From positions 868,001-932,000 of the forward strand of contig AP009389.1 in the NCBI GenBank assembly GCA_000010565.1: a DNA stretch of 64,000 nt, read 5' to 3'. Both the position numbers and the translations under genes were made by a program. This document shows, piece after piece, positions 1 to 64,000 of the stretch (within the stretch, counting starts at the first letter, position 1; every line of letters begins with the position of its first letter). This DNA is from Pelotomaculum thermopropionicum SI. GTDB lineage: Bacteria; Bacillota; Desulfotomaculia; Desulfotomaculales; Pelotomaculaceae. The notes beneath the pieces are model-generated. The model was not told the DNA's origin and searched no databases. It saw nothing but the letters and a program-made list of their open reading frames with translations.

Positions 1-114
1 CGGATCTACCGCACCGACCAGGACGGGGCGGTGATAGTGGAAACAGACGGGAACAGGCTGGAGGTAAAGACGGGGAAAAGCGGTCAGGAAGATACCGGGC
101 TGCCGGAGAAGTAG
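1..114 (+). CDS. C-terminal end of an unidentified protein (partial)
   Basis: The window opens inside a reading frame in frame 1 that runs 37 codons to a TAG at 112-114. The visible tail is hydrophilic and charged (it includes DQDGAVIVETDGN and ends GLPEK) and carries no motif I recognise. It may continue a gene to the left, and nothing ties it to the defence-like operon that follows, which is separated by a 233-bp gap. An open frame this short could also be chance, but codon usage resembles that of the neighbours. Function unknown. Confidence 0.5.
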   Translation, partial: RIYRTDQDGAVIVETDGNRLEVKTGKSGQEDTGLPEK

Positions 115-347
115 GGCGGCCACAGGAAGGCGCCGGGCCCGACCTTTAATGCCGGGGCACATTCAAAACTGCAGAGATTTAACGGCCGATTTTCGGTTCG
201 AAAAAGGAAAAGGGAGGAAAATGTCGAACGGATATGCTAACCATTTTTAAAAATTATCTGCTTATTAGAAGAGATATGATTAGCATTTTTAAATTTTAAG
301 GGTGACAAGTTTTTTTATAAGCTTTTGGATAGCGGGAGGTAAATTAA
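115..347. other. AT-rich leader region of the defence-like operon
   Basis: No gene of normal size fits here. The second half is much more AT-rich than the surroundings, as expected for a promoter region. It holds the paired direct repeats at 231-293 and a nine-codon frame (ATG at 221, TAA ending at 250) behind an AGGGAGG at 211-217. The helicase SD, GGGAGGT at 334-340, sits 7 nt before its GTG. I could not place a convincing -35/-10 pair. Confidence 0.5.
231..293. repeat. Two 21-bp direct repeats, candidate operator
   Basis: The pattern GATATG-N5-CATTTTTAAA occurs at 231-251 and again at 273-293. Sixteen of 21 positions are fixed in both copies, and the starts are 42 bp apart, close to four helical turns. 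The second copy ends 54 bp before the helicase GTG. In-phase direct repeats just upstream of an operon are typical of cooperative regulator binding. Which protein binds is unknown; the winged-helix protein at 8528-9133 is one candidate. Regulatory function is inferred. Confidence 0.45.
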
Positions 348-3300
348 GTGAACCTTCAACCGGGTGATATAATAACTGGTCCAATTTTCTCTGAACCAGT
401 GAAAGTGCTGGCGTGCAGAACCATCAACCCGGCGCTGATCAAAATCGAGGCTGTCGGCCTTCACTCAAAGAGGTACTACGACCCTATCCTCGGCCCTGCC
501 GAAATGGCCGCGCTCACCAAATTTTCGGAGCAGCACCTTGAATTTTCGGGCGAAGCTGAAAATGTTTTCCTATTTCTGGAGGGCACGCGCATCCGCAACG
601 CCTTCCAGTTTGACCCCCTGTACGGCATAAGCGTTTCTCAGATTCACCCGCTGCCGCACCAGATCGAAGCAGTGTACCACCATATCCTGAAAAACCCGAA
701 CATTCGCTTTCTTTTGGCTGACGACCCTGGCGCGGGCAAAACCATTATGGCCGGGCTTCTTTTTAAAGAGTTAAAGTACCGGGGCCTGGTCAGCCGCGTT
801 CTGATCGTCGTTCCCGGCCACTTAAAAGACCAGTGGCTGAGAGAAATGAAGGAGCGCTTCGGCGAAAAATTCCTGGTCGTCGACCGCAGCGTGATGAACG
901 CCAGTTGGGGCCAGAACATCTGGACCGAAAATCATCAGATCATCACCTCCCTGGATTTTGCCAAGCAGGAAGACATTATGTTTGCTTTAAAAGATTCCTC
1001 CTGGGATTTGGTGATCGTGGACGAGGCCCACAAGATGTCCGCCTACCGGTACGGCGACAAAATAAGCAAGACGGCACGCTACCAGTTTGGCGAACTGATT
1101 TCCCAGATAACCAAATACCTTCTTTTCCTTACGGCCACGCCCCACCGCGGAGACCCGGAGAATTTCCGTTTGTTCCTGGACCTCCTGCAGCCCGGCTTTT
1201 TTGCCAATACTGAAATGCTGGCCCTTTCCATTAAAAACAAAGACAACCCTCTTTTCTTAAGGCGGCTCAAGGAGGATTTACGGGACTTCGATAATGTGCC
1301 GCTTCTTCCACCCCGTCAGGTGGAAACCGTTAAATACAAGCTGAGCAAAGCTGAAATGGAACTTTACAATGCCGTAACCACTTACGTTGAGCAGAACTTC
1401 AATAAAGCCCTCCAGAAAGAAAAGCGCAACGTTGCCTTTGCCCTGACCATCCTTCAAAGGAGGCTGGCCTCCAGCGTCAGGGCTGCCCGCAAATCCCTGG
1501 AGCGACGCCGGGACCGGCTGCAGGAACTGTACAAAAAAGGACAATTGCTCCAGGACCTGGGTTACACCGAAGATTACCTGGAAGACCTGGAAGAGAGCAT
1601 CCGCTGGCAGAAAGAAGAAGAGCTTTTAGAAAAACTTACCTCTGCGGAAACTTTGGAGGAACTGAGAGAAGAGATTGAAAAGCTCGATGCTCTCGTGCTC
1701 CTGGCTAAAGAAGTGGAAAAGCAGGAAATCGAGACCAAGCTGAACCGCCTGAGAGAAGTGATTGAAGAGGAAAGGCTCCGGGAGACCGGCACCAAGCTCC
1801 TCATTTTCACCGAATCGAAGGACACGCTGGAGTACCTGGCCGAAAAAATCGGAAAAAAGTGGGGATACTCCGTTACCACCGTTCACGGCGGCATGGGTAT
1901 GGACGCCCGCATTAGAGCAGAGCACGAATTTAAAAACCGCGCCCAGGTAATGGTGGCCACCGAGGCGGCAGGGGAAGGGATTAACCTGCAATTTTGCTGG
2001 TTGATGGTGAATTACGATATTCCCTGGAACCCGAACCGCCTAGAGCAGAGGATGGGACGCATTCACCGCTACGGGCAGAAGAGCGAGGTGCACATTTACA
2101 ATCTGGTGGCTGCAGATACCCGGGAAGGAAGAATTCTAGAAAAACTTTTTGAGAAACTGAACCGCATGAGAGAGCACCTGGGTTCTGACCGGGTTTTCGA
2201 CGTCATCGGCGACGTCCTGCCGGGAATCAGCTTAAAAGACCTTATCCTGGAAGCAATTGCCGGCAGGAGGACTATGGAAGAAATCCTGGCCGAGATAGAG
2301 CGGGTGCCGGACGAAGAGGCCATCCGCCGGGCAAAGGAAGCGACTATGGAGGCCCTGGCCACCCGCCACTTCGACCTTTCCCGGATCATCGGCGAGCAAA
2401 GGATTGCCAGGGAAAACCGGCTGGTGCCGGAGTACGTAGAAAAGTTTTTCCTGCGGGCGGCTCAGAAGCTCGAAGTCAAATGCGAAAAACGCCAGGACGG
2501 TTTCTGGCGAGTAAACTCGGTCCCCTTTGAAGTGCGCAACCAGTCTTATGAATTCAAGATCAAATACGGCGAGGTGCACCGGGAATACCTCAAGGTGGCT
2601 TTCGATAAAGAAGCGGCCTTTAACGCCCAGGCCGAGTTTGTCACGATGGGGCACCCTTTAATGGAAGCCGTGCTGGAGACAGTTTTTAAAAGATACCGGC
2701 AGGATGCCGCCCGGGGCGCGGTTTTTATCGATCCCGACGGCAGGAAGAACGGGCTGCTGTGGTTTTTAACCGGCGAGGTTAAAGACGGCAGGGGGGAAGT
2801 TGCCGGCCGCCGCTTGCTCTGCATCTATCAGGCAGTTGACGGAAGGTTTTCTTCCGCCAACCCTTCGGTGCTCTGGGACCTCAAGCCGCTTGGCGGCCCC
2901 GTTGAGCAGGAAACGGTGGATCTGCCCGCTTCCAAAGAAGACGTGATCGCTTTCGCTTTGAATCACCAGATGCTCCCGTACCGCGAAGAATTATTGCAGC
3001 AAAGGCGGCGGGACGCCGCCCTCAAGGAAAAATACGGGCTTTTGTCCATTGAATCTATGATTTTAGAGTCCGAAGCTAAACTCGCCGATTACGAAACGAG
3101 GAAGATAAAAGGTGAGAATATCCCGGAAGTAACGATTATCCAGGAAAGCCGCAAAAGGGAGGAACTGGAGCAGAAAAAAATCCGGCTGCAGGACGAGATC
3201 CGCGCCCAGATCAGCCTCTACCCTTCCGAACCGGACGTCCTGGCCGTAATCCGCGTCTTGCCGGGAGTGCCCCTGCTGGACGGCATGGCCAGCAACGAAT

Positions 3301-3692
3301 CAATCGAGCAGGCGGGGATGGAGACGGCCATGAGGCACGAGCGGGAGCAGGGAAGGGAACCCGAGGACGTCTCCGACCGGGCTCTAGGTTACGACATTCG
3401 CTCAGTTGACGCTGCCGGAAGCTGCCGCTACATCGAGGTGAAAGCCAGGGCAAAAAGCGGGGCTGTCGCCCTGACTCCGAACGAATGGCTGATGGCCAAT
3501 CGCCTGGGAGATGAGTACTGGCTGTACGTCGTTGAGCAGGCTGCCACTGAGCCGGTGCTGTATACCCTGCAGAACCCGGCGGCAAAACTTTCGCCGGAGG
3601 AAGTGGTGGAGATTGTGCGGTACGTGGTGAAAGATTGGCGGAAAGTGGCGGAGCGTGCTCATCCAATAAAGGGGGAGCAAAATTTTGATTAA
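348..3692 (+). CDS. SNF2-family helicase with DUF3883-like C-terminus
   Basis: A 1114-residue superfamily 2 ATPase of the SNF2/RapA type. The Walker A motif DPGAGKT lies near residues 125-131, DEAH is at 225-228, the motif III region reads LTATPHRGD, and motif VI is NPNRLEQRMGRIHRYGQ. Charged, probably coiled segments fill residues about 350-500 and 930-980. The last ~110 residues (including GYDIRSVD, RYIEVKARA and PNEWLMA) look like the DUF3883 nuclease-fold domain often attached to defence helicases. It starts at GTG 348 behind GGGAGGT. The next gene overlaps its stop, so it is the first gene of an operon with a methylase and a DUF499 ATPase. The likely role is translocation on, or recognition of, foreign DNA. 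Substrate and partners are inferred from context. Domain identification is secure; DUF3883 is moderately sure. Confidence 0.88.
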   Translation: MNLQPGDIITGPIFSEPVKVLACRTINPALIKIEAVGLHSKRYYDPILGPAEMAALTKFSEQHLEFSGEAENVFLFLEGTRIRNAFQFDPLYGISVSQIHPLPHQIEAVYHHILKNPNIRFLLADDPGAGKTIMAGLLFKELKYRGLVSRVLIVVPGHLKDQWLREMKERFGEKFLVVDRSVMNASWGQNIWTENHQIITSLDFAKQEDIMFALKDSSWDLVIVDEAHKMSAYRYGDKISKTARYQFGELISQITKYLLFLTATPHRGDPENFRLFLDLLQPGFFANTEMLALSIKNKDNPLFLRRLKEDLRDFDNVPLLPPRQVETVKYKLSKAEMELYNAVTTYVEQNFNKALQKEKRNVAFALTILQRRLASSVRAARKSLERRRDRLQELYKKGQLLQDLGYTEDYLEDLEESIRWQKEEELLEKLTSAETLEELREEIEKLDALVLLAKEVEKQEIETKLNRLREVIEEERLRETGTKLLIFTESKDTLEYLAEKIGKKWGYSVTTVHGGMGMDARIRAEHEFKNRAQVMVATEAAGEGINLQFCWLMVNYDIPWNPNRLEQRMGRIHRYGQKSEVHIYNLVAADTREGRILEKLFEKLNRMREHLGSDRVFDVIGDVLPGISLKDLILEAIAGRRTMEEILAEIERVPDEEAIRRAKEATMEALATRHFDLSRIIGEQRIARENRLVPEYVEKFFLRAAQKLEVKCEKRQDGFWRVNSVPFEVRNQSYEFKIKYGEVHREYLKVAFDKEAAFNAQAEFVTMGHPLMEAVLETVFKRYRQDAARGAVFIDPDGRKNGLLWFLTGEVKDGRGEVAGRRLLCIYQAVDGRFSSANPSVLWDLKPLGGPVEQETVDLPASKEDVIAFALNHQMLPYREELLQQRRRDAALKEKYGLLSIESMILESEAKLADYETRKIKGENIPEVTIIQESRKREELEQKKIRLQDEIRAQISLYPSEPDVLAVIRVLPGVPLLDGMASNESIEQAGMETAMRHEREQGREPEDVSDRALGYDIRSVDAAGSCRYIEVKARAKSGAVALTPNEWLMANRLGDEYWLYVVEQAATEPVLYTLQNPAAKLSPEEVVEIVRYVVKDWRKVAERAHPIKGEQNFD

Positions 3693-4536
3693 TGAGCACG
3701 AACTAAAGGATTGTTTAAAGGATTGTTTGGAAATACCTGAAGCGTTGGTTGCTATGGCTGTACTTGCTGATGAATCGCCAAAGATCAACGCTGCAGAGGT
3801 TCCTTCCGGTCTCGATAGTTCTGACGCCGGGATATCTGTCCAATTTGTCACAGGACTTTTTTTCCGCCCGGCTTCTCCTGTGGAAATTCATACAGAAGCC
3901 CAACCGCCTTTTTGCGTGCAACAGCGAACACTTATAGAAAAAATAAGCGAGGAAGACGTTGAAGCTGGAAAAATCAAGTTGGATTTTGAGGAATTCCTCG
4001 GAGTTTACAGACCTGTTACAAGAGAAATCCTGATTTATAGGCGGGCGATCAATCGCTTTTCCAAGCTTTTAAGTATAGACGCAAAGTATCTTGAGCAAAT
4101 AGTACGCCTTCATGAGTTATGCCACGCAATAGTTCACCTCGGTGTGTTTCGTAATGAAGATAGAAAGTACTTAGATATGATGCCTGTTACAGACTGGTCT
4201 TCTTTTCTCGAAAAACGCCATTCATTTTTCGCCGCGGTTGATGTTGAAACTCGTGAATTTTTAGCCCAGCTTTTGACCTGGCATATAATTAATAGCCGCA
4301 TTTTAGAAGACTCGCCTACTTTAGAACAAGCTTTTTTAACTCTTATGCAAAGGCAGTCTCCCATGTATCAATTTGATCATTTGCTCTATCGGCAAGGAAA
4401 AAATTACCTATGCCGTCTATTACAATTGCTCTGGCTTTGTCAGAGAGAGGGTGGCTTATTCCATCTTCCGAAGCCCGAATGTTCGGGACGCGCGTTTCTT
4501 TGTCGTCAAGTAGTGGAGGCATATTTAAAGGCTTAA
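3685..4536 (+). CDS. Uncharacterised protein with an HExxH motif
   Basis: A 283-residue protein I cannot place in a named family. It starts at TTG 3685 behind GGGGGAG (3671-3677) and overlaps the helicase stop by 8 nt, so the two are translationally coupled. Residues 143-147 read HELCH inside RLHELCHAIVHLG, the helical zinc-binding signature of zincin metallopeptidases. A third ligand (an E or H downstream) cannot be assigned with confidence. No signal peptide or membrane segment is visible, so it should be cytoplasmic. The gene is clearly more AT-rich than its neighbours, suggesting a separate origin. It could be a protease effector, an activator of another operon component, or a degenerate zincin fold used structurally. 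The motif is seen; protease activity is inference. Confidence 0.75.
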   Translation: MINEHELKDCLKDCLEIPEALVAMAVLADESPKINAAEVPSGLDSSDAGISVQFVTGLFFRPASPVEIHTEAQPPFCVQQRTLIEKISEEDVEAGKIKLDFEEFLGVYRPVTREILIYRRAINRFSKLLSIDAKYLEQIVRLHELCHAIVHLGVFRNEDRKYLDMMPVTDWSSFLEKRHSFFAAVDVETREFLAQLLTWHIINSRILEDSPTLEQAFLTLMQRQSPMYQFDHLLYRQGKNYLCRLLQLLWLCQREGGLFHLPKPECSGRAFLCRQVVEAYLKA

Positions 4537-4594
4537 TTATATCCGGTATTATGAGTACTAGAGATCCAGTGTTTTTCCGGGGGAGTGAGTCAAA

Positions 4595-7303
4595 ATTGAA
4601 ATTAAAAAAGCATTTATCGAGTCAAGTTTTCCTGTAAAAGATGTAAGTGAACAGTCAGTCCGCGAAAAGAACATACGCCACGGGCATATCTCCACCCTGC
4701 ACATCTGGTGGGCCAGGCGGCCGCTGGCGGCCTCCCGCTCGACAATTTACGCGGCGCTTGTCCCGGAGCCGAAGGACGAACAGGAGCGCCTGGCCCGGGT
4801 AAGCTTCATCCATGAACTATGCAAGTGGGAAAACTCTCTCAACGAATATTATATTGAACGCACCAGAAAAGACATCCTCAAAGCCAACGGCGGCAAGCCC
4901 CCGCGGGTTCTTGATCCCTTTTCGGGCGGCGGGGCCATACCGCTTGAAGCCCTGCGCCTGGGCTGCGAAACCTACGCTTCCGACCTCAACCCGGTGGCGG
5001 TGCTGATTGAAAAAGCCACTTTGGAGTTTCCCCAGAAATACGGCAGGCCGGTCAAGCGCAAAGAGAAGACGCCAATGGGGGAGGTAGAGCGCGAGGTCAA
5101 CCCCCTTTTGGAAGACGTTAAGCGCTGGGGGGATTGGGTTCTGGAGGAAGCGCGCAAGGAGATCGGCCGCTTCTACCCCTCCGATCACGACGGTAGTATT
5201 CCGGTAGGCTATATCTGGGCAAGGACGGTTAAATGCCATAACCCAGCTTGCGGAGCGGAGATCCCCCTCATGCGCCAGACCTGGCTGGCCAAAAAAGAGA
5301 ACAAACAGGTAGCTCTTAAAATTATCCCTCTGGGGAATGAAATAAAGTTCGAGGTTGTGGAAGGGGCGGCCATCGACTTCGACCCGGGGGAAGGGACCGT
5401 TGCCCGGGCCAGGGTGATCTGCCCCTGCTGTGGCGGAGGCCTGACCGACAAAGAGGTGCGGAAGCAGTTTGCCGATGGCCGGGCCGGCCAGCGGATGGTG
5501 GCGGTGGTCCTGCACCGTCCGGGCCGTCAGGGAAAGACCTACCGCTTGGCGTTGGAAAAAGACATGAAGGTTTTCTGGGAGGTAGAGAAGTATCTGGAGC
5601 AGAAGCGGAAGGAGCTGTGGGATAAGTGGGGCTTCGACCCGGTGCCGGATGAACCCACCCCGGAAGGAAAGGGTTCTGGTGCCGAACGGGCTTTTTCAGT
5701 TCGGGGTTGGGGTATGATTACCTGGGGCGACCTCTTTAACCCCCGCCAGAAGCTGGCGCTGATCACCTTCGCCGAAAAAGTGCGGCAGGCGCACGCGCTG
5801 ATGCTGGCGGAGGGGTACGAGGAGGAGTACGCCAGGGCGGTGGCGGTGTACTTGGCTCTGGTAATAAATAGTGTGGCTGATCACAATACAGGTATATGTC
5901 AGTGGCGCGGCGGGACAGAAGATGGCGGTCACACTTTTGGGCGCCAGGCTTTACCTATGACATGGGACTATTTTGAGATAAATCCGCTGAGTGGTTCTAC
6001 AGGATCTATTCAAAGTGGACTACCGAAAGTGAGATCTGTAATAACGCACTGCTCCCAAACCAACTCCACCCCCGCCACAGTCACCCAGGCCTCCGCCACC
6101 GCTCTGCCCTATCCCGACAACTACTTCGACGCCGTGATCACCGACCCGCCATACTACGACAACGTACCCTATTCATACTTGTCGGACTTTTTCTACGTGT
6201 GGCTGAAGCGGACTGTGGGGGACCTGTACCCCGACCTTTTCGCTACTCCTCTTACCCCTAAGTCAGAAGAAATCGTGGCCTACTCCCACGGAGAAGGCGG
6301 TTTTGAAGGGGGCAAAAAGTTCTTTGAAAAAATGATCGCCAAAGCCTTCCGGGAAATCTGCCGGGTCTTGAAACCCAAAGGCATTTCCGTCATCGTCTTT
6401 GCCCACAAGACCACCGCGGCCTGGGAGACCATCATCAACGCTTTATTGAATTCTGGCCTTTACCTTACCGCTTCCTGGCCCCTGCACACCGAAATGCAGG
6501 CCCGCCTCCGGGCCAAAGAGTCGGCGGCCCTGGCCTCTTCCATCTACATGGTCTGCCGCAAGCGCACCACCAGGGAAACCGCCTATTATAACGAGATCAA
6601 ACCCCTGGTGGAAGAGAGGATCCGGCAAAAGCTTGACCAGTTCTGGAACGAAGGGATCGGCGGCAGCGACTTCTTCATTGCTGCCATCGGCCCTGCTTTA
6701 GAGGTTTTTGGCCGTTACGAAAAGGTAGAGACTTACGCGGGCGAAGAAGTTTCGGCTCAAGACCTGCTGGAGTTTGTCCGCAAGACGGTGAGCGAGTACG
6801 CCCTGGCCAGGATTCTCAAAAACGGCCACCTGGGCGGCATTGACGCCACCGCCCGGTTTTACCTCCTCTGGCGCTGGACCTACAACGGGGCAAGGGTTCA
6901 TTTTGACGAGGCGCGCTTACTTGCTTCCGCCTGCGGAATCGAACTGGAGCAGCACTGGAACGGGGGCCTTGTTAAAAAAGATAAAGAGTACATCAGTGTT
7001 TTAGGTCCGAAAGAGCGGGATAGAAAGTTTTTGGAGAAGGAAAAGTTTAACAGTATGGTGGACATCCTTCACGCCTGCCTTTTGCTGTGGGAAAAGAACC
7101 AGCGCAAAAAAATAACCGAAATCCTGCAGGCATCGGGAACCCTTCACAACAACGCTTTCTGGCAACTGGCCCAGGCCATATCAGACGTTTTGCCGGAGGG
7201 AGACAAAGAGAAGCAGTTGATTCAGGGGTTCCATTACGGGCGGGACAGCTACCAAAAATCGGCAAACGGCACTGGACAACAATCATTATCGTTCGGCTTT
7301 TAG
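4595..7303 (+). CDS. DUF1156-type adenine-specific DNA methyltransferase, ATT start
   Basis: A 902-residue N6-adenine methylase of the DUF1156 (COG1743) type, which transfers methyl groups from SAM to DNA. The N-terminal hallmark ([14 protein letters not shown] then [11 protein letters not shown]) is followed by the SAM-binding motif DPFSGGG near residue 106 and the catalytic motif DPPY at 517-520. The conserved N-terminus lies upstream of the first usual start in frame (GTG 4994). The frame is closed by TGA at 4586, with no ATG, GTG or TTG between. ATT at 4595, nine bases after GGGGGAG at 4579-4585, is therefore the best start. A frameshift or sequencing error is the alternative. As the third gene of the defence-like operon it probably marks self DNA. 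Family assignment is strong; the role is inferred. Confidence 0.87.
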
Positions 7304-7329
7304 CTAAAGCTAATGGGGGTGATAATCAA

Positions 7330-8562
7330 ATGAGAGACGATGGTCAAATGATGATTATTTTTCTCCCCTGGTGTCCGGTGGACAAGGAATACGCGGGGAA
7401 CGGGATCAGGCTTATCCCGTATTCCAATGCCGCTCCCGTTGGCGGTGCCTCGGAGCACGAAGCCATAACAAAAATCTTCGCCATCTACCGGGACCTCCGG
7501 GGGAGACCGATAAAGCAAGCGGCGCTGGTCCAATACCAAGACAGGCCCCTCACCGCTGACTTAGGCGAAGCGGAACTAAGGGAAGTTTTTGAATTTGTGG
7601 AGCTCGCCTGCTTTGCGGCCCTGGCGAAGCGTGACTTCTTCAGGGAACCTGGTTTTTATTGTAACCGCGACCATTTTACCTGCTTCGCGCAGTCATTTAA
7701 CGATTCGCCGGAGATGGTCGTTTTTGAAACGCCCTGGGGACGGGGGGCTGGTACCCGCCTTTCTGGTTGGTCGCTCGACAAACCATTGATCATCACTGTT
7801 CCGGAACACGTCCCTTTAAACCAAAAGATCACTGTTGACGGGACGTTGCTGAAGGCGCTGGTTAGTTTACAGGCGAAGCTGAGAGGTTCGAATTCCCACA
7901 AGGAGCAAAAGAAATGGGGCCGGTGGCGGGCCTCGGTGGAGTGCTTTAACTGGGCGAATACCGATAGGTCGTTTCTCCCCTACACCGTGGAGTGGGTGCT
8001 GATGTGCGGTGCCTTTGAAAGGATTCTAGATGCTGAGTCGAAAGCAGAGGATATAGTAGAGAAATTTACGAACATCCTGGTTCCTCCAGCAGAAATTAAG
8101 GCCTCTTCTTCCGGCCGGAAGAGTGCAAAATTCCGGACGAATGCAGACTTTCCTCTAAGGCAGGAATGGATGCGGGAGTTTTATCGCCTCAGGGACAACC
8201 TGGCCCACGGCTGGTTAGAACCTTGTCCTCAGCAACCCGCCGCCTGGTTGGTGGGCGAACACCTAACCTTGGCGCGCCTGGCCTTTCCGCTGATCGTCAA
8301 GGTGCTTTTAGAGAATGAAGGGCTGTATCAGCTGACGCAAGAAGACAAGACGTGGCTCTCGGCTTTTGAGGAAGTGGCAGACGCCCAGTTTCTGGAACGT
8401 TCGGAAACAGCAGTGGAAGGTGAGGATAGTGTAGTCGAAAAAATCCGACAGAGGCATTTCTGGAAAGTGGTCAAAACGGAAGTGTTAGTGCGCATGGAAA
8501 GACTATCTCAAAAAGGAAGGGATCAGGATGGCCGGCCAGAACGAGGTAATGGTGGCCTTTGA
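7330..8562 (+). CDS. Unknown protein with HEPN-type RxxxxH motif
   Basis: A 410-residue protein. The frame stays open upstream to 7087, but ATG 7330 with GGGGGTGAT about 10 nt before it is the natural start and lies after the methylase stop. The N-terminal ~270 residues match nothing I know. The C-terminal third is helical and contains RDNLAHG, with R288 and H293 forming the Rx4H pattern followed by G that marks HEPN RNases and the C-terminal domains of ApeA/Abi-like proteins. It overlaps the next gene by 35 nt. In this operon it could be an RNA-cleaving abortive-infection effector. The motif is seen; HEPN membership is likely from the helical context; nuclease activity is inference. Confidence 0.78.
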   Translation: MRDDGQMMIIFLPWCPVDKEYAGNGIRLIPYSNAAPVGGASEHEAITKIFAIYRDLRGRPIKQAALVQYQDRPLTADLGEAELREVFEFVELACFAALAKRDFFREPGFYCNRDHFTCFAQSFNDSPEMVVFETPWGRGAGTRLSGWSLDKPLIITVPEHVPLNQKITVDGTLLKALVSLQAKLRGSNSHKEQKKWGRWRASVECFNWANTDRSFLPYTVEWVLMCGAFERILDAESKAEDIVEKFTNILVPPAEIKASSSGRKSAKFRTNADFPLRQEWMREFYRLRDNLAHGWLEPCPQQPAAWLVGEHLTLARLAFPLIVKVLLENEGLYQLTQEDKTWLSAFEEVADAQFLERSETAVEGEDSVVEKIRQRHFWKVVKTEVLVRMERLSQKGRDQDGRPERGNGGL

Positions 8563-9133
8563 GATTCTCCTTAAAGAGATTGAGGCTGTAGTTGAAAAGC
8601 TCAAACGGGAAGGTGCAGGTGAGCTTAACAGAGGAAATTACAGGGTAGCGAAGGAAATGATAGACCATGCCGAGAGGGTTGCTGCTTTTCGGGAAAAGAT
8701 TATGGAGCTAAAAGTTGAGTGGCAAAAGAGTTTTTCCCAGGAAGTCGATGAAACTGCTCCAAATAGAGAACCAACAGGAGCTTCACCCAGGAGGCCAAAA
8801 CTGGAGCGTGGATTGAATACTACTCCCCGGGAGAGTTATCGCCGCCCGATCTTGGAAGCGCTGGTGGAACTGGGCGGCTCAGCCAGGGCTTATGAGGTTG
8901 CGGAACGTGTCTATGAAAAAACGAAAGATCGGTTAACCGTAGCTGATAAGCAACGGCTTAATTCTGGGGAGGAACGCTGGCGCAAAAATACCATGTGGTG
9001 CCGATACGAAATGAAAAATGAAGGATTGCTGGCTGACAATTCGCCACGCGGTATATGGGAAATCACTCCAGCAGGACGGTTGGAGTTGGCCCGCTTAAAA
9101 AAAGAAAAAGTTTACTGTAATTTTAACTGCTAA
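8528..9133 (+). CDS. Winged-helix protein resembling the Mrr N-terminal domain
   Basis: A 201-residue protein starting at ATG 8528 behind GGAAGGGATC, inside the end of the previous gene. Residues 1-75 are charged and probably form a helical hairpin or coiled coil. Residues about 100-190 fit a winged helix of the Mrr_N type (YRRPILEALVELGGSA, then GEERWRKN, then GIWEITPAGRLELARL). Mrr endonucleases normally carry a catalytic PD-(D/E)xK domain after this module. Here the chain stops, so it is either a stand-alone DNA-binding specificity or regulatory subunit or a truncated nuclease. It sits between the HEPN-motif protein and the DUF499 ATPase and could also bind the repeats upstream of the operon. 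Confidence 0.78.
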   Translation: MAGQNEVMVAFEILLKEIEAVVEKLKREGAGELNRGNYRVAKEMIDHAERVAAFREKIMELKVEWQKSFSQEVDETAPNREPTGASPRRPKLERGLNTTPRESYRRPILEALVELGGSARAYEVAERVYEKTKDRLTVADKQRLNSGEERWRKNTMWCRYEMKNEGLLADNSPRGIWEITPAGRLELARLKKEKVYCNFNC

Positions 9134-9157
9134 AGATTTGGATGAGGAGGGAAATTA

Positions 9158-11815
9158 ATGCCATTACCAGCCTGGTGGCAGGTGGTTACGCCCCACAAGG
9201 ACATTAAAGAAAAATCTTTCACAGAGGCGGTTTTCGCCGCCGATCTGGGCGATGTGTTAAATGGTACGGCACCGGAGGAGTACTGCGACCCGCGCCTCTT
9301 TTTTGCCAAGACATACCTTACCGCGGGGCTGAAAAACCTGGCCCGCAACGTATTGGAGCGTTTGACCTCCGGCCGGGGCGACCCCGTAATCCAGCTCCAG
9401 ACCCCTTTCGGCGGCGGCAAGACCCACTCCCTGATCACCCTTTACCACCTGGTAAAATCTTTTTCAGAGATAGATCATCTGGAACAGGTGAAGGAACTGG
9501 CGTCCGGGGCCGCCGGGTTTGCCGGGGTGCGGGTGGCGGCCTTCGTGGGCACATCTGCCGACCCCGTAAAGGGAAGGACACCCTGGGGAGAGATTGCCTA
9601 CCAACTAGGCTTTTACGAAGTGGTCAGGGACCACGACGTGCGCCGGGTGGCGCCGGGCAAAGAGCGAATCAAGGAGATCTTCCAGAAGAGCGGGCCGGCC
9701 CTTATCCTCATCGATGAGCTGCTGGAGTACATAGTAAAGGCTAACCGGGTGGAGAAGGTGGAGAGGATCACCCAGGGCCAGACCCTGGCGTTCCTTCAGG
9801 AGCTTTCGGAGTCGGTGGCCGCTTCGGAAAAAACGGCTTTAGTTCTGACGCTTCCCGCAAGCATCCTGGAGCATTACGACGAAGAAGCCGAAAAGGCCCT
9901 TGCCCAATTGCAGAAAGTTTCCGGAAGAGTAGAAAGCATTTACGTCCCGGTGGAGGGCATGGAAGTCTACGAAGTGATCCGGAAAAGGCTGTTTGAAGAC
10001 CCGGGCGACCAGAAGGTCCATCGCCTGGTGGCTGAGGAATATCTCAAGCTTTACCAGGGGCTGGGTACCGAGGTTCCAGGTGAAGTAAGGGAAACGGCCT
10101 TCCGGGAAAAGGTGGAGAGGGCCTACCCTTTTCATCCCGAGTTCATCGACGTTTTGTACGAGCGCTGGGGGTCGTACCCCACTTTTCAAAGGACACGGGG
10201 CGTTTTGAGGCTCCTGGCCCAGGTGGTGGGCGAATTGTACGAGCGAAAAGTTGTTTCTCCCCTCATCCAATCGTCGCTGGTAAACCTCTCGTCTCTTCCG
10301 ATCAGGCGGGAATTCGTCAAGCACATCGGCAACGAATACGATAGCGTCATTAACTCCGATGTTACCGGCAAAGCGGTGCGGATTGACCAGGAAATAGGTA
10401 GCGAATACGAAAAATACGGGATTGCCAGGGGGCTGGCCACGGCCGTTTTCCTCTACTCTTTTAGCGGCGCCCAGCGGCGCGGCGTGACCCTGCCCTGGCT
10501 CAGGGTGGCCCTCCTGCGGGAAGGGGTTCCTCCCACCATTGTCGGCGATGCGGTAAATAAACTGGAAGAGTCGCTCTGGTTTTTCCATGCGGAAAAACAC
10601 GTTTACAGCTTTAAGAACCAGCCGAACCTCAATAAAGTCATCACCGACAGGGAAGAAACAATTGAGGAAGGTCAAATCCGGGAAGCCTTTGCGGAAAATC
10701 TGGCTAAGTTAACTAAAGAAGGGCCTTTCGAGGTGTACCTGTGGCCGCGGGAAGCGTCCGGGGTGCCGGACAACAGGCGGCTGAAACTGGTTGTGTTTGA
10801 CCCCGACCTCAAGGAGGGCGCACCGGAAACAAAGGCGTTTGCGAAAGAGCTTTTGGAGAAAGCTGGAGCTACTTTTCGGATTTACCGCAACGTTGTTTTT
10901 GCCCTGGCGGTGGATCAGGACGCCTATGCCGGGCTGAAAGGAAAGCTCAGGCGGCACCTCGCCTTAAAAGATATTGCAAAGGATGCCTCCCTGGTTTTAG
11001 CGCCTGCATCCCGCGAGGAGCTGCAGACCAAATTGAAGCAGGCGGAAAAAGACATCCCTTTTCAGGTCATTAACGCCTACCGTCACGTGGGCTGGAGCGG
11101 CAACGGCGGTGTTGCCTGGCGGGACATGGGACTGCCGCCAGCCGGGGAAGGTTCCCTTACAGGGCGCGTGTTCCGCTGCCTCAAGGACGAAAAGCCGATC
11201 CTATCCTCGATAACCCCCAAGCTTATTTTGGAAAAGGGTATGGGCCAGGACGAAGAGGAAAAGAGCATCCGGGAGATTTACGACATTTTCCTGAAAACGC
11301 CCGGCTTTCCCTGCCTGGAAAGCGAGGATGTGTTACTGAAAGCCGCCAGGGAGGGGGCGGAAAAGGGTGTTTTTGGTGTTCGCACGGGAGACAGGCTGTT
11401 TTTCCGGGAACCCCTTTTAGATCCTGACCCCGAATCCCTGGTGGTGCGGCCGGAAAAAGCTGCCGAGGAGAAAAAGTCTTTTTCCGGCAGGCCGGAGGAA
11501 AGGGGGAAAACCCCTCCTGGTGGTACCGAAAAAGGGGAAGAAAAACCCGGACCTGAACCAGATGGTTCACCAGGGGGCGAAAAAGAAAAGCGGCCGCGCA
11601 AAGTTGCGATAAAAGCAAGCGTTCCCTGGGATAAGCTTTCTTCCATCGTCACCGGCGTGATCAGGCCCTTAAAAACGTCCGGGGCGGAGCCGGAAATCAC
11701 CATTGAAATCAAGGCAGAAGCTACCGGCGGTTTTGACCGCACCACGTTGGATAGCAAGGTAAAAGAAACACTTACGCAACTGGGGGCGAAGGTTATGCAG
11801 TGGGAAGAGGAATAA
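9158..11815 (+). CDS. DUF499 AAA-type ATPase
   Basis: An 885-residue P-loop ATPase of the DUF499 (COG1483) type, related to the large ATPases of BREX/Pgl-like systems. Walker A (TPFGGGKTHS) lies near residue 85 and Walker B (LILIDELLEYI) near residue 185. Residues about 770-815 form a low-complexity linker rich in G, E, P and K, followed by a compact C-terminal domain of about 65 residues. The start at ATG 9158 has GAGGAGGG upstream and follows the winged-helix gene by 24 nt. It is the last gene of the operon. It probably powers assembly or DNA handling by the methylase/helicase complex. ATPase identity is strong; its partners are inferred from gene order. Confidence 0.87.
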   Translation: MPLPAWWQVVTPHKDIKEKSFTEAVFAADLGDVLNGTAPEEYCDPRLFFAKTYLTAGLKNLARNVLERLTSGRGDPVIQLQTPFGGGKTHSLITLYHLVKSFSEIDHLEQVKELASGAAGFAGVRVAAFVGTSADPVKGRTPWGEIAYQLGFYEVVRDHDVRRVAPGKERIKEIFQKSGPALILIDELLEYIVKANRVEKVERITQGQTLAFLQELSESVAASEKTALVLTLPASILEHYDEEAEKALAQLQKVSGRVESIYVPVEGMEVYEVIRKRLFEDPGDQKVHRLVAEEYLKLYQGLGTEVPGEVRETAFREKVERAYPFHPEFIDVLYERWGSYPTFQRTRGVLRLLAQVVGELYERKVVSPLIQSSLVNLSSLPIRREFVKHIGNEYDSVINSDVTGKAVRIDQEIGSEYEKYGIARGLATAVFLYSFSGAQRRGVTLPWLRVALLREGVPPTIVGDAVNKLEESLWFFHAEKHVYSFKNQPNLNKVITDREETIEEGQIREAFAENLAKLTKEGPFEVYLWPREASGVPDNRRLKLVVFDPDLKEGAPETKAFAKELLEKAGATFRIYRNVVFALAVDQDAYAGLKGKLRRHLALKDIAKDASLVLAPASREELQTKLKQAEKDIPFQVINAYRHVGWSGNGGVAWRDMGLPPAGEGSLTGRVFRCLKDEKPILSSITPKLILEKGMGQDEEEKSIREIYDIFLKTPGFPCLESEDVLLKAAREGAEKGVFGVRTGDRLFFREPLLDPDPESLVVRPEKAAEEKKSFSGRPEERGKTPPGGTEKGEEKPGPEPDGSPGGEKEKRPRKVAIKASVPWDKLSSIVTGVIRPLKTSGAEPEITIEIKAEATGGFDRTTLDSKVKETLTQLGAKVMQWEEE

Positions 11816-12104
11816 CTGTTTATTTCCATATAATTATTTAAATGCCCCTTGATTGCTTAAGTTTTTAGAGAAGTTCTTTACCGGCGGATATATAACGCCC
11901 GGCCCATGAGGCTGAAGCAAGTGAGTGGTTCTTCATCGAAGGCGTCTTATTTTCAATATTGGCCTCCTGTGCCGGCTGGTTTCGGGCGCGGGAATTAAGC
12001 AGCTGTTTATTTGATCAGAGGCACTATTTTCCTCCAGCTCTGGCATATCAGCCTGCTTGAGCAAATAGAAAAACTGTGAAAAGCGTCCGGAAAATTAGCC
12101 CGCG
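11816..12104. other. Intergenic region with no recognisable gene
   Basis: The gap lies between the convergent ends of the DUF499 gene and the GNAT-like gene. I see no open frame with an SD, no RNA gene and no clean terminator hairpin. Its first third is AT-rich. Confidence 0.5.
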
Positions 12105-12611
12105 TTAGATCACGCAGACATTTTCCAGTTCCGGGTCGGGCGGCAAGCCTAAATAGGGCAGGCAGCTCAATGTAAATTCCCTGCGTTCCGGCATTTTTGA
12201 TTTTTCCGGGCACCGGGCGGAATCGGGTAAGGCCTTGGATTTTGTCGCGGCCGGCTTTTTAACGGGCGCTTCCGGACGGCCGGTTTGGTCGATCAGATGG
12301 AGCTTTTTTCCTTCTTTTACCGAAACCAGGTGGTCCACCAGGCCGCGCTCTTTCATCTTTACCCAGAACGGTAAAGCCTCCATGCGTATTTCGCTGACCG
12401 ATATTTTTTTAAATCTCGGGCGCAAAAATTTCAGCGCGTTTTGTCCATAGCCGTTGCGCCGGGGGTTTGGGCCAATGGTCAGGACCCGCAAATCGAAACT
12501 GTCTCCGTTTACAAAGCCGATAATTTTCACGCCGTTATCGAGGGCAAAGGTGGTGGGGGTTCTGTTTTCATATACCGGTTCATATTCATGCAAATCGTTT
12601 GTCAGCCCCAT
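12105..12611 (-). CDS. Small GNAT-like acetyltransferase-fold protein
   Basis: A 168-residue protein. The frame extends to 12647, but the internal ATG at 12611 has GGAGGT a few bases before it and is the better start. The centre carries RRNGYGQNAL, which fits the acetyl-CoA pyrophosphate-binding R/QxxGxG/A motif of GNAT enzymes. A GNAT-like segment (EALPFWVKMKERG) follows. The last ~60 residues are lysine/proline-rich and probably disordered. It lies alone on the minus strand between the defence operon and AOR, so it may be part of the same variable segment. Fold assignment is tentative and the substrate unknown. Confidence 0.6.
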   Translation of the reverse strand: MGLTNDLHEYEPVYENRTPTTFALDNGVKIIGFVNGDSFDLRVLTIGPNPRRNGYGQNALKFLRPRFKKISVSEIRMEALPFWVKMKERGLVDHLVSVKEGKKLHLIDQTGRPEAPVKKPAATKSKALPDSARCPEKSKMPERREFTLSCLPYLGLPPDPELENVCVI

Positions 12612-12940
12612 GCCTTTACCTCCTTCCCCAGTTTTTCCGAAAAGCATATTTAACGGTTTTTAAGCCAAAGCCGGTCGCGGTCTTGAAAAAATTTCTAGCC
12701 TCATTTATATAATATAATTCAGGTAAGTTTGTTGGCAATAGTCTGAATATTTTTTATATTTCCGATTTTTTTATGGTTTATTTAACATTTATAAATAGAC
12801 TGGGGGTCTGGGCAAAGATAAAATTCCGGTTTAAAGGAGTGCCCGGAGGAAGGAAAATGCCCGGCTAAAACGAAATGTATGACTGGATGGGGAAAGTGTT
12901 TGCTTTTACGGCTAAATTTAATTTAAGGGGACTGAACCAG
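12612..12940. other. AT-rich divergent intergenic region
   Basis: This gap separates the minus-strand GNAT-like gene from AOR. Bases 12690-12800 are AT-rich and probably hold promoters for both. A three-codon ATG-to-TAA frame follows GGAGGAAGGAAA at about 12846-12857. An in-frame upstream ATG for AOR at 12875 exists, but the family start fits ATG 12941. Confidence 0.4.
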
Positions 12941-14701
12941 ATGAAAGGTTTTTACGGACGGCTTTTGCGGATTGACCTGTCGGCCGGGCAGTGGGAGGCA
13001 GAAGAGATACCGGCCGGCGTGCTGGAGCGGTATTTGGGCGGCAAAGGGCTGGGCACCTACCTGATGCTCAAGAACATACCGGCCGGGGCCGACCCGCTGG
13101 GCCCCGACAACAGTTTAATTTTCACCACCGGGCCGATCACCGGCACCCCCATGTTCGGCTCCAACCGGTTTGGCGCCTTTGCCAGGGCGCCCCTTACCGG
13201 TTTTTACGGCGAGTCATACTCAGGCGGCAGCGTGGGGGCGGCAATGAAGAAGACCGGCTACGACGCCATAATCATACAGGGGCAGGCCCGGCAGCCCGTT
13301 TTGCTGGAAGTAAGCGACAGAGGCGTTAATTTTAGGGATGCGTCCGGGCTGTGGGGGCTGGACTGTTACGCGGCAGAAGACAGGGCGCTGGCCGAAGTTG
13401 GCGTAAAAGGCGCCCAGGCCGTGGTCATAGGGCCGGCCGGCGAGAATCTGGTCCGTTACGCCTGCATAGAGAACAACTACTGGCGGTCCCTGGGGCGGAC
13501 CGGGATGGGCGCCGTGATGGGGTCAAAGAAAGTCAAGGCCATAGTATTTCACGGTCAGTCGAGCTGCGAGCTGGCCGACCCGGCCGGTTTAAGGCAGTAC
13601 GTCAGCCAGTTGGCCGGCAAGGGGAAAGACAATCCCGGTGTTCACAACTACCGCAAGTACGGCACCCCGCAGATGGTATCCCTGATGAACAGCGCCGGCT
13701 GTTTTCCCGCCCATTACTGGAGCAAAGGGAGGCTTGCCGGGTGGGAGGCGCTGTCCGGCGAGCATTTGCTGGAGAACTTTGAAGTGCAGCCCCGCGCCTG
13801 TCCGCCCTGCATCATGAACTGCGGCAAGCTGACCCGCGTAACCAAAGGCAGGCACGCGGGGCTGGTAGTAGAGGGGCCGGAGTACGAGACCATATACTCC
13901 TTTGGCGGGTTATGCAGCATTAAAGATTTAGCCGAGATAATACATTTAAACGACATATGCGACCGGTTAGGGCTTGACACCATCAGCGCCGGCAACATGG
14001 CAGCCTTTGCCATAGCAGCGGCAGAAGACGGGGCACTCGACCTTCCCCTTAAGTACGGCGACGCCGCCGGCGTGGCCCGCCTGCTTTACCAGATAGCCGG
14101 CCGCGAGGGGATAGGCGACCTTTTAGCCGAAGGCATACGCACCGCTGCAGAAGAGCTGGGTTTGAGCGAATTAGCCGTGCACGTCAAGGGGATGGAGCCG
14201 GCCGGATACGATCCCCGGAAGCTGCACGGGATGGGGTTGTCCTACGCCACATCGCCGCGGGGCGCCTGTCATTTACGGGCCACCTTTTACAAGCCCGAGC
14301 TGGCCGGGATAATAGATCCCAAGGCAGTGCAGGGCAAGGCAGAGCTTTTGATAGATTACGAGGACCGGCTGGCGATATACGACACATTAATTTTGTGCCG
14401 TTTTTACCGGGACCTGGTGTTATGGGAAGATCTGGCCGGGCTGGTGAACCTGACCACCGGTTTAGGGGTAGATGCAGAGCAGTTGCGCCGCACCGCCAGG
14501 GAGATTATAGACTGCACCCGCCGGTTCAACCTGATGCAGGGGTTGACCAGGGCCGACGACAATCTGCCCGCCCGCTTTTTCAAGGAGCCGCTGGAGGACG
14601 GCGACGTATTGCCGGAGGAGAACTTCAGGCAGATGCTTGCCGATTACTACCGCCTGCGCGGGTGGGACGGGGAAGGCCGCCCGCCTGAAGGCAGCCTTTA
14701 G
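12941..14701 (+). CDS. aor: Aldehyde ferredoxin oxidoreductase, tungsten-pterin type
   Basis: An AOR-family enzyme of 586 residues that oxidises aldehydes to carboxylic acids (or reduces acids) with ferredoxin, using a bis-pterin tungsten or molybdenum centre and one [4Fe-4S] cluster. The start is set at ATG 12941 because the family typically begins MKGFYGRLLRIDLS; an upstream in-frame ATG (12875) would add 22 atypical residues. Pterin-binding domain 1 occupies about residues 1-210. The cluster ligands include CPPCIMNC near residue 285-295 and a late cysteine in LILCRF. No MoaD-like partner follows; the next gene is a DUF77 protein 47 bp away. The preferred aldehyde cannot be told. Confidence 0.93.
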   Translation: MKGFYGRLLRIDLSAGQWEAEEIPAGVLERYLGGKGLGTYLMLKNIPAGADPLGPDNSLIFTTGPITGTPMFGSNRFGAFARAPLTGFYGESYSGGSVGAAMKKTGYDAIIIQGQARQPVLLEVSDRGVNFRDASGLWGLDCYAAEDRALAEVGVKGAQAVVIGPAGENLVRYACIENNYWRSLGRTGMGAVMGSKKVKAIVFHGQSSCELADPAGLRQYVSQLAGKGKDNPGVHNYRKYGTPQMVSLMNSAGCFPAHYWSKGRLAGWEALSGEHLLENFEVQPRACPPCIMNCGKLTRVTKGRHAGLVVEGPEYETIYSFGGLCSIKDLAEIIHLNDICDRLGLDTISAGNMAAFAIAAAEDGALDLPLKYGDAAGVARLLYQIAGREGIGDLLAEGIRTAAEELGLSELAVHVKGMEPAGYDPRKLHGMGLSYATSPRGACHLRATFYKPELAGIIDPKAVQGKAELLIDYEDRLAIYDTLILCRFYRDLVLWEDLAGLVNLTTGLGVDAEQLRRTAREIIDCTRRFNLMQGLTRADDNLPARFFKEPLEDGDVLPEENFRQMLADYYRLRGWDGEGRPPEGSL

Positions 14702-14748
14702 CCCGGCCGTGCGAAGTTTTACTAAATAAATTTTAGGGGTGTTCGGGG

Positions 14749-15054
14749 ATGGCTGTTGTGGAAATAAGCATAGTGCCCGTCGGGACTCAGTCTTCCAGCC
14801 TGAGCGAATACGTGGCCGATTGTGTGGCGGTGCTGCGGGAGGCCGAAGGAATTACCTACCAGCTTACCCCCATGGGCACGATAATCGAAGGGGAGCTGGA
14901 CCGGGTTCTGGAGGTGGTCCGCCTTATGCACGAGCAGCCTTTCGCAAAAGGAATCGGGAGGGTGGTCACGACGATCCGCATCGATGACCGCCGGGACAAG
15001 AAGCTGACCGCCGCGGGCAAGGTGGCTGCGGTGGAGGCCAGGCTGAACGACTAG
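14749..15054 (+). CDS. MTH1187/DUF77-family thiamine-binding-like protein
   Basis: A 101-residue protein of the MTH1187/YkoF-like DUF77 family, small ferredoxin-like folds that form tetramers and in some members bind thiamine or its precursors. The typical start VVEISIVPVGT, followed by SLSEYVADCVAVL and later LTPMGTIIEGELD, is clear, and the length is normal. ATG 14749 follows GGGGTGTTCGGGG. It lies 13 bp before holA and could be co-transcribed with AOR or with holA. Ligand and function here are unproven. Confidence 0.88.
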   Translation: MAVVEISIVPVGTQSSSLSEYVADCVAVLREAEGITYQLTPMGTIIEGELDRVLEVVRLMHEQPFAKGIGRVVTTIRIDDRRDKKLTAAGKVAAVEARLND

Positions 15055-15067
15055 GGACGGGCGCGCA

Positions 15068-16144
15068 ATGAACTATTTCGTTGAGTTCTTGAACAGCGTA
15101 AAGCGGGGGCAGGTGTCCCCTGTTTACCTTTTTTACGGGGAAGAAACCTACCTGAAGGAGCAGGCCGTGTTGCGCCTGAAGGAGCATCTTGCCGGCGGTG
15201 ACCGGTCCGGCTTGAACTTTGACCTGGTTGACGGCGAAACAGTTGCCCCTGCGGAAATTGCCGCAAGGGCGGAGACCCTGCCTTTTTTGGCCGGAAAGCG
15301 CCTGGTGGTGGTTAAAAACCCGGCCTTTCTGCAACCGGCCGGTAAGACTGGGGACGGCCCGGCCGGGGATGAAAAAGGGGCAAAGTCGTCCGGCAAAGAA
15401 TCTCCGCTCTTAAAATACCTGGAAAATCCGCCATCTTCAACCTGCCTGGTTTTTGTTGCCGGTGAGTCTGTTGACAGGCGGAGGCGCCTTTTTCAGGCAA
15501 TAAAAAAATGCGGGCAGGCAGTGGAGTTTACCTTTCTAAGCAGGGGGGAACTGACCCGCTGGCTGGTACAAAAGGCCGGCGCGGAGGGCAGGAGGTTTGC
15601 GGCAGGGGCGGCGGATGCCCTGCTTGATGCCGCCGGGCCGTCCCTCCAGACGCTTGTGCTGGAACTGGAAAAGCTCTTCAGCTACACGGCGGGGCAGAAG
15701 TTCATCACCGTTGAGGACGTGCGCGCCGTGTGCCCGCCCGGGCCCGAGGAGAATATTTTTGCCGTTGTCGATGCGGTGGGGAACAGGCGCTGCGGGGAGG
15801 CCCTGGCGGGGATCAAGGATATGCTTGCGGCAAGAGAACCTCCGTTGAGGATCCTGGCCATGATCACGAGGCAGTTCCGGCTTTTGCTGCAGGTTCGCGA
15901 ACTGCTGGAGCAGGGCTGCCCGCCCGGCAGGATTCCGGACAGGCTGGGCGTTCATCCTTACACGGCCAGAAAGGCCGCGCTTCAGTGCAAAAATTTCGGC
16001 CGCTCCTTTTTGATCGGTGCGCTCCAGTCCCTCCTGGAAATAGACGTGGCCGTAAAGGGCGGGCGGCAGGACTTTTACCCGGCTGTGGAGACTTTCCTGT
16101 TGAAGCTTTGCGCCGGCAGCAAAGGGGATGACAATGGCGGATAA
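15068..16144 (+). CDS. holA: DNA polymerase III delta subunit
   Basis: The delta subunit of the clamp loader, which opens the beta sliding clamp during replication (358 residues, normal length). The family start pattern (NSVKRGQVSPVYLFYGEETYLKEQ) is present, and the C-terminal clamp-loader collar contains LAMITRQFRLLLQVREL and HPYTARKAALQ. ATG 15068 follows GGGACGGGCGCGC. In Bacillus holA (yqeN) lies immediately upstream of rpsT and near spoIIP, which matches this layout. Residues about 95-125 hold a glycine/lysine-rich insertion of low complexity. Its stop overlaps the permease start. Confidence 0.93.
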   Translation: MNYFVEFLNSVKRGQVSPVYLFYGEETYLKEQAVLRLKEHLAGGDRSGLNFDLVDGETVAPAEIAARAETLPFLAGKRLVVVKNPAFLQPAGKTGDGPAGDEKGAKSSGKESPLLKYLENPPSSTCLVFVAGESVDRRRRLFQAIKKCGQAVEFTFLSRGELTRWLVQKAGAEGRRFAAGAADALLDAAGPSLQTLVLELEKLFSYTAGQKFITVEDVRAVCPPGPEENIFAVVDAVGNRRCGEALAGIKDMLAAREPPLRILAMITRQFRLLLQVRELLEQGCPPGRIPDRLGVHPYTARKAALQCKNFGRSFLIGALQSLLEIDVAVKGGRQDFYPAVETFLLKLCAGSKGDDNGG

Positions 16145-17480
16145 AAACGCACCGGCATTTGAGGGGAGCCTTTTATACGGCCTCGACGAGGTTCCGCCTT
16201 TCGGCCAGACGCTGGCCTACTCGGTACAGTGGCTTTCTTTTACCCTGGCCAATTCGGCCGTGGTTCCGATAGTGGTGGGCAATGCCCTGGGCCTCGATCA
16301 GGCCGGGACGGCAGCGCTGGCCCAGCGCACTTTCTTTTTCCAGGCGCTGGCGTCGCTTCTCCAGGTAACGCTGGGCCACCGGCTGCCCATTATCGAGGGG
16401 CCTTCGGGGATGTGGTGGGGCATCTTTATCACCCTGGCCGCCATGGCGCCGGCGCTGGGAAAACCCCTGGAAACCCTGCGCACCGATCTTGAACTGGGCG
16501 TAATGGCGGCCGGGCTGGTCCTGCTGGCGGCGGGACTGGCCGGCCTGGTAGGGAAGGCATTAAAGCTTTTTACCCCGGCCGTCACCGGCTCGGTTCTGCT
16601 CCTGCTTGGCCTTCAGCTTAGCGGCACGTTTGTGCGCGGGATGCTGGGCATTGGAGCAAACGGCGGGATAGACCTTAAATCGGCCATGGTTTCGGCGTTC
16701 GTGGTGGCCGTAGTGGTTTTGATCAACCTGAAGGCAAAAGGCTTTTTAAAAAGCATTGCCATCCTTATCGGCACTGCTGCCGGATGGATTATTGCGGCCC
16801 TGGCCGGGGTGACTTCCGGGGTGCACTGGACGCACCGGACGGCGGTGGCGATCCCTCAGCTTTTTGCCTGGGGGTTGCCGACCTTTGATCCCGGTGTGGT
16901 GCTGACTTCGATCCTGACCGGGCTGCTTGTGCTTTCCAACCTGGTTGCAAGCATTCTGGCCATGGAGCGCGTGCTGGGGGCGGAACTGCCCCAGAGGACT
17001 TACGACCGGGGCGTGGCCCTCACCGGTTTTTCCGACATCCTGGCCGGCCTGGGGGCAACTGTCGGCTTTGTCCCGTACTCTGCCGGGGCCGGCATGGTCA
17101 GCATGACCAGGGTGGCGGCGCGGCTGCCCTTCATCGTGTTTTCCTTTGCCTTAATGGCCCTTGGCCTTTTGCCGCCGGTGGCATCCTTCCTGGCTTCCAT
17201 CCCCGAGCCGGTGGGTTATTCGGTGCTGCTGGCCTCCTTCTGCCAGATGGTTGGCTTCGGCCTGAAAGACTATGCCCGCCTGAAGTTCGACAGCAGGGAC
17301 TGCTTTGTGGTCGGCCTGCCGCTTTTGTTCGGCACCGGCATTATGTTCCTGCCCGCCGGCGCCTTCGCCGGGGTCCCCGCGCTGGCCCGCTACATCCTGG
17401 GGAACGGCTTTATTGCCGGCATGCTTTTGTGCATGCTGCTGGACCACCTGCTTCTGCCCAAAAATGGGAGCAGGGTGTAA
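16134..17480 (+). CDS. NCS2-family purine/uracil permease
   Basis: A membrane transporter of the nucleobase-cation symporter 2 family (about 448 residues, 12-14 hydrophobic segments). Family marks include LGKPLET, the GLILLG-like segment LLLLGLQLSGT, and the region around TGFSDILAGLGATVGFVPYS. A later helix ends at SVLLASFCQMVGFGLKDY. ATG 16134 is preferred over ATG 16128 because the GGGG of AAAGGGG is then 7 nt away. It overlaps the end of holA by 11 nt, so it is probably co-transcribed. The substrate (xanthine, uric acid or uracil) cannot be decided from sequence. A bidirectional terminator follows. Confidence 0.88.
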   Translation: MADKNAPAFEGSLLYGLDEVPPFGQTLAYSVQWLSFTLANSAVVPIVVGNALGLDQAGTAALAQRTFFFQALASLLQVTLGHRLPIIEGPSGMWWGIFITLAAMAPALGKPLETLRTDLELGVMAAGLVLLAAGLAGLVGKALKLFTPAVTGSVLLLLGLQLSGTFVRGMLGIGANGGIDLKSAMVSAFVVAVVVLINLKAKGFLKSIAILIGTAAGWIIAALAGVTSGVHWTHRTAVAIPQLFAWGLPTFDPGVVLTSILTGLLVLSNLVASILAMERVLGAELPQRTYDRGVALTGFSDILAGLGATVGFVPYSAGAGMVSMTRVAARLPFIVFSFALMALGLLPPVASFLASIPEPVGYSVLLASFCQMVGFGLKDYARLKFDSRDCFVVGLPLLFGTGIMFLPAGAFAGVPALARYILGNGFIAGMLLCMLLDHLLLPKNGSRV

Positions 17481-17526
17481 GCATCCGGGATTTGTGCCCG
17501 GGTTAAAAAGTGCTGCCGGAAAAAAC

Positions 17527-17555
17527 AAACCACCCTTCATCCAATGGGTGGTTTT
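17527..17555. terminator. Bidirectional terminator between permease and rpsT
   Basis: The perfect 9-bp stem AAACCACCC / GGGTGGTTT (17527-17535 with 17546-17554) closes a 10-nt loop. T-rich sequence follows on the plus strand and an A-run precedes it, giving a T-run on the minus strand. It can end transcription of both converging genes. Confidence 0.8.
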
Positions 17556-17563
17556 CTTGTCAT

Positions 17564-17830
17564 TTACCCCGTAAGCTTGTTGAACCGCTTGGTCAGGCGG
17601 GACTTTTTGCGGGAAGCTGTATTTTTATGTAAAACGCCTTTTGTAACGGCTTTATCAATCGCTCTAATGGCGTTGCGAAGCTTTAACCTGGCCTCATCAT
17701 GGCTGGCATTTTTCAGAGCCTCTTCAAACTTCCTGATGGTGGTTTTCAAGGCCGACTTGATCCGGGTGTTGCGCATCGTGCGCTTGCGCGTAACTTCTAC
17801 TCTTTTGGCTGCTGACTTGATGTTCGGCAT
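17564..17830 (-). CDS. rpsT: 30S ribosomal protein S20
   Basis: An 88-residue primary 16S rRNA-binding protein of the small subunit. It begins MPNIKSAAKRVEV at ATG 17830 with GGGGAGGTGA 7 nt upstream; the open frame reaches 17917 but the extension is not S20-like. The body is the expected lysine/arginine-rich three-helix bundle (TRIKSALKT, ASRKKSRLTKRFN). It is the only minus-strand gene in this part of the backbone, as in Bacillus, where rpsT opposes holA. Confidence 0.96.
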   Translation of the reverse strand: MPNIKSAAKRVEVTRKRTMRNTRIKSALKTTIRKFEEALKNASHDEARLKLRNAIRAIDKAVTKGVLHKNTASRKKSRLTKRFNKLTG

Positions 17831-17955
17831 GTTTTTCACCTCCCCAACGGCAACAATTTTATCACGAGGAAATAAAAAATGCAAGGGTTCCGGTATATAC
17901 TTTCCTTTTTTGGTCAAAGCTATCTTTAGCTTGATTATCAGGAGGTGATACGGAC

Positions 17956-18294
17956 ATGCAATGGCTCGGGCTGATTATCAGGTTCGTCGTTTCGGCGCTT
18001 GTCCTGATTGTAGCCAGTTGGCTCTCACCCGGCTTTGTGGTGAGAGGGGGCTTCGTGGGCGCTTTAATAGCTGCCGTGGTTATTGCCGTGCTGGGCTATG
18101 TGGCGGAAGCCCTGTTGGGCGAGCGCGTTTCGCCCCAGAGCAGGGGCCTGGTGGGCTTTATTACCGCTGCCGTGGTAATTTACCTGGCCCAGTTTATAAT
18201 CCCCAGCCTGCTCAGCGTAAGCCTGGTCGGTGCGTTAATTTCCGCTTTCATTATCGGACTAATTGATGCTTTTGTACCGACGGTGCTGCGCTAA
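17956..18294 (+). CDS. Four-helix membrane protein, phage-holin-4-2-like family
   Basis: A 112-residue very hydrophobic protein with about four transmembrane helices and the pattern of the Phage_holin_4_2 (YvlD-like) family of small membrane proteins found on many bacterial chromosomes. ATG 17956 follows CAGGAGGTGAT. Despite the family name there is no phage gene nearby and no lysin. It lies 72 bp upstream of spoIIP, and a strong hairpin between them covers the spoIIP ribosome-binding site. Function unknown. Confidence 0.8.
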   Translation: MQWLGLIIRFVVSALVLIVASWLSPGFVVRGGFVGALIAAVVIAVLGYVAEALLGERVSPQSRGLVGFITAAVVIYLAQFIIPSLLSVSLVGALISAFIIGLIDAFVPTVLR

Positions 18295-18309
18295 GGGAGC
18301 AACCCTCAT

Positions 18310-18365
18310 AAACCCCTCCTTCCGGGCATAAAATCTTAAGAGCCGACCCCGGAAGGAGGGGTTTT
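18310..18365 (+). promoter_or_regulatory. 17-bp perfect hairpin that buries the spoIIP ribosome-binding site
   Basis: Bases 18310-18326 and 18348-18364 are perfect reverse complements (17 bp) with a 21-nt loop. The right arm contains GGAAGGAGGGG, the only good SD for spoIIP, and the ATG begins 3 nt after the stem. TTTT at its 3' edge means it can also act as an intrinsic terminator for the upstream gene. On read-through transcripts the spoIIP SD would be locked, while a transcript starting inside the loop would free it. The structure is seen; regulation is inferred. Confidence 0.8.
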
Positions 18366-18366
18366 C

Positions 18367-19449
18367 ATGTACCCTGCTCCCGCTTGCCGCACCCGCAAGA
18401 TACACTCTTCTGCCGTGCGCTTTTCCGTAACGGCCGCGCTGGTTCTGGCCGCCCTGCTCTTTTTGGTGAAAAATCTTTTTGTAGCGGATGTCAGCTCTCT
18501 TTATAACGACATTCTCGGCGCCGTACCCGGCGGAATTGTTTCACGCTGTCAGAAGGATCCCCTGAAAATCCTCAAAACGGCAATGCCGATGCTCGACTGG
18601 GGTACTTTTGAAGGAGATAAGGCGGGACGGACTTTTGGGCAGGCCCTTCTCGATCTGGCCGGATCCGCCGCAAGGGTGAGCCTGCGCGGCCCGGCCGCCA
18701 TTTTACAGTCGCAGGTGCCGCTGCTGGCCGCCGCGGAACCTTCCCCCGCCGTTCCGGCCGTTCGGCCGGTTGGGCCAGGCGGTGCGGACGCGGGAAGCGG
18801 GACGGTCCCCCCTGCGGGCGGCGCCCTGGTGATTATTTACAATACCCACACCGGGGAAACGTACGGCCTGACCGACGGGGTTGAAAGGCTCGACGGCAGG
18901 CGCGGCGGGGTGGTGACGGCAGCGGCTGCCCTTAAGGAAGCGCTGGAGTCCAGATACGGCATCAGGGTGGTAGCTTCGGAGCGGATTCACGACCGGGATT
19001 ACGACAATTCTTATGCCGAGTCGGAAAAGACGGTCAGGGAACTGCTGGCGGCCAATCCCGGGGCCAGGGCGGTGCTCGATATCCATCGCGACTCGGGGAA
19101 GACAAGGGCGCAGAGCGTGGTGGAAATAAACGGCCGGAAGGCGGCGCCCATTTTGTTTGTCGTTGGTTCCGGCAACAGCCGTACCTTTCCCGGCTGGCGG
19201 CAGAATTACAACTTTGCCGTCCAGCTTTCCGGCAAAATTAACGAAATGTATCCCGGCCTTTCCCTGGGCGTCAGGGTCAAGGACGGCTTTTACAACCAGT
19301 TTCTTCACCCTCATGCCGTGCTGGTGGAGATAGGCACGGCGGAAAATTCAACCGAAGAGGCGGTGCGCTCGGCAGAGTTTATGGCCGATGCCCTGGCTGC
19401 GGTGATTGCCGGGGTAAATCCGGCCCCTCCGGCCGTTCCGGAAAGATAA
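18367..19449 (+). CDS. spoIIP: Stage II sporulation protein P (peptidoglycan hydrolase)
   Basis: SpoIIP is the amidase/endopeptidase of the DMP engulfment complex, which degrades septal peptidoglycan during sporulation. Length is 360 residues. An N-terminal membrane anchor (ALVLAALLFLVKNLF, about residues 24-38) is followed by a variable linker, including a Pro/Ala/Gly-rich stretch near 120-145. The catalytic domain contains IIYNTHTGETY, AVLDIHRDSG and LVEIGTAENS, the last giving the conserved glutamate. The start at ATG 18367 is fixed by GGAGGGG inside the hairpin arm. Neighbours match Bacillus (rpsT, gpr, spoIIP, yqxA, lepA), except that gpr is absent here. Confidence 0.94.
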   Translation: MYPAPACRTRKIHSSAVRFSVTAALVLAALLFLVKNLFVADVSSLYNDILGAVPGGIVSRCQKDPLKILKTAMPMLDWGTFEGDKAGRTFGQALLDLAGSAARVSLRGPAAILQSQVPLLAAAEPSPAVPAVRPVGPGGADAGSGTVPPAGGALVIIYNTHTGETYGLTDGVERLDGRRGGVVTAAAALKEALESRYGIRVVASERIHDRDYDNSYAESEKTVRELLAANPGARAVLDIHRDSGKTRAQSVVEINGRKAAPILFVVGSGNSRTFPGWRQNYNFAVQLSGKINEMYPGLSLGVRVKDGFYNQFLHPHAVLVEIGTAENSTEEAVRSAEFMADALAAVIAGVNPAPPAVPER

Positions 19450-19574
19450 TAGAGTTTTAAGGGCCTAAGGGGCAAATAGAAGTTTTATCCGCCGGCGGCG
19501 TATAAACCCCCCTGTTTTTTTCAATAATTATTAACAGCAAAAAAACAATAAAACCGGAGTGATCCTGAGGAAAA

Positions 19575-19910
19575 ATGAAATACAGGCTAACCCTGCTTTT
19601 TTTTATGCTGGCCGTTTGGGCCGGCTTTTCGGCGGTGCTGGCGGGATTCAACCAGATGGTCTGCCCGGCGGAACCGGTTAGCGCCTTTAGCATTGAAAGA
19701 TGCGGGGAAGAGACGTACCGCATTGAATTTCTGGGGGAAGAGTTCAGGGTGGCACTCCCTGCCGGCGCTGCCAGGGAGATTCTGGCCAGGGCGGCGGCCA
19801 TGGTATCCGGGGCCTTCAGCCATGCCGCCGGGAAGATTGAACGGATGCCGTTCAAACGGCTCCTTCCGGCGGCCGGCGGCGGGGCGCAGGCAATTGATGA
19901 GCGCCTTTGA
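19575..19910 (+). CDS. Small membrane-anchored protein at the yqxA position
   Basis: A 111-residue protein with one N-terminal hydrophobic segment (LTLLFFMLAVWAGFSAVLAGF, about residues 5-25, possibly a signal anchor) and a soluble tail. ATG 19575 follows CTGAGGAAAA. It occupies the place of Bacillus yqxA (DUF3679) between spoIIP and lepA and has the same size and topology, but I cannot show sequence homology. The likely location is the membrane with the tail outside. Function unknown; a sporulation role is only suggested by position. Confidence 0.7.
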   Translation: MKYRLTLLFFMLAVWAGFSAVLAGFNQMVCPAEPVSAFSIERCGEETYRIEFLGEEFRVALPAGAAREILARAAAMVSGAFSHAAGKIERMPFKRLLPAAGGGAQAIDERL

Positions 19911-19963
19911 CAATGATATAATTATATAGTTGTTTCATGTAACCAAGGAGGATTGACCCCGAA

Positions 19964-21772
19964 ATGGAGTGGGACAAGGACAGAATCCGCAACTTCTGCA
20001 TTATCGCCCACATAGACCACGGGAAGTCGACCCTGGCCGACAGGCTTTTGGAGTATACCGGCGCTTTAACCGGCCGGGAGATGACCGAGCAGGTGCTCGA
20101 TCAGATGGACCTGGAGCGCGAGCGGGGCATTACCATTAAGATGCAGGCCGTCCGCCTGAATTACCGGGCCAGGGACGGCCGCGACTATCAGTTGAATCTG
20201 ATCGACACCCCGGGGCACGTGGACTTTTCCTACGAGGTTTCGCGCAGCCTGGCGGCCTGCGAGGGTGCCCTGCTGGTTGTGGACGCGGCCCAGGGAATAG
20301 AGGCCCAGACGCTGGCCAATGTCTATCTTGCCCTGGAGCACAACCTTGAAATCATTCCGGTTATAAATAAAATCGACCTGCCCAGCGCCGACCCGGAGAG
20401 GGTAAAGAAAGAAATTGAGGATGTAATTGGCCTGGATGCCTCAGAGGCGGTGCTTGCCTCGGCCAAAAGCGGCGCTGGCGTTGAGGAGATACTGGAGCGG
20501 ATCGTGACCAGAATCCCGCCACCCGGCGGACAAACCGGGGCTCCTTTGCGGGCGCTTATTTTTGATTCCCATTACGATCCCTACAAAGGCGTTGTGTGCT
20601 ACGTTCGCGTGGTGGACGGCAGCGTGTCGAACGGCATGCAGATTAAGATGATGGCCACGGGCAGGGAATTTGAGGTCAGCGAAGTGGGCATCTTTAAGCC
20701 CTACCTTGCCTCCGTTGGCGAACTGCGCACCGGCGAGGTGGGCTTCATTACCGCCGGCATTAAAAACGTCAAGGACAGCCGGGTGGGCGACACCATTACC
20801 GAGGCCGGGCGGCCCGCTCCGGTTCCCCTGCCCGGCTACCGCAAGGCGACTCCAATGGTCTTTTGCGGGCTGTACCCGGTGGAGGCGGGGGAATACGAAG
20901 CCTTGAAGGACGCCCTGGCAAAGCTCAAGCTGAACGACGCTTCCCTGACCTACGAGCCGGAGACTTCCGAGGCGCTTGGATTCGGCTTCCGCTGCGGCTT
21001 TCTGGGACTTTTGCACATGGAAATCATCCAGGAGCGGCTTGAGCGCGAATACGGGCTGAACCTGATCACCACAGCCCCAAACGTTGTTTACAGGGTTAAA
21101 ACCACCGCCGGGGAGACAATCGAGATCGAGAACCCGAGCAAGCTTCCGCCGCCCGGAAAGATCGAGTTTATCGAGGAGCCTTTTGTCAGGGCCGTTATCA
21201 TGGCCCCTAAAGACTATATCGGCCCGGTAATGGAGCTCTGCCAGGAGCGGCGGGGGGTCTTTACCAATATGGAGTATATCAGCGTCAACCGGGTTATGCT
21301 TAATTACGCCCTGCCCCTGAGCGAAATAATATACGATTTTTTCGATCAATTAAAATCGCGAACGAAGGGCTACGCTTCCCTGGATTACGAGCTGGACGGG
21401 TACAGGCAGTCGGATCTGGTCAAGCTCGACGTTCTCATTGCCGGGGAAGTGCTGGACGCCCTCTCCGTTATCGTGCACAGGGATAAGGCGTACCAGAGGG
21501 GCCGCCATCTGGTTGAAAAGCTGCGCGGCCTGATTCCCCGCCACCTTTTTGAAATACCCATCCAGGCTGCCGTCGGCAACCGGATCATAGCCAGAGAGAC
21601 GGTGAAGGCGATACGCAAGGACGTGCTGGCCAAATGCTACGGCGGCGATGTTACCCGCAAGCGGAAGCTTCTGGAGAAGCAAAAGGCAGGCAAAAAGAGG
21701 ATGAAGCAGGTGGGCAGGGTGGAGATTCCGCAGGAGGCTTTTATGGCCGTCTTAAGCGTGGGGGATAAATAG
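19964..21772 (+). CDS. lepA: Elongation factor 4 (back-translocating GTPase LepA)
   Basis: A 602-residue ribosome-associated translational GTPase. The G motifs are complete: G1 [10 protein letters not shown]2 around RERGITIK, G3 DTPGHVDF, G4 NKIDLP and G5 ASAKSGAG. The LepA-specific C-terminal domain ends with the conserved lysine-rich region ([20 protein letters not shown]). ATG 19964 lies 12 nt after AAGGAGG. hemW follows after 2 nt, so the two are co-transcribed as in Bacillus. Confidence 0.97.
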
Positions 21773-21774
21773 AG

Positions 21775-22911
21775 ATGGCCATCGGCCTTTATGTGCACGT
21801 TCCCTTTTGCGTAAAAAAGTGTCTGTATTGCGGCTTCGTTTCTTTCCGCCTGGACCGCGAGGCTGCCGGATTATATCTGAACGCCCTGCTCAGGGAAATC
21901 GAACTGTACGGGGCGGCCCTGTGCGGGAGCGAAAAAGAGGTATCCAGCCTTTTTATCGGCGGGGGGACGCCCACCTGCCTGCCGGGGGACGGTTTGATAA
22001 AGATTCTGCAGGCCTTAAAGGTCCATTTCCGCCTGCTGCCGGAATGCGAAGTGACTGTGGAGGCCAACCCGGGAACGGTTACCCTCGGCGGCCTTAGCGT
22101 CTTGCGGGAGGCGGGGGTGAACCGCCTCAGCCTGGGCGTTCAGTCCTTTCAGGACAGGCTTTTGAAAGTGCTTGGCCGCGCGCACGGCAGCGGGGAAGCA
22201 GAAAAAGCGGTGCGCCTGGCCAGGCAGGCCGGCTTTGCCAACCTGAACCTGGATTTCATTTTCGGCATTCCCGGCCAGACCGCGGCGGAATGGCTGGAAA
22301 CTCTTGAAAAGGCCGTGGAGCTGGCTCCGGAGCATATTGCCGTTTACGGGCTTCAACTGGAAGAGGGCACTCCTTTAGAGCGGGCCGTGGCCGGGGGCGG
22401 GCTGGAGCCCTGCCCCGAAGAACTGGAACTGTTCATGTACCGCACGGCCGTTGAATATTTAAAGAAGCACGGCTACATTCATTACGAAATTTCAAATTTT
22501 GCCCGGCCTGGCCGGGAGTGCCTGCACAACCTGGGTTACTGGCTTAACCGCCCGTACCTGGGTCTGGGCCCCGCCGCCCATTCCTGCTTTAGAGGCGAGC
22601 GGTTTGCCAACGAGCCTTCGCTGGAAAGGTATTGCCGGTTGCTTTCCCAGGGGGTTTTCCCGGTCCAGGAAAGGCACGCCCTTTCCCTTGCAGAGGAAAT
22701 GGCCGAGACCATGTTTCTGGGCTTGAGGCTGATTCGGGGGGTCGATTTGGAGGGGTTCCGGAGCCGTTTCGGCAGGCGGGCGGAGGAGGTTTACCGTAAT
22801 GAAATTGCCCGGCTTACAGGCGCCGGCCTGGTGAAACTGGACGGAAGGTTTCTGGCGCTTACCGGAAAGGGGCTGCCGGTTGCCAATATCGTATTTTCCG
22901 AGTTTGTATGA
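21775..22911 (+). CDS. hemW: Heme chaperone / radical SAM protein HemW
   Basis: A radical SAM protein of 378 residues, formerly annotated as a coproporphyrinogen III oxidase-like protein. The cluster motif CVKKCLYCGF begins at about residue 12 (CxxxCxxC; HemW lacks the extra cysteine typical of HemN). GGGTPTCLP and the C-terminal HemN_C-like winged-helix domain are present. HemW delivers heme to respiratory proteins. It is directly coupled to lepA and precedes the heat-shock operon, exactly as in Bacillus. Confidence 0.94.
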   Translation: MAIGLYVHVPFCVKKCLYCGFVSFRLDREAAGLYLNALLREIELYGAALCGSEKEVSSLFIGGGTPTCLPGDGLIKILQALKVHFRLLPECEVTVEANPGTVTLGGLSVLREAGVNRLSLGVQSFQDRLLKVLGRAHGSGEAEKAVRLARQAGFANLNLDFIFGIPGQTAAEWLETLEKAVELAPEHIAVYGLQLEEGTPLERAVAGGGLEPCPEELELFMYRTAVEYLKKHGYIHYEISNFARPGRECLHNLGYWLNRPYLGLGPAAHSCFRGERFANEPSLERYCRLLSQGVFPVQERHALSLAEEMAETMFLGLRLIRGVDLEGFRSRFGRRAEEVYRNEIARLTGAGLVKLDGRFLALTGKGLPVANIVFSEFV

Positions 22912-22981
22912 TGCAATAACGGTGCTTAAAAGCGGCGTAACCAGATTTAGTCAATTTATTGAATCCTTTTCCTCTATTCCC

Positions 22982-23011
22982 TTGACAAATGTATGAGAGT
23001 GGTGCTATTTT
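22982..23011 (+). promoter_or_regulatory. SigA-type promoter of the hrcA operon
   Basis: TTGACA at 22982-22987 and TATTTT at 23006-23011 are separated by 18 bp. The CIRCE operator starts 15 bp downstream, where bound HrcA would block initiation. Confidence 0.7.
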
Positions 23012-23026
23012 TTATTTAGTAGGTTT

Positions 23027-23053
23027 TTAGCACTCAGCAACTTAGAGTGCTAA
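23027..23053 (+). promoter_or_regulatory. CIRCE operator (HrcA-binding inverted repeat)
   Basis: TTAGCACTC, a 9-nt spacer and GAGTGCTAA make a perfect match to the CIRCE consensus between promoter and hrcA start. HrcA binds it and represses the heat-shock operon, so it should govern hrcA, the chaperonin, grpE and dnaK. Confidence 0.97.
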
Positions 23054-23071
23054 CAAGAAGGGGGGTCCGGC

Positions 23072-24118
23072 ATGAAATTAGATGACCGCAAGCAAAAAGT
23101 GCTTCTGGCAATTGTTCACGATTACATTGCCACTGCCGAACCGGTCGGTTCCCGGACCATTGCAAAGAAATACAAGCTCGGTGTCAGCCCCGCCACCATC
23201 CGGAACGAGATGGCGGACCTGGAGGAAATGGGATACATCGAACAGCCGCACACTTCTGCAGGCCGCATTCCCTCCGAGCGGGGCTACCGTTACTACGTGG
23301 ACTACCTGATGAAAAGGCAGGAGCTGTCCAGGGAAGAAGAGGAACTGATCCGCCGGGAATACGAGGCTAAAGTCAGGGATGTGGGGCAGGTAATTCAAAA
23401 AACCGGCCAACTGCTTTCCCAGCTTACGAACTACACCGCCGTGGTGCTTTCACCGCAGATTGAGAGCAGCAGGTTCAAATACATCCAGCTCGTCTCGATG
23501 CACCCGTCCCAGGCCATGGTCATCGTGGTCATGGACAACGGAATCGTGCACAACAGGATGATCGAGGTCCCCGAGAGCATTACCTGCGCCGATATGGAGA
23601 CCATATCCAGGGTATTGAATGCAAAGCTCCGCGGCCTTACCATGGAGAGCATCAGGCTCACCTTAATGAAGGAGATATATTTTGAGCTTGCCAGGCACAA
23701 GCATATTCTGGACCTGGCCATGGAGTTAATCCAGGACAGCCTGCTGCATAAGGTTGAGGATAAAATTTACCTCGGCGGGGTATTTAATATGTTAAACCAG
23801 CCTGAGTTTCACGACGTGGAAAAGGTTAAAACCCTGCTGGGGATTTTGGAACAGGAAAAGCTGCTGCGCGACCTGATTACCAGCGGGGGGAGCGAAGAAG
23901 GCGTAACCGTCCGCATCGGAGGCGAAATCATGCATGAAGATATCAGGGAATGCAGCATGGTGACCGCCCCCTATTCCGTATGCGGCCGCAAGATAGGCTC
24001 TCTCGGAGTGCTGGGGCCGACAAGGATGGAGTACGCCAAAGTGGTCAGCGTGGTAGACTTCATGACGAAAAATCTTTCCCAGGTCCTGGAGCGCATCGTC
24101 AGGGGCACGGGAAGGTGA
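23072..24118 (+). CDS. hrcA: Heat-inducible transcription repressor HrcA
   Basis: A 348-residue repressor of class I heat-shock genes. The N-terminal winged helix (LDDRKQKVLLAIVHDYI, SPATIRNEMADLEEMGYIEQPHTSAGR split over residues 7-70) is followed by the GAF-like and insertion domains of the family. ATG 23072 follows AAGGGGGG. The perfect CIRCE element upstream shows autoregulation. The chaperonin gene starts 13 nt after its stop. Confidence 0.97.
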   Translation: MKLDDRKQKVLLAIVHDYIATAEPVGSRTIAKKYKLGVSPATIRNEMADLEEMGYIEQPHTSAGRIPSERGYRYYVDYLMKRQELSREEEELIRREYEAKVRDVGQVIQKTGQLLSQLTNYTAVVLSPQIESSRFKYIQLVSMHPSQAMVIVVMDNGIVHNRMIEVPESITCADMETISRVLNAKLRGLTMESIRLTLMKEIYFELARHKHILDLAMELIQDSLLHKVEDKIYLGGVFNMLNQPEFHDVEKVKTLLGILEQEKLLRDLITSGGSEEGVTVRIGGEIMHEDIRECSMVTAPYSVCGRKIGSLGVLGPTRMEYAKVVSVVDFMTKNLSQVLERIVRGTGR

Positions 24119-24131
24119 GGAGGAACCTTAA

Positions 24132-25694
24132 TTGAGCTTGAAGAGGGAAGCAACGTCCGGCTCCGAGGTGGATGAGAGGCTGGCCGCCTTAATGACCAAC
24201 TCCAACGCCATCAGGGCCATAGCCAGCGCGGTGGAAGGCACTTTAGGGCCCAAAGGGCTTGATACCATGCTGGTGGATAAATTCGGCGAAGTGGTGATCA
24301 CCAACGACGGCGTTACCATTCTAACCATGATGGAGGCCAACCACCCTGCCGCCAGGATGCTGATAAACATAGCCAAAGCACAGCAGGAGGAAATCGGCGA
24401 CGGCACCACCACGGCCACCGTAATGGCCAGCGCGCTGGTCAGTTCCGGCGTTGAGCAGGTGGCCAGGGGGGTGCCGGTAGCGCGGGTAATTGAGGGTTTG
24501 CGGGTAGGCTTGAAAAAAGCGTTGGAAGCCATGCGCGCCCAGGCCCGCCCGGTTAAGGGACTGGATGACCCGTTGATCCGGCAGGTTGCCCTGGTGGCCG
24601 GCCGCGATCACGAAGATATAGCCGACCTGGTAGTAAAGGCGGCATTATTAATTGGTGAAGAGAAGTTAAAGGACACTTCCTTTAAGTTTTCTGAAACGGT
24701 GGTTGCCGAAGAAGGCGCCGAAAACCAGGTCTTCATGGGCGTCATTATCAATAAGGAGCGGATGAACCGCCAGATGCCAAAGGAATTGGAGCAGGTGAAG
24801 GTCCTGGTTATCGACGACGCCCTTGAACCGGAGGAAATCGACGACGAGGCCCTGAGCACCGAGGCCGGCTTTACGCGCTACCTCCAGCTTCAGGCGGAGT
24901 TTAAGGAAAATATAAGGAAAATAGCCACCCTGGGAGTGGGGCTGGTGCTGGTTGACCGCGGGGTTGACGATGCGGCCGAGGAACTGCTGACCGATGCCGG
25001 GGTGATGGTGGTTCAGAGGGTGGCAAACAAAGAGCTGCGCAAGGCCGCCGAGCATACCGGGGCCAGGATGATCAAGCGCACCGGCCTGAAAAAGGGCCCG
25101 GATGAGCTTGAAAAGTACCTGGGGCACGCCGGCAGGGTCTATAACGATGAAAAGCTCGAACAGGTCTGGATCCAGGGCGGCGGGGGCAAGCCCATGGCCA
25201 CCGTTCTGGTGGGTGCCGCTACATCTGAGGTGGTGGGGGAGCGGGAGCGCATTGCCAAGGACGCCGCCTCGTCGGTTCAGGCGGCAGTGAGGGGCGGGGT
25301 GGTGCCCGGGGGCGGTTCCCTGGAGCTGGCCGTAGCCCGCGAGGTGGAAAAGGTTAGAGCCGGTATTCGCGGCATGGCCGCTTACGGGGTGGACTGCGTG
25401 GCGGAAGCCTTGAAGCGCCCCATGTCCCAGATTGTTGCCAACGCCGGGTTTAACCCCCTCGAAAAACTGGGCGATGTTATTGCGGCCCAGGCGGAGACGG
25501 GAAAGATCTCCCTGGCCATAGACTGCGACAGCGGGCAGGTGGCCGATATGTACGAAATGGGGATAGTCGATCCGGCTGACGTAAAGCTCTACGCCCTTAA
25601 AGCAGCCGGGGAGGTGGCCGAGGCAATACTAAGGATAGACACGATTATCAAGAAGCGGGAGGAGAAAGAAACTCAGGCCAAGGACGCCGGTTAG
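24132..25694 (+). CDS. Group III (archaeal-type) chaperonin
   Basis: A 520-residue ring chaperonin that resembles archaeal thermosome/CCT subunits rather than GroEL. ATP-site motifs are present: [42 protein letters not shown] and a C-terminal [16 protein letters not shown]. No separate GroES is needed in this class, because a built-in lid closes the cavity. TTG 24132 follows GGTGAGGAGG and is the only start that keeps the family N-terminus. Bacterial group III chaperonins inside the hrcA-grpE-dnaK operon were described in Carboxydothermus and relatives. Here the gene is under CIRCE control. A canonical groESL may exist elsewhere in the genome. Confidence 0.94.
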
Positions 25695-25716
25695 GCCTTT
25701 TGCGAGGTGATGATGT

Positions 25717-26337
25717 GTGAGCGGCGACGAAATGAAAAATGCAGAAATTAAAAACGATAAAGAAAAAATAAATATAAACGGAACTCCGGAGACCCCTGAG
25801 GCAAAGAAAGGCGCAGAAGGCGGTGCCGGGGACGGTGAGGGAACGCTGCCGGCCGAAGAGGCCGATCCGGGCGTGCTGCAGAAGCTGCTTTCGGAGCAGA
25901 CGGCCAGAGCGGATGATTATTACAACCGCCTGGTCAGGCTGCAGGCCGATTTTGAGAATTTCAGGCGGCGTACCCGCCAGGATATGGAGAATTTCTACAA
26001 GTACGCGTCCGAACAGTTAATCCGCGCCCTTCTTCCGGTGCTTGACAACTTCGAACGGGCCCTTGCGGCGGAGGGGGATACCATTGACAGTTTTAAAGCC
26101 GGGGTGGAGATGATTTACAGGCAGTTGCTCGACGTGCTGGCCGCGGAAGGGCTGGCGGCAATTCCGGCCTGCGGCGAGCAGTTCGACCCGGTCAGGCACG
26201 AGGCGGTGCTCCAGGAGGAGTCCGGCGATTACCCCGATAACACTGTAATTGAAGAGCTCCGGCGCGGATACTTTTTAAAGGATAAAGTAATCCGTCCTTC
26301 TATGGTTAAGGTTGCCAGGACATCTCAGAATAAATGA
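25717..26337 (+). CDS. grpE: Nucleotide exchange factor GrpE
   Basis: A 206-residue exchange factor that releases ADP from DnaK. The acidic, low-complexity N-terminus (about 55 residues) is followed by the long coiled coil (RADDYYNRLVRLQADFENFRRR split over residues 66-88) and the beta domain with RHEAVLQEE and a late VIRPSMVKVA. GTG 25717 has AGGTGAT 5-6 nt upstream; ATG 25732 is a weaker alternative. It lies between the chaperonin and dnaK in the heat-shock operon. Confidence 0.95.
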   Translation: MSGDEMKNAEIKNDKEKININGTPETPEAKKGAEGGAGDGEGTLPAEEADPGVLQKLLSEQTARADDYYNRLVRLQADFENFRRRTRQDMENFYKYASEQLIRALLPVLDNFERALAAEGDTIDSFKAGVEMIYRQLLDVLAAEGLAAIPACGEQFDPVRHEAVLQEESGDYPDNTVIEELRRGYFLKDKVIRPSMVKVARTSQNK

Positions 26338-26362
26338 AAAAATATATTATAACGGGAGGTAG

Positions 26363-28198
<1,836 letters not shown>

Positions 28199-28360
28199 TA
28201 AAAAATGGTTTGGATTGCGGCCGGATAAAATGGTATAATTCGCCCCCCTGTTTCTACACCTTTTCTTTAAAGTATGATATTATTATATAGTGCGAAAGAG
28301 TGTGTTAAACAAAAGCCGTATTTACGGTACTTGTTTTAGGTGCTCTTTGTGAACCTGTTG

Positions 28361-28390
28361 AGGGGAATCCAGGGTTCCCCTTTGCTTTGT
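28361..28390 (+). terminator. Short hairpin between dnaK and dnaJ
   Basis: AGGGGAA (28361-28367) pairs with TTCCCCT (28375-28381) around a 7-nt loop, followed by a T-rich stretch (TTGCTTTGTTTT). It looks like a weak intrinsic terminator or attenuator placed 20-30 nt before the dnaJ SD. It would lower dnaJ expression relative to dnaK, or act as an RNA-processing stem. Confidence 0.45.
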
Positions 28391-28414
28391 TTTAGTTTAC
28401 AAGGTGGTGGACAG

Positions 28415-29560
28415 ATGGCTAAACGCGACTACTATGAGGTGCTTGGCGTATCCCGGAATGCTTCGGCAGAAGAAATAAAGAAGGCCTACCGCAGGCTGGC
28501 GCGCCAGTATCACCCGGATGCCAATCCGGATGATAAGGACGCCGAGGCCAAGTTTAAGGAAATCAGCGAGGCGTACATGGTTTTAAGCGATCCGGAGAAA
28601 AGGGCCAATTACGACCGTTTCGGCCATGCCGGGGTAAACGGTCAGGGCTTTGGAGGATTTGAAGGTTTCGGCGGGTTTGGCGGTTTCGCTGATTTCGGCG
28701 GTTTGGGCGACATTTTCGATATGTTTTTCGGGAGCGGCGGCCGCCGCCGCGCGGGCCCGGAAAGGGGCGCCGACATCAGGATGGAGCTGGAACTCACCTT
28801 GAATGAGGCCGCCTTCGGGCTGGAGCGCGAGATTAAGGTGCCCCGCGTCGAGATATGCGGCACCTGCGGCGGCAGTGGGGCGGCAGCCGGCACCAAACCC
28901 AGGACCTGCCCGGCGTGCGGCGGTACGGGGCAGGTGCAGTACGCCCAAAGCACGCCGTTTGGCCGTATTGTCCAGTCCCGCACCTGCGATCGCTGCCGAG
29001 GCGCCGGGCAGTTTATCGAAAAGCCCTGCCCCACCTGCCGGGGTACCGGCCAGGTGCGCAGAACGCGCAGCATCAAGGTCAAGGTGCCGCCCGGGGTTGA
29101 CAGCGGCAGCCGCCTCCGCCTTGCCGGCGAAGGCGAGGCCGGTACAAGAGGAGGGCCGCCGGGCGACCTTTACGTGTACATTCAGGTCAAGCCGCACCCG
29201 GTTTTTGCGCGCGATGGCGATGATATAATATGCGAAGTCCCCGTTTCTTTTGTGCAGGCCGCCCTGGGCGACGAACTGGAGGTGCCCACCCTGGAGGGAA
29301 GCACCAGGCTGAGAATTCCCGAGGGAACGCAGACGGGTACGGTTTTCCGGCTGAGAGGGAAGGGTGTGCCGCGCCTTGACGGTTTTGGCCGGGGCGATCA
29401 GCATGTCAGGATAAAAGTGGTAACTCCGACAAAGTTGAGCGAGAAGCAAAAAGCCCTGTTGAGGGAATTTGCCCGCCTGGACGGGGAAAGCAGGCATGGC
29501 TTCGGTTCGGGCGGCGAAAAAAGTTTTTTCGAGAAAATGAAAGACGCCTTTATGGGTTAA
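28415..29560 (+). CDS. dnaJ: Molecular chaperone DnaJ (Hsp40)
   Basis: A 381-residue type I J-protein that stimulates DnaK ATPase. The J domain starts at [15 protein letters not shown] and contains the HPD tripeptide (QYHPDANPD). A Gly/Phe-rich region follows (about 75-110), then four CxxCxGxG zinc repeats ([32 protein letters not shown]), and the C-terminal substrate domains. ATG 28415, with AAGGTGG upstream, is the right start; the frame remains open to 28340 but that extension is not DnaJ-like. Confidence 0.97.
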
Positions 29561-29577
29561 GAAGGTGACCTGGTTAA

Positions 29578-30504
29578 ATGGAATGGCTGGAAATCACCGT
29601 GCGTACCCCTCCCGAAGGGGTTGAACTGGTTGCGGATATTTTTCAGGAGATCGGTACCGGCGGGGTTGTTATCGAAGATCCCGCCGTAATTTTTAAATAC
29701 GCCGGAGCAACCTGCCCCGAAGAATGGGCAGTGCCCGAAAGCGCGACGGCGGACGGCCTGCCCCGGGTTAAAGGTTACCTGCCGGCAGACGGCACCCAGT
29801 CAAAGCGCCTTGAGGAGCTAGCCGCAGTCCTGGCCCGCCTTTTGCCCGGCCCGGCCAGTGCGGTCAGTACCCGCACCGTGTCTGAAGAGGACTGGGCAAA
29901 CGCCTGGAAGAAGTATTATAAACCGGTGAGGGCGGGGCGTCGCCTGGTGGTCAAGCCTTCCTGGGAGGATTACCGGGCGGAAGAGGGAGATCTGGTTATC
30001 GAAATGGATCCCGGCATGGCTTTTGGCTCTGGCACCCACGCCACCACCTGCCTTTGCCTGCGGTTGCTGGAAAAATACGTCCGGCCGGGGGGCACGGTTT
30101 ACGATGTTGGAACCGGCTCGGGCGTACTGGCTGTAGCCGCGGCCAGGCTTGGCGCGGGGCGGGTGGTGGCTGTCGATATCGACCCGTTGGCCTGCCGGGT
30201 GGCCGCCGGGAATGCGGAAAGGAACGGCGTGGCCGGCAAGGTGCAGGTTGTGCAGGGAAACCTGCTGGAGAAAGTGGAGGGCAGGGCCGATCTGGTGGTT
30301 GCCAACATCATTGCCGACGTCATTGCTGCATTTGCCCCGGAGGCGGCCGGCGCCCTGGCTCCGGGCGGGGTGCTGATCGCTTCGGGCATTATCGAGGAAA
30401 AAGCCGGCCTGGTTGTGTGTGCCCTGGAGGCGGCCGGGCTGGCGGTGTGCGAACGGGATGAGGAAGGCCGATGGGTGGCGCTGGCGGCAAGGCTAAAGGC
30501 GTAA
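29578..30504 (+). CDS. prmA: Ribosomal protein L11 methyltransferase
   Basis: PrmA trimethylates ribosomal protein L11. Its 308 residues hold the N-terminal substrate domain, then DPGMAFGSGTHATT and the SAM-binding loop YDVGTGSGVLAVAAARLGA, with VVANIIADVI as the NPP-like catalytic region. ATG 29578 follows AAGGTGACC. The order dnaJ-prmA-rsmE-mtaB is the Bacillus yqeTUV arrangement, so these genes probably form one operon. Confidence 0.95.
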   Translation: MEWLEITVRTPPEGVELVADIFQEIGTGGVVIEDPAVIFKYAGATCPEEWAVPESATADGLPRVKGYLPADGTQSKRLEELAAVLARLLPGPASAVSTRTVSEEDWANAWKKYYKPVRAGRRLVVKPSWEDYRAEEGDLVIEMDPGMAFGSGTHATTCLCLRLLEKYVRPGGTVYDVGTGSGVLAVAAARLGAGRVVAVDIDPLACRVAAGNAERNGVAGKVQVVQGNLLEKVEGRADLVVANIIADVIAAFAPEAAGALAPGGVLIASGIIEEKAGLVVCALEAAGLAVCERDEEGRWVALAARLKA

Positions 30505-30556
30505 GCAGAACCAAAAGGCCTGTTTTGGAAATCTATTTTTTGCCGGAGACAAAAGC

Positions 30557-31306
30557 ATGCCTCGTTTTTTTGTTTCTCCAGAACAAATTAAAGATGGACG
30601 CATTATTATCACCGGGCCGGACGTCGTGCATATAACCAGGGTTCTTCGCCTGGGCAGAGGGGACTGCCTGACCGTTCTCGACGGCCGGGGCAGGTCTTAT
30701 GAGGCGGTTATAGAGAAGGCCGGTGCGGCGGAGGTCGTCTGCGTGGCAGGAAGTGTAACCGCTGCAGGCGGGTTGCCTGCGGTAAAAGTTACCCTGGTGC
30801 AGGGCATCCCCAGGGGCGACAAAATGGATTTCATCGTCCAGAAGGGTACCGAGCTTGGTATGCACCGGCTGATTCCGCTTATATGCCGGCGGTCCGTGGT
30901 TAAACTGGAGGGAGACAAATCTTTCCGGCGGCTCGAGCGCTGGCGGCGGATTGCCCTGGAAGCATCCAAGCAGTGCCGCCGCCCCGATGTGCCGGAGGTG
31001 GACGCACCTGCCGGCTGGGACCGGGTGCTGGCCGGCATGCCGCCGGAGGCGGCGGCCCTGATTCCCTGGGAAGAGGAGGACGGGGAAACGCTGAAGGATT
31101 TCCTGCGGCGAAGCTTACCGAAAGAAGAGGTTTACGTTTTTATCGGGCCCGAAGGGGGGTTTGACCCCGGCGAGGTGGACAAGGCCCGGGCGGTGGGCGT
31201 CCGTCCCGTTACCCTGGGGCCGCGCATCCTGCGCACCGAAACCGCCGGCCTGGCGGTCCTGGTGATGGTTCTGTACCAATGGGGCGATCTTGGAGGTAAT
31301 GGCTGA
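30557..31306 (+). CDS. rsmE: 16S rRNA (uracil(1498)-N3)-methyltransferase
   Basis: A 249-residue SPOUT-class RNA methyltransferase acting on U1498 of 16S rRNA. It has the N-terminal PUA-like segment (MPRFFVSPEQI) and the C-terminal SPOUT knot (VFIGPEGGFDPGEVDKA, TLGPRILRTETAGLAVL). ATG 30557 follows GGAGACAAAA. Its TGA overlaps the mtaB ATG by one base. Confidence 0.95.
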   Translation: MPRFFVSPEQIKDGRIIITGPDVVHITRVLRLGRGDCLTVLDGRGRSYEAVIEKAGAAEVVCVAGSVTAAGGLPAVKVTLVQGIPRGDKMDFIVQKGTELGMHRLIPLICRRSVVKLEGDKSFRRLERWRRIALEASKQCRRPDVPEVDAPAGWDRVLAGMPPEAAALIPWEEEDGETLKDFLRRSLPKEEVYVFIGPEGGFDPGEVDKARAVGVRPVTLGPRILRTETAGLAVLVMVLYQWGDLGGNG

Positions 31307-32617
31307 TGGCTGAAAAAAGGGTGGCAATCCACACCCTGGGATGCAAGGTCAACCAGTACGAATCGGCCTCCCTAGCCGGGCTTTTCCTGGAACGGGGCTA
31401 CCGGCTGGTGGGCTTTGACGATGAGGCCGACGTGTACATCATTAACACCTGCACGGTGACCCACCTGGGAGACCGCAAGTCCCGGCAGTTGATCCGCCGG
31501 GCCTCAAGGACAAACCCCGCCGCGCTGATTGCCGTGACCGGCTGTTACGCCCAGACCAGCCCGGGCGAAATTGCGAAAATTCCCGGCGTCGATCTGGTAA
31601 TAGGTACCAGGGACCGGGCCAGGCTGGTCGATCTGGTGGAAACCGCAGTCAAGGGAAAGGGCCCGCTTTGCGCGGTCGGCGAGCACGTGGCCGGTGAAGA
31701 GTTTGAAGAGGTCCGCGCCCTGCCCGTCCAGGGGAGGGTGAGGGCATTTTTAAAAATCCAGGAAGGCTGCGACAATTTTTGCACATACTGCATAATCCCT
31801 TACGCCAGGGGCCCCATGCGCAGCAGGCGCCCGGAGAGGGTGCTGGAGGAGGCGCGGGAACTGGTTAGGTCCGGTTACAAAGAGATAGTTCTCACCGGCA
31901 TCCGCACCGGGGCCTACGGGCGGGACCTGGGCGAAAGCCTTACCCTGGCCGGGCTTATGCGCGACCTGGCCGGCGTTTCCGGACTGCTGAGGCTGCGCCT
32001 GAGCTCGATTGAGCCAGTCGACATCACTGACGAGCTGATCCAAACCATGGCCGGCCTGGAGGTTTTCTGCCGGCATTTGCACGTGCCTGCAGAGCGGCGA
32101 CGACGCCGTCCTGAAAAGGATGGGGCGCCGCTACACCGCCTGGGAGTATTACCGGCTGGCCGAAGTTTTGCGCGAAAACCTGCCCGGCCTGGGCCTTACC
32201 ACCGATGTGATGGTAGGCTTTCCAGGGGAGACCGGTGAGAACTTTGCCAATACCTGCAGGTTCATTGAAAAGGTGTCTTTCAGCAGGCTGCACGTTTTCA
32301 AGTTTTCCCCCCGCAGGGGGACGCCTGCCGCAGGGTTTGGGGACCAGGTGGAGCCGCCGGTCAAGGAAGAGCGCAGCCGCGCCCTGCTGGAGCTGGGAGA
32401 AAAGCTCTCGGCCCGATTTGCCTCGTTGCACATCGGCCTTGAGCTGGACGTTCTGGCCGAGCAGCCCTTTCAGGAGAGAAGCGGCCTGTACGAGGGGCTG
32501 ACCGGCAATTACCTGAGGGTTGTTTTCCCCGGAAATGACGAACTTAAGGGAAAAATAGTCAGGGTGAAGGCCGAAAAGCTCAGGGACGGCCTTCTGGAGG
32601 GCAGCATTATTATTTGA
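31306..32617 (+). pseudogene. mtaB: tRNA t6A37 methylthiotransferase MtaB, split by a frameshift
   Basis: MtaB adds the methylthio group to N6-threonylcarbamoyladenosine at position 37 of tRNAs. The N-terminal half has the three UPF0004 cysteines (HTLGCKVNQ, NTCTVT, TGCYAQ) and the radical SAM motif CDNFCTYC. After CRHLHVP the frame breaks at about 32088. Reading on gives an arginine-rich tail ending at 32238, whereas the correct continuation QSGDDAVLKRMGRR through VGFPGETGENF and the TRAM domain lies in another frame to 32617. The sequence CCTGCAG stands where CCTCTGCAG would restore the frame, so 2 nt appear missing. The cause could be a sequencing error, a true mutation or, less likely, recoding. 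No slippery site is evident. Confidence 0.9.
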
Positions 32618-32696
32618 CGGGGCTGCAGGATTTGTTTCCATTGATGTTGAATAAAAACATCAGCCTGTTCAATTGCAAGGGGGAGGAGGTGGGAAA

Positions 32697-33041
32697 ATGC
32701 AGGACTGCATATTTTGTAAGATAGTTAACAGGGAGCTGCCCTCGGACGTGGTCTATGAAAACGAGGATATCCTGGTTTTTAAGGACATTAAACCGGAGGC
32801 CCCGGTCCACCTTCTGTTAATTCCGAAAAAACACATCCCCAGTTTGCTTGATCTGAGCGAAGAGGACGCCGGGGTGATAGGGCAGATCCAGCTTGCCGCC
32901 TCCCGTTTGGCCCGCGAGATGGGGCTGGCGGAAAGGGGTTTCCGCCTGGTGAATAACTGCGGCCGCGATTCCGGCCAAGTGGTAATGCATGTTCATTACC
33001 ATCTTCTTGCGGGAAGGCCGTTTAAATGGCCCCCCGGCTAG
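32697..33041 (+). CDS. HIT-family nucleotide-binding protein
   Basis: A 114-residue histidine-triad hydrolase of the Hint/PKCI type, acting on nucleoside phosphoramidates or similar nucleotides. It begins [15 protein letters not shown] and ends with the triad [12 protein letters not shown]. The zinc-type cysteines CIFC are present. ATG 32697 lies after GGAGGAGGTGGG; the frame is open to 32673 but those residues are the SD itself. Confidence 0.94.
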
Positions 33042-33070
33042 TTGACTTGTGCTTTGGCGGGCTGTATAAT
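33042..33070 (+). promoter_or_regulatory. SigA-type promoter for rpsU
   Basis: TTGACT (33042-33047) and a perfect TATAAT (33065-33070) are 17 bp apart, directly after the HIT gene stop. About 85 nt of leader follows before rpsU. Confidence 0.85.
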
Positions 33071-33154
33071 GGTAGGGTGTTTGTTTTCTGTAGTTTTAAT
33101 GTTTTCAGAAAAAGGTTGCGGTTTTATGGTTTTGGCGGAGGGAGGGAAAGTAAA

Positions 33155-33331
33155 GTGGCGGAAGTAAGAGTGGGAAAAAATGAAACACTGGACAGTGCCC
33201 TCCGGCGCTTCAAGCGTAGCTGTCAGAAGTCTGGTGTGTTGGCTGAGGCAAGAAAGCACGAACACTACGAAAAACCTAGCGTTCGCAGGAAGAAGAAGTC
33301 GGAAGCGGCAAGAAAGCGGAGGTATCATTGA
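33155..33331 (+). CDS. rpsU: 30S ribosomal protein S21
   Basis: A 58-residue small-subunit protein. It begins at GTG 33155 with GGAGGGAGGG upstream and reads [18 protein letters not shown] onward to a basic tail ([17 protein letters not shown]). The frame is open to 33026 but the extra 43 residues do not belong to S21. It has its own promoter and a strong terminator. In Bacillus yqeY and then the yqf genes follow; here an accessory minus-strand segment intervenes. Confidence 0.97.
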
Positions 33332-33353
33332 TATAAACTGAACGGGCAAAAAC

Positions 33354-33384
33354 AATGCTTGGCATACGGCGCCAAGCATTTTTT
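33354..33384 (+). terminator. Intrinsic terminator of rpsU
   Basis: AATGCTTGGC (33354-33363) and GCCAAGCATT (33371-33380) form a perfect 10-bp stem with a 7-nt loop, followed by TTTT. Confidence 0.92.
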
Positions 33385-33426
33385 AATTGAGGGCTTTGCC
33401 TCTGCAGCCGCTATTCCGTTATTGAA

Positions 33427-34689
33427 TTATTGAATCCGGCCTGTGCCGATCATTCTGGAAAGCCGCCGGGTTTCCTGGCAAACCGCCCAGAAAAGGCAGT
33501 TTTCCTCCGATGCGGTAAAATGGCTGCCGGTTTGCTCAAAGTTTACGGCGTAGCATCCCCCGGTGCATTTTCTTGAACACCGCTTGCAGTGCCGGGGCTG
33601 ATGGACGGCGGGGTGCCGGAAAGGCTCCAGCAGCTTTACGTCAATCCCCGAGTTTACGTTGCCTATTATATATTTGCCTGCTTCTTCAGTCAGGCCGAGC
33701 ATTTTTGAACAGGGGCTCACATCCCCGTTGGGCGCCACGGCCAGGGAGGTGCTGCCGGCCCGGCAGCCCCAAAACCCGTATTCGCTTTCATCTTTCTCAA
33801 ATTCTTCGATGAACAGCGGAATCCCCCGGCGCCTCAGGCGGTGGTAGTCCAGCAATATTTTCACCAGGCCGAGGCCGTACCGTTCTACCTGCTCCCTGGT
33901 CCAGCGCCTTGCACCCTGGGCCGGGGCGATTATGAACTGGTTAATTCCCATGCCAACCAGCACGCTGTAGTCCTCCCACATTGTATCTACAGCTTCGGTG
34001 CTGACGGTCATTCTCGCCCCCAGCCAGGGCTGGTACTTTTTAATGAGCGGGATCAGGCCGGCTATTTTGTGCCAGGTGCCTTCCCCGCTTTTGGTCCGGC
34101 GGTAGCGGTCGTGGGTAGCCGGCCCGCCGTCGATGCTGAGAAGCATGCCGATTTTATGTGAGGCAAAGAATTTCAAGATGTCTTCATTGATCAGGGTGCC
34201 GTTGGTGGTTACCGACCAGGTGACGCCCAGATTCCGCTTCCCGGCGGCTTCCAGAGCATAGGGCACTATTTTTTTAATCAGTTCGAACTCCAGCAGGGGC
34301 TCGCCGCCTATTAAAGTGATGTTGACGGCCGGATACGCCGCCCGCTCTACCAGCAGGTCAACGGCATTTTTGGCCGTGGCGAAAGTCATCCGGCCGGCCG
34401 GGCTTTTGTCGTGAATAAAGCAGTACTCGCAGGCCAGATTGCAGTTAAAGGTCAGGTTCAGCTCAATTCCCGCCAGGCCCGGCCAGACCGGCTCCGGCCC
34501 GGGCTTTATAAAAGAAGCAAGCTTTTCGGCGTCTTCCGGCCTTATCAGAAAGTTTTCCGCCAGGGCTGCGGCAAGAGCCCGGGGGGAGTACCCGGGGTTG
34601 GTTCCGGTGTACTCCCCGATAAAAGCTGTAACCGAATTTAACCAGGTGTTCCGAATTGACGGCGTTTTGACGTTTCTTTGCCCTCTCAT
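33427..34689 (-). CDS. Radical SAM/SPASM peptide-maturase-like enzyme
   Basis: A 420-residue radical SAM enzyme. Residues 83-90 read CNLACEYC (CxxxCxxC). A (S/T)xGGEP-type motif appears as LIGGEPLLEF. The C-terminal SPASM-type cysteine cluster includes NGDVSPCSKM, CKRCSRKCTGGC and a final ENCLFWAVC, ligands for auxiliary iron-sulfur clusters as in sactipeptide, ranthipeptide and quinohemoprotein maturases. The first ~70 residues could be a RiPP recognition element or peptide-binding region. Its ATG overlaps the TGA of the Cys-rich protein gene (ATGA), so the two are made together. That protein is the obvious substrate; thioether formation at its cysteines is inferred. Confidence 0.88.
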   Translation of the reverse strand: MRGQRNVKTPSIRNTWLNSVTAFIGEYTGTNPGYSPRALAAALAENFLIRPEDAEKLASFIKPGPEPVWPGLAGIELNLTFNCNLACEYCFIHDKSPAGRMTFATAKNAVDLLVERAAYPAVNITLIGGEPLLEFELIKKIVPYALEAAGKRNLGVTWSVTTNGTLINEDILKFFASHKIGMLLSIDGGPATHDRYRRTKSGEGTWHKIAGLIPLIKKYQPWLGARMTVSTEAVDTMWEDYSVLVGMGINQFIIAPAQGARRWTREQVERYGLGLVKILLDYHRLRRRGIPLFIEEFEKDESEYGFWGCRAGSTSLAVAPNGDVSPCSKMLGLTEEAGKYIIGNVNSGIDVKLLEPFRHPAVHQPRHCKRCSRKCTGGCYAVNFEQTGSHFTASEENCLFWAVCQETRRLSRMIGTGRIQ

Positions 34690-35615
34690 TTGTTTTTGTC
34701 CTGCTCTTCTTTTTTAACCGAGAGCTCTGTCGGCGGCAGCGGCTGGGACAGGGGCGCCCCCGGTGCGGATGCCGTCCCCGGCGGCCCCGCTACGCCGATG
34801 AACTGCTGGCCGGGGCAGATGAAGCCTCCCGGGGCAGGACAGACCGAGCCTCCGAACTGGAACGGCCTGCACTGGAACTGAAATGGTCCGCAGGTCGGCA
34901 GGAACGGGAAGGGAACGCAGGGCAGCCCGAACTGGAAGGGCCCGCAGGGCTGGCCGAACTGGAACGGCCTGCACTGGAACTGGAAGGGCCCGCAGGGCTG
35001 GCCGAACTGGAAGGGGCCGCAGAAGAAAGCCGGGCAGCCGCCGCCCTGGGGAAAGCCGGGAACGTAGCTGCCCGGGCAGGCAAAGGAAAAAGTGCAGGTG
35101 TCGGGCGGCCTGCAGATATAGCTCTGGGCGCAGGTGAAACCGGGAAAGGCGGTGCAGGCGATCTGGGCTTTTGCCTCTTCGTACCCGCCCTGGCCGGGAA
35201 CTGCCGCCCCGCTCCCCGGCATGAAACCGTAAAACTCCGTTATGCAAGGAACCCCGCCGCCGCTCAGGTCGACAAAGCTGCCCGGACAGATAAAACCGGC
35301 AAAGCAGGAATGCGGCGGCCGGCAGGTGTAGCTGACGGGACAGCTAAAGCCTGCCGCGCTCAGGCACACGTACTGGGCTTTGGCACTTTCCCTCAATTTT
35401 TCCGCAATGTCCTTCATTTCATCTTCCGTTAGGGAGCGGGCGGCCGGTTCCCAGACAATCTGAACGGCATTTAGCGGAATGGTGGCGGTTCCCTCGTCCG
35501 TTCCCAGGCGCACAAACTGTTCATCCGCTGCGAGCACCGTCCCTGTTACCACTCTTCCGTTTACCAGTTCAAGAACGACTTTTTTCCCCTGGTTTGCCTG
35601 AAGCTGTGCTAACAA
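34686..35615 (-). CDS. 21-cysteine repeat protein with Sm-like N-terminus, candidate RiPP precursor
   Basis: A 309-residue protein. The frame opens at TTG 35624, but TTG 35615 is 8 nt from AGAAAGGGG and is preferred. Residues about 5-60 resemble an Sm/Hfq-like barrel (KKVVLELVNGRVVTGTVLAAD, then IPLNAVQIVWEP). A helix ending AKAQ leads to two homologous Cys modules sharing GF(S/T)C, CRPP, (S/T)C and CPGS(F/Y)V. A short run of C(G/R/V)PF(Q/P)F units follows and a proline-rich, charged end closes the chain. There are 21 cysteines in all, most spaced 4-9 apart. No signal peptide is visible. It is coupled to a radical SAM/SPASM gene, which suggests post-translational cross-linking. A spore-coat structural role is an alternative. 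I know no named family for it. Confidence 0.82.
   Translation of the reverse strand: MLAQLQANQGKKVVLELVNGRVVTGTVLAADEQFVRLGTDEGTATIPLNAVQIVWEPAARSLTEDEMKDIAEKLRESAKAQYVCLSAAGFSCPVSYTCRPPHSCFAGFICPGSFVDLSGGGVPCITEFYGFMPGSGAAVPGQGGYEEAKAQIACTAFPGFTCAQSYICRPPDTCTFSFACPGSYVPGFPQGGGCPAFFCGPFQFGQPCGPFQFQCRPFQFGQPCGPFQFGLPCVPFPFLPTCGPFQFQCRPFQFGGSVCPAPGGFICPGQQFIGVAGPPGTASAPGAPLSQPLPPTELSVKKEEQDKNK
34852..35021 (-). repeat. In-frame tandem repeats coding CxPFQF units
   Basis: The minus strand encodes seven successive units of seven or nine residues, alternating C(G/V)PFQFGQP-like and CRPFQF-like forms. At DNA level, blocks such as CCGAACTGGAA and GGCCCGCAGGGCTGG recur almost unchanged. The repeats stay in frame and preserve the Cys-Pro-Phe pattern, so expansion and contraction would change unit number without breaking the protein. 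Confidence 0.85.
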
Positions 35616-35724
35616 AACAAGCAACCCCTTTCTGGGTTTTTCATCCTTATAAGTCAGACTATGCTAGGACGTTTCGTTTTGTTAATGCAAATCGCATGTA
35701 ACAAGGGTGTAAGCGTAAAAAAAT

Positions 35725-35748
35725 CCCCACCTAGCATACGAGGTGGGG
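35725..35748 (-). terminator. Terminator of the amidase-like operon
   Basis: CCCCACCT (35725-35732) and AGGTGGGG (35741-35748) make an 8-bp stem with an 8-nt loop. On the minus strand it is followed by GGGGATTTTTTT. It ends transcription arriving from 37107-35859 and separates that pair from the Cys-rich protein operon. Confidence 0.8.
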
Positions 35749-35858
35749 CTAAGAGATAGGCTTATTTATTGACCCGGCAAGCAGGAATGATGGAACTTGA
35801 ATACGTAGATGAGCCAGAGTTTCGTTCACAGTGCTTTAGCCGGTTAAAAAGGATTTTT

Positions 35859-36443
35859 TTACTTTACAGGTATAATTCTGGTTCTACTAGAATCAAGGTC
35901 AGGCCCGCCATCTATGTTAGTGATTTTCCAACCATCAGCAGTCTTTTCTAATGTATAAATATATGTGCCTTTGCCATCTAATCTAACATCTACAAGCTGT
36001 CCGTTTCTATTTTCCCTGTGAACTAGATACTTATAAACATCCGCTGTGACCTCTGCCCCGGTTTCAGTATAATTTAATCTAATTATATTAATTTTAGATA
36101 CTCCACCATCAACACAATTTCTTGAAATTGGCCTTGAAAAGTGGTAGTTTACTACATTTATCATGGAGCTATGGGCGTTACCACCAAATAAGTTGTCGAT
36201 GTCTTTTAAATTCTGTTCAAGCATTTGTTTCTTTGCTGATTCAGGTAAATCCTTAATATTTCCTATGTATTCACTAGGGGGTATTGTTATTCGCTGTATC
36301 ATTGTTTCAGCCTGTCTTATTAAATTGATAATTTCTTGATTCGACGCCGAAGAATATTTTGTGTTAAAAAAGCAGACTGCTGATATTATAAGCAAAAGCG
36401 CTATTATGAGAAAATATAATTTTTTATTTTTAAAAGACATCAC
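35859..36443 (-). CDS. Membrane-anchored or secreted protein of unknown function
   Basis: A 194-residue protein with an N-terminal hydrophobic segment (KLYFLIIALLLIISAVCFF, residues 8-26). The exported body has alternating beta/alpha character, ending with a compact region (GTYIYTLEKTADGWKITNID) that recalls NTF2-like or DUF4829-type extracellular domains. I do not recognise the family. The gene is strongly AT-rich with A/T-ending codons, unlike the backbone. It lies 22 nt after the amidase-like gene on the same strand and shares its terminator, so they are probably co-transcribed and recently acquired. Confidence 0.75.
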   Translation of the reverse strand: MMSFKNKKLYFLIIALLLIISAVCFFNTKYSSASNQEIINLIRQAETMIQRITIPPSEYIGNIKDLPESAKKQMLEQNLKDIDNLFGGNAHSSMINVVNYHFSRPISRNCVDGGVSKINIIRLNYTETGAEVTADVYKYLVHRENRNGQLVDVRLDGKGTYIYTLEKTADGWKITNIDGGPDLDSSRTRIIPVK

Positions 36444-36465
36444 TTTATACTCCTCTCATACATAT

Positions 36466-37107
36466 TTAACCATTTAAATGAACACAGTATATACAAGTTC
36501 TGTACCAATCTTGATTAAGTGGATATAATGTCCATATTACATGATATCTATCGCTCGTATGTTGGTTTTGCAATGCACCTGTATATTCAGTATATTGGCA
36601 TGTGCCATTTGCTGCATAAAATGCCGCATGGTCTATAACTCCATTATTTGTCCAATCATAGTAAAACAAATCTCCTGTTTGAACCCCACTCGGATAAGGA
36701 TCATCGGGAGCAATATAACTACTAGCCACATAACCCCAATCAGGGCTGCTGTCAAGAACGATAAATGTTTCTTGGTTTGCTGACACAGACCACGTGTAGG
36801 TCCATGCATCGTCAGATGTTGAGGAGGTTCCTTTATTATTATACCACCATGAATACGGGTCATTTATTGTATTGTTTCCCCATCCGACAAACGAGTAACC
36901 ACCGGCTCTAAGACATTGAGATGTAAAATTTGCACAGTCAGCAGAAAAGCTCTTGTATGATGGATTTCTACCTAGTGCCCATGTGTTTGAGTATGATATT
37001 GCATCAGAACGGTTGTAAGCAAAAACATAGGAAGAGTTTGTTAGCATTAATATAAGTATAACAACTAGGGACAGTAATGGTTGTTTTTTTCTTCTCATCT
37101 TATACAT
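36466..37107 (-). CDS. Secreted amidase-like protein (Amidase_6 type)
   Basis: A 213-residue protein with a cleavable-looking signal peptide (basic start, then PLLSLVVILILMLTNSSYVFA). The mature part fits the Amidase_6 domain found in surface and secreted proteins of Firmicutes: YNRSDAISYSNTWA, then FSADCANFTSQCLRAGG with the presumed catalytic Cys, and DHAAFYAANG with the His. Such domains have an NlpC/P60-like papain fold and are thought to act on peptide bonds in the cell wall or on small amides. ATG 37107 (or an ATG three codons later) follows GGAGTGAATG. The low GC marks it as foreign to the backbone. The substrate is unknown. Confidence 0.83.
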   Translation of the reverse strand: MYKMRRKKQPLLSLVVILILMLTNSSYVFAYNRSDAISYSNTWALGRNPSYKSFSADCANFTSQCLRAGGYSFVGWGNNTINDPYSWWYNNKGTSSTSDDAWTYTWSVSANQETFIVLDSSPDWGYVASSYIAPDDPYPSGVQTGDLFYYDWTNNGVIDHAAFYAANGTCQYTEYTGALQNQHTSDRYHVIWTLYPLNQDWYRTCIYCVHLNG

Positions 37108-37507
37108 TCACTCCTCTAAAATCAATTATGTTATATGGTTTTCTAGAATCTTAAAATGAGCAAATAACAAGAACAAAAATTTATCTGAATTAAGTTGTCA
37201 AGGGGTTGACACTTTGGGAGTAAATGACAGCTCCCCTAACTCATTTCTAAAATGTTCTTGGTGAACCCAGAGGTTAATTTAAATCAAAGTGGTGCCAAAG
37301 GGAAGTCTTGGCGGCCGGTACAATTGAGAAACCGAGGGGGCGTAATTTATCAAAATCATGTTTCCGTAGCCGCCCCGTTGGTAGTCTCAAAGATGGCCAC
37401 ACGTTCATAGGAGCATTTTCTTTACCTGCAGGGAATGGTTTGAATGCCATTTAATAGTAATTTATCCTCCTCCGGGCGCATAGAATTGAGACAGGGGAGG
37501 GAATTTT
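37108..37507. other. 400-bp gap upstream of yqfC, right edge of the inserted segment
   Basis: The left half (to about 37200) is AT-rich and probably holds the promoter of the amidase-like gene. The right half returns to backbone composition. The stretch 37300-37450 can be read as an open plus-strand frame without a start and might be a decayed gene, but I recognise nothing. A possible SigE promoter for yqfC is at 37459-37486. Confidence 0.4.
37459..37486 (+). promoter_or_regulatory. Possible SigE-type promoter of yqfCD
   Basis: CATAGAAT at 37479-37486 resembles the SigE -10 element, and AATTTA lies 14 bp before it. In Bacillus yqfCD is expressed in the mother cell under SigE. The -35 match is weak. 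Confidence 0.35.
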
Positions 37508-37789
37508 ATGGCCTGGCGGGATTTTAAAAAGAAGGTAAAAAGGCAGTTTTCCGATTTTCTTGAAATTCCGGGCGACGTTGTGCTGGACATGCCAAGGATT
37601 ACCCTGGTTGGCAACATCCAGCTTCTGGTTGAAAACCACCGGGGAATAATTGAATACACGCCCGAAGGGGTCAGAATCAGCGTTGGGGAAGGTGAGCTGG
37701 CCGTAACCGGCGAGAATCTGGCCCTTCGCAACATAATCCCCGATGAGCTTTGCATAGAAGGCGTAATCCGGACCTTGAGCTTTATTTGA
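37508..37789 (+). CDS. yqfC: Sporulation protein YqfC
   Basis: A 93-residue YabP/YqfC-family protein, a small soluble mother-cell factor always found with yqfD. Hallmarks are the basic start (WRDFKKKVKRQF), LDMPRITLVGNIQLLVENHRGI and the end EGVIRTLSF. ATG 37508 follows GGGGAGG. The yqfD gene starts 9 nt downstream. This marks the return to the conserved backbone. Confidence 0.94.
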   Translation: MAWRDFKKKVKRQFSDFLEIPGDVVLDMPRITLVGNIQLLVENHRGIIEYTPEGVRISVGEGELAVTGENLALRNIIPDELCIEGVIRTLSFI

Positions 37790-37798
37790 GAAGGGGGG

Positions 37799-39058
37799 GT
37801 GCCCGTGCTTTTGTTCAGGATGGTATCCTACCTGCTCGGCCATTTGGTTATCCTGGTGACCGGGGAGACCCCTGAGAAGTTTGTGAACATGGCTGCCAGC
37901 AGGGGGATCTGCCTCTGGGATATTACCAGGGTCAAAGACGGCGCCCTGCTCATGAAGGTTCGCCTCAGTTCGGTAAGGGCCCTGCGGCATATTGCCAGGC
38001 GCACCCGCTGCCGGTTTCGCATTTGCCGGCGGATGGGCCTTCCTTTTTATTACTCGCGCCTGCGCCGGAGGAAGGCACTGGTCCTGGGGGCGGTTTTCTT
38101 TATCGGAACCCTGTACCTTCTTTCGTCATTTGTCTGGTTTATTGAGGTTAAAGGCAACGAGCGCCTGAGCGCCGCAGAGATACTGGAAGCGGCTGCCGAA
38201 GCCGGGCTGGTCAGGGGTGCACCGAAGTGGCGTTTTGATGCGGCCGGGGTGGAGGCTAAAATTCAGGAAAAATTCCCCATCGTGAGCTGGGCTGGCGTAT
38301 ATGTTAAGGGTACCAGGGTGACCGTTGAGGTAAACGAGCGGGTCGTGCCGGCGGAAGAGGATCGCCGTCCCGCCCATGTGGTGGCGGCCAAGGCCGGCCT
38401 GGTCAGGGAGATACTGGTTGTCTCCGGGCACCCGGCGGTAAAGGAGGGGGATACCGTTGCGCCGGGGCAGGTACTTATTTCCGGTGAAATTCCCCCGCCT
38501 GAGGAGCGGCCGGAGCCAGGCGAAGACAATAAACAGGGCAGGGTTCCTAAAAAAGTTCAGCCTTTCCGGTACGTCCACGCCAGGGGAATCGTCAGGGCCA
38601 GGGTCTGGTACGAGGGATACGGCGAGGCGGAGATCGTGGAAACCGGCCGCCGCCGCACCGGCAATTATGAGACCCGGGTCAGTATGAAATTTGATGGCAA
38701 GGAAATAATTTTATCAGGCAGGCAGAATATTCCCTTTGAACTTTACGAGGTCGAGACCGTCGTTAAAAGGATTGAGGCATGGAGGAATCTAAGTTCGCCT
38801 GTCGAAATAGTAACCGAGAAATTTTTTGAGCTGGAGGACTACCGGGAGGACCGGGGTCTGGAAGGGGCCCGCAGGCTGGCAGGGGAGCGGGCGCTTGAGG
38901 CGGCGCTGAAACAGCTTCCCAAAAACGCGGCAATTCAGGAGCGGCTGGTGGAAGAGTTGCCTGCCGGCAAAACTGAGAATCTCGCGCGGGCCAGAGCGGT
39001 AATTGAAACAGTAGAGGACATTGGCAAGGAGGAATTCTTTAATCCAACAGTCAAGTAG
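37799..39058 (+). CDS. yqfD: Sporulation protein YqfD
   Basis: A 419-residue membrane protein of sporulation. A transmembrane helix (VLGAVFFIGTLYLLSSFVWFI, about residues 98-118) is followed by a POTRA/FtsQ-like segment (VKGNERLSAAEILEAA, then RVTVEVNERVVP) and a large exported domain. GTG 37799 lies after AGAAGGGGG. The yqfC-yqfD pair is normally SigE dependent. Its 3' end approaches or overlaps phoH, depending on the phoH start. Confidence 0.93.
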   Translation: MPVLLFRMVSYLLGHLVILVTGETPEKFVNMAASRGICLWDITRVKDGALLMKVRLSSVRALRHIARRTRCRFRICRRMGLPFYYSRLRRRKALVLGAVFFIGTLYLLSSFVWFIEVKGNERLSAAEILEAAAEAGLVRGAPKWRFDAAGVEAKIQEKFPIVSWAGVYVKGTRVTVEVNERVVPAEEDRRPAHVVAAKAGLVREILVVSGHPAVKEGDTVAPGQVLISGEIPPPEERPEPGEDNKQGRVPKKVQPFRYVHARGIVRARVWYEGYGEAEIVETGRRRTGNYETRVSMKFDGKEIILSGRQNIPFELYEVETVVKRIEAWRNLSSPVEIVTEKFFELEDYREDRGLEGARRLAGERALEAALKQLPKNAAIQERLVEELPAGKTENLARARAVIETVEDIGKEEFFNPTVK

Positions 39059-39101
39059 GTTGTTGTCAGTTAAACGAATTTTTATTTTTAAGACTTTTTT
39101 G

Positions 39102-40100
39102 ATGAGGAGGTATGGCCGGATATTGGCGGAAAAATTTGAGGCCAGGGTTGAGTTTGACGATATCGGGGCAGCGGCCGAGATATTCGGCAGGCATGACGAA
39201 CACCTGGCGCAGATTGAAAAGGCCCTGGGGGTCCGGTTTATGGCTCGCGGGCAGGAACTGGTTATTGCCGGGGACAGGGAAAAGGTCGAGCAGGCGGGGG
39301 AGGTGCTGACCCAGTTGCAGAAATTTTACCGGGCGGGAAACCGCCTGACCAGCCAGGAGGTCGGCTACGCCATAAGGGCGGCGCAGGGTGGTATAAAAGA
39401 CGCCCTGGAGAGCCTGGCCAGGGACGTTGCGCTGGTCACTCCCCGCGGCAAGCAGATTAAGCCTAAAACCATCGGGCAGCAGAAGTACGTTGAAATGATA
39501 AGAAATTACGACGTTGTTTTTGCCATCGGCCCGGCCGGCACGGGAAAGACCTACCTGGCGGTGGTAATGGCAATTAAAGCCCTGCGCAACAAGGAAGTGG
39601 GGCGCCTGGTTTTAACCCGCCCGGCGGTAGAGGCGGGTGAAAAGCTCGGTTTTCTGCCCGGCGACCTGCAGGAGAAAATCGATCCTTACCTAAGACCCCT
39701 TTATGACAGCCTTTACGACGTACTGGGGGTGGAAAATACCCAGAGATACCTGGAGAAGCATATCATCGAAATAGCGCCCCTGGCCTACATGAGGGGTAGG
39801 ACGCTGGAAGACTCTTTTATCATTCTGGATGAGGCCCAGAACACTACCCCGGAACAAATGAAAATGTTTCTGACCCGCCTTGGTTTCGGCTCAAAAGCGG
39901 TGATAACCGGTGACATTACCCAGGTGGACCTGCCCAGGGGGCAGGTGTCCGGCCTTGTCAACGCCCTTGAGGTCCTGAAAGACATTAAGGGGCTGGGAAT
40001 TCACGTTATGACGGGGGAAGATATTGTCCGGCACCCTCTGGTGGAAGAGATTATCAGGGCCTACGAGAAGGTCGGCAAGGCGGCGGCTAAAGAGGAGTGA
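39102..40100 (+). CDS. phoH: PhoH-family ATPase
   Basis: A PhoH-like P-loop ATPase of about 332 residues linked to RNA metabolism and often paired with ybeY. An N-terminal KH-like region precedes Walker A (GPAGTGKTYLAVVMA) and Walker B (SFIILDEAQNTTPEQMK). The start is uncertain. ATG 39102 lacks an SD. TTG 39123 lies 12 nt after GAGGAGG and would give a start closer to the family. The frame is also open to TTG 39021 inside yqfD. The downstream order (yqfF, ybeY) is that of Bacillus. Confidence 0.93.
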   Translation: MRRYGRILAEKFEARVEFDDIGAAAEIFGRHDEHLAQIEKALGVRFMARGQELVIAGDREKVEQAGEVLTQLQKFYRAGNRLTSQEVGYAIRAAQGGIKDALESLARDVALVTPRGKQIKPKTIGQQKYVEMIRNYDVVFAIGPAGTGKTYLAVVMAIKALRNKEVGRLVLTRPAVEAGEKLGFLPGDLQEKIDPYLRPLYDSLYDVLGVENTQRYLEKHIIEIAPLAYMRGRTLEDSFIILDEAQNTTPEQMKMFLTRLGFGSKAVITGDITQVDLPRGQVSGLVNALEVLKDIKGLGIHVMTGEDIVRHPLVEEIIRAYEKVGKAAAKEE

Positions 40101-40105
40101 AGCTT

Positions 40106-42289
40106 ATGCTCGCTTTGGGCGGGGTAAAAAGTAAAGTGACGGCCGTATTGTCCTTTTTAGCGAGGCAACGCAGGGTACGCAGGGGCAGCGCGGCGGTTTT
40201 GTTTTTGGTGCTTATATCTTTGATAATGGCCGTCGAGTTCGTCCCCGAAAAAACCAACCTGGTGGCCGGGCAGGTCTCTCCGAAGACGTTTAAGGCGGAA
40301 AAAAGCATTATATTTGAAGACAAGTACAAGACCGAGGAACTGCGCCGGGCGGCCGCGGAGAAAGCGGAGAAGGTTTACTCCAGGGACCCGCAGGTAAGCA
40401 TTGCGGTGCAAAAGGATATTTCCGACCTGGCCGGAAAAGTGCGCGAAGTACAGGCGGATGCAAGCCTCGACACCGCCGCAAAGGTGGACAGGCTGCGGTC
40501 GCTTCTTCCGTTTGTAATGCACGACGCTGAGCTCACCGGGCTGGCCCAGGCCCTGCCCAGGGACACCCAGAGCGTGGAAAACACTTTAAACAGCCTGGTT
40601 GCCGAGGCAATGGAAAGCGGTGACGGGATTACCCAGGACAGGCTGGAAGAAGCAAAAAGGGCCCTGAACAGCAGGATCGGTGCCATGCAGTTATCCAGGC
40701 CCTACGAAGAGTTTTCTAAAGGAGTTATAGACCGCTTTCTGCGCCCCAACACCTTTATCAATCACGAGAAAACCAGGCAGAAACAGGAGGAGGCGATGGC
40801 CGCCGTTCCCCCTGCCATGGTTTCCGTCAAGGAAGGGGAAAAGATAATAGGAGAGGGCGAGATTGTCACCGAGGAGCACCTGGCCAAGCTCCAGGCGCTG
40901 GGCCTTACCCGCCAGAAGATGCCCTTCACCTCCATCCTGGGCATATTCCTGCTGGTGGCCCTGCTGATGGTGGTGGTGCTTTTTTACCTCCACCAGCAAA
41001 ACCGGGAGATTTACGAGAACGCCGGGCACCTTTACCTGCTGGGCATCATAGTGGTGGTGGTGCTGGCCGTTGGGAAGGCAATTATTGCCATTAACGTCAA
41101 CCAGTGGCCCGAGTTTGCCGCCCAGTTCGGCTATATGGTTCCCATTGCCGCAGCCGGCATGCTGATTGCCATCCTGCTCGATTCGCGGCTGGCCGTTCTG
41201 GTGGTGGCGGTCATGAGCCTGATGCTGGGCGTCATGACGGGAAACCAGCTCCGCTTCGGGCTGGTCGGGCTGGTGGGCGGAATAACCGGCGTTTACAGCG
41301 TTTCCAAGCTAAGCCAGCGCGGCGATCTGGTGCGCGCCGGGATCTATACCAGCGGGGCGTATGTCGTGGCCATATTTGTGGTGGGCCTGGTCTACGGCAC
41401 GCCCATGGGGCTTTTAATTTCCTCCAGCCTGGCCCTGGGGATCACCAGCGGCATTCTGTCGTCAATACTGACCAACGGCTCGCTGCCGTTTCTGGAGCAC
41501 ACCTTCCGCCTCACCTCGCCCGTCAGGCTGCTGGAGCTTTCCCACCCCAACAACGCCCTCTTAAAAAAGCTGCTTACCGAAGCGCCGGGCACTTATCACC
41601 ACAGCATCATCGTGGGCAACCTGGCAGAGTCGGCGGCCGAGGCGGTGGGGGGCGACTCGCTGCTGGTGAGGGTCGGCGCTTACTACCACGACATCGGCAA
41701 GATCAAAAGGCCCTATTTTTTCATTGAAAACCAGATGACGTGCGATAACCCTCACGATAAAATAGCGCCGTCCCTGAGCACCCTGATCCTGACCTCCCAC
41801 GTCAAGGACGGCGTGGAGATGGCCAGGGAATACAAGCTGCCCCAGGGCATAATCGATATCATCGAGCAGCACCACGGCAGCGGCCTGGTCAGCTACTTCT
41901 ACCACAAAGCCCTGGAAAGCGGCCGCACCGAGACCGTTACCGAAGATGAGTACCGGTACGAAGGCCCCGTTCCTCAGACCAAGGAAGCGGCCATAGTGAT
42001 GCTGGCCGACTCGGTCGAAGCGGCGGTGCGCTCCCTGCAGAACCGTACGCCTGGCCGCGTGGAGGGCCTGGTGCGCAGGATAATCAAGGATAAGCTCAAC
42101 GACGGCCAGTTTGACGAGTGCGACCTGACCTTTAAGGACCTTGATATCATTGCTACATCCTTTGTCAAGGTGCTGTCGGGGATTTTCCACTCCCGCATCG
42201 AATATCCGGATGTGCTTCAGGAAATGGAAAGGAGAAAGAAATATGCCGGTGCTCGTAAGCAATCTGCAGGGAAAGGTGGCGGTCGATGA
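40106..42289 (+). CDS. yqfF: 7TMR-HD cyclic-di-AMP phosphodiesterase family protein
   Basis: A membrane HD-domain protein of 727 residues (PgpH/YqfF), which degrades the second messenger c-di-AMP. An N-terminal anchor and a large extracellular 7TMR-HDED domain (to about residue 275) precede seven transmembrane helices (about 280-470). The cytoplasmic HD domain follows, with TYHHSIIVGNLAESAAEA and YYHDIGKIKRP carrying the metal-binding His/Asp residues. ATG 40106 lies 10 nt after GAGGAG; the GTG at 40097 is too close to it. It overlaps ybeY by 47 nt. Confidence 0.93.
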   Translation: MLALGGVKSKVTAVLSFLARQRRVRRGSAAVLFLVLISLIMAVEFVPEKTNLVAGQVSPKTFKAEKSIIFEDKYKTEELRRAAAEKAEKVYSRDPQVSIAVQKDISDLAGKVREVQADASLDTAAKVDRLRSLLPFVMHDAELTGLAQALPRDTQSVENTLNSLVAEAMESGDGITQDRLEEAKRALNSRIGAMQLSRPYEEFSKGVIDRFLRPNTFINHEKTRQKQEEAMAAVPPAMVSVKEGEKIIGEGEIVTEEHLAKLQALGLTRQKMPFTSILGIFLLVALLMVVVLFYLHQQNREIYENAGHLYLLGIIVVVVLAVGKAIIAINVNQWPEFAAQFGYMVPIAAAGMLIAILLDSRLAVLVVAVMSLMLGVMTGNQLRFGLVGLVGGITGVYSVSKLSQRGDLVRAGIYTSGAYVVAIFVVGLVYGTPMGLLISSSLALGITSGILSSILTNGSLPFLEHTFRLTSPVRLLELSHPNNALLKKLLTEAPGTYHHSIIVGNLAESAAEAVGGDSLLVRVGAYYHDIGKIKRPYFFIENQMTCDNPHDKIAPSLSTLILTSHVKDGVEMAREYKLPQGIIDIIEQHHGSGLVSYFYHKALESGRTETVTEDEYRYEGPVPQTKEAAIVMLADSVEAAVRSLQNRTPGRVEGLVRRIIKDKLNDGQFDECDLTFKDLDIIATSFVKVLSGIFHSRIEYPDVLQEMERRKKYAGARKQSAGKGGGR

Positions 42290-42701
42290 GGCCCTGACCG
42301 GCCTCTTGACCAGGGCCGCGCAGGAGGTGCTGAAAGCCGAGGGCTACGGCGAAGAGGCCGAGGTGAGCCTGGTATTTGTTGACGACGCCTATATTCACGG
42401 CCTGAACCGGCAGTACCGCGGGGTGGACGCCCCGACGGACGTGCTCTCTTTTGCCATGCAGGAGGGCGAGCCCCTTGCAGGCGGGGAGGAGGAATTAATT
42501 TTGGGAGACGTGGTCATTTCCCTGCAGGCTGCCGAGAGGCAGGCCGGGGAGTACGGGCACAGCCTTCAGCGGGAGGCGGCCTACCTGGCCGTGCACGGCG
42601 TTTTGCACCTGCTGGGTTACGATCATCAGGGCGAAGAAGAAAGAAAAATTATGCGCCGCAAGGAGGAAGAGGTGCTGGGCCGCCTGAATTTGACCAGGTA
42701 G
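42243..42701 (+). CDS. ybeY: Endoribonuclease YbeY
   Basis: A 152-residue metallo-RNase for 16S rRNA 3'-end maturation and ribosome quality control. The zinc site HGVLHLLGYDH (H-x3-H-x5-H) is intact, and the family segment NRQYRGVDAPTDVLSF is present. ATG 42243 within the end of yqfF, behind GGAAAGGAG, fits the family N-terminus; the frame extends to 42141 but that is yqfF sequence. Confidence 0.95.
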   Translation: MPVLVSNLQGKVAVDEALTGLLTRAAQEVLKAEGYGEEAEVSLVFVDDAYIHGLNRQYRGVDAPTDVLSFAMQEGEPLAGGEEELILGDVVISLQAAERQAGEYGHSLQREAAYLAVHGVLHLLGYDHQGEEERKIMRRKEEEVLGRLNLTR

Positions 42702-42745
42702 CACCGGCAGGCGGCGCTGTTTCGCCGCAACTTTTTCAGGACGGG

Positions 42746-43450
42746 GTGGCTTCCGTGAGCGTGCGCAGGTTTCTGGACAGCTTTAACAATGCTGCAGACG
42801 GGGTGGTTTACGCATTGAAGACGCAGCGTAACATGCGCGTTCATTTTACCGCTGCAGTGCTGGTGCTGTCTTTGGGACTTTATTTGCGCCTGGGCGCCGC
42901 CGACCTGCTATTTTTATTTTTTGCCATAACCCTCGTTATTGCGGCAGAGATGATCAACACCGCCGTTGAGGCGGCGGTTGACCTGTACACCCAGGAATTT
43001 CACCCCCTGGCCAGGGCGGCTAAAAATGTTGCCGCCGGGGCCGTGCTGGTGACGGCGCTGAATTCCGTAGCGGTTGGCTTTTTTGTTTTCTATCCGCGCC
43101 TGCAGCAGCTTTCCCTTAAACCCGTCCCGCAGGCGGGAAAAACGGCGCCCCTTTTTGTTGCCCTGATTTCTATTGTTCTGGTGTTGCTGATAGTATTGTT
43201 CGGAAAAACCGTTGGCGGTAAAGGAGGCCGGGGGCTGTTCAGCGGCCATACGGCCGCGGCTTTTGCCGGGGCTGCGGCCCTGGTGCTGCTCACGGGCAGT
43301 TTTGCAGCTTCTGCGGTGGCCCTGATAATGGCCCTGCTGGTTGCCCACAGCAGGCTTCAGTCCGGTAGGCGTGCCTTTTTTGAAGTGGCCGCAAGTGCTC
43401 TTTTAGGGATTCTGGTGACCCTGGCCGCATTTCGCCTGGCCGGGTGCTGA
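42746..43450 (+). CDS. dgkA: Diacylglycerol/undecaprenol kinase fused to PAP2 phosphatase domain
   Basis: A 234-residue membrane protein. Residues 1-120 are a prokaryotic DgkA-type kinase (SFNNAADGVVYALKTQRNMR, then AAEMINTAVEAAVDLY), which in Gram-positives phosphorylates undecaprenol. Residues about 130-234 add a PAP2-like phosphatase domain with SGHTAAAFAGAAAL and LLVAHSRLQSGRR. One chain could therefore make and remove the lipid phosphate. The start is GTG 42746 or GTG 42755. In Bacillus the position holds dgkA alone. The fusion is visible; the balance of activities is unknown. Confidence 0.9.
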   Translation: MASVSVRRFLDSFNNAADGVVYALKTQRNMRVHFTAAVLVLSLGLYLRLGAADLLFLFFAITLVIAAEMINTAVEAAVDLYTQEFHPLARAAKNVAAGAVLVTALNSVAVGFFVFYPRLQQLSLKPVPQAGKTAPLFVALISIVLVLLIVLFGKTVGGKGGRGLFSGHTAAAFAGAAALVLLTGSFAASAVALIMALLVAHSRLQSGRRAFFEVAASALLGILVTLAAFRLAGC

Positions 43451-43471
43451 ACGGAAGGTGAAGTGGGATTG

Positions 43472-43933
43472 ATGGATTTTCCTGTGGAAAAATTAATCAA
43501 TGCGGCCATGGCAGCACGGGAAAGGGCCTACGCGCCCTATTCAAAATTCAGGGTGGGCGCGGCCATCCTGACCAGGGAGGGGCGTTATTACACAGGGTGC
43601 AATATAGAAAACGCATCCTACGGCCTGACCTGCTGCGCCGAGCGGGTGGCCCTGTTTAAAGCGGTTTCGAACGGAGAGCGCGATTTTGAAGCAATTGCCG
43701 TAACCGCCGGTTCCGATGAGTACTGCGCGCCCTGCGGCGCCTGCCGCCAGGCCCTGGCCGAGTTTGGGGAAGACATAAAGGTTTTCATGGCCAACGGGCG
43801 GGGAGAATACCGCATGCAAAGGCTGGCGGAGCTTTTGCCCGCCTCCTTCGGGAAAAAGGCGCTTGCCTCCGGCAGCGCCGGGACAGGGGCAGAGAAAGCT
43901 TTAACCAGGCTGATCGAGCCGGTAAACCGTTAA
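43472..43933 (+). CDS. cdd: Cytidine deaminase
   Basis: A 153-residue pyrimidine-salvage enzyme converting (deoxy)cytidine to (deoxy)uridine. The zinc/catalytic motif TCCAERVALFKAV and PCGACRQALAEFG are intact, and SKFRVGAA and GCNIENASYG form the substrate site. ATG 43472 is 11 nt from GGAAGGTG; GTG 43463 is too close. The C-terminal ~20 residues are longer than in many homologues. It lies between dgkA and era as in Bacillus. Confidence 0.95.
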   Translation: MDFPVEKLINAAMAARERAYAPYSKFRVGAAILTREGRYYTGCNIENASYGLTCCAERVALFKAVSNGERDFEAIAVTAGSDEYCAPCGACRQALAEFGEDIKVFMANGRGEYRMQRLAELLPASFGKKALASGSAGTGAEKALTRLIEPVNR

Positions 43934-43975
43934 AACAATAATATATAAAAATGAAAATTGCAAAAGGTGGTTTCT

Positions 43976-44878
43976 TTGGAGAATAAAGAATTCAGGTCCG
44001 GCTTTGTAGCCATAATCGGCCGGACTAATGTGGGCAAGTCCACCCTTTTAAACAGTTTGCTGGGCAGAAAGGTCGCCATAATGTCGGAAAAGCCTCAGAC
44101 CACCAGAAACAAAATCCTCTGCGTGCTCACCCGGGAGGATGCCCAGGTCGTATTCCTGGATACCCCCGGCTTTCACAAACCGAAGCACAAACTGGGCGAG
44201 CACCTGGTTCAGGTTGCGCTGAGGACATTAAAGGAGGTGGACCTGGTTCTTTTTCTGGTCGAGGCCGGTCAGCCGCCCGGGCCCGGCGACCATTATGTCA
44301 TAAAGCAGTTTGCCGGACTGAAAACGCCTGTTCTGCTGGTCATAAACAAAATCGACCTGGTACGGCGGGAGGAGCTTTTGCCGCTGATAGAGCAGTACAG
44401 CGGGCTTTTCGGCTTTGCCGAAATAGTACCGGTATCGGCCCTGACCGGGGAAAACCTGCCCCGCCTGCTTGAGGTTGTTGTCCGCTACCTGCCGGCCGGA
44501 CCGAAGTACTACCCGGAGGATGTAATTACCGACCGGCCTGAAAGCTTTATTATGGCCGAGCTGATCCGGGAAAAGGTGCTGCATCTTACCAGCCAGGAAG
44601 TGCCTCACTCGGTGGCGGTCGTGGTGGAGGAATTAAAGGAGCGGCCGAACAATGTGGTGGCCGTCCGGGCAGTCATATATACCGAGAAGGAGTCGCAAAA
44701 AGGGATCCTGATCGGAAAGGGCGGCCAGATGCTGAAAAAAATAGGCCAGATGGCCCGCGAAGAAATGGAAGTGCTGCTCGGCTCGAAGATATACCTGGAG
44801 CTGTGGGTGAAGGTCCGTCCCGACTGGCGCAATAAGGAAGGGCAGTTGCGGAACCTGGGCTACAGGATGGAAGAATAA
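43976..44878 (+). CDS. era: GTPase Era
   Basis: An essential GTPase of 300 residues that helps 16S rRNA processing and 30S assembly. G1 is GRTNVGKSTLL, G3 DTPGF, G4 NKID, and the KH domain contains ILIGKGGQMLKKIGQMARE. TTG 43976 behind AAGGTGG gives the family start; the TTG at 43958 lies before this SD. The preceding 40 nt are AT-rich and may hold a promoter. Confidence 0.96.
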   Translation: MENKEFRSGFVAIIGRTNVGKSTLLNSLLGRKVAIMSEKPQTTRNKILCVLTREDAQVVFLDTPGFHKPKHKLGEHLVQVALRTLKEVDLVLFLVEAGQPPGPGDHYVIKQFAGLKTPVLLVINKIDLVRREELLPLIEQYSGLFGFAEIVPVSALTGENLPRLLEVVVRYLPAGPKYYPEDVITDRPESFIMAELIREKVLHLTSQEVPHSVAVVVEELKERPNNVVAVRAVIYTEKESQKGILIGKGGQMLKKIGQMAREEMEVLLGSKIYLELWVKVRPDWRNKEGQLRNLGYRMEE

Positions 44879-44898
44879 TCCAAAAGCAATTTAAGAAG

Positions 44899-45456
44899 CT
44901 ACTTACCCTCCCACTGGCGGAACAGGTCGTTTTTAATGCCGAGCAAGGCCAGCGCCCGGCCGGCCGACTGCTTTACCACGTCTTCAACAGATGCGGGGCG
45001 GTGGTAAAAAGCCGGTACGGGAGGCATGATGACAACCCCCAGCCGGGCCAGTTTGGACATATTTTCAAGGTGAATGGGGCTTAAGGGGGTTTCCCGGGGC
45101 ATAAGAACCAGCCTGCGCCCTTCCTTGATGGTCACGTCGGCCGCCCGGGCAATGAGGCTGTCCGAGTAGCCGCTGGCTATGGCGGCCAGAGTTTTCATGC
45201 TGCAGGGCGCGATGATCATGCCGCTGTGGGCAAAGGATCCGCTGGAAACAGCAGCCGCCATGTCGTCTGCCGGATAGCACCGGTCGGCCAGGGCGGCAAC
45301 CTGCTCCGGGGTGTAGCCTGTTTCCAGTTCAATGGTGTGGTGGGCCCACCTGCTGATAATTAAATGTGTTTCAATGCGGCGGGACTTCAGGTGCTCCAGA
45401 ATGGTTATACCGTAAATTGCCCCGGAAGCGCCGGTAATTCCCACTACTACGCGCAA
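44899..45456 (-). CDS. ubiX: Flavin prenyltransferase UbiX
   Basis: A 185-residue enzyme that prenylates FMN to make the cofactor of UbiD-type decarboxylases. The start RVVVGITGASGAIYG, APCSMKTLAAIASGYSDSLI and LMPRETPLSPIHLENM are characteristic. It is on the minus strand between era and recO, an insertion relative to Bacillus. No ubiD is in the window, so its decarboxylase partner lies elsewhere. Confidence 0.93.
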   Translation of the reverse strand: MRVVVGITGASGAIYGITILEHLKSRRIETHLIISRWAHHTIELETGYTPEQVAALADRCYPADDMAAAVSSGSFAHSGMIIAPCSMKTLAAIASGYSDSLIARAADVTIKEGRRLVLMPRETPLSPIHLENMSKLARLGVVIMPPVPAFYHRPASVEDVVKQSAGRALALLGIKNDLFRQWEGK

Positions 45457-45614
45457 TTTTTACCCTCCCTGACGGCCGGGCGCCGGCCGCGTGCGCCCGG
45501 GCAAAATGCATTCTCCTTATCCGTGCGGCTGCTCACAAGACATTATATAACACTTTCCGGGCAAAAGGTAGGGAAAAAGCGCTAAAGACTTTAGAAAAAG
45601 GGGCGGGCCGGAGG

Positions 45615-46385
45615 ATGAAGCTTTACAAAGCTGATGCAATAGTTTTAAGGGCCAGGGACTGCGGAGAGGGGGACAAAATTTTAACCCTTTATTCCCGTGA
45701 GCACGGCCGGATAAAGGCAATGGCCCACGGCGTTTCCAAGCCCACCAGCCGCAAGCGCGGTGCGGTTCAGCCCTTTACCCGGAGCAGGTTTTTGCTCCGC
45801 CGGGGGAGGGAGCTTGATACGGTAAGCCAGTGCGAGGGAGTGGAGACGTTCCCCTTCTTAAGAGAAAGCCTGGAAAGAATCGGCTATGCCAGTTATGTGG
45901 CCGAACTGGTGGAGGCGCTCACGCCGGAGGGAGAGCCGAACGAGTCCCTTTTTTTTCTCCTTCTGGACGTGCTGCGCCTGCTGGCGGGCGGCGATGCCGA
46001 AATGCTGGCCCGCGCCTTTGAGCTTAAAGTTGCGGCCCTGCTGGGTTACTGCCCGGTTTTGGAGCGCTGTTCCCACTGTCAGGGGGCTCTGGCCGGCCCG
46101 CTTTTTTTCAGCTCCTCCCTGGGCGGGGCGGTGTGCGGTTTGTGTGTTGCTTTTGCCGCAAACCCGGTGGAGGTTAATAAAGGCACGCTGGAAATTTTAA
46201 AAGCCCTTTTAAACTGGCCCCTTGCCAGGATCGGCCTGCTCCGGGTAAACCGCCGGTTCAGAAACCGGATCAGGCTCATTTTAAGGCAGTACCTTACGTA
46301 CCACCTGGAGCGGGACCTGAAGTCTTATGCCTTTTTGGACCGGTTTGGCCAGGCGCCTGCCGGCAGCGGTGCTGCCGATGTATAA
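45615..46385 (+). CDS. recO: DNA repair protein RecO
   Basis: A 256-residue mediator that loads RecA with RecF and RecR. The OB-fold N-terminus (YKADAIVLRARDCGEGDKIL) is followed by the helical domain, and a zinc cluster CSHCQGAL ... GAVCGLC occupies about residues 150-180. ATG 45615 follows GGCCGGAG closely. It is divergent from ubiX across about 160 bp. Confidence 0.94.
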   Translation: MKLYKADAIVLRARDCGEGDKILTLYSREHGRIKAMAHGVSKPTSRKRGAVQPFTRSRFLLRRGRELDTVSQCEGVETFPFLRESLERIGYASYVAELVEALTPEGEPNESLFFLLLDVLRLLAGGDAEMLARAFELKVAALLGYCPVLERCSHCQGALAGPLFFSSSLGGAVCGLCVAFAANPVEVNKGTLEILKALLNWPLARIGLLRVNRRFRNRIRLILRQYLTYHLERDLKSYAFLDRFGQAPAGSGAADV

Positions 46386-46462
46386 AAACGGCCTGCCGGG
46401 GTTTAAATAATGTAAGGGAAAAGGCCGGACTACAAACAGTAAACGAGGGGGAGGGCTTTAAA

Positions 46463-46882
46463 GTGACCGGCGAACTTGAAAAAATCGATATTTTGAGGGC
46501 CCGCCTGGGCGTCAGCTACAGGGAGGCCAAAGAAGCCCTGGATGAGGCTGGCGGCGATGTGGTTTTGGCCCTGATCAACCTGGAGGAAAAGGGGCGCAGG
46601 CTGGGCGAGCGCATTCAAGCCAGGGGGCAGGAAATGCTGGGTCAAATCAGAGGATTGCTTCACAAGGGGCAGGAGTACCGGATTAAGGTCAAGCAGGGAG
46701 ACAGGACGGTTTTTGAAGTTCCCGCCGCAGTGGGGGCGCTGGGGGTTATCGGGGCCCTGGCCAGCAGCGAGGTGGCCGTGCTCGGGGCGCTGGGCACGCT
46801 GGCCGCCATGGCCAAAAAGTACACCCTGGAAATAGAGCGCCGGGACAGGCCGGATGCGGAAAATGCCGGCCCTGTCATGTGA
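46463..46882 (+). CDS. UBA-like / DUF4342 protein
   Basis: A 139-residue protein. The N-terminal ~45 residues form a UBA-like three-helix unit as in EF-Ts (DILRARLGVSYREAKEALDEAGGD). The middle is basic (RIKVKQGDRTVFEVPAAVGA), and a hydrophobic glycine/alanine stretch follows (GALGVIGALASSEVAVLGALG), matching the DUF4342 pattern. GTG 46463 lies after GAGGGGGAGGG. It precedes the glyQS T-box leader. Function unknown; a membrane-associated regulatory role is a guess. Confidence 0.85.
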   Translation: MTGELEKIDILRARLGVSYREAKEALDEAGGDVVLALINLEEKGRRLGERIQARGQEMLGQIRGLLHKGQEYRIKVKQGDRTVFEVPAAVGALGVIGALASSEVAVLGALGTLAAMAKKYTLEIERRDRPDAENAGPVM

Positions 46883-46918
46883 GCCGGTACGGGCCGGGCG
46901 CTATTTGTGCGGCAGGCA

Positions 46919-46947
46919 TTGACTTTGACCCGGGAATCTGGTAAATT
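46919..46947 (+). promoter_or_regulatory. SigA-type promoter of glyQS
   Basis: TTGACT (46919-46924) and TAAATT (46942-46947) are spaced by 17 bp and lie just upstream of the T-box leader. Confidence 0.65.
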
Positions 46948-46949
46948 GG

Positions 46950-47268
46950 TAAAAAAATATTGAGGCAATGAGGGAAAGAGTAACCGGTTTGAGTTTTCCC
47001 AGAGAGCCCGTCGGTGGTGAAAGCGGGCAAAACCCGGCCGGTGAAGGGGGTTCCTGAGCTGCAAGAGGAACGCCGGAACGGTCCTTGAGGCACCTGCAGT
47101 TTTCAGCCTGCAGCCTGTTTCCGGTTAGTAAAGCTTGCGTTGAAAAAGAGGGCTGCGTTCCGGCCGGCTACATTTTTTGGCCGGGTGGCGGAAGTGCGGC
47201 CAAGCAGGGTGGAACCGCGGGAAGGACTCCCGTCCCTGGTAGAAATACCGGGGGCAGGGAGTTTTAAT
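46950..47268 (+). ncRNA. T-box riboswitch controlling glyQS
   Basis: The leader has a stem I with the AGAGAGCCC ... GGTGGTGAAAGCGGG pattern (about 46965-47100) and the T-box core AGGGTGGAACCGCGG at 47206-47220. A terminator follows (ACTCCCGTCCCTGG pairing with CCGGGGGCAGGGAGT, 47226-47261, then TTTT). In the core, TGGA pairs with a tRNA ending UCCA, which fits tRNA-Gly with discriminator U. GGT after GAAC at 47080-47082 is a candidate glycine specifier. Uncharged tRNA-Gly would favour read-through into glyQ. Confidence 0.93.
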
Positions 47269-47304
47269 TTTGATTAAAAAATCTTTCTTGTTGGGAGGCG
47301 TGTT

Positions 47305-48183
47305 ATGAATTTCCAGGAGCTCATTCTCACCCTCGACAATTTCTGGGCGCGGCAAAACTGTATCATCCAGCAGCCCTACGATGTGGAAAAGGGGGCCGGC
47401 ACGATGAACCCGGCCACTTTTCTCAGGGCGCTAGGCCCTGAGCCGTGGCGGGTGGCCTATGTGGAGCCGTCCCGGCGGCCCACCGACGGGCGCTACGGCG
47501 AAAACCCCAACCGCCTGCAGCATTACTACCAGTACCAGGTCATTTTAAAGCCCTCGCCGGACGACGTGCTGGAGGTCTATCTGGATAGCCTTAAGGCAAT
47601 AGGCATCGATCCGGATGAGCACGACATCCGCTTCGTTGAAGATAACTGGGAGTCGCCCACGCTTGGAGCCTGGGGCCTGGGCTGGGAAGTATGGCTGGAC
47701 GGCATGGAGGTAACCCAGTTCACATATTTCCAGCAGTGCGGCGGGATCGACTGCCGGCCGGTGAGTGCCGAAATTACCTATGGCCTGGAGCGCCTGGCCA
47801 TGTTTATCCAGGGGGTTGACAATGTCTTTGACATAACCTGGGTGGACGGCATTACCTACGGCGACGTCCATCACCGGGGGGAAGTGGAGCATTCCCACTA
47901 TAATTTCGAACTGGCGGATACGGAGATGCTTTTCAAGCTTTTTGATATGTATGAGCGCGAGGCCTTAAGAGTGGTAGAAAAAGGCTTTGTGCTGCCGGCG
48001 TACGATTACGTGCTGAAGTGTTCCCATACTTTCAACCTGCTTGACGCCCGCGGGGCAATAAGCGTTACCGAGCGGACCGGCTTTATTGGCAGGGTGCGCA
48101 ATCTGGCCCGGACCTGCGCTCAGGCCTATATTGAACAGCGTCAGGCCATGGGCTACCCGCTGCTGAAAAGGAAGGAGGACTAG
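47305..48183 (+). CDS. glyQ: Glycine-tRNA ligase alpha subunit
   Basis: The 292-residue catalytic subunit of the alpha2beta2 bacterial GlyRS, which charges tRNA-Gly. It starts [13 protein letters not shown] at ATG 47305 behind GGGAGG and contains [21 protein letters not shown] across residues about 18-38 and [14 protein letters not shown]. It is controlled by the T-box upstream and followed by glyS after 6 nt. Confidence 0.97.
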
Positions 48184-48189
48184 ACGGTT

Positions 48190-50286
48190 ATGAGCGCCAG
48201 AGCAAGAGATTATTTACTTGAAATAGGTGTGGAAGAGCTGCCGGCCAGATTTCTCGACCCCGCCTTAGCCGAACTTAAAGAAATTTCCGTCAGGGCCCTG
48301 GCGGAAAAGCGCCTTTCCTGCAAAAAGGTGGAGACTTTCGGCACCCCGCGTCGCCTGGCCCTTTATGTAGAAGGACTGGCCGAACACCAGGAGCCTCTGG
48401 AAACCGAGGTCAAGGGGCCGGCCGTGAAGGTGGCCTTCAAGCCGGACGGAACCCCCACCAGGGCCGCCGAAGGCTTTGCCAGAAGCCAGGGAGTGGCCGT
48501 GTCCGGGCTGGTCAGGAAATTCGTCGGGCATGTGGAATACGTCTTTGCGGTAAAGCGGGAGGAGGGGCGCCCGGCGCGGGAGGTGCTTTCTGAAATAGCG
48601 CCTGCCCTGATTGACGGCCTTCATTTTCCGAAGCCGATGCGCTGGGGCAACCTGGAGGTGCGTTTTGCCCGGCCCATCCGGTGGATTGTTTCTCTTTTTG
48701 GCGATGAGGTGGTGGAATTTGAGTACGCCGGGCTGAAAGCCGGCAGGACCACCTGCGGTCACCGGTTTTTGAGCAAGGAGCCGGTCGTTCTTGCATTTTC
48801 TTCGGAATACTTTGAAAAGATGCGGAGTAATTATGTTATTGTTGACACGGCAGAACGCAGGCAGCTCATCCGGCGGCAGGTGCAGGAACTGGCCGCCTCC
48901 GCCGGAGGAAGGGCGGAAGAGGATGAGGACCTGTTAAACGAAGTGAGCAATCTGGTGGAGTATCCTACCGCCCTGGTGGGAGAATTCAGCCCGGACTATT
49001 TGAATTTGCCCAGGGAGGTGCTGGTTACCCCGATGCGGGAGCACCAGCGCTATTTCCCGGTGGTAAGCCCGGACGGCGGCCTTCTGCCGAAATTTATTGC
49101 CGTAAAGAACGGTGCGCCGGACCACCTTGACATCATCCGGTCCGGCTACGAGAAGGTATTGCGGGCCAGGCTTGCCGACGCAAACTTTTTCTTCCAGGAA
49201 GACTTGAAGACGCCGCTGGCCGGCAAGGTTCCTGCTTTAAAGAAGGTGATCTTCCAGGAGAGCCTTGGGACTGTTTACGACAAGGTGGAGCGGCTGGGCG
49301 CCCTGGCCGGGTACCTGGCCGGGGTGATGGGCGCCGGGCGGCAGGAGAAAGAGGTCGCCCTGCGGGCGGCTTACCTGGCCAAGGCCGACCTGGTGACCAG
49401 CATGGTCTACGAGTTTCCCGAACTGCAGGGTATAATGGGCAGGGAGTACGCCCTGCGTTCCGGAGAAAGCAGGGAGGTGGCCGAAGCCGTCTTTGAGCAT
49501 TACCTGCCGCGCTTTGCCGGAGACCGGCTGCCTGAGACTTTGCCGGGGAAAATCCTGAGCATTGCCGATAAAATTGACAATATAGTGGGCTGCTTTGCCA
49601 TAGGCATACAGCCGAGCGGATCGCAAGACCCCTATGCTTTAAGGAGGCAGGCCCTGGGCATAAGCCACATCATTCTGGAGGGGCAGGCCGCCCTTTCCCT
49701 GCGGGAGCTGGTCGAGACGGCCTACCGCGGCTATGAGGGGAAGGTTGAGCTGAAATGCAGCCTGGAAAAAGTGACTGCAGATGTCGGGGAGTTTTTCGAG
49801 CAGCGGCTGAGAAGCATACTGGGCGCTCGCGGTTTTTCCTATGATACCGTGGAGGCCGTCCTGGCTTCCGGCTGTGACGACTTCGCCGACACCCTTTTAA
49901 GGGCACAGGCGCTGGCCGGTTTCCGCCGCGACCCGGCTTTCGGCGACCTGCTGACGGTTTTTGTCCGGGCCAACAATCTTGCCAGGAACGCTTTCCCCGG
50001 CCAGGTGAATCCGGCCCTGCTGGAGGACGCCAGCGAGAAGGAGCTGAACCGCCGCCTTGCCGGGGTACAGGAAGAGGCAAAGCGCCACCTGGAGAAAAAG
50101 GATTACCGCTCCCTGCTGGCCGGCATTGCCACCCTCCAGAAACCGCTTGAGGAGTTTTTCAACTCGGTGATGGTGATGGTGGAAGATAGAGAGGTTCGCG
50201 AAAACCGCCTGACTCTCCTGGCGAACCTGGCCGGACTGGTCAGACAGGTTGCCGATTTAAGCAAGATCGTGGTGGAGACCGGGTAA
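48190..50286 (+). CDS. glyS: Glycine-tRNA ligase beta subunit
   Basis: The 698-residue tRNA-binding subunit of heterotetrameric GlyRS. It shows the start DYLLEIGVEELPARFLDPA, the HD-like region (AAYLAKADLVTSMVYEFPEL), ADKIDNIVGCFAIGIQPSGSQDP near residue 460-480, and the C-terminal anticodon-binding (DALR-like) domain. ATG 48190 follows AAGGAGG. Co-transcribed with glyQ. Confidence 0.97.
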   Translation: MSARARDYLLEIGVEELPARFLDPALAELKEISVRALAEKRLSCKKVETFGTPRRLALYVEGLAEHQEPLETEVKGPAVKVAFKPDGTPTRAAEGFARSQGVAVSGLVRKFVGHVEYVFAVKREEGRPAREVLSEIAPALIDGLHFPKPMRWGNLEVRFARPIRWIVSLFGDEVVEFEYAGLKAGRTTCGHRFLSKEPVVLAFSSEYFEKMRSNYVIVDTAERRQLIRRQVQELAASAGGRAEEDEDLLNEVSNLVEYPTALVGEFSPDYLNLPREVLVTPMREHQRYFPVVSPDGGLLPKFIAVKNGAPDHLDIIRSGYEKVLRARLADANFFFQEDLKTPLAGKVPALKKVIFQESLGTVYDKVERLGALAGYLAGVMGAGRQEKEVALRAAYLAKADLVTSMVYEFPELQGIMGREYALRSGESREVAEAVFEHYLPRFAGDRLPETLPGKILSIADKIDNIVGCFAIGIQPSGSQDPYALRRQALGISHIILEGQAALSLRELVETAYRGYEGKVELKCSLEKVTADVGEFFEQRLRSILGARGFSYDTVEAVLASGCDDFADTLLRAQALAGFRRDPAFGDLLTVFVRANNLARNAFPGQVNPALLEDASEKELNRRLAGVQEEAKRHLEKKDYRSLLAGIATLQKPLEEFFNSVMVMVEDREVRENRLTLLANLAGLVRQVADLSKIVVETG

Positions 50287-50313
50287 AAATTTTTTACGAA
50301 AAAAGAGGGAAAG

Positions 50314-50371
50314 TTGCGCCCGCATATAATATATGTTATATAGTGCAAAGAATTAAATAGTATGACATATA
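50314..50371 (+). promoter_or_regulatory. Promoter and paired CcpN-type operators before ccpN
   Basis: TTGCGC (50314-50319) and TATATA (50337-50342), 17 bp apart, form a plausible SigA promoter. TATGTTATATA (50332-50342) and TATGACATATA (50361-50371) both fit the operator consensus reported for Bacillus CcpN, TRTGHYATAYW. The first covers the -10 and the second lies just downstream. CcpN could thus repress its own operon, which here includes ppdK. Matches are exact as I recall the consensus; binding is inferred. Confidence 0.6.
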
Positions 50372-50386
50372 TGCTCTTAAGGGGCG

Positions 50387-51031
50387 ATGAATTTGCAATT
50401 GACCAGGCGGCAGGAAACCATCCTGGAGATCGTCAAAAATTCCGGGCCGATCACCGGCGAACAGATCGCTGAGAAGCTGTCCCTGACCAGGGCGACGTTA
50501 AGGCCCGACCTGGCCATACTGACCATGGCCGGCCTGCTTGAGGCCCGCCCCAGGGTAGGTTATTTTTACAGCGGCAAATCGCCGAACCGCGTTGTGGCCG
50601 AAAAGCTGCACCGGGTGCTGGTGGCCAGCATTAAGTCGGTCCCTGTCGTGGTTAATGAAAAGTGTTCGGTTTACGACGCGGTGGTTACCATGTTCATCGA
50701 GGACGTGGGCACCCTTTTTGTGGTGAAAGAGGGGGGGCTGCTGGAAGGGGTCATTTCCCGCAAGGACCTTTTAAAGACCACCCTTGGCGGCCATGATATT
50801 CACAAGCTGCCGGTGGGCGTAATAATGACCCGCATGCCCAACGTGCTGTGCACCACGCCTGAGGAATCGGTGTGGGCCGCCGCAAAGAAGCTGATCACCC
50901 ACGAGGTGGACGCCCTGCCCGTTGTGCGCAAGGTTGCCTTGCCGGACGGCGGCGAGGGGCTGGAAGTGATTGGGCGCCTGAGCAAGACAAACATTACCCG
51001 TCTTTTTGTAGAACTGGGTGAAGGGATTTAA
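50387..51031 (+). CDS. ccpN: CcpN-type transcriptional regulator with CBS domains
   Basis: A 214-residue repressor. The N-terminal winged helix (TRRQETILEIVKNSGPITGEQIAE over residues 6-29, then LTRATLRPDLAILTMAGLLEARP) is followed by two CBS domains (about 80-205). In Bacillus CcpN (YqzB) represses gluconeogenic genes when glycolytic metabolites are plentiful, and it sits between glyS and yqfL exactly as here. The start is ATG 50387, or TTG 50393/50399 with better spacing from AAGGGG. The adjacent ppsR and ppdK suggest that it controls pyruvate/PEP interconversion in this organism. Confidence 0.92.
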   Translation: MNLQLTRRQETILEIVKNSGPITGEQIAEKLSLTRATLRPDLAILTMAGLLEARPRVGYFYSGKSPNRVVAEKLHRVLVASIKSVPVVVNEKCSVYDAVVTMFIEDVGTLFVVKEGGLLEGVISRKDLLKTTLGGHDIHKLPVGVIMTRMPNVLCTTPEESVWAAAKKLITHEVDALPVVRKVALPDGGEGLEVIGRLSKTNITRLFVELGEGI

Positions 51032-51046
51032 GGGGGAGTTTTTATT

Positions 51047-51880
51047 ATTTCCGCTGAAAGTGATGTAAAACCGGTAATATACATCGTGTCTGATTCCATC
51101 GGCGAGACGGCAGAACTGGTGGTCCGTGCGGCCGCCAGCCAGTTTAACCAGGGCGGGGTGGACATCCGCCGGGTGCCATACGTCAGCGACCCCAATGAAA
51201 TACCCGAAATCGTCGAGGAAGCCGGCGCTTTCAGGAGTGTCATCGCTTATACCCTGGTGCTCCCGGAGCTGCGGGAGGCAATAACCAGGGAGGCGGCCAG
51301 GTATGGCATTCCCACGGTGGATATCATGACCCCGATGATCGACGCCCTTTCAAAAGTTGTAAAGCGGCCGCCGCGGCTCGAACCGGGACTGGTGCGCCGG
51401 ATGGATGAAGAGTATTTCCGCAAGGTCGAAGCCATCGAATTTGCGGTTAAATACGACGACGGCAAGGACCCGCGGGGAATAGTCAGGGCGGACGTGGTGG
51501 TCATCGGCGTCTCCCGCACCTCCAAGACACCTCTGTGCATGTACCTGGCCCATAAAAGGATTAAGGCCGCCAACGTGCCGCTGGTGCCGGAAGTGTCGCC
51601 GCCGGATGAGATTTTCTCCCTGCCCCCGCATAAACTGATCGGGTTGAAAATCCATCCCCAAAACCTGTATGAGATCCGGAAAGAGCGCTTAAAATCCCTG
51701 GGTCTTACATCTAATGCCGACTATGCGAGCAGGGAACGCATTTTAAAAGAACTGGAATACGCCGAAAAGATCATGAAAAAAGCTGGCTGCACCATTATTG
51801 ACGTAACCAACAAAGCGGTGGAAGAAACGGCCAGCAGGGTTTTGGAAATATATTATAGAGGTGAAAAACTTGGCAGGTAA
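51047..51880 (+). CDS. ppsR: Pyruvate, phosphate dikinase regulatory kinase/phosphorylase, ATT start
   Basis: A DUF299-family bifunctional enzyme (Bacillus YqfL) that phosphorylates and dephosphorylates the catalytic-site threonine region of PPDK. The family begins with a beta strand before [15 protein letters not shown]; here that strand (PVIYIV) lies upstream of GTG 51086. The frame is closed by TAA at 51029 with no ATG, GTG or TTG between, so ATT 51047 (8 nt after AGGGGGAG) or ATT 51044 must be the start, giving about 277 residues. The P-loop-like [15 protein letters not shown] is intact. Its target gene ppdK overlaps its stop. Confidence 0.92.
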
Positions 51881-54545
51881 AAAGTATGTGTACCTCTTTG
51901 AAGAGGGAAGCGCGGAGATGCGGGAGCTGCTGGGCGGCAAGGGGGCCAACCTGGCCGAAATGACCAATATCGGCCTGCCCGTGCCGCCGGGCCTGATCAT
52001 TACCACGGAGGCATGCAAGGATTTTAACTCCCTGGGCCGGAAGTTCCCCGCCGGGCTGGAGGACCAGGTCAAGGAAAAAATTACCGTTCTGGAGGAAAGG
52101 CTGGGCAGGAAATTCGGCGATGGAACCAGCCCGCTGCTGGTTTCGGTGCGTTCGGGCGCCCCCGTTTCAATGCCGGGAATGATGGACACGGTGTTAAACC
52201 TCGGCCTGAACGACCGCACGGTGGAGGCCGTGGCGGCCGGCGCCGGGGACGAGCGTTTTGCCCTGGATTGTTACCGCCGCTTCATCAATATGTTTGGCGA
52301 AGTGGTGATGGGAGTAGAACATCACTACTTTGAGAGCATATTGGAGCGCCAGAAGGAAAAGGCGGGAGTGCGCTTCGACCACCAGCTTTCCGCCGGCGAA
52401 TGGCGGGAGGTTGTGGCAGAATACAAAAAGCTGATCAAAAAGGAAACCAGGCATACCTTTCCGCAGGATCCCTATGAGCAGCTTTTCATGGCAATAGCCG
52501 CCGTTTTCAACTCGTGGAACAACGACCGCGCCGTTATCTACCGGAAGATCAACAGGATCCCCGACGACCTGGGCACGGCCGTAAACGTGCAGGCCATGGT
52601 TTTCGGCAATATGGGCAGCGACAGCGGCACCGGCGTGGCCTTTACCCGGAACCCTTCCACAGGGGAAAAGAAACTTTACGGGGAATACCTGATCAATGCC
52701 CAGGGCGAGGATGTGGTGGCGGGAATCCGCACGCCGCAGCCCATAGATGCCCTGGAGAGGGAGATGCCTGAGGTTTACCGGCAGTTTGCCGGCATATGCA
52801 GCCTCCTGGAGAAGCATTACCGGAACATGCAAGATATTGAGTTTACCGTTGAGCGGGGCAAGCTGTGGATCCTGCAAACCCGCAGCGGAAAGCGAACCGC
52901 CCAGGCGGCCATAAAGATCGCCGTGGATATGGTCGATGAAGGGCTAATCAGTGAAGAAGAGGCGGTAATGCGGGTGGAGCCCGGTCAGCTTGACCAGCTC
53001 CTGCACCGGCGGATCGATCCGGCAGCAAAGCTAAACGTGGTGGCCAGGGGGTTGCCCGCTTCTCCCGGTGCCGCCTCAGGGGCGGTGGTGTTTGACGCCG
53101 GCCTGGCCGAAAAACTGGGCCAGGAGGGCAAAAAGGTGATTTTGGTGCGTACCGAAACGACTCCCGATGACATTCACGGTATTGTGGCCGCGCAGGGCAT
53201 TCTCACCTCCCGCGGGGGCATGACCAGCCACGCTGCGGTGGTGGCGCGCGGGATGGGCAAGCCCTGCGTGTGCGGTTGCGAGGCTTTGCGCATAGATTAC
53301 GAGCGCAATGAGTTTTGCATTGATAAACTGGTGGTCAGACAGGGCGATATTATTTCCATTGACGGATCGACGGGCAATGTTATTCTCGGCACCGTGCCCA
53401 TGCTCGACCCCGAGCTGTCCCCTGAGTTTCAAAGGCTGCTGGGCTGGGCCGATAAAATCCGGACGCTGGGAGTCAGAGCAAACGCCGACACCCCTGCCGA
53501 CGCTGCCAAGGCGCGGCAATTCGGAGCGGCCGGGATCGGTCTGACCCGCACCGAGCATATGTTTATGGGCCAGGACCGCCTGCCCATCGTGCAGGAGATG
53601 ATCCTGGCGGCGGGCCAGGCAGAGCGGCAGGCAGCCCTGGACAGGCTGCTGCCCATGCAGCGGGAGGATTTTTACGGCATATTGAAGGCCATGGACGGCC
53701 TGCCGGTAACCATCCGCCTGCTCGACCCGCCTTTGCACGAGTTTTTGCCCAACGCCGAAGAGTTGATGGTGGAAATTACCCGCCTGCGCCTTACGGACGG
53801 AGACAAAGAGGAGCTAAGGCGCAAGGAGGAGCTGTTGCGCAAGGTCAGGGCGCTTTCTGAATTCAACCCCATGCTGGGCCACCGGGGCTGCCGTTTGGGC
53901 ATTACCTTCCCGGAGGTTTACGCCATGCAGGCCAGGGCTATCTTCCAGGCAACAGCCCAGTTAGTTAAAGAAGGTTTCAACCCCGTGCCAGAAGTTGAGA
54001 TACCTCTTGTAGCAGACGCAAAGGAACTGGCCTACCTGCGGAAGCTGGTGGTTAAAGTGGCCGGGGAAGTGATGGAGGAGTACGGCGTAAACTTCCATTA
54101 TACCGTCGGAACCATGATCGAAGTGCCCCGGGCGGCCTTGCTGGCCGACGAGGTGGCGGCCGAAGCAGACTTTTTCTCTTTCGGCACCAACGACCTGACC
54201 CAGACCACCCTGGGATTCTCCAGGGACGATGCCGAGGGCAAATTCATGCACGCCTATCAGGAGAAAAAAATCCTTGCCGACAACCCGTTTATGGTGCTGG
54301 ACCGGAAGGGAGTGGGCAAGCTGATGAAAATGACCGTGGAGCTGGGCCGCAAGGCAAAGCCCGGCCTTTTGATCGGCATCTGCGGGGAGCACGGCGGGGA
54401 GCCGAGTTCCATCGAGTTTTGCCATAACATCGGCCTGGATTTCGTAAGCTGTTCACCTTTCCGGGTGCCTATTGCCAGGCTTGCCGCGGCCCAGGCCAGG
54501 GTGAAAAGCAGCGCCGGTTTCCGCCATGATTACGGCACGCTTTAA
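51870..54545 (+). CDS. ppdK: Pyruvate, phosphate dikinase
   Basis: The enzyme reversibly converts pyruvate, ATP and phosphate to PEP, AMP and PPi (891 residues). The nucleotide-binding domain has [19 protein letters not shown]. The swivelling domain holds the catalytic-His loop [19 protein letters not shown], whose threonines are the target of ppsR. The C-terminal TIM barrel ends with [17 protein letters not shown] 51870 follows AGAGGTGA and overlaps ppsR; the GTG at 51861 lies within this SD. The ccpN-ppsR-ppdK operon joins transcriptional and post-translational control with the enzyme. Confidence 0.97.
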
Positions 54546-54578
54546 CTGAACGGCGGCGGAAGAGGAGTACGTATTTTT

Positions 54579-55160
54579 ATGCGTCAGATGAGGTTGTTTA
54601 TAGCGGTAAACTTTCCGGAACAGATAAAGAAGGCCCTGGGCGCGATTATCGGTGAATTAAGGCAACTGCCCTCCGACGCCAAATGGGTGGAAGAGCACAA
54701 CCTTCACCTTACCCTTCAATTCCTTGGCAACGTGCCGGCGGAACAGGTTGACAGCATTGCCGCTGCTTTAGGCCGCTCGGCGGCCGGTGTGGCGCCTTTC
54801 AGGCTTAATCTGAACGGGGTGGGGGTTTTTCCCTCAAGGGCCAGGCCAAGAGTGCTCTGGGCCGGTGTTTCGGGCGAAACCGCCGTTTTATCCCGGCTGC
54901 AGCACAGGGTTCAAACAGAACTGGGGCAGCTTGGCTTTCCGGCCGAGAAGAGGCAGTTTTCGCCGCACCTTACTCTGGCCAGGTTCCGTTCCCCGGCAGG
55001 TTTTTCCGCCGTAATGGAGAGGGCGGAGGAAATTGTCCGCGGGCTTGATAAATTCGGTTCGGCTGTGATTGATTCGGTGGAGTTGATGTTGAGCGAACTG
55101 GGTGCCAGAGGCCCCAGTTATTTCGTGCTGGCCCGGACACCCCTGTCAGGCAAAAAATAA
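54579..55160 (+). CDS. thpR: RNA 2',3'-cyclic phosphodiesterase (ThpR/LigT)
   Basis: A 193-residue 2H-phosphoesterase opening 2',3'-cyclic phosphate ends of RNA. Both HxTx motifs are present: HLTLQFLG and HLTLARFR. The start MRQMRLFIAVNFPEQIKKAL at ATG 54579 fits the family. It follows ppdK by 33 nt and ends before a terminator. An insertion relative to the Bacillus order. Confidence 0.93.
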   Translation: MRQMRLFIAVNFPEQIKKALGAIIGELRQLPSDAKWVEEHNLHLTLQFLGNVPAEQVDSIAAALGRSAAGVAPFRLNLNGVGVFPSRARPRVLWAGVSGETAVLSRLQHRVQTELGQLGFPAEKRQFSPHLTLARFRSPAGFSAVMERAEEIVRGLDKFGSAVIDSVELMLSELGARGPSYFVLARTPLSGKK

Positions 55161-55181
55161 TCAAGGGGGAACGTCTTCCAT

Positions 55182-55216
55182 AGCCCGGCCGGTATTTTGC
55201 GCCGGGCTTTCTTCTG
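55182..55216 (+). terminator. Intrinsic terminator after thpR
   Basis: AGCCCGGC (55182-55189) and GCCGGGCT (55201-55208) form a perfect 8-bp stem with an 11-nt loop, followed by TTTCTTCT. It closes the ccpN-ppsR-ppdK-thpR unit. Confidence 0.8.
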
Positions 55217-55319
55217 CTTGCCGGGAAAATTGGACGGGTTTAATGTTCAGGCAGGATTACCGGTGAAATTGTAGAATTATCTGATCTACCGTCTCAATCA
55301 GATAAAGCGGGAGTTGCCT

Positions 55320-56321
55320 ATGGACATCCGTCTGCGTGCCGAGGAAGCAGAACGCCGGTTTTTGTCACCTTATGCCTGCCTTAGCAGCATGTCCCGGGGA
55401 CGGGTGCGGCCGGAGGAAGAATGCACCGTCCGCACCGCCTTCCAGCGTGACCGGGACCGGATTATTCACTCCAAAAGCTTCCGCCGGCTGAAATACAAGA
55501 CTCAGGTATTTACCATCCCGGAAGGAGATCATTACCGCACCAGGCTGACCCACACCCTGGAGGTGGCCCAGATTGCCCGCACGGTAGCGCGTGCCTTAAG
55601 GCTGAACGAGGACCTCACCGAGGCAATAGCCCTCGGCCACGACCTGGGGCATACGCCCTTCGGACATGCCGGGGAGGAAGCCTTAAACGAGGTTTTTGAG
55701 CAAGGCTTCAAGCATAACGAGCAAAGCTTACGCGTGGTGGACATATTGGAGGGGCGTAAGGGTTTGAACCTGACCTGGGAGGTGCGGGACGGCATCCTAA
55801 ATCATACGGGACCGGTCAGGCCGGCCACCCTGGAAGGCCAGATCGTTAAAATTGCCGACAGAGTGGCCTATATCAACCACGACATAGACGATGCAATCAG
55901 GGGCGGGGTGCTGGCCGCAGAGCAACTGCCGGAGGAATGCCTGGATGTCCTGGGCAGGGAGCACCGCGAAAGAATCAACACCATGGTCCTGGATCTGATT
56001 TACACCAATATAAACGAGCCGTCAGAGATTAAAATGAGCCCGGTGGTTCAGGCGGCTACCGACCGCCTGAGGGAGTTTTTGTTTAGGCATGTTTACATCG
56101 GTTCTGAGGCCAAGCGGGAGGAAAGCAAGGCGCGCCATGTTGTCCAGCGTCTGTTCCGCTATTTTAAAGACAACCCTCACGCCCTGCCCGGGGAGTACCT
56201 GGAGCGGGCCCGGGCCGGGGATGTCAGCCGTGCCGCTTGTGATTATATTGCGGGGATGACCGACAGGTTTGCCATCAGGGTGTACCAGAAATTATTCCTG
56301 CCTCTTCCCTGGGTGGATTAG
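55320..56321 (+). CDS. dgt: Deoxyguanosinetriphosphate triphosphohydrolase-like protein
   Basis: A 333-residue HD-domain dNTPase (dGTPase-like). The HD signature is complete: RLTHTLEVAQIARTVA, LGHDLGHTPFGHAGE and ADRVAYINHDIDDAI supply the metal ligands. It hydrolyses dNTPs to deoxynucleosides and triphosphate, controlling nucleotide pools. ATG 55320 is 6 nt from GGGAG; TTG 55314 is the alternative. It lies just upstream of dnaG, an arrangement common in Clostridia. Confidence 0.92.
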   Translation: MDIRLRAEEAERRFLSPYACLSSMSRGRVRPEEECTVRTAFQRDRDRIIHSKSFRRLKYKTQVFTIPEGDHYRTRLTHTLEVAQIARTVARALRLNEDLTEAIALGHDLGHTPFGHAGEEALNEVFEQGFKHNEQSLRVVDILEGRKGLNLTWEVRDGILNHTGPVRPATLEGQIVKIADRVAYINHDIDDAIRGGVLAAEQLPEECLDVLGREHRERINTMVLDLIYTNINEPSEIKMSPVVQAATDRLREFLFRHVYIGSEAKREESKARHVVQRLFRYFKDNPHALPGEYLERARAGDVSRAACDYIAGMTDRFAIRVYQKLFLPLPWVD

Positions 56322-56514
56322 GTTTTAACGGTTCCCGCCGGTAACATATTATGGCATGATATTGAAAAAATGCCGCTGCCGGGGAAGGAAAATTTTAAGT
56401 GATAGCGAATATTTTCTTTAATAAGAACCTTTTTGCTTTGCGTAATTCACCGGCAGGACAATAGAGCAGTTTGTTGAAATTAATTTATTGGAGTTTTGCA
56501 GAAGGTGATCCGCA

Positions 56515-58407
56515 TTGGGTTTTATCCCGGACGATATTATCGAAACGGTTCGCCTGAATTCGGATATTGTCGAGGTGGTATCGCGCTACGTCAGTTTAAG
56601 AAAAAAAGGGAAATATTTTACCGGATCCTGCCCTTTTCACAGCGACCGGTCGCCTTCCTTTACCGTTACGCCGGACAAGCAGATTTTTCACTGTTTCGGC
56701 TGTAACGCCGGCGGCGACGTCTTCAAGTTTTTAATGCTGAAAGAAAATCTCACCTTTTACGAAGCCGTCAGCATGCTGGCCCGGCGGGCCGGCATAGCGC
56801 TCCCTGCCAGGGAGGATCCGGCAGGCCCGGAAAGGGATCGAAAAAAGGCGCTGCTGCAACGGATAAACGATTTGGCGAAAGACTTTTTTTATGAGAACCT
56901 GCGGCGCCACGAGGCGGCCGCCGAAGCCAGGCGCTATCTGGCGGAGCGGGGCCTTTCCGGGGAGGTGCTGGATCGCTTTCAAATCGGTTTTGCCCTGCCG
57001 GGATGGAGTGCCTTGCTGGACTTTTTAAGCAGGAAGGGCTGCCAGCCGCATGACGCGGCCGAAGCCGGACTGGCCGTAAAGGGGGATTCAGGCAGGTACT
57101 ACGACCGGTTCCGCAACAGAATCATTTTTCCCATATGGGACCCGGTGGGCCGGGTAGTCGGCTTCGGCGGCCGGGTGCTTGACGGTTCCCTCCCCAAGTA
57201 CCTTAATACCCCGGAAACCCCCTTTTTCAGCAAGGGCCGCATCCTTTACGGCCTGCACCTGGCAAGGCCGGCCATCAGGGAAAGGGATTGCGCGGTGGTG
57301 GTGGAGGGCTACATGGACGCGGTTACGGCGCACCTGCACGGGGCCGCAAACACGGTTGCCTCGCTTGGCACGGCCCTTACGGCGGAGCAGGGTAGGCTGC
57401 TGATTAACTACAGCAGGAATGTGGTAATAGCCTACGATGCGGACGCGGCGGGCGTGGCGGCTGCAATGCGCGGCATGGATTTATTGCAGGAGCTTGGTTT
57501 TCAGGTAAGGGTGGCTACCATTCCGGACGGCAAGGACCCGGACGAATATATAAGAAGGCAGGGGATTCAGTCCTGGGAGAAGCTAATCGGCGAAGCACCC
57601 TCTCTAATCGAGTACAAACTGCAGAAGGCAATGGAAAAGGGCCCTGTCAGAACGGTTACCGGCAAGCTTGAAGTGATGAGGCAGGTGTTTCCCAACCTGG
57701 CCTTAAAGAATGAAGTTGAAAAAGAGGAAGGTTTAAAGGCAATTGCAGGCGCTTTGAATTTAACCTGGGAAACGGTTGCAGGTGAATTTAAGAGATTTGA
57801 AGCAAATTTGGGTAAAAAATGGGCAAATCCGGATAATATTGTTAAAACCAAGCATAATATATTAAGCAAAGAGGAAAAACTGGATCACAGGGGAAAATTG
57901 GAGATAGGCCTGCTGCGGCTGGTTCTTGAGGATCCCTCGCTGGGAACGCACGTCGTGGAAGAGATGGGGCCGGAGCCTTTTAGAAACCCGCAGTACCAGA
58001 AGATTTTTGAGCTGTGCCGGAATGCAGCAGGGCGGCCGGTTTTCCGGCCGGCGGAAATTTTCAGCAGCCTTGAGGATGATGAAAAAAATGTGTTAAGCTT
58101 CCTTTTGACACAAGATATTCCTGGGGAAAACCTGGTTCAAATAATGAAAAATCACATAGATTCTATTAGACGCTTTGAACGTCGGGAAAGAAGAGAGGCG
58201 CTTTTGAAAGAAATAGCTAAAGCTGAAAAGGCCGGCAATCATTCGTTGTGCAATGAATTGTGGCGTGAGTATATCATCCTGCGGAGCATTGCCGAGGCTG
58301 AAAAAAACGGGGAACAGGGCCGGGCTGCCGAACTGATGCTGGAATACCGGGAGTTTGTGAGCCTGAAAAACGGTAAGTACCCTAGAGAAGGGAGTGATGA
58401 AAGGTGA
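56515..58407 (+). CDS. dnaG: DNA primase
   Basis: A 630-residue primase making RNA primers for replication. The N-terminal zinc finger ([11 protein letters not shown] ... [10 protein letters not shown]) is followed by the TOPRIM core with VVEGYMDAV and IAYDADAAG, and the C-terminal helicase-binding domain. TTG 56515 is 5 nt after GAAGGTGAT. The last codons overlap the rpoD GTG by 4 nt, the classical dnaG-rpoD macromolecular synthesis operon. The 193-nt upstream gap is AT-rich and must hold the promoter, but I cannot choose one. Confidence 0.97.
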
Positions 58408-59495
58408 GAGATGATGAAAAGAACGACGGTGTCAGGGAATTAATAGAAAAGGGGAAAAAGCGCGGTGTTCTGACTTACAATGAAATAATGGACAGTCTCC
58501 AGGGTACCGACCTCACACCCGAGCAAATTGATGACATTTACGAAAAACTTGCAGGTCTGGGCATAGAAGTCGTTCCGGAGATTCCGGACATAGAGCCCCT
58601 GGACAGTTCTGCTCTTGAAAATCCGCCTGACGAGGTGGAAGTCGACCTTTCCATCCCCGAGGGCGTTGGCATAGATGACCCTGTGCGGATGTATTTAAAA
58701 GAAATTGGCCGTGTTCCGCTCCTGACCCCTGAAGAAGAGGTAGAACTTGCCAAACGCATGGAGAAGGGAGATGAAGAGGCCAAAAGGAGGCTGGCGGAGG
58801 CCAACTTAAGGCTGGTGGTCAGCATTGCCAAGCGCTATGTGGGCAGGGGCATGCTCTTCCTGGACCTGATCCAGGAAGGCAATCTGGGGCTGATTAAGGC
58901 TGTGGAAAAGTTTGACTACCGCAAGGGGTACAAGTTCAGCACTTATGCCACCTGGTGGATTCGCCAGGCCATAACCAGGGCCATAGCCGATCAGGCCAGG
59001 ACGATCAGAATCCCCGTGCACATGGTGGAAACCATAAATAAGCTCGTCAGGGTGCAGCGGCAGCTTTTGCAGGAACTGGGCCGCGATCCCAGCCCGGAAG
59101 AGATTGCTAAAGAGATGAACATCACCGAGGACAAGGTGAGGGAAATTTTGAAGATAGCCCAGGAGCCGGTATCGCTGGAAACGCCGATTGGCGAGGAAGA
59201 AGACTCGCACCTGGGGGATTTCATTGAGGATCACGAGGCCAGGGCGCCGGCCGAGGAGGCTTCCTTTACCCTTTTGCGCGAGCAGCTCGACGAGGTGCTG
59301 AAAACATTGACCGAGCGTGAACAGAGGGTGCTGCGCCTGCGCTTTGGGCTTGACGACGGCCGTGCCCGCACCCTGGAGGAAGTGGGGCAGAAGTTCGGCG
59401 TTACCAGGGAGCGAATCCGCCAGATAGAGGCCAAGACTCTGCGCAAGCTGCGCCATCCCAGCCGCAGCAAAAAATTGAAAGACTACCTGGATTAA
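58404..59495 (+). CDS. rpoD: RNA polymerase primary sigma factor SigA
   Basis: The 363-residue housekeeping sigma factor. It has a short region 1.1, then region 1.2 ([17 protein letters not shown]), and the 2.x block ([16 protein letters not shown] and [17 protein letters not shown]). Region 3 and the 4.2 helix-turn-helix ([20 protein letters not shown]) complete it. GTG 58404 follows AAGGGAGTGATG. It recognises the TTGACA/TATAAT promoters seen throughout the window. Confidence 0.98.
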
Positions 59496-59513
59496 ATTAT
59501 CGGCCGGCATGCG

Positions 59514-59542
59514 TTGACGAGGCATATAAATTATCGTATAAT
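59514..59542 (+). promoter_or_regulatory. SigA promoter of the tRNA operon
   Basis: TTGACG (59514-59519) and a perfect TATAAT (59537-59542) are spaced by 17 bp. The first tRNA begins 16 nt downstream of the -10, so transcription starts almost at the tRNA. Confidence 0.9.
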
Positions 59543-59557
59543 ATTCCTTGCCGAAGT

Positions 59558-59632
59558 TCCTCGATAGCTCAACGGTAGAGCAACCGGCTGTTAACCGGTA
59601 GGTTGCAGGTTCGAATCCTGCTCGGGGAGCCA
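59558..59632 (+). tRNA. tRNA-Asn (GTT)
   Basis: A 75-nt cloverleaf with CCA encoded. Acceptor TCCTCGA pairs with TCGGGGA, the anticodon loop is CTGTTAA giving GTT, and the T arm contains GGTTCGAATCC. First gene of a four-tRNA cluster. Confidence 0.96.
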
Positions 59633-59638
59633 ATTTGC

Positions 59639-59713
59639 GGGCCTATAGCTCAACGGTAGAGCATCCGGCTCATAACCGGCTGGTTCCAGGTTCGAATCCT
59701 GGTGGGCCCACCA
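59639..59713 (+). tRNA. tRNA with CAT anticodon (Met, or Ile2)
   Basis: A 75-nt cloverleaf with encoded CCA. Acceptor GGGCCTA pairs with TGGGCCC and the anticodon loop is CTCATAA. It is not an initiator, because the first pair is G-C. The loop ending AA is also typical of tRNA-Ile2, whose C34 is changed to lysidine by TilS, so sequence alone does not decide between elongator Met and Ile2. Confidence 0.92.
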
Positions 59714-59793
59714 AGTGAGATGCGAGAAGTGAGAGGTTAGAAGTGGGAAAGTTTCGCATTCAGTCTCACATCCCACCTCTCACTTCTCAAGCC
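59714..59793. repeat. Inverted GAGAAGTGAGAGG element inside the tRNA cluster
   Basis: GAGAAGTGAGAGG (59724-59736) and its exact complement CCTCTCACTTCTC (59776-59788) flank a 39-nt centre. Further short complementary runs (GTGAGA/TCTCAC, GTGGGA/TCCCAC) extend the dyad. The purine-rich stutter of GTGAGA/GAAGTG units on one strand looks like a small mobile or palindromic repeat family. It separates the second and third tRNA by 80 nt; the other gaps are 4-6 nt. Confidence 0.75.
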
Positions 59794-59869
59794 GGCCCCT
59801 TGGTCAAGTGGTCTAAGACACCGCCCTTTCACGGCGGTAACACGGGTTCGAATCCCGTAGGGGTCACCA
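59794..59869 (+). tRNA. tRNA-Glu (TTC)
   Basis: A 76-nt cloverleaf with encoded CCA. Acceptor GGCCCCT pairs with AGGGGTC, anticodon loop CCTTTCA gives TTC, and the T arm is CGGGTTCGAATCCCG. Confidence 0.96.
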
Positions 59870-59873
59870 TACC

Positions 59874-59949
59874 GGGCGATTAGCTCAGCTGGGAGAGCGC
59901 CTGCCTTACAAGCAGGAAGTCGGCGGTTCGAGCCCGTCATCGCCCACCA
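59874..59949 (+). tRNA. tRNA-Val (TAC)
   Basis: A 76-nt cloverleaf with encoded CCA. Acceptor GGGCGAT pairs with ATCGCCC, and anticodon loop CTTACAA gives TAC. Last of the cluster; a terminator starts 12 nt later. Confidence 0.96.
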
Positions 59950-59961
59950 AAAAAGGTGAAA

Positions 59962-59993
59962 GCAGGAGTTTTACGGCTCCTGCGTTTTGTTTT
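59962..59993 (+). terminator. Terminator of the tRNA operon
   Basis: GCAGGAG (59962-59968) pairs with CTCCTGC (59977-59983) around an 8-nt loop, followed by GTTTTGTTTT. Confidence 0.85.
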
Positions 59994-60212
59994 ATAGTGA
60001 AAATTTCATCCCGTTGGGCGCCGGAATTTTTTTGGGGGCGTTCATTGCCATGTTTTTTCCGGCAGGCAGGAAACAAGCGGCTTTTGTCAAACTATTTTAA
60101 AAAAACGGCGTTAAGCCGTTACAGACTGAAGACAAACTGCCATTAATGTCGCCGGGGGGCTTTGTCAACAACCTGAAACGGCGGCAATCCGTTAATTCAA
60201 GGAGGTTTTATC

Positions 60213-60395
60213 TTGAGCCCGGTCGTCAACAGCGAAACCTGCATTGGTTGCGCCACCTGCCAGAGCGTATGTCCTGCCACGCCCAACGTGTTTGAAGTAA
60301 AAGAGGTGTCGGCTGTCGTTCATCCGGAGGCCTGCCTGGAGTGCGGCACCTGCGTGGAGAATTGCCCGACCGGTTCCATCAGGCTGGCCGGCTGA
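60213..60395 (+). CDS. 2[4Fe-4S] ferredoxin
   Basis: A 60-residue clostridial-type ferredoxin carrying two cubane clusters. The ligand sets are CIGCATCQSVCP and CLECGTCVENCP. TTG 60213 follows AAGGAGG at 60200-60206. It could serve as electron carrier for AOR or other low-potential enzymes of this anaerobe. It has no operon partner: about 260 nt precede it and 310 nt follow before glnA. Confidence 0.95.
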   Translation: MSPVVNSETCIGCATCQSVCPATPNVFEVKEVSAVVHPEACLECGTCVENCPTGSIRLAG

Positions 60396-60451
60396 AAAAA
60401 TTTGGCGGAGCGGGTCTTATTGCCCGCCCTTATTATTTTTTAAACGTACTA

Positions 60452-60480
60452 TTGATTTTCAAAAAAAGTTCTGCAATAAT
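60452..60480 (+). promoter_or_regulatory. SigA-type promoter of glnA
   Basis: TTGATT (60452-60457) and AATAAT (60475-60480) are 17 bp apart, about 30 nt upstream of the tandem hairpins. Confidence 0.6.
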
Positions 60481-60508
60481 GTAAATATCAAAAAAAGCAT
60501 ATCCAGGC

Positions 60509-60547
60509 GAAACAGTGTTGTTTCTATCTTAGAAACTGGGTGGTTTC
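60509..60547 (+). promoter_or_regulatory. Tandem hexaloop hairpins, ANTAR-type antitermination target
   Basis: Two hairpins have the same GAAAC/GTTTC stem and six-base loops: AGTGTT (60509-60524) and TGGGTG (60532-60547), with a 7-nt linker. ANTAR-domain regulators bind paired hairpins whose hexaloops carry A1 and G4. The first loop has both and the second has G4 only. A strong terminator follows at 60560. This is the layout of ANTAR targets before nitrogen genes in Clostridia. Structure seen; regulator inferred and not in the window. Confidence 0.65.
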
Positions 60548-60559
60548 ACGGAGGTAATG

Positions 60560-60612
60560 AAGCCTCATGCCGGCCCTTAAGGTGGCGGCCGGTGTGAGGC
60601 TTTTACTTTTTT
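60560..60612 (+). terminator. Attenuator terminator in the glnA leader
   Basis: Bases 60560-60575 pair with 60587-60602 (16 bp, two wobble pairs) around an 11-nt loop, followed by a T-rich tail ending in TTTTTT. It lies about 100 nt before the glnA ATG, so it must be read through for expression. Confidence 0.85.
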
Positions 60613-60707
60613 AAGGAGAGAGGAGGGTTAAGGTTTCGAATATCACCTTATTTTAAATGCTTAATTAGCTTTTTGATTTTACTCATTGCTGAGGAGGTAA
60701 TTAAGTA

Positions 60708-62126
60708 ATGAAGACACCTGGGGACGTTCTGGCCTTTGCCAGGGAAAAAGGCGTTAAAATGGTCGATTTGAAATTTATTGATTTGCCGGGCATCTGGCAG
60801 CACTTTTCCGTCCCGCTGGCGGAGTTTAATGAGGATACCTTTCAGGAGGGGCTGGGTTTCGACGGCTCGAGCATAAGGGGCTTTAAAACCATCAACGAAA
60901 GCGACATGATTCTTATTCCCGATCCTGAAACGGCAATCATCGACCCGTTTTGCAAGGTTGCCACTTTAAGCCTGATTTGCAACGTTGTAGACCCCGTAAC
61001 CAGGCAGAAGTACAACCGCGATCCCCGGCATATTGCCCAGAAGGCGGAGGAGTACCTGAAATCGACAGGCATAGCAGACCAGAGCTTCTGGGGCCCGGAG
61101 GCCGAATTTTTTGTGTTTGACGATATCAGGTACGACCAGAACCATTATTCCGGCTATTATTATATCGATTCGGTTGAGGGCATCTGGAATTCAGGCCGCA
61201 ATGAGAGCCCCAACCTTGGTTACAAACCCCGCTTTAAGGAAGGCTATTTCCCCGTGCCGCCCACCGATACGATGCAGGACCTGCGTTCCGAAATGGTAAT
61301 GACCATGCTGGAGGCGGGCGTGCCGGCGGAGTGCCACCACCACGAAGTGGCCACCGCAGGCCAGGCCGAAATAGATATAAAATATACCACCCTGACCAGA
61401 ATGGCCGATTACCTGATGATTTACAAATACATTGTTAAGAATGTTGCCAGGAAGTATAACAAAACGGCAACCTTCATGCCCAAGCCCCTGTTTCAGGATA
61501 ACGGCTCCGGCATGCACGTCCACCAGAGCCTCTGGAAGGACGGAAAACCGCTGTTTTTCGATCCCGGCGGTTACGCCTGCCTGAGCGAAATGGCCCTTTA
61601 CTATATCGGCGGCCTGTTAAAACATGCGCCGGCGCTGACCGCCATTTGCAGCCCGACAACCAACTCCTTTAAGCGCCTGGTGCCGGGTTACGAGGCTCCG
61701 GTGAACCTGGTCTACTCGCAAAGGAACCGGAGCGCGGCGGTCCGCATTCCGGTGTACTCCGGCAACCCGAAGGCCAAGCGCATTGAGTACCGTCCGCCCG
61801 ATCCGTCTTGCAATCCTTATCTTGCTTTTGCCGCCATGCTGATGGCGGGAATAGACGGAATAAAGAATAAAATTGATCCGGGCGACCCTGTAGACATGGA
61901 TATTTACGAACTGCCTGCTGCGGAGGCGAAAAAGATCCGTTCCGTTCCGCCGTCCCTGGAACAGGCCCTGCAGGCCCTGCGGGAGGATCACCAGTTCCTC
62001 CTGGAAGGCGGCGTGTTTGATGAAGACCTGCTGAATACCTGGATTGAATACAAGCTGGCCAGGGAATGCGACGCCGTCAGGCTCAGGCCGCACCCGTACG
62101 AGTTCATGCTTTATTACGACGTCTAA
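60708..62126 (+). CDS. glnA: Glutamine synthetase, type I
   Basis: A 472-residue enzyme condensing glutamate and ammonia to glutamine. Characteristic parts are [18 protein letters not shown], the [10 protein letters not shown] region, [17 protein letters not shown], the ATP site [18 protein letters not shown] (near residue 262-279) and [26 protein letters not shown] is followed by a C-terminus of the longer GSI-beta-like size. The adenylylation-type loop should be inspected near the C-terminus. ATG 60708 follows GAGGAGG. The leader contains tandem hairpins and a terminator, suggesting antitermination control by nitrogen status. Confidence 0.96.
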
Positions 62127-62170
62127 ACCGGCCGGGCGGTCTTAGGAACCGGAAGTACTTTCTCGAGTTG

Positions 62171-62437
62171 ATGGTTTATTACAGGGTAAACGACTTTTCC
62201 AGGGCGTATGCCGATCTGTTCTATTCCGTGCTCGGCAGCATGCGTATATTCTGTCCGGAGTTCTTAAGCTGCCCGGCGGCAGGAGAGGTGGTGTCCTCCG
62301 GCGTGCCTGAGGCGGTGCGGCGAAGGGTGGTTGAAGAAGCCTGCAGCCTGGCTGGCAAGGCACTGGGCGAAAAGGACGGCGAAAAAGCCGTTATAATATG
62401 GAAATCCCTTTTAGGTGACCGTTTCGGCGCAGGTTAA
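62171..62437 (+). CDS. Small hypothetical protein after glnA
   Basis: An 88-residue frame from ATG 62171 to 62437. It reads as a real protein (VYYRVNDFSRAYADLFYSVL, then VPEAVRRRVVEEACSLAGKA) with helical character, and codon use like its neighbours. The SD is poor (GGAACCGGAAG about 20 nt away), so the start may be elsewhere; the frame is open to 62066 inside glnA. A strong terminator follows. Function unknown. Confidence 0.55.
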   Translation: MVYYRVNDFSRAYADLFYSVLGSMRIFCPEFLSCPAAGEVVSSGVPEAVRRRVVEEACSLAGKALGEKDGEKAVIIWKSLLGDRFGAG

Positions 62438-62441
62438 AAAG

Positions 62442-62472
62442 CTCCGGGCATGAATTAAGCCCGGAGTTTTTT
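62442..62472 (+). terminator. Terminator of the glnA unit
   Basis: CTCCGGGC (62442-62449) pairs with GCCCGGAG (62459-62466) around a 9-nt loop and is followed by TTTTTT. Confidence 0.92.
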
Positions 62473-62585
62473 CATACATAAAAAAATTCAGAAAACAAAA
62501 CTGAAACAACTTCCTTCAAAGAAGGTTTAGCTTTCTTTTTTGTAGAATCTCCTAAATAGTCAGGAAATTAAGGAGGTTTTTTGTT

Positions 62586-62984
62586 TTGACCGAGATTTTA
62601 GACTTTGCAGATGACGTAATTATAACTCTGCTCAAGCTGTATGAGGCTGTTCAGGAAAGCGTGCATGAAACGTGCCGCGGTTATTGCGGCGGGTGCCCGC
62701 CTTACCGCAAAATACCCAGGGAGTTTATGAATATCGCGGCAAATTTAGAAAAGGAAGGCTATATCGAGAAATTAAAAGTATACAATCAGGACTGCTATAT
62801 TTTCACCTCAGAAGGGGAGCGCCGCCTGAAACTGTTTAACAGCACTTTTGTAAAACCGATAATTACCGAAATGTCGAATCACGCCGACAGGCAGGCCGCA
62901 ATTGAGGCGGTCGGGGAGAAGTACAGGATGTTGTCGCCGGTCCTGCTGAGTTATTTCTGGGACAAAGCAAACGGTAAAGATTAG
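62586..62984 (+). CDS. Hypothetical protein with a CxxxCxxC cluster
   Basis: A 132-residue protein starting at TTG 62586 behind AAGGAGG (62570-62576). Residues about 30-40 read CRGYCGGCPP, a compact cysteine cluster that could bind zinc or an iron-sulfur cluster. Around it, helices and EKEGYIEKLKVYNQDCYIFTSEGERRL look like a winged-helix wing, so a metal-responsive DNA-binding protein is possible. I do not recognise the family. It stands alone between two hairpins and trmK. Confidence 0.72.
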   Translation: MTEILDFADDVIITLLKLYEAVQESVHETCRGYCGGCPPYRKIPREFMNIAANLEKEGYIEKLKVYNQDCYIFTSEGERRLKLFNSTFVKPIITEMSNHADRQAAIEAVGEKYRMLSPVLLSYFWDKANGKD

Positions 62985-63083
62985 CGGGCCGGGATTTTGA
63001 TACATAGCCCATTTGCCGGAATTTGAGTTTTCGCGCTAAATGAACTATACTGGACTTAATACAAAGCTGTCCGGAGGGAACCG

Positions 63084-63773
63084 ATGAGCCTGGCAAAGCG
63101 CCTGGCAGCGCTGGCTGAATATGTACCGGCGGGGAGCGTGGCCGCCGATATCGGTACCGACCATGCCGGCCTGCCTGTGTACCTGGTGGAAGAAGGCATC
63201 TGTCCTAAGGTAATTGCCACCGATCTTAACGAAGGTCCGTTCCGGTCGGCCAGGCGCATGGTGGAAATGCACAAACTGGAGGACAGGATTGACCTGCGGC
63301 AGGGTGACGGCTTGAAGCCGCTGAAGCCGGGAGAGGCTGAAGTTTTGATCGTGGCCGGCCTGGGCGGCCGGACTGTTAAAGAAATTTTGGCCGCCTCGCC
63401 CGGCGTTTTAAGGCAAGCTAAAAGGCTGATTTTGCAGCCCATGGGCGGCTGCGGGGAGCTCAGGGCCTGGCTGGCAGAAAACGGCTGGAGAATAAGCGAC
63501 GAGAAGCTGGTCGAGGATGAAGGCATAATTTATAATATTATGGTGGCCGAGCCGGGCCGGGAGGAAGTGCCCGACCCGCTGCTGCTGGAACTTGGCCCGC
63601 GGCTTCTGGAAAAAAAGGACCCTTTAATGCGCAGGTACCTGGAAGAAATATCAGGCAGGTACGAGCGCGCCCTGTCCGCACTGGCCGCCGCAAAAGGCGA
63701 AAAAGGCCGGAAAAGGGCCGATGAGCTGAAGGCAAAACTGGCGCAGATCAGGGAGGTGGCAAAATGCCTGTAA
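63084..63773 (+). CDS. trmK: tRNA (adenine(22)-N1)-methyltransferase
   Basis: TrmK methylates A22 in the D loop of tRNAs (229 residues). The SAM-binding start is SLAKRLAALAEYVPAGSVAADIGTDHAGLP (across residues 2-31), then VIATDLNEGP, LIVAGLGGRTVKEIL and LQPMGGCGELRAWL. The C-terminal coiled coil is typical. ATG 63084 follows CCGGAGGG. It overlaps the nif3-like gene by 10 nt, the conserved yqfN-yqfO pair after sigA. Confidence 0.95.
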   Translation: MSLAKRLAALAEYVPAGSVAADIGTDHAGLPVYLVEEGICPKVIATDLNEGPFRSARRMVEMHKLEDRIDLRQGDGLKPLKPGEAEVLIVAGLGGRTVKEILAASPGVLRQAKRLILQPMGGCGELRAWLAENGWRISDEKLVEDEGIIYNIMVAEPGREEVPDPLLLELGPRLLEKKDPLMRRYLEEISGRYERALSALAAAKGEKGRKRADELKAKLAQIREVAKCL

Positions 63774-64000
63774 AATGCCGCAACATCTTCAGCATAATTG
63801 AGGAAATGGCGCCCTTGAGCCTGGCGGAAAGCTGGGACAACGCCGGCCTTCAGGTCGGTGATCCGGACGCCGGGGTGGAAAGAATACTGCTTGCCCTTGA
63901 CGTCAGCCTTGACGTTGCCAGGGAGGCTAAAGAAAAGTCGGCCGGCCTGATCGTATGTCATCACCCGCTCCTGTTAAATCCGCTAAAATCGGTTGGTTTT
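63764..64000 (+). CDS. Nif3-like dinuclear metal centre protein (partial, N-terminus)
   Basis: The first 79 residues of a NIF3/YqfO/DUF34-family protein, cut by the end of the window. The start is ATG 63764 after GGGAGGTGGC. PLSLAESWDNAGLQVGDP and ILLALDVS are typical, and VCHHPLLL contains the first His pair of the dinuclear metal site. The fuller Firmicute form has an inserted PII-like domain, not visible here. Function of the family is still debated; GTP cyclohydrolase-like activity has been proposed for some members. Confidence 0.93.
   Translation, partial: MPVKCRNIFSIIEEMAPLSLAESWDNAGLQVGDPDAGVERILLALDVSLDVAREAKEKSAGLIVCHHPLLLNPLKSVGF

Follow-up and report, generated by a model that had tools for sequence, protein, structure and literature searches.

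A radical SAM/SPASM enzyme paired with a long Cys-repeat protein bearing an Sm/Hfq-like head: a candidate cross-linked spore protein of Pelotomaculum and relatives

Pelotomaculum thermopropionicum SI encodes a radical SAM/SPASM enzyme whose gene overlaps that of a long, Cys-rich protein with an Sm/Hfq-like head, and in the tail of that protein, as in the tails of its relatives from other spore-forming bacteria, nearly every Cys is followed three to six residues on by an aromatic residue. The reading we prefer, at a probability of roughly 0.55, is that the two genes form a module making an enzymatically cross-linked structural protein, held by Cys-aromatic thioethers and destined for a spore layer. 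Radical SAM thioether chemistry is known mainly from small peptides. Searches of the open-access literature for Hfq- or Sm-like RiPP precursors, for spore-coat radical SAM RiPPs, and for this organism together with radical SAM found no described member of the system, which counts as weak evidence.

The locus and its two genes

The window, the whole stretch of DNA that was analysed, comprises 64,000 nucleotides of the complete host genome (3,025,375 bp); the closest relatives by sequence are Pelotomaculum, other Desulfotomaculaceae, Desulforamulus and Sporomusa. The features under discussion all lie on the minus strand, and are listed with the evidence for each.

35655..35682 (-), SigK-like promoter: ACAAA, spacer, CATAGTCTG (motif search of upstream regions)
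34686..35615 (-), substrate protein, 309 aa, 21 Cys, TTG start (ORF and RBS check)
35445..35615 (-), Sm/Hfq-like head, residues 1-57 (AlphaFold2, Foldseek, Pfam LSM)
35379..35435 (-), helix after the head (SLTEDEMKDIAEKLRESAK), candidate leader helix (cross-genus conservation, AlphaFold2)
35262..35366 (-), Cys module 1, residues 84-118 (tail split at Cys)
35046..35156 (-), Cys module 2, residues 154-190, a duplicate of module 1 (alignment)
34842..35021 (-), seven CxPFxF units, residues 199-258 (repeat analysis)
34791..34841 (-), conserved C-terminal cap CxxxGGFxCxGQQFIG, residues 259-275 (conservation across substrates)
33427..34689 (-), radical SAM/SPASM maturase, 420 aa (ORF, Pfam, NCBIfam, fold match)
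34420..34443 (-), radical SAM CX3CX2C motif CNLACEYC (Cys invariant in 16 sequences)
33496..33765 (-), SPASM region with seven cysteines of auxiliary clusters (invariant in 16 sequences)

The substrate stop codon (34686-34688) and the enzyme start codon (34687-34689) share an ATGA overlap, and a spaced ribosome-binding site, AGAAAGGGG, stands 9 nt upstream of the substrate's TTG start at 35615; an alternative TTG start at 35624 would give a protein of 312 aa. Both open reading frames were found where an earlier note on this DNA had placed them, as a 309-residue, 21-Cys protein and an enzyme overlapping it by ATGA. Elsewhere in the window, at 31306-32617 on the plus strand, the tRNA methylthiotransferase gene mtaB consists of two overlapping ORFs, as compared to a single ORF of ~1.4 kb in relatives (L063, L068, L107), an arrangement that reflects a frameshift either in this genome or in its assembly.

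The enzyme matches the Pfam families Radical_SAM (1.7e-14) and SPASM (7.8e-06). Its best NCBIfam model is PapB (NF047865; 207 bits, E 4.2e-61, against a curated cut-off of 340), followed by a QhpD-type maturase (165 bits), a Nif11-peptide maturase (163) and the SCIFF maturase (TIGR03974; 145 against a cut-off of 425); no NCBIfam equivalog cut-off is reached, and the cyclophane models score ~70 bits, lower in the list. By sequence and by fold the nearest solved chain is CteB, 5wgg (Z 31.6 by fold, over the part of the enzyme after its N-terminal 60 residues). These best models point to the thioether-forming branch of SPASM maturases. No RRE or PqqD was matched in the enzyme by Pfam at E up to 1, and its N-terminus, the usual place of an RRE in such enzymes, is modelled by AlphaFold2 as three helices that lack a beta wing (block pLDDT 66-84 over residues 11-60).

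The substrate begins with a predicted Sm-like barrel. Residues 1-50 reach a pLDDT of about 90 or more in an AlphaFold2 monomer prediction, with the short N-terminal helix and bent beta sheet that define the Sm fold, and nearly all top matches in a Foldseek comparison with the PDB are Hfq, at a probability of 1.00. The Pfam LSM model gives E=0.009 and 16.2 bits for the full substrate and 19.3 bits for the window head alone, both under the gathering score of 23.4; it matches 17 of 19 heads, with a best E of 9e-05. The head thus appears Sm-like weakly by sequence and clearly by predicted structure. The earlier note's expectations of an Sm/Hfq-like domain in the place of a leader, and of a thioether-type maturase with auxiliary-cluster cysteines, were both supported: the Hfq fold was recovered over the first ~55 residues, and the seven SPASM cysteines are invariant in 16 sequences, with PapB, QhpD and SCIFF among the top models. 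After the head comes a helix whose pattern, SLTEENMxxxAxxLR, is recognisable in most lineages, the distant L077 included.

Co-occurrence and genomic context

Matches to the head (E<1e-15) and to the enzyme (E<1e-60) fall in the same 19 of the 113 genomes of the class, with weak head matches (E about 1e-4 to 1e-5) in G004, G028 and G111 lying outside this strong set. Within the family, the substrate is present in 14 of 25 genomes and a close enzyme in the same 14 (at 67-72% identity, the window genome itself excepted), and neither gene occurs in the remaining 11. In the class of G218, heads were found in three of 20 genomes and the enzyme in two of those; the third, a 71%-complete assembly, is the sole genome found with a head and without the enzyme. 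Among 380 genomes of the Sporomusa class the head occurs in three: Sporomusa malonica and G790, both with the enzyme adjacent, and G791, where a decayed remnant of the pair (L118 1477-1976) keeps the Sm head and, after it, the C-terminal portion of the enzyme, but neither the Cys tail nor the first half of the enzyme. The pairing of enzyme and substrate, which the earlier note had proposed to trace through relatives, is well supported, and homologues lacking the enzyme are not routine. In the assembly of G076 (L073 and L074), substrate and enzyme are both frameshifted, through co-decay or sequencing error.

The 14 loci compared lie in several unrelated neighbourhoods, and the pair alone is common to all of them; no protease, transporter or immunity gene recurs beside it across the 14. 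One enzyme is accompanied by further Sm-headed substrates elsewhere in G006-G010, G014-G016, G082 and G218; such paralogues with the same head, found elsewhere in the genomes of related species, had been missed in the earlier note. At the Desulforamulus loci L066 (3879-4142), L069 (410-694) and L070 (3678-3992), a conserved CxxC-rich protein of ~90 aa is encoded upstream of the pair; it was not noticed in other genera.

A Cys-aromatic code in the tail

Cys modules 1 and 2 share 21 identities over 43 aligned columns, and the CxPFxF run corresponds in the DNA to a 27-bp tandem array of 5.7 copies (34875-35022). The duplicated modules and the CxPFQF run of the earlier note are therefore both present, but CxPFQF itself was ruled out as the invariant of the family, since it is absent from several lineages, and what is conserved instead is a Cys and then an aromatic residue. 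Of the 20 Cys that the window substrate has beyond residue 85, 18 are followed by an aromatic at +3 to +6; this spacing is not due to chance, because none of 10,000 shuffles with fixed Cys reaches 18 (mean 9.7). Over 37 distinct substrates, F, Y or W stands at +3 to +6 for 573 of 629 Cys, as compared to 318 +/- 10 in shuffles that preserve composition and leave every Cys in place. The commonest position is +4, aromatic for 292 of the 629 (110 +/- 10 in shuffles). In 33 more Cys the missing aromatic is replaced by His or Asp at +4, mostly in a fixed unit of the CRPPD/CRPPH type, leaving ~4% of Cys with neither an aromatic at +3 to +6 nor H/D at +4.

Around this code the tail units differ widely by genus: CGPFQFGQP, CTFNFQQP, CTAQYMQP, CYQAYAQP, CFERFGQP, CRERFGPPP and CHHRYD all occur, and the longest tails hold up to 27 Cys. 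In the CRERF units of L077, the distance from C to F is always 4 and the distance from F to the next C is variable, and so the pairing points to the downstream aromatic; an acceptor upstream of Cys was ruled out, as Cys stands at varying distances from the aromatic before it and at an almost constant distance from the one after it. Where genera use C-x3-[FY] units, no position other than Cys and the +4 aromatic is fixed. When related substrates are compared, Cys is conserved at 181 of 182 positions and the acceptor remains an aromatic residue at 214 of 222, while the rest of the tail is 79% identical. The Cys-then-aromatic invariant points to the aromatic as the probable acceptor, the identity of which is ambiguous in Phe-rich units, where aromatics stand at both +3 and +5.

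Two Sm-headed paralogues extend the range of tails. One (L099 2007-2630, in G007:C18) has a His/Asn/Tyr-rich tail of C-x3-Y units, chemically unlike every other tail, in which 12 of 14 Cys have an aromatic at +4. The other, L098, is a protein of 119 aa with one unit alone, PCNFPFQY. For the window substrate, AlphaFold2 gives no confident structure to the tail as an unmodified chain, with pLDDT mostly under 45.

Promoter and sporulation link

In Bacillus, promoters of the late mother-cell factor SigK consist of AC, about 16 bases, and CATANNNTA; a literature search for this consensus found nothing. Of 28 distinct upstream regions, which come from relatives and are not independent, 24 carry the element AC-N15-18-CATANNNT[AG] ~85 bases upstream of the head, as compared to 0.83 +/- 0.96 in dinucleotide shuffles. 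Its strict TA form is found in 11 of the 28, the window copy ending in TG, and the tight pattern has 35655-35682 as its only site within the window. The element recurs in three of four further substrate loci from the class of G218. With the Bacillus consensus applied, the upstream element resembles a SigK, late mother-cell promoter.

The gene for SigK itself lies outside the window, in two pieces (G000:C1:1160156-1165067) that match profile positions 6-122 and 111-227 and are ~4.2 kb apart, an arrangement reminiscent of interruption by a skin element. An absence of sigK from this genome was considered and ruled out, the low score being traced to the split gene; in several pair-bearing genomes the intact sigK model is likewise under its cut-off. 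The suggestion that the product is a spore protein, made in the earlier note as one example, has gained from the SigK-like promoter and from the finding of sigK in two pieces, and a structural spore protein is now the likely product.

Proposed mechanism

Late in sporulation, the mother cell would express the substrate from the SigK-like promoter as a chain made up of the Sm/Hfq-like head, the conserved helix and a long tail, every unit of which has a Cys and, three to six residues on, a Phe or Tyr (in some units His or Asp). The head, the helix or both would serve as the tag by which the enzyme recognises its substrate. Proceeding along the tail, the enzyme would take a hydrogen from the aromatic acceptor, most likely at the beta (benzylic) carbon, the position at which PapB acts on Asp, or alternatively at the alpha carbon, and the acceptor carbon would then be joined to the Cys sulphur, giving one thioether (-2 Da) per unit and turning the tail into a string of small rings. 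The product would be neither cut nor exported. If the heads ring up as Hfq does, six or so stiff arms may be displayed for assembly of a spore layer.

One Cys-aromatic thioether per unit is proposed because the spacing and repeat logic match those of PapB, which, in C-X3-D units, makes its link between Cys and the Asp beta carbon and tolerates spacings from X0 to X6 (PMC9413430), and because Phe, Tyr and His are known thioether acceptors, at the alpha carbon, in the sactipeptides subtilosin, thuricin CD and thuricin Z (PMC8172795). Since no protease or exporter recurs beside the pair, its simplest role would be to supply the spore coat or outer layer with a cross-linked protein that is left uncleaved.

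Alternative explanations

The same pair could form a thioether whose sulphur sits on the alpha carbon of a neighbouring residue, as in sactionines, with the aromatics only shaping the substrate. Alpha-carbon enzymes tolerate many acceptors, among them Asp, Thr, Tyr and His in thuricin Z and Asn, Glu and Arg in RumC2 (PMC8172795), and the Phe pair at +3 and +5 brackets a variable +4 residue. Such a link is nevertheless unlikely, given that the aromatic at +4 is alone fixed besides Cys in the C-x3-[FY] genera and that PapB and QhpD, whose thioethers are not at the alpha carbon, are among the nearest families. A second alternative is that the enzyme forms carbon-carbon links of the cyclophane type, between two aromatics or an aromatic and another residue, and that Cys is otherwise employed. 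SPASM enzymes do make cyclophanes, their families appear in the NCBIfam list, and many units contain FxF or YxY motifs; but in lineages keeping C-x3-[FY] most units lack FxF, Cys is the most conserved tail residue (181/182), and the named cyclophane models reach some 70 bits where PapB has 207, all of which makes this chemistry distinctly improbable.

Disulphide-joined Cys-rich coat proteins are common in Bacillus, and that precedent, together with tails that are repetitive and variable, would suit an ordinary disulphide-linked or metal-binding spore protein beside an enzyme that targets something else. We consider this very improbable in view of the strict co-occurrence and gene overlap with the enzyme, the joint decay of both genes at the G791 remnant locus, and the directional Cys-to-aromatic spacing, for which disulphides and metal sites have no need. 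Little probability indeed attaches to the idea that the pair makes a secreted natural product of the RiPP type, an antimicrobial or a signal, from an unusually long precursor. The enzyme family is typical of RiPP clusters, yet a dedicated protease, transporter or immunity gene is absent across the 14 loci, the promoter is SigK-like and the tails are very long, with up to 27 Cys; a secreted product was set aside on the absence over those loci of any accessory gene recurring with the pair.

Significance and comparison with known systems

Beyond the cross-linked spore protein preferred here, one may tentatively envisage a new class of cross-linked structural protein, in which an Sm/Hfq-like head acts as tag and possibly as assembly hub, each chain receives up to about 20-25 Cys-to-Phe/Tyr thioethers from a dedicated radical SAM enzyme, and freely evolving tails yield a covalently stapled spore coat polymer. 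If so, radical SAM thioether chemistry would also build large structural proteins, with aromatic acceptors and with a folded Sm domain replacing the leader peptide. Because its tails vary freely while several substrates share one enzyme, such a system would open a way to programmable stapled protein polymers, and it might explain in chemical terms how spores of thermophilic and syntrophic anaerobes come to be tough. The paralogue L098, a natural single-unit substrate, is the simplest system for assay by co-expression and mass spectrometry.

Among known systems, the Cys-rich coat and crust proteins of Bacillus are alike in being Cys-rich and repetitive, with mother-cell expression expected; our searches found no homology of the substrate to them, and they are not known to have a dedicated radical SAM enzyme. 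Hfq and Sm proteins share the fold of the substrate head, which is here fused to a Cys-rich tail, and the likeness rests on fold rather than RNA binding. CteB, which acts on CteA, and the SCIFF maturases provide the closest solved fold to the enzyme, that of a clostridial thioether enzyme; the precursor in SCIFF systems is a short peptide that has six Cys within about 45 residues, and CteB has an N-terminal RRE. QhpD, the second-best NCBIfam match, is a SPASM enzyme that forms intraprotein thioethers in a functional protein and not in a small product; its substrate is a subunit of an enzyme, quinohemoprotein amine dehydrogenase, not a repeat protein, and lacks an Sm head. Its acceptors are Asp/Glu (PMC8326336).

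PapA/PapB, the system of the ranthipeptide freyrasin, shares with the present pair a SPASM enzyme, repeated C-X3-acceptor units, tolerance of ring size and, as we infer here, one thioether per unit. A ranthipeptide-like product, as the earlier note had also envisaged, thus agrees with the C-X3 spacing but not with the acceptor, which is not Asp/Glu, nor with the PapB cut-off, which the enzyme does not reach; +4 is F/Y/W for 292 of 629 Cys, in place of the [D/E] of C-X3-[D/E]. The present system also differs in having no detectable RRE, no export genes and a mother-cell-type promoter, and above all in what would be modified, a far longer substrate with a folded Sm head and, probably, an aromatic acceptor instead of Asp/Glu.
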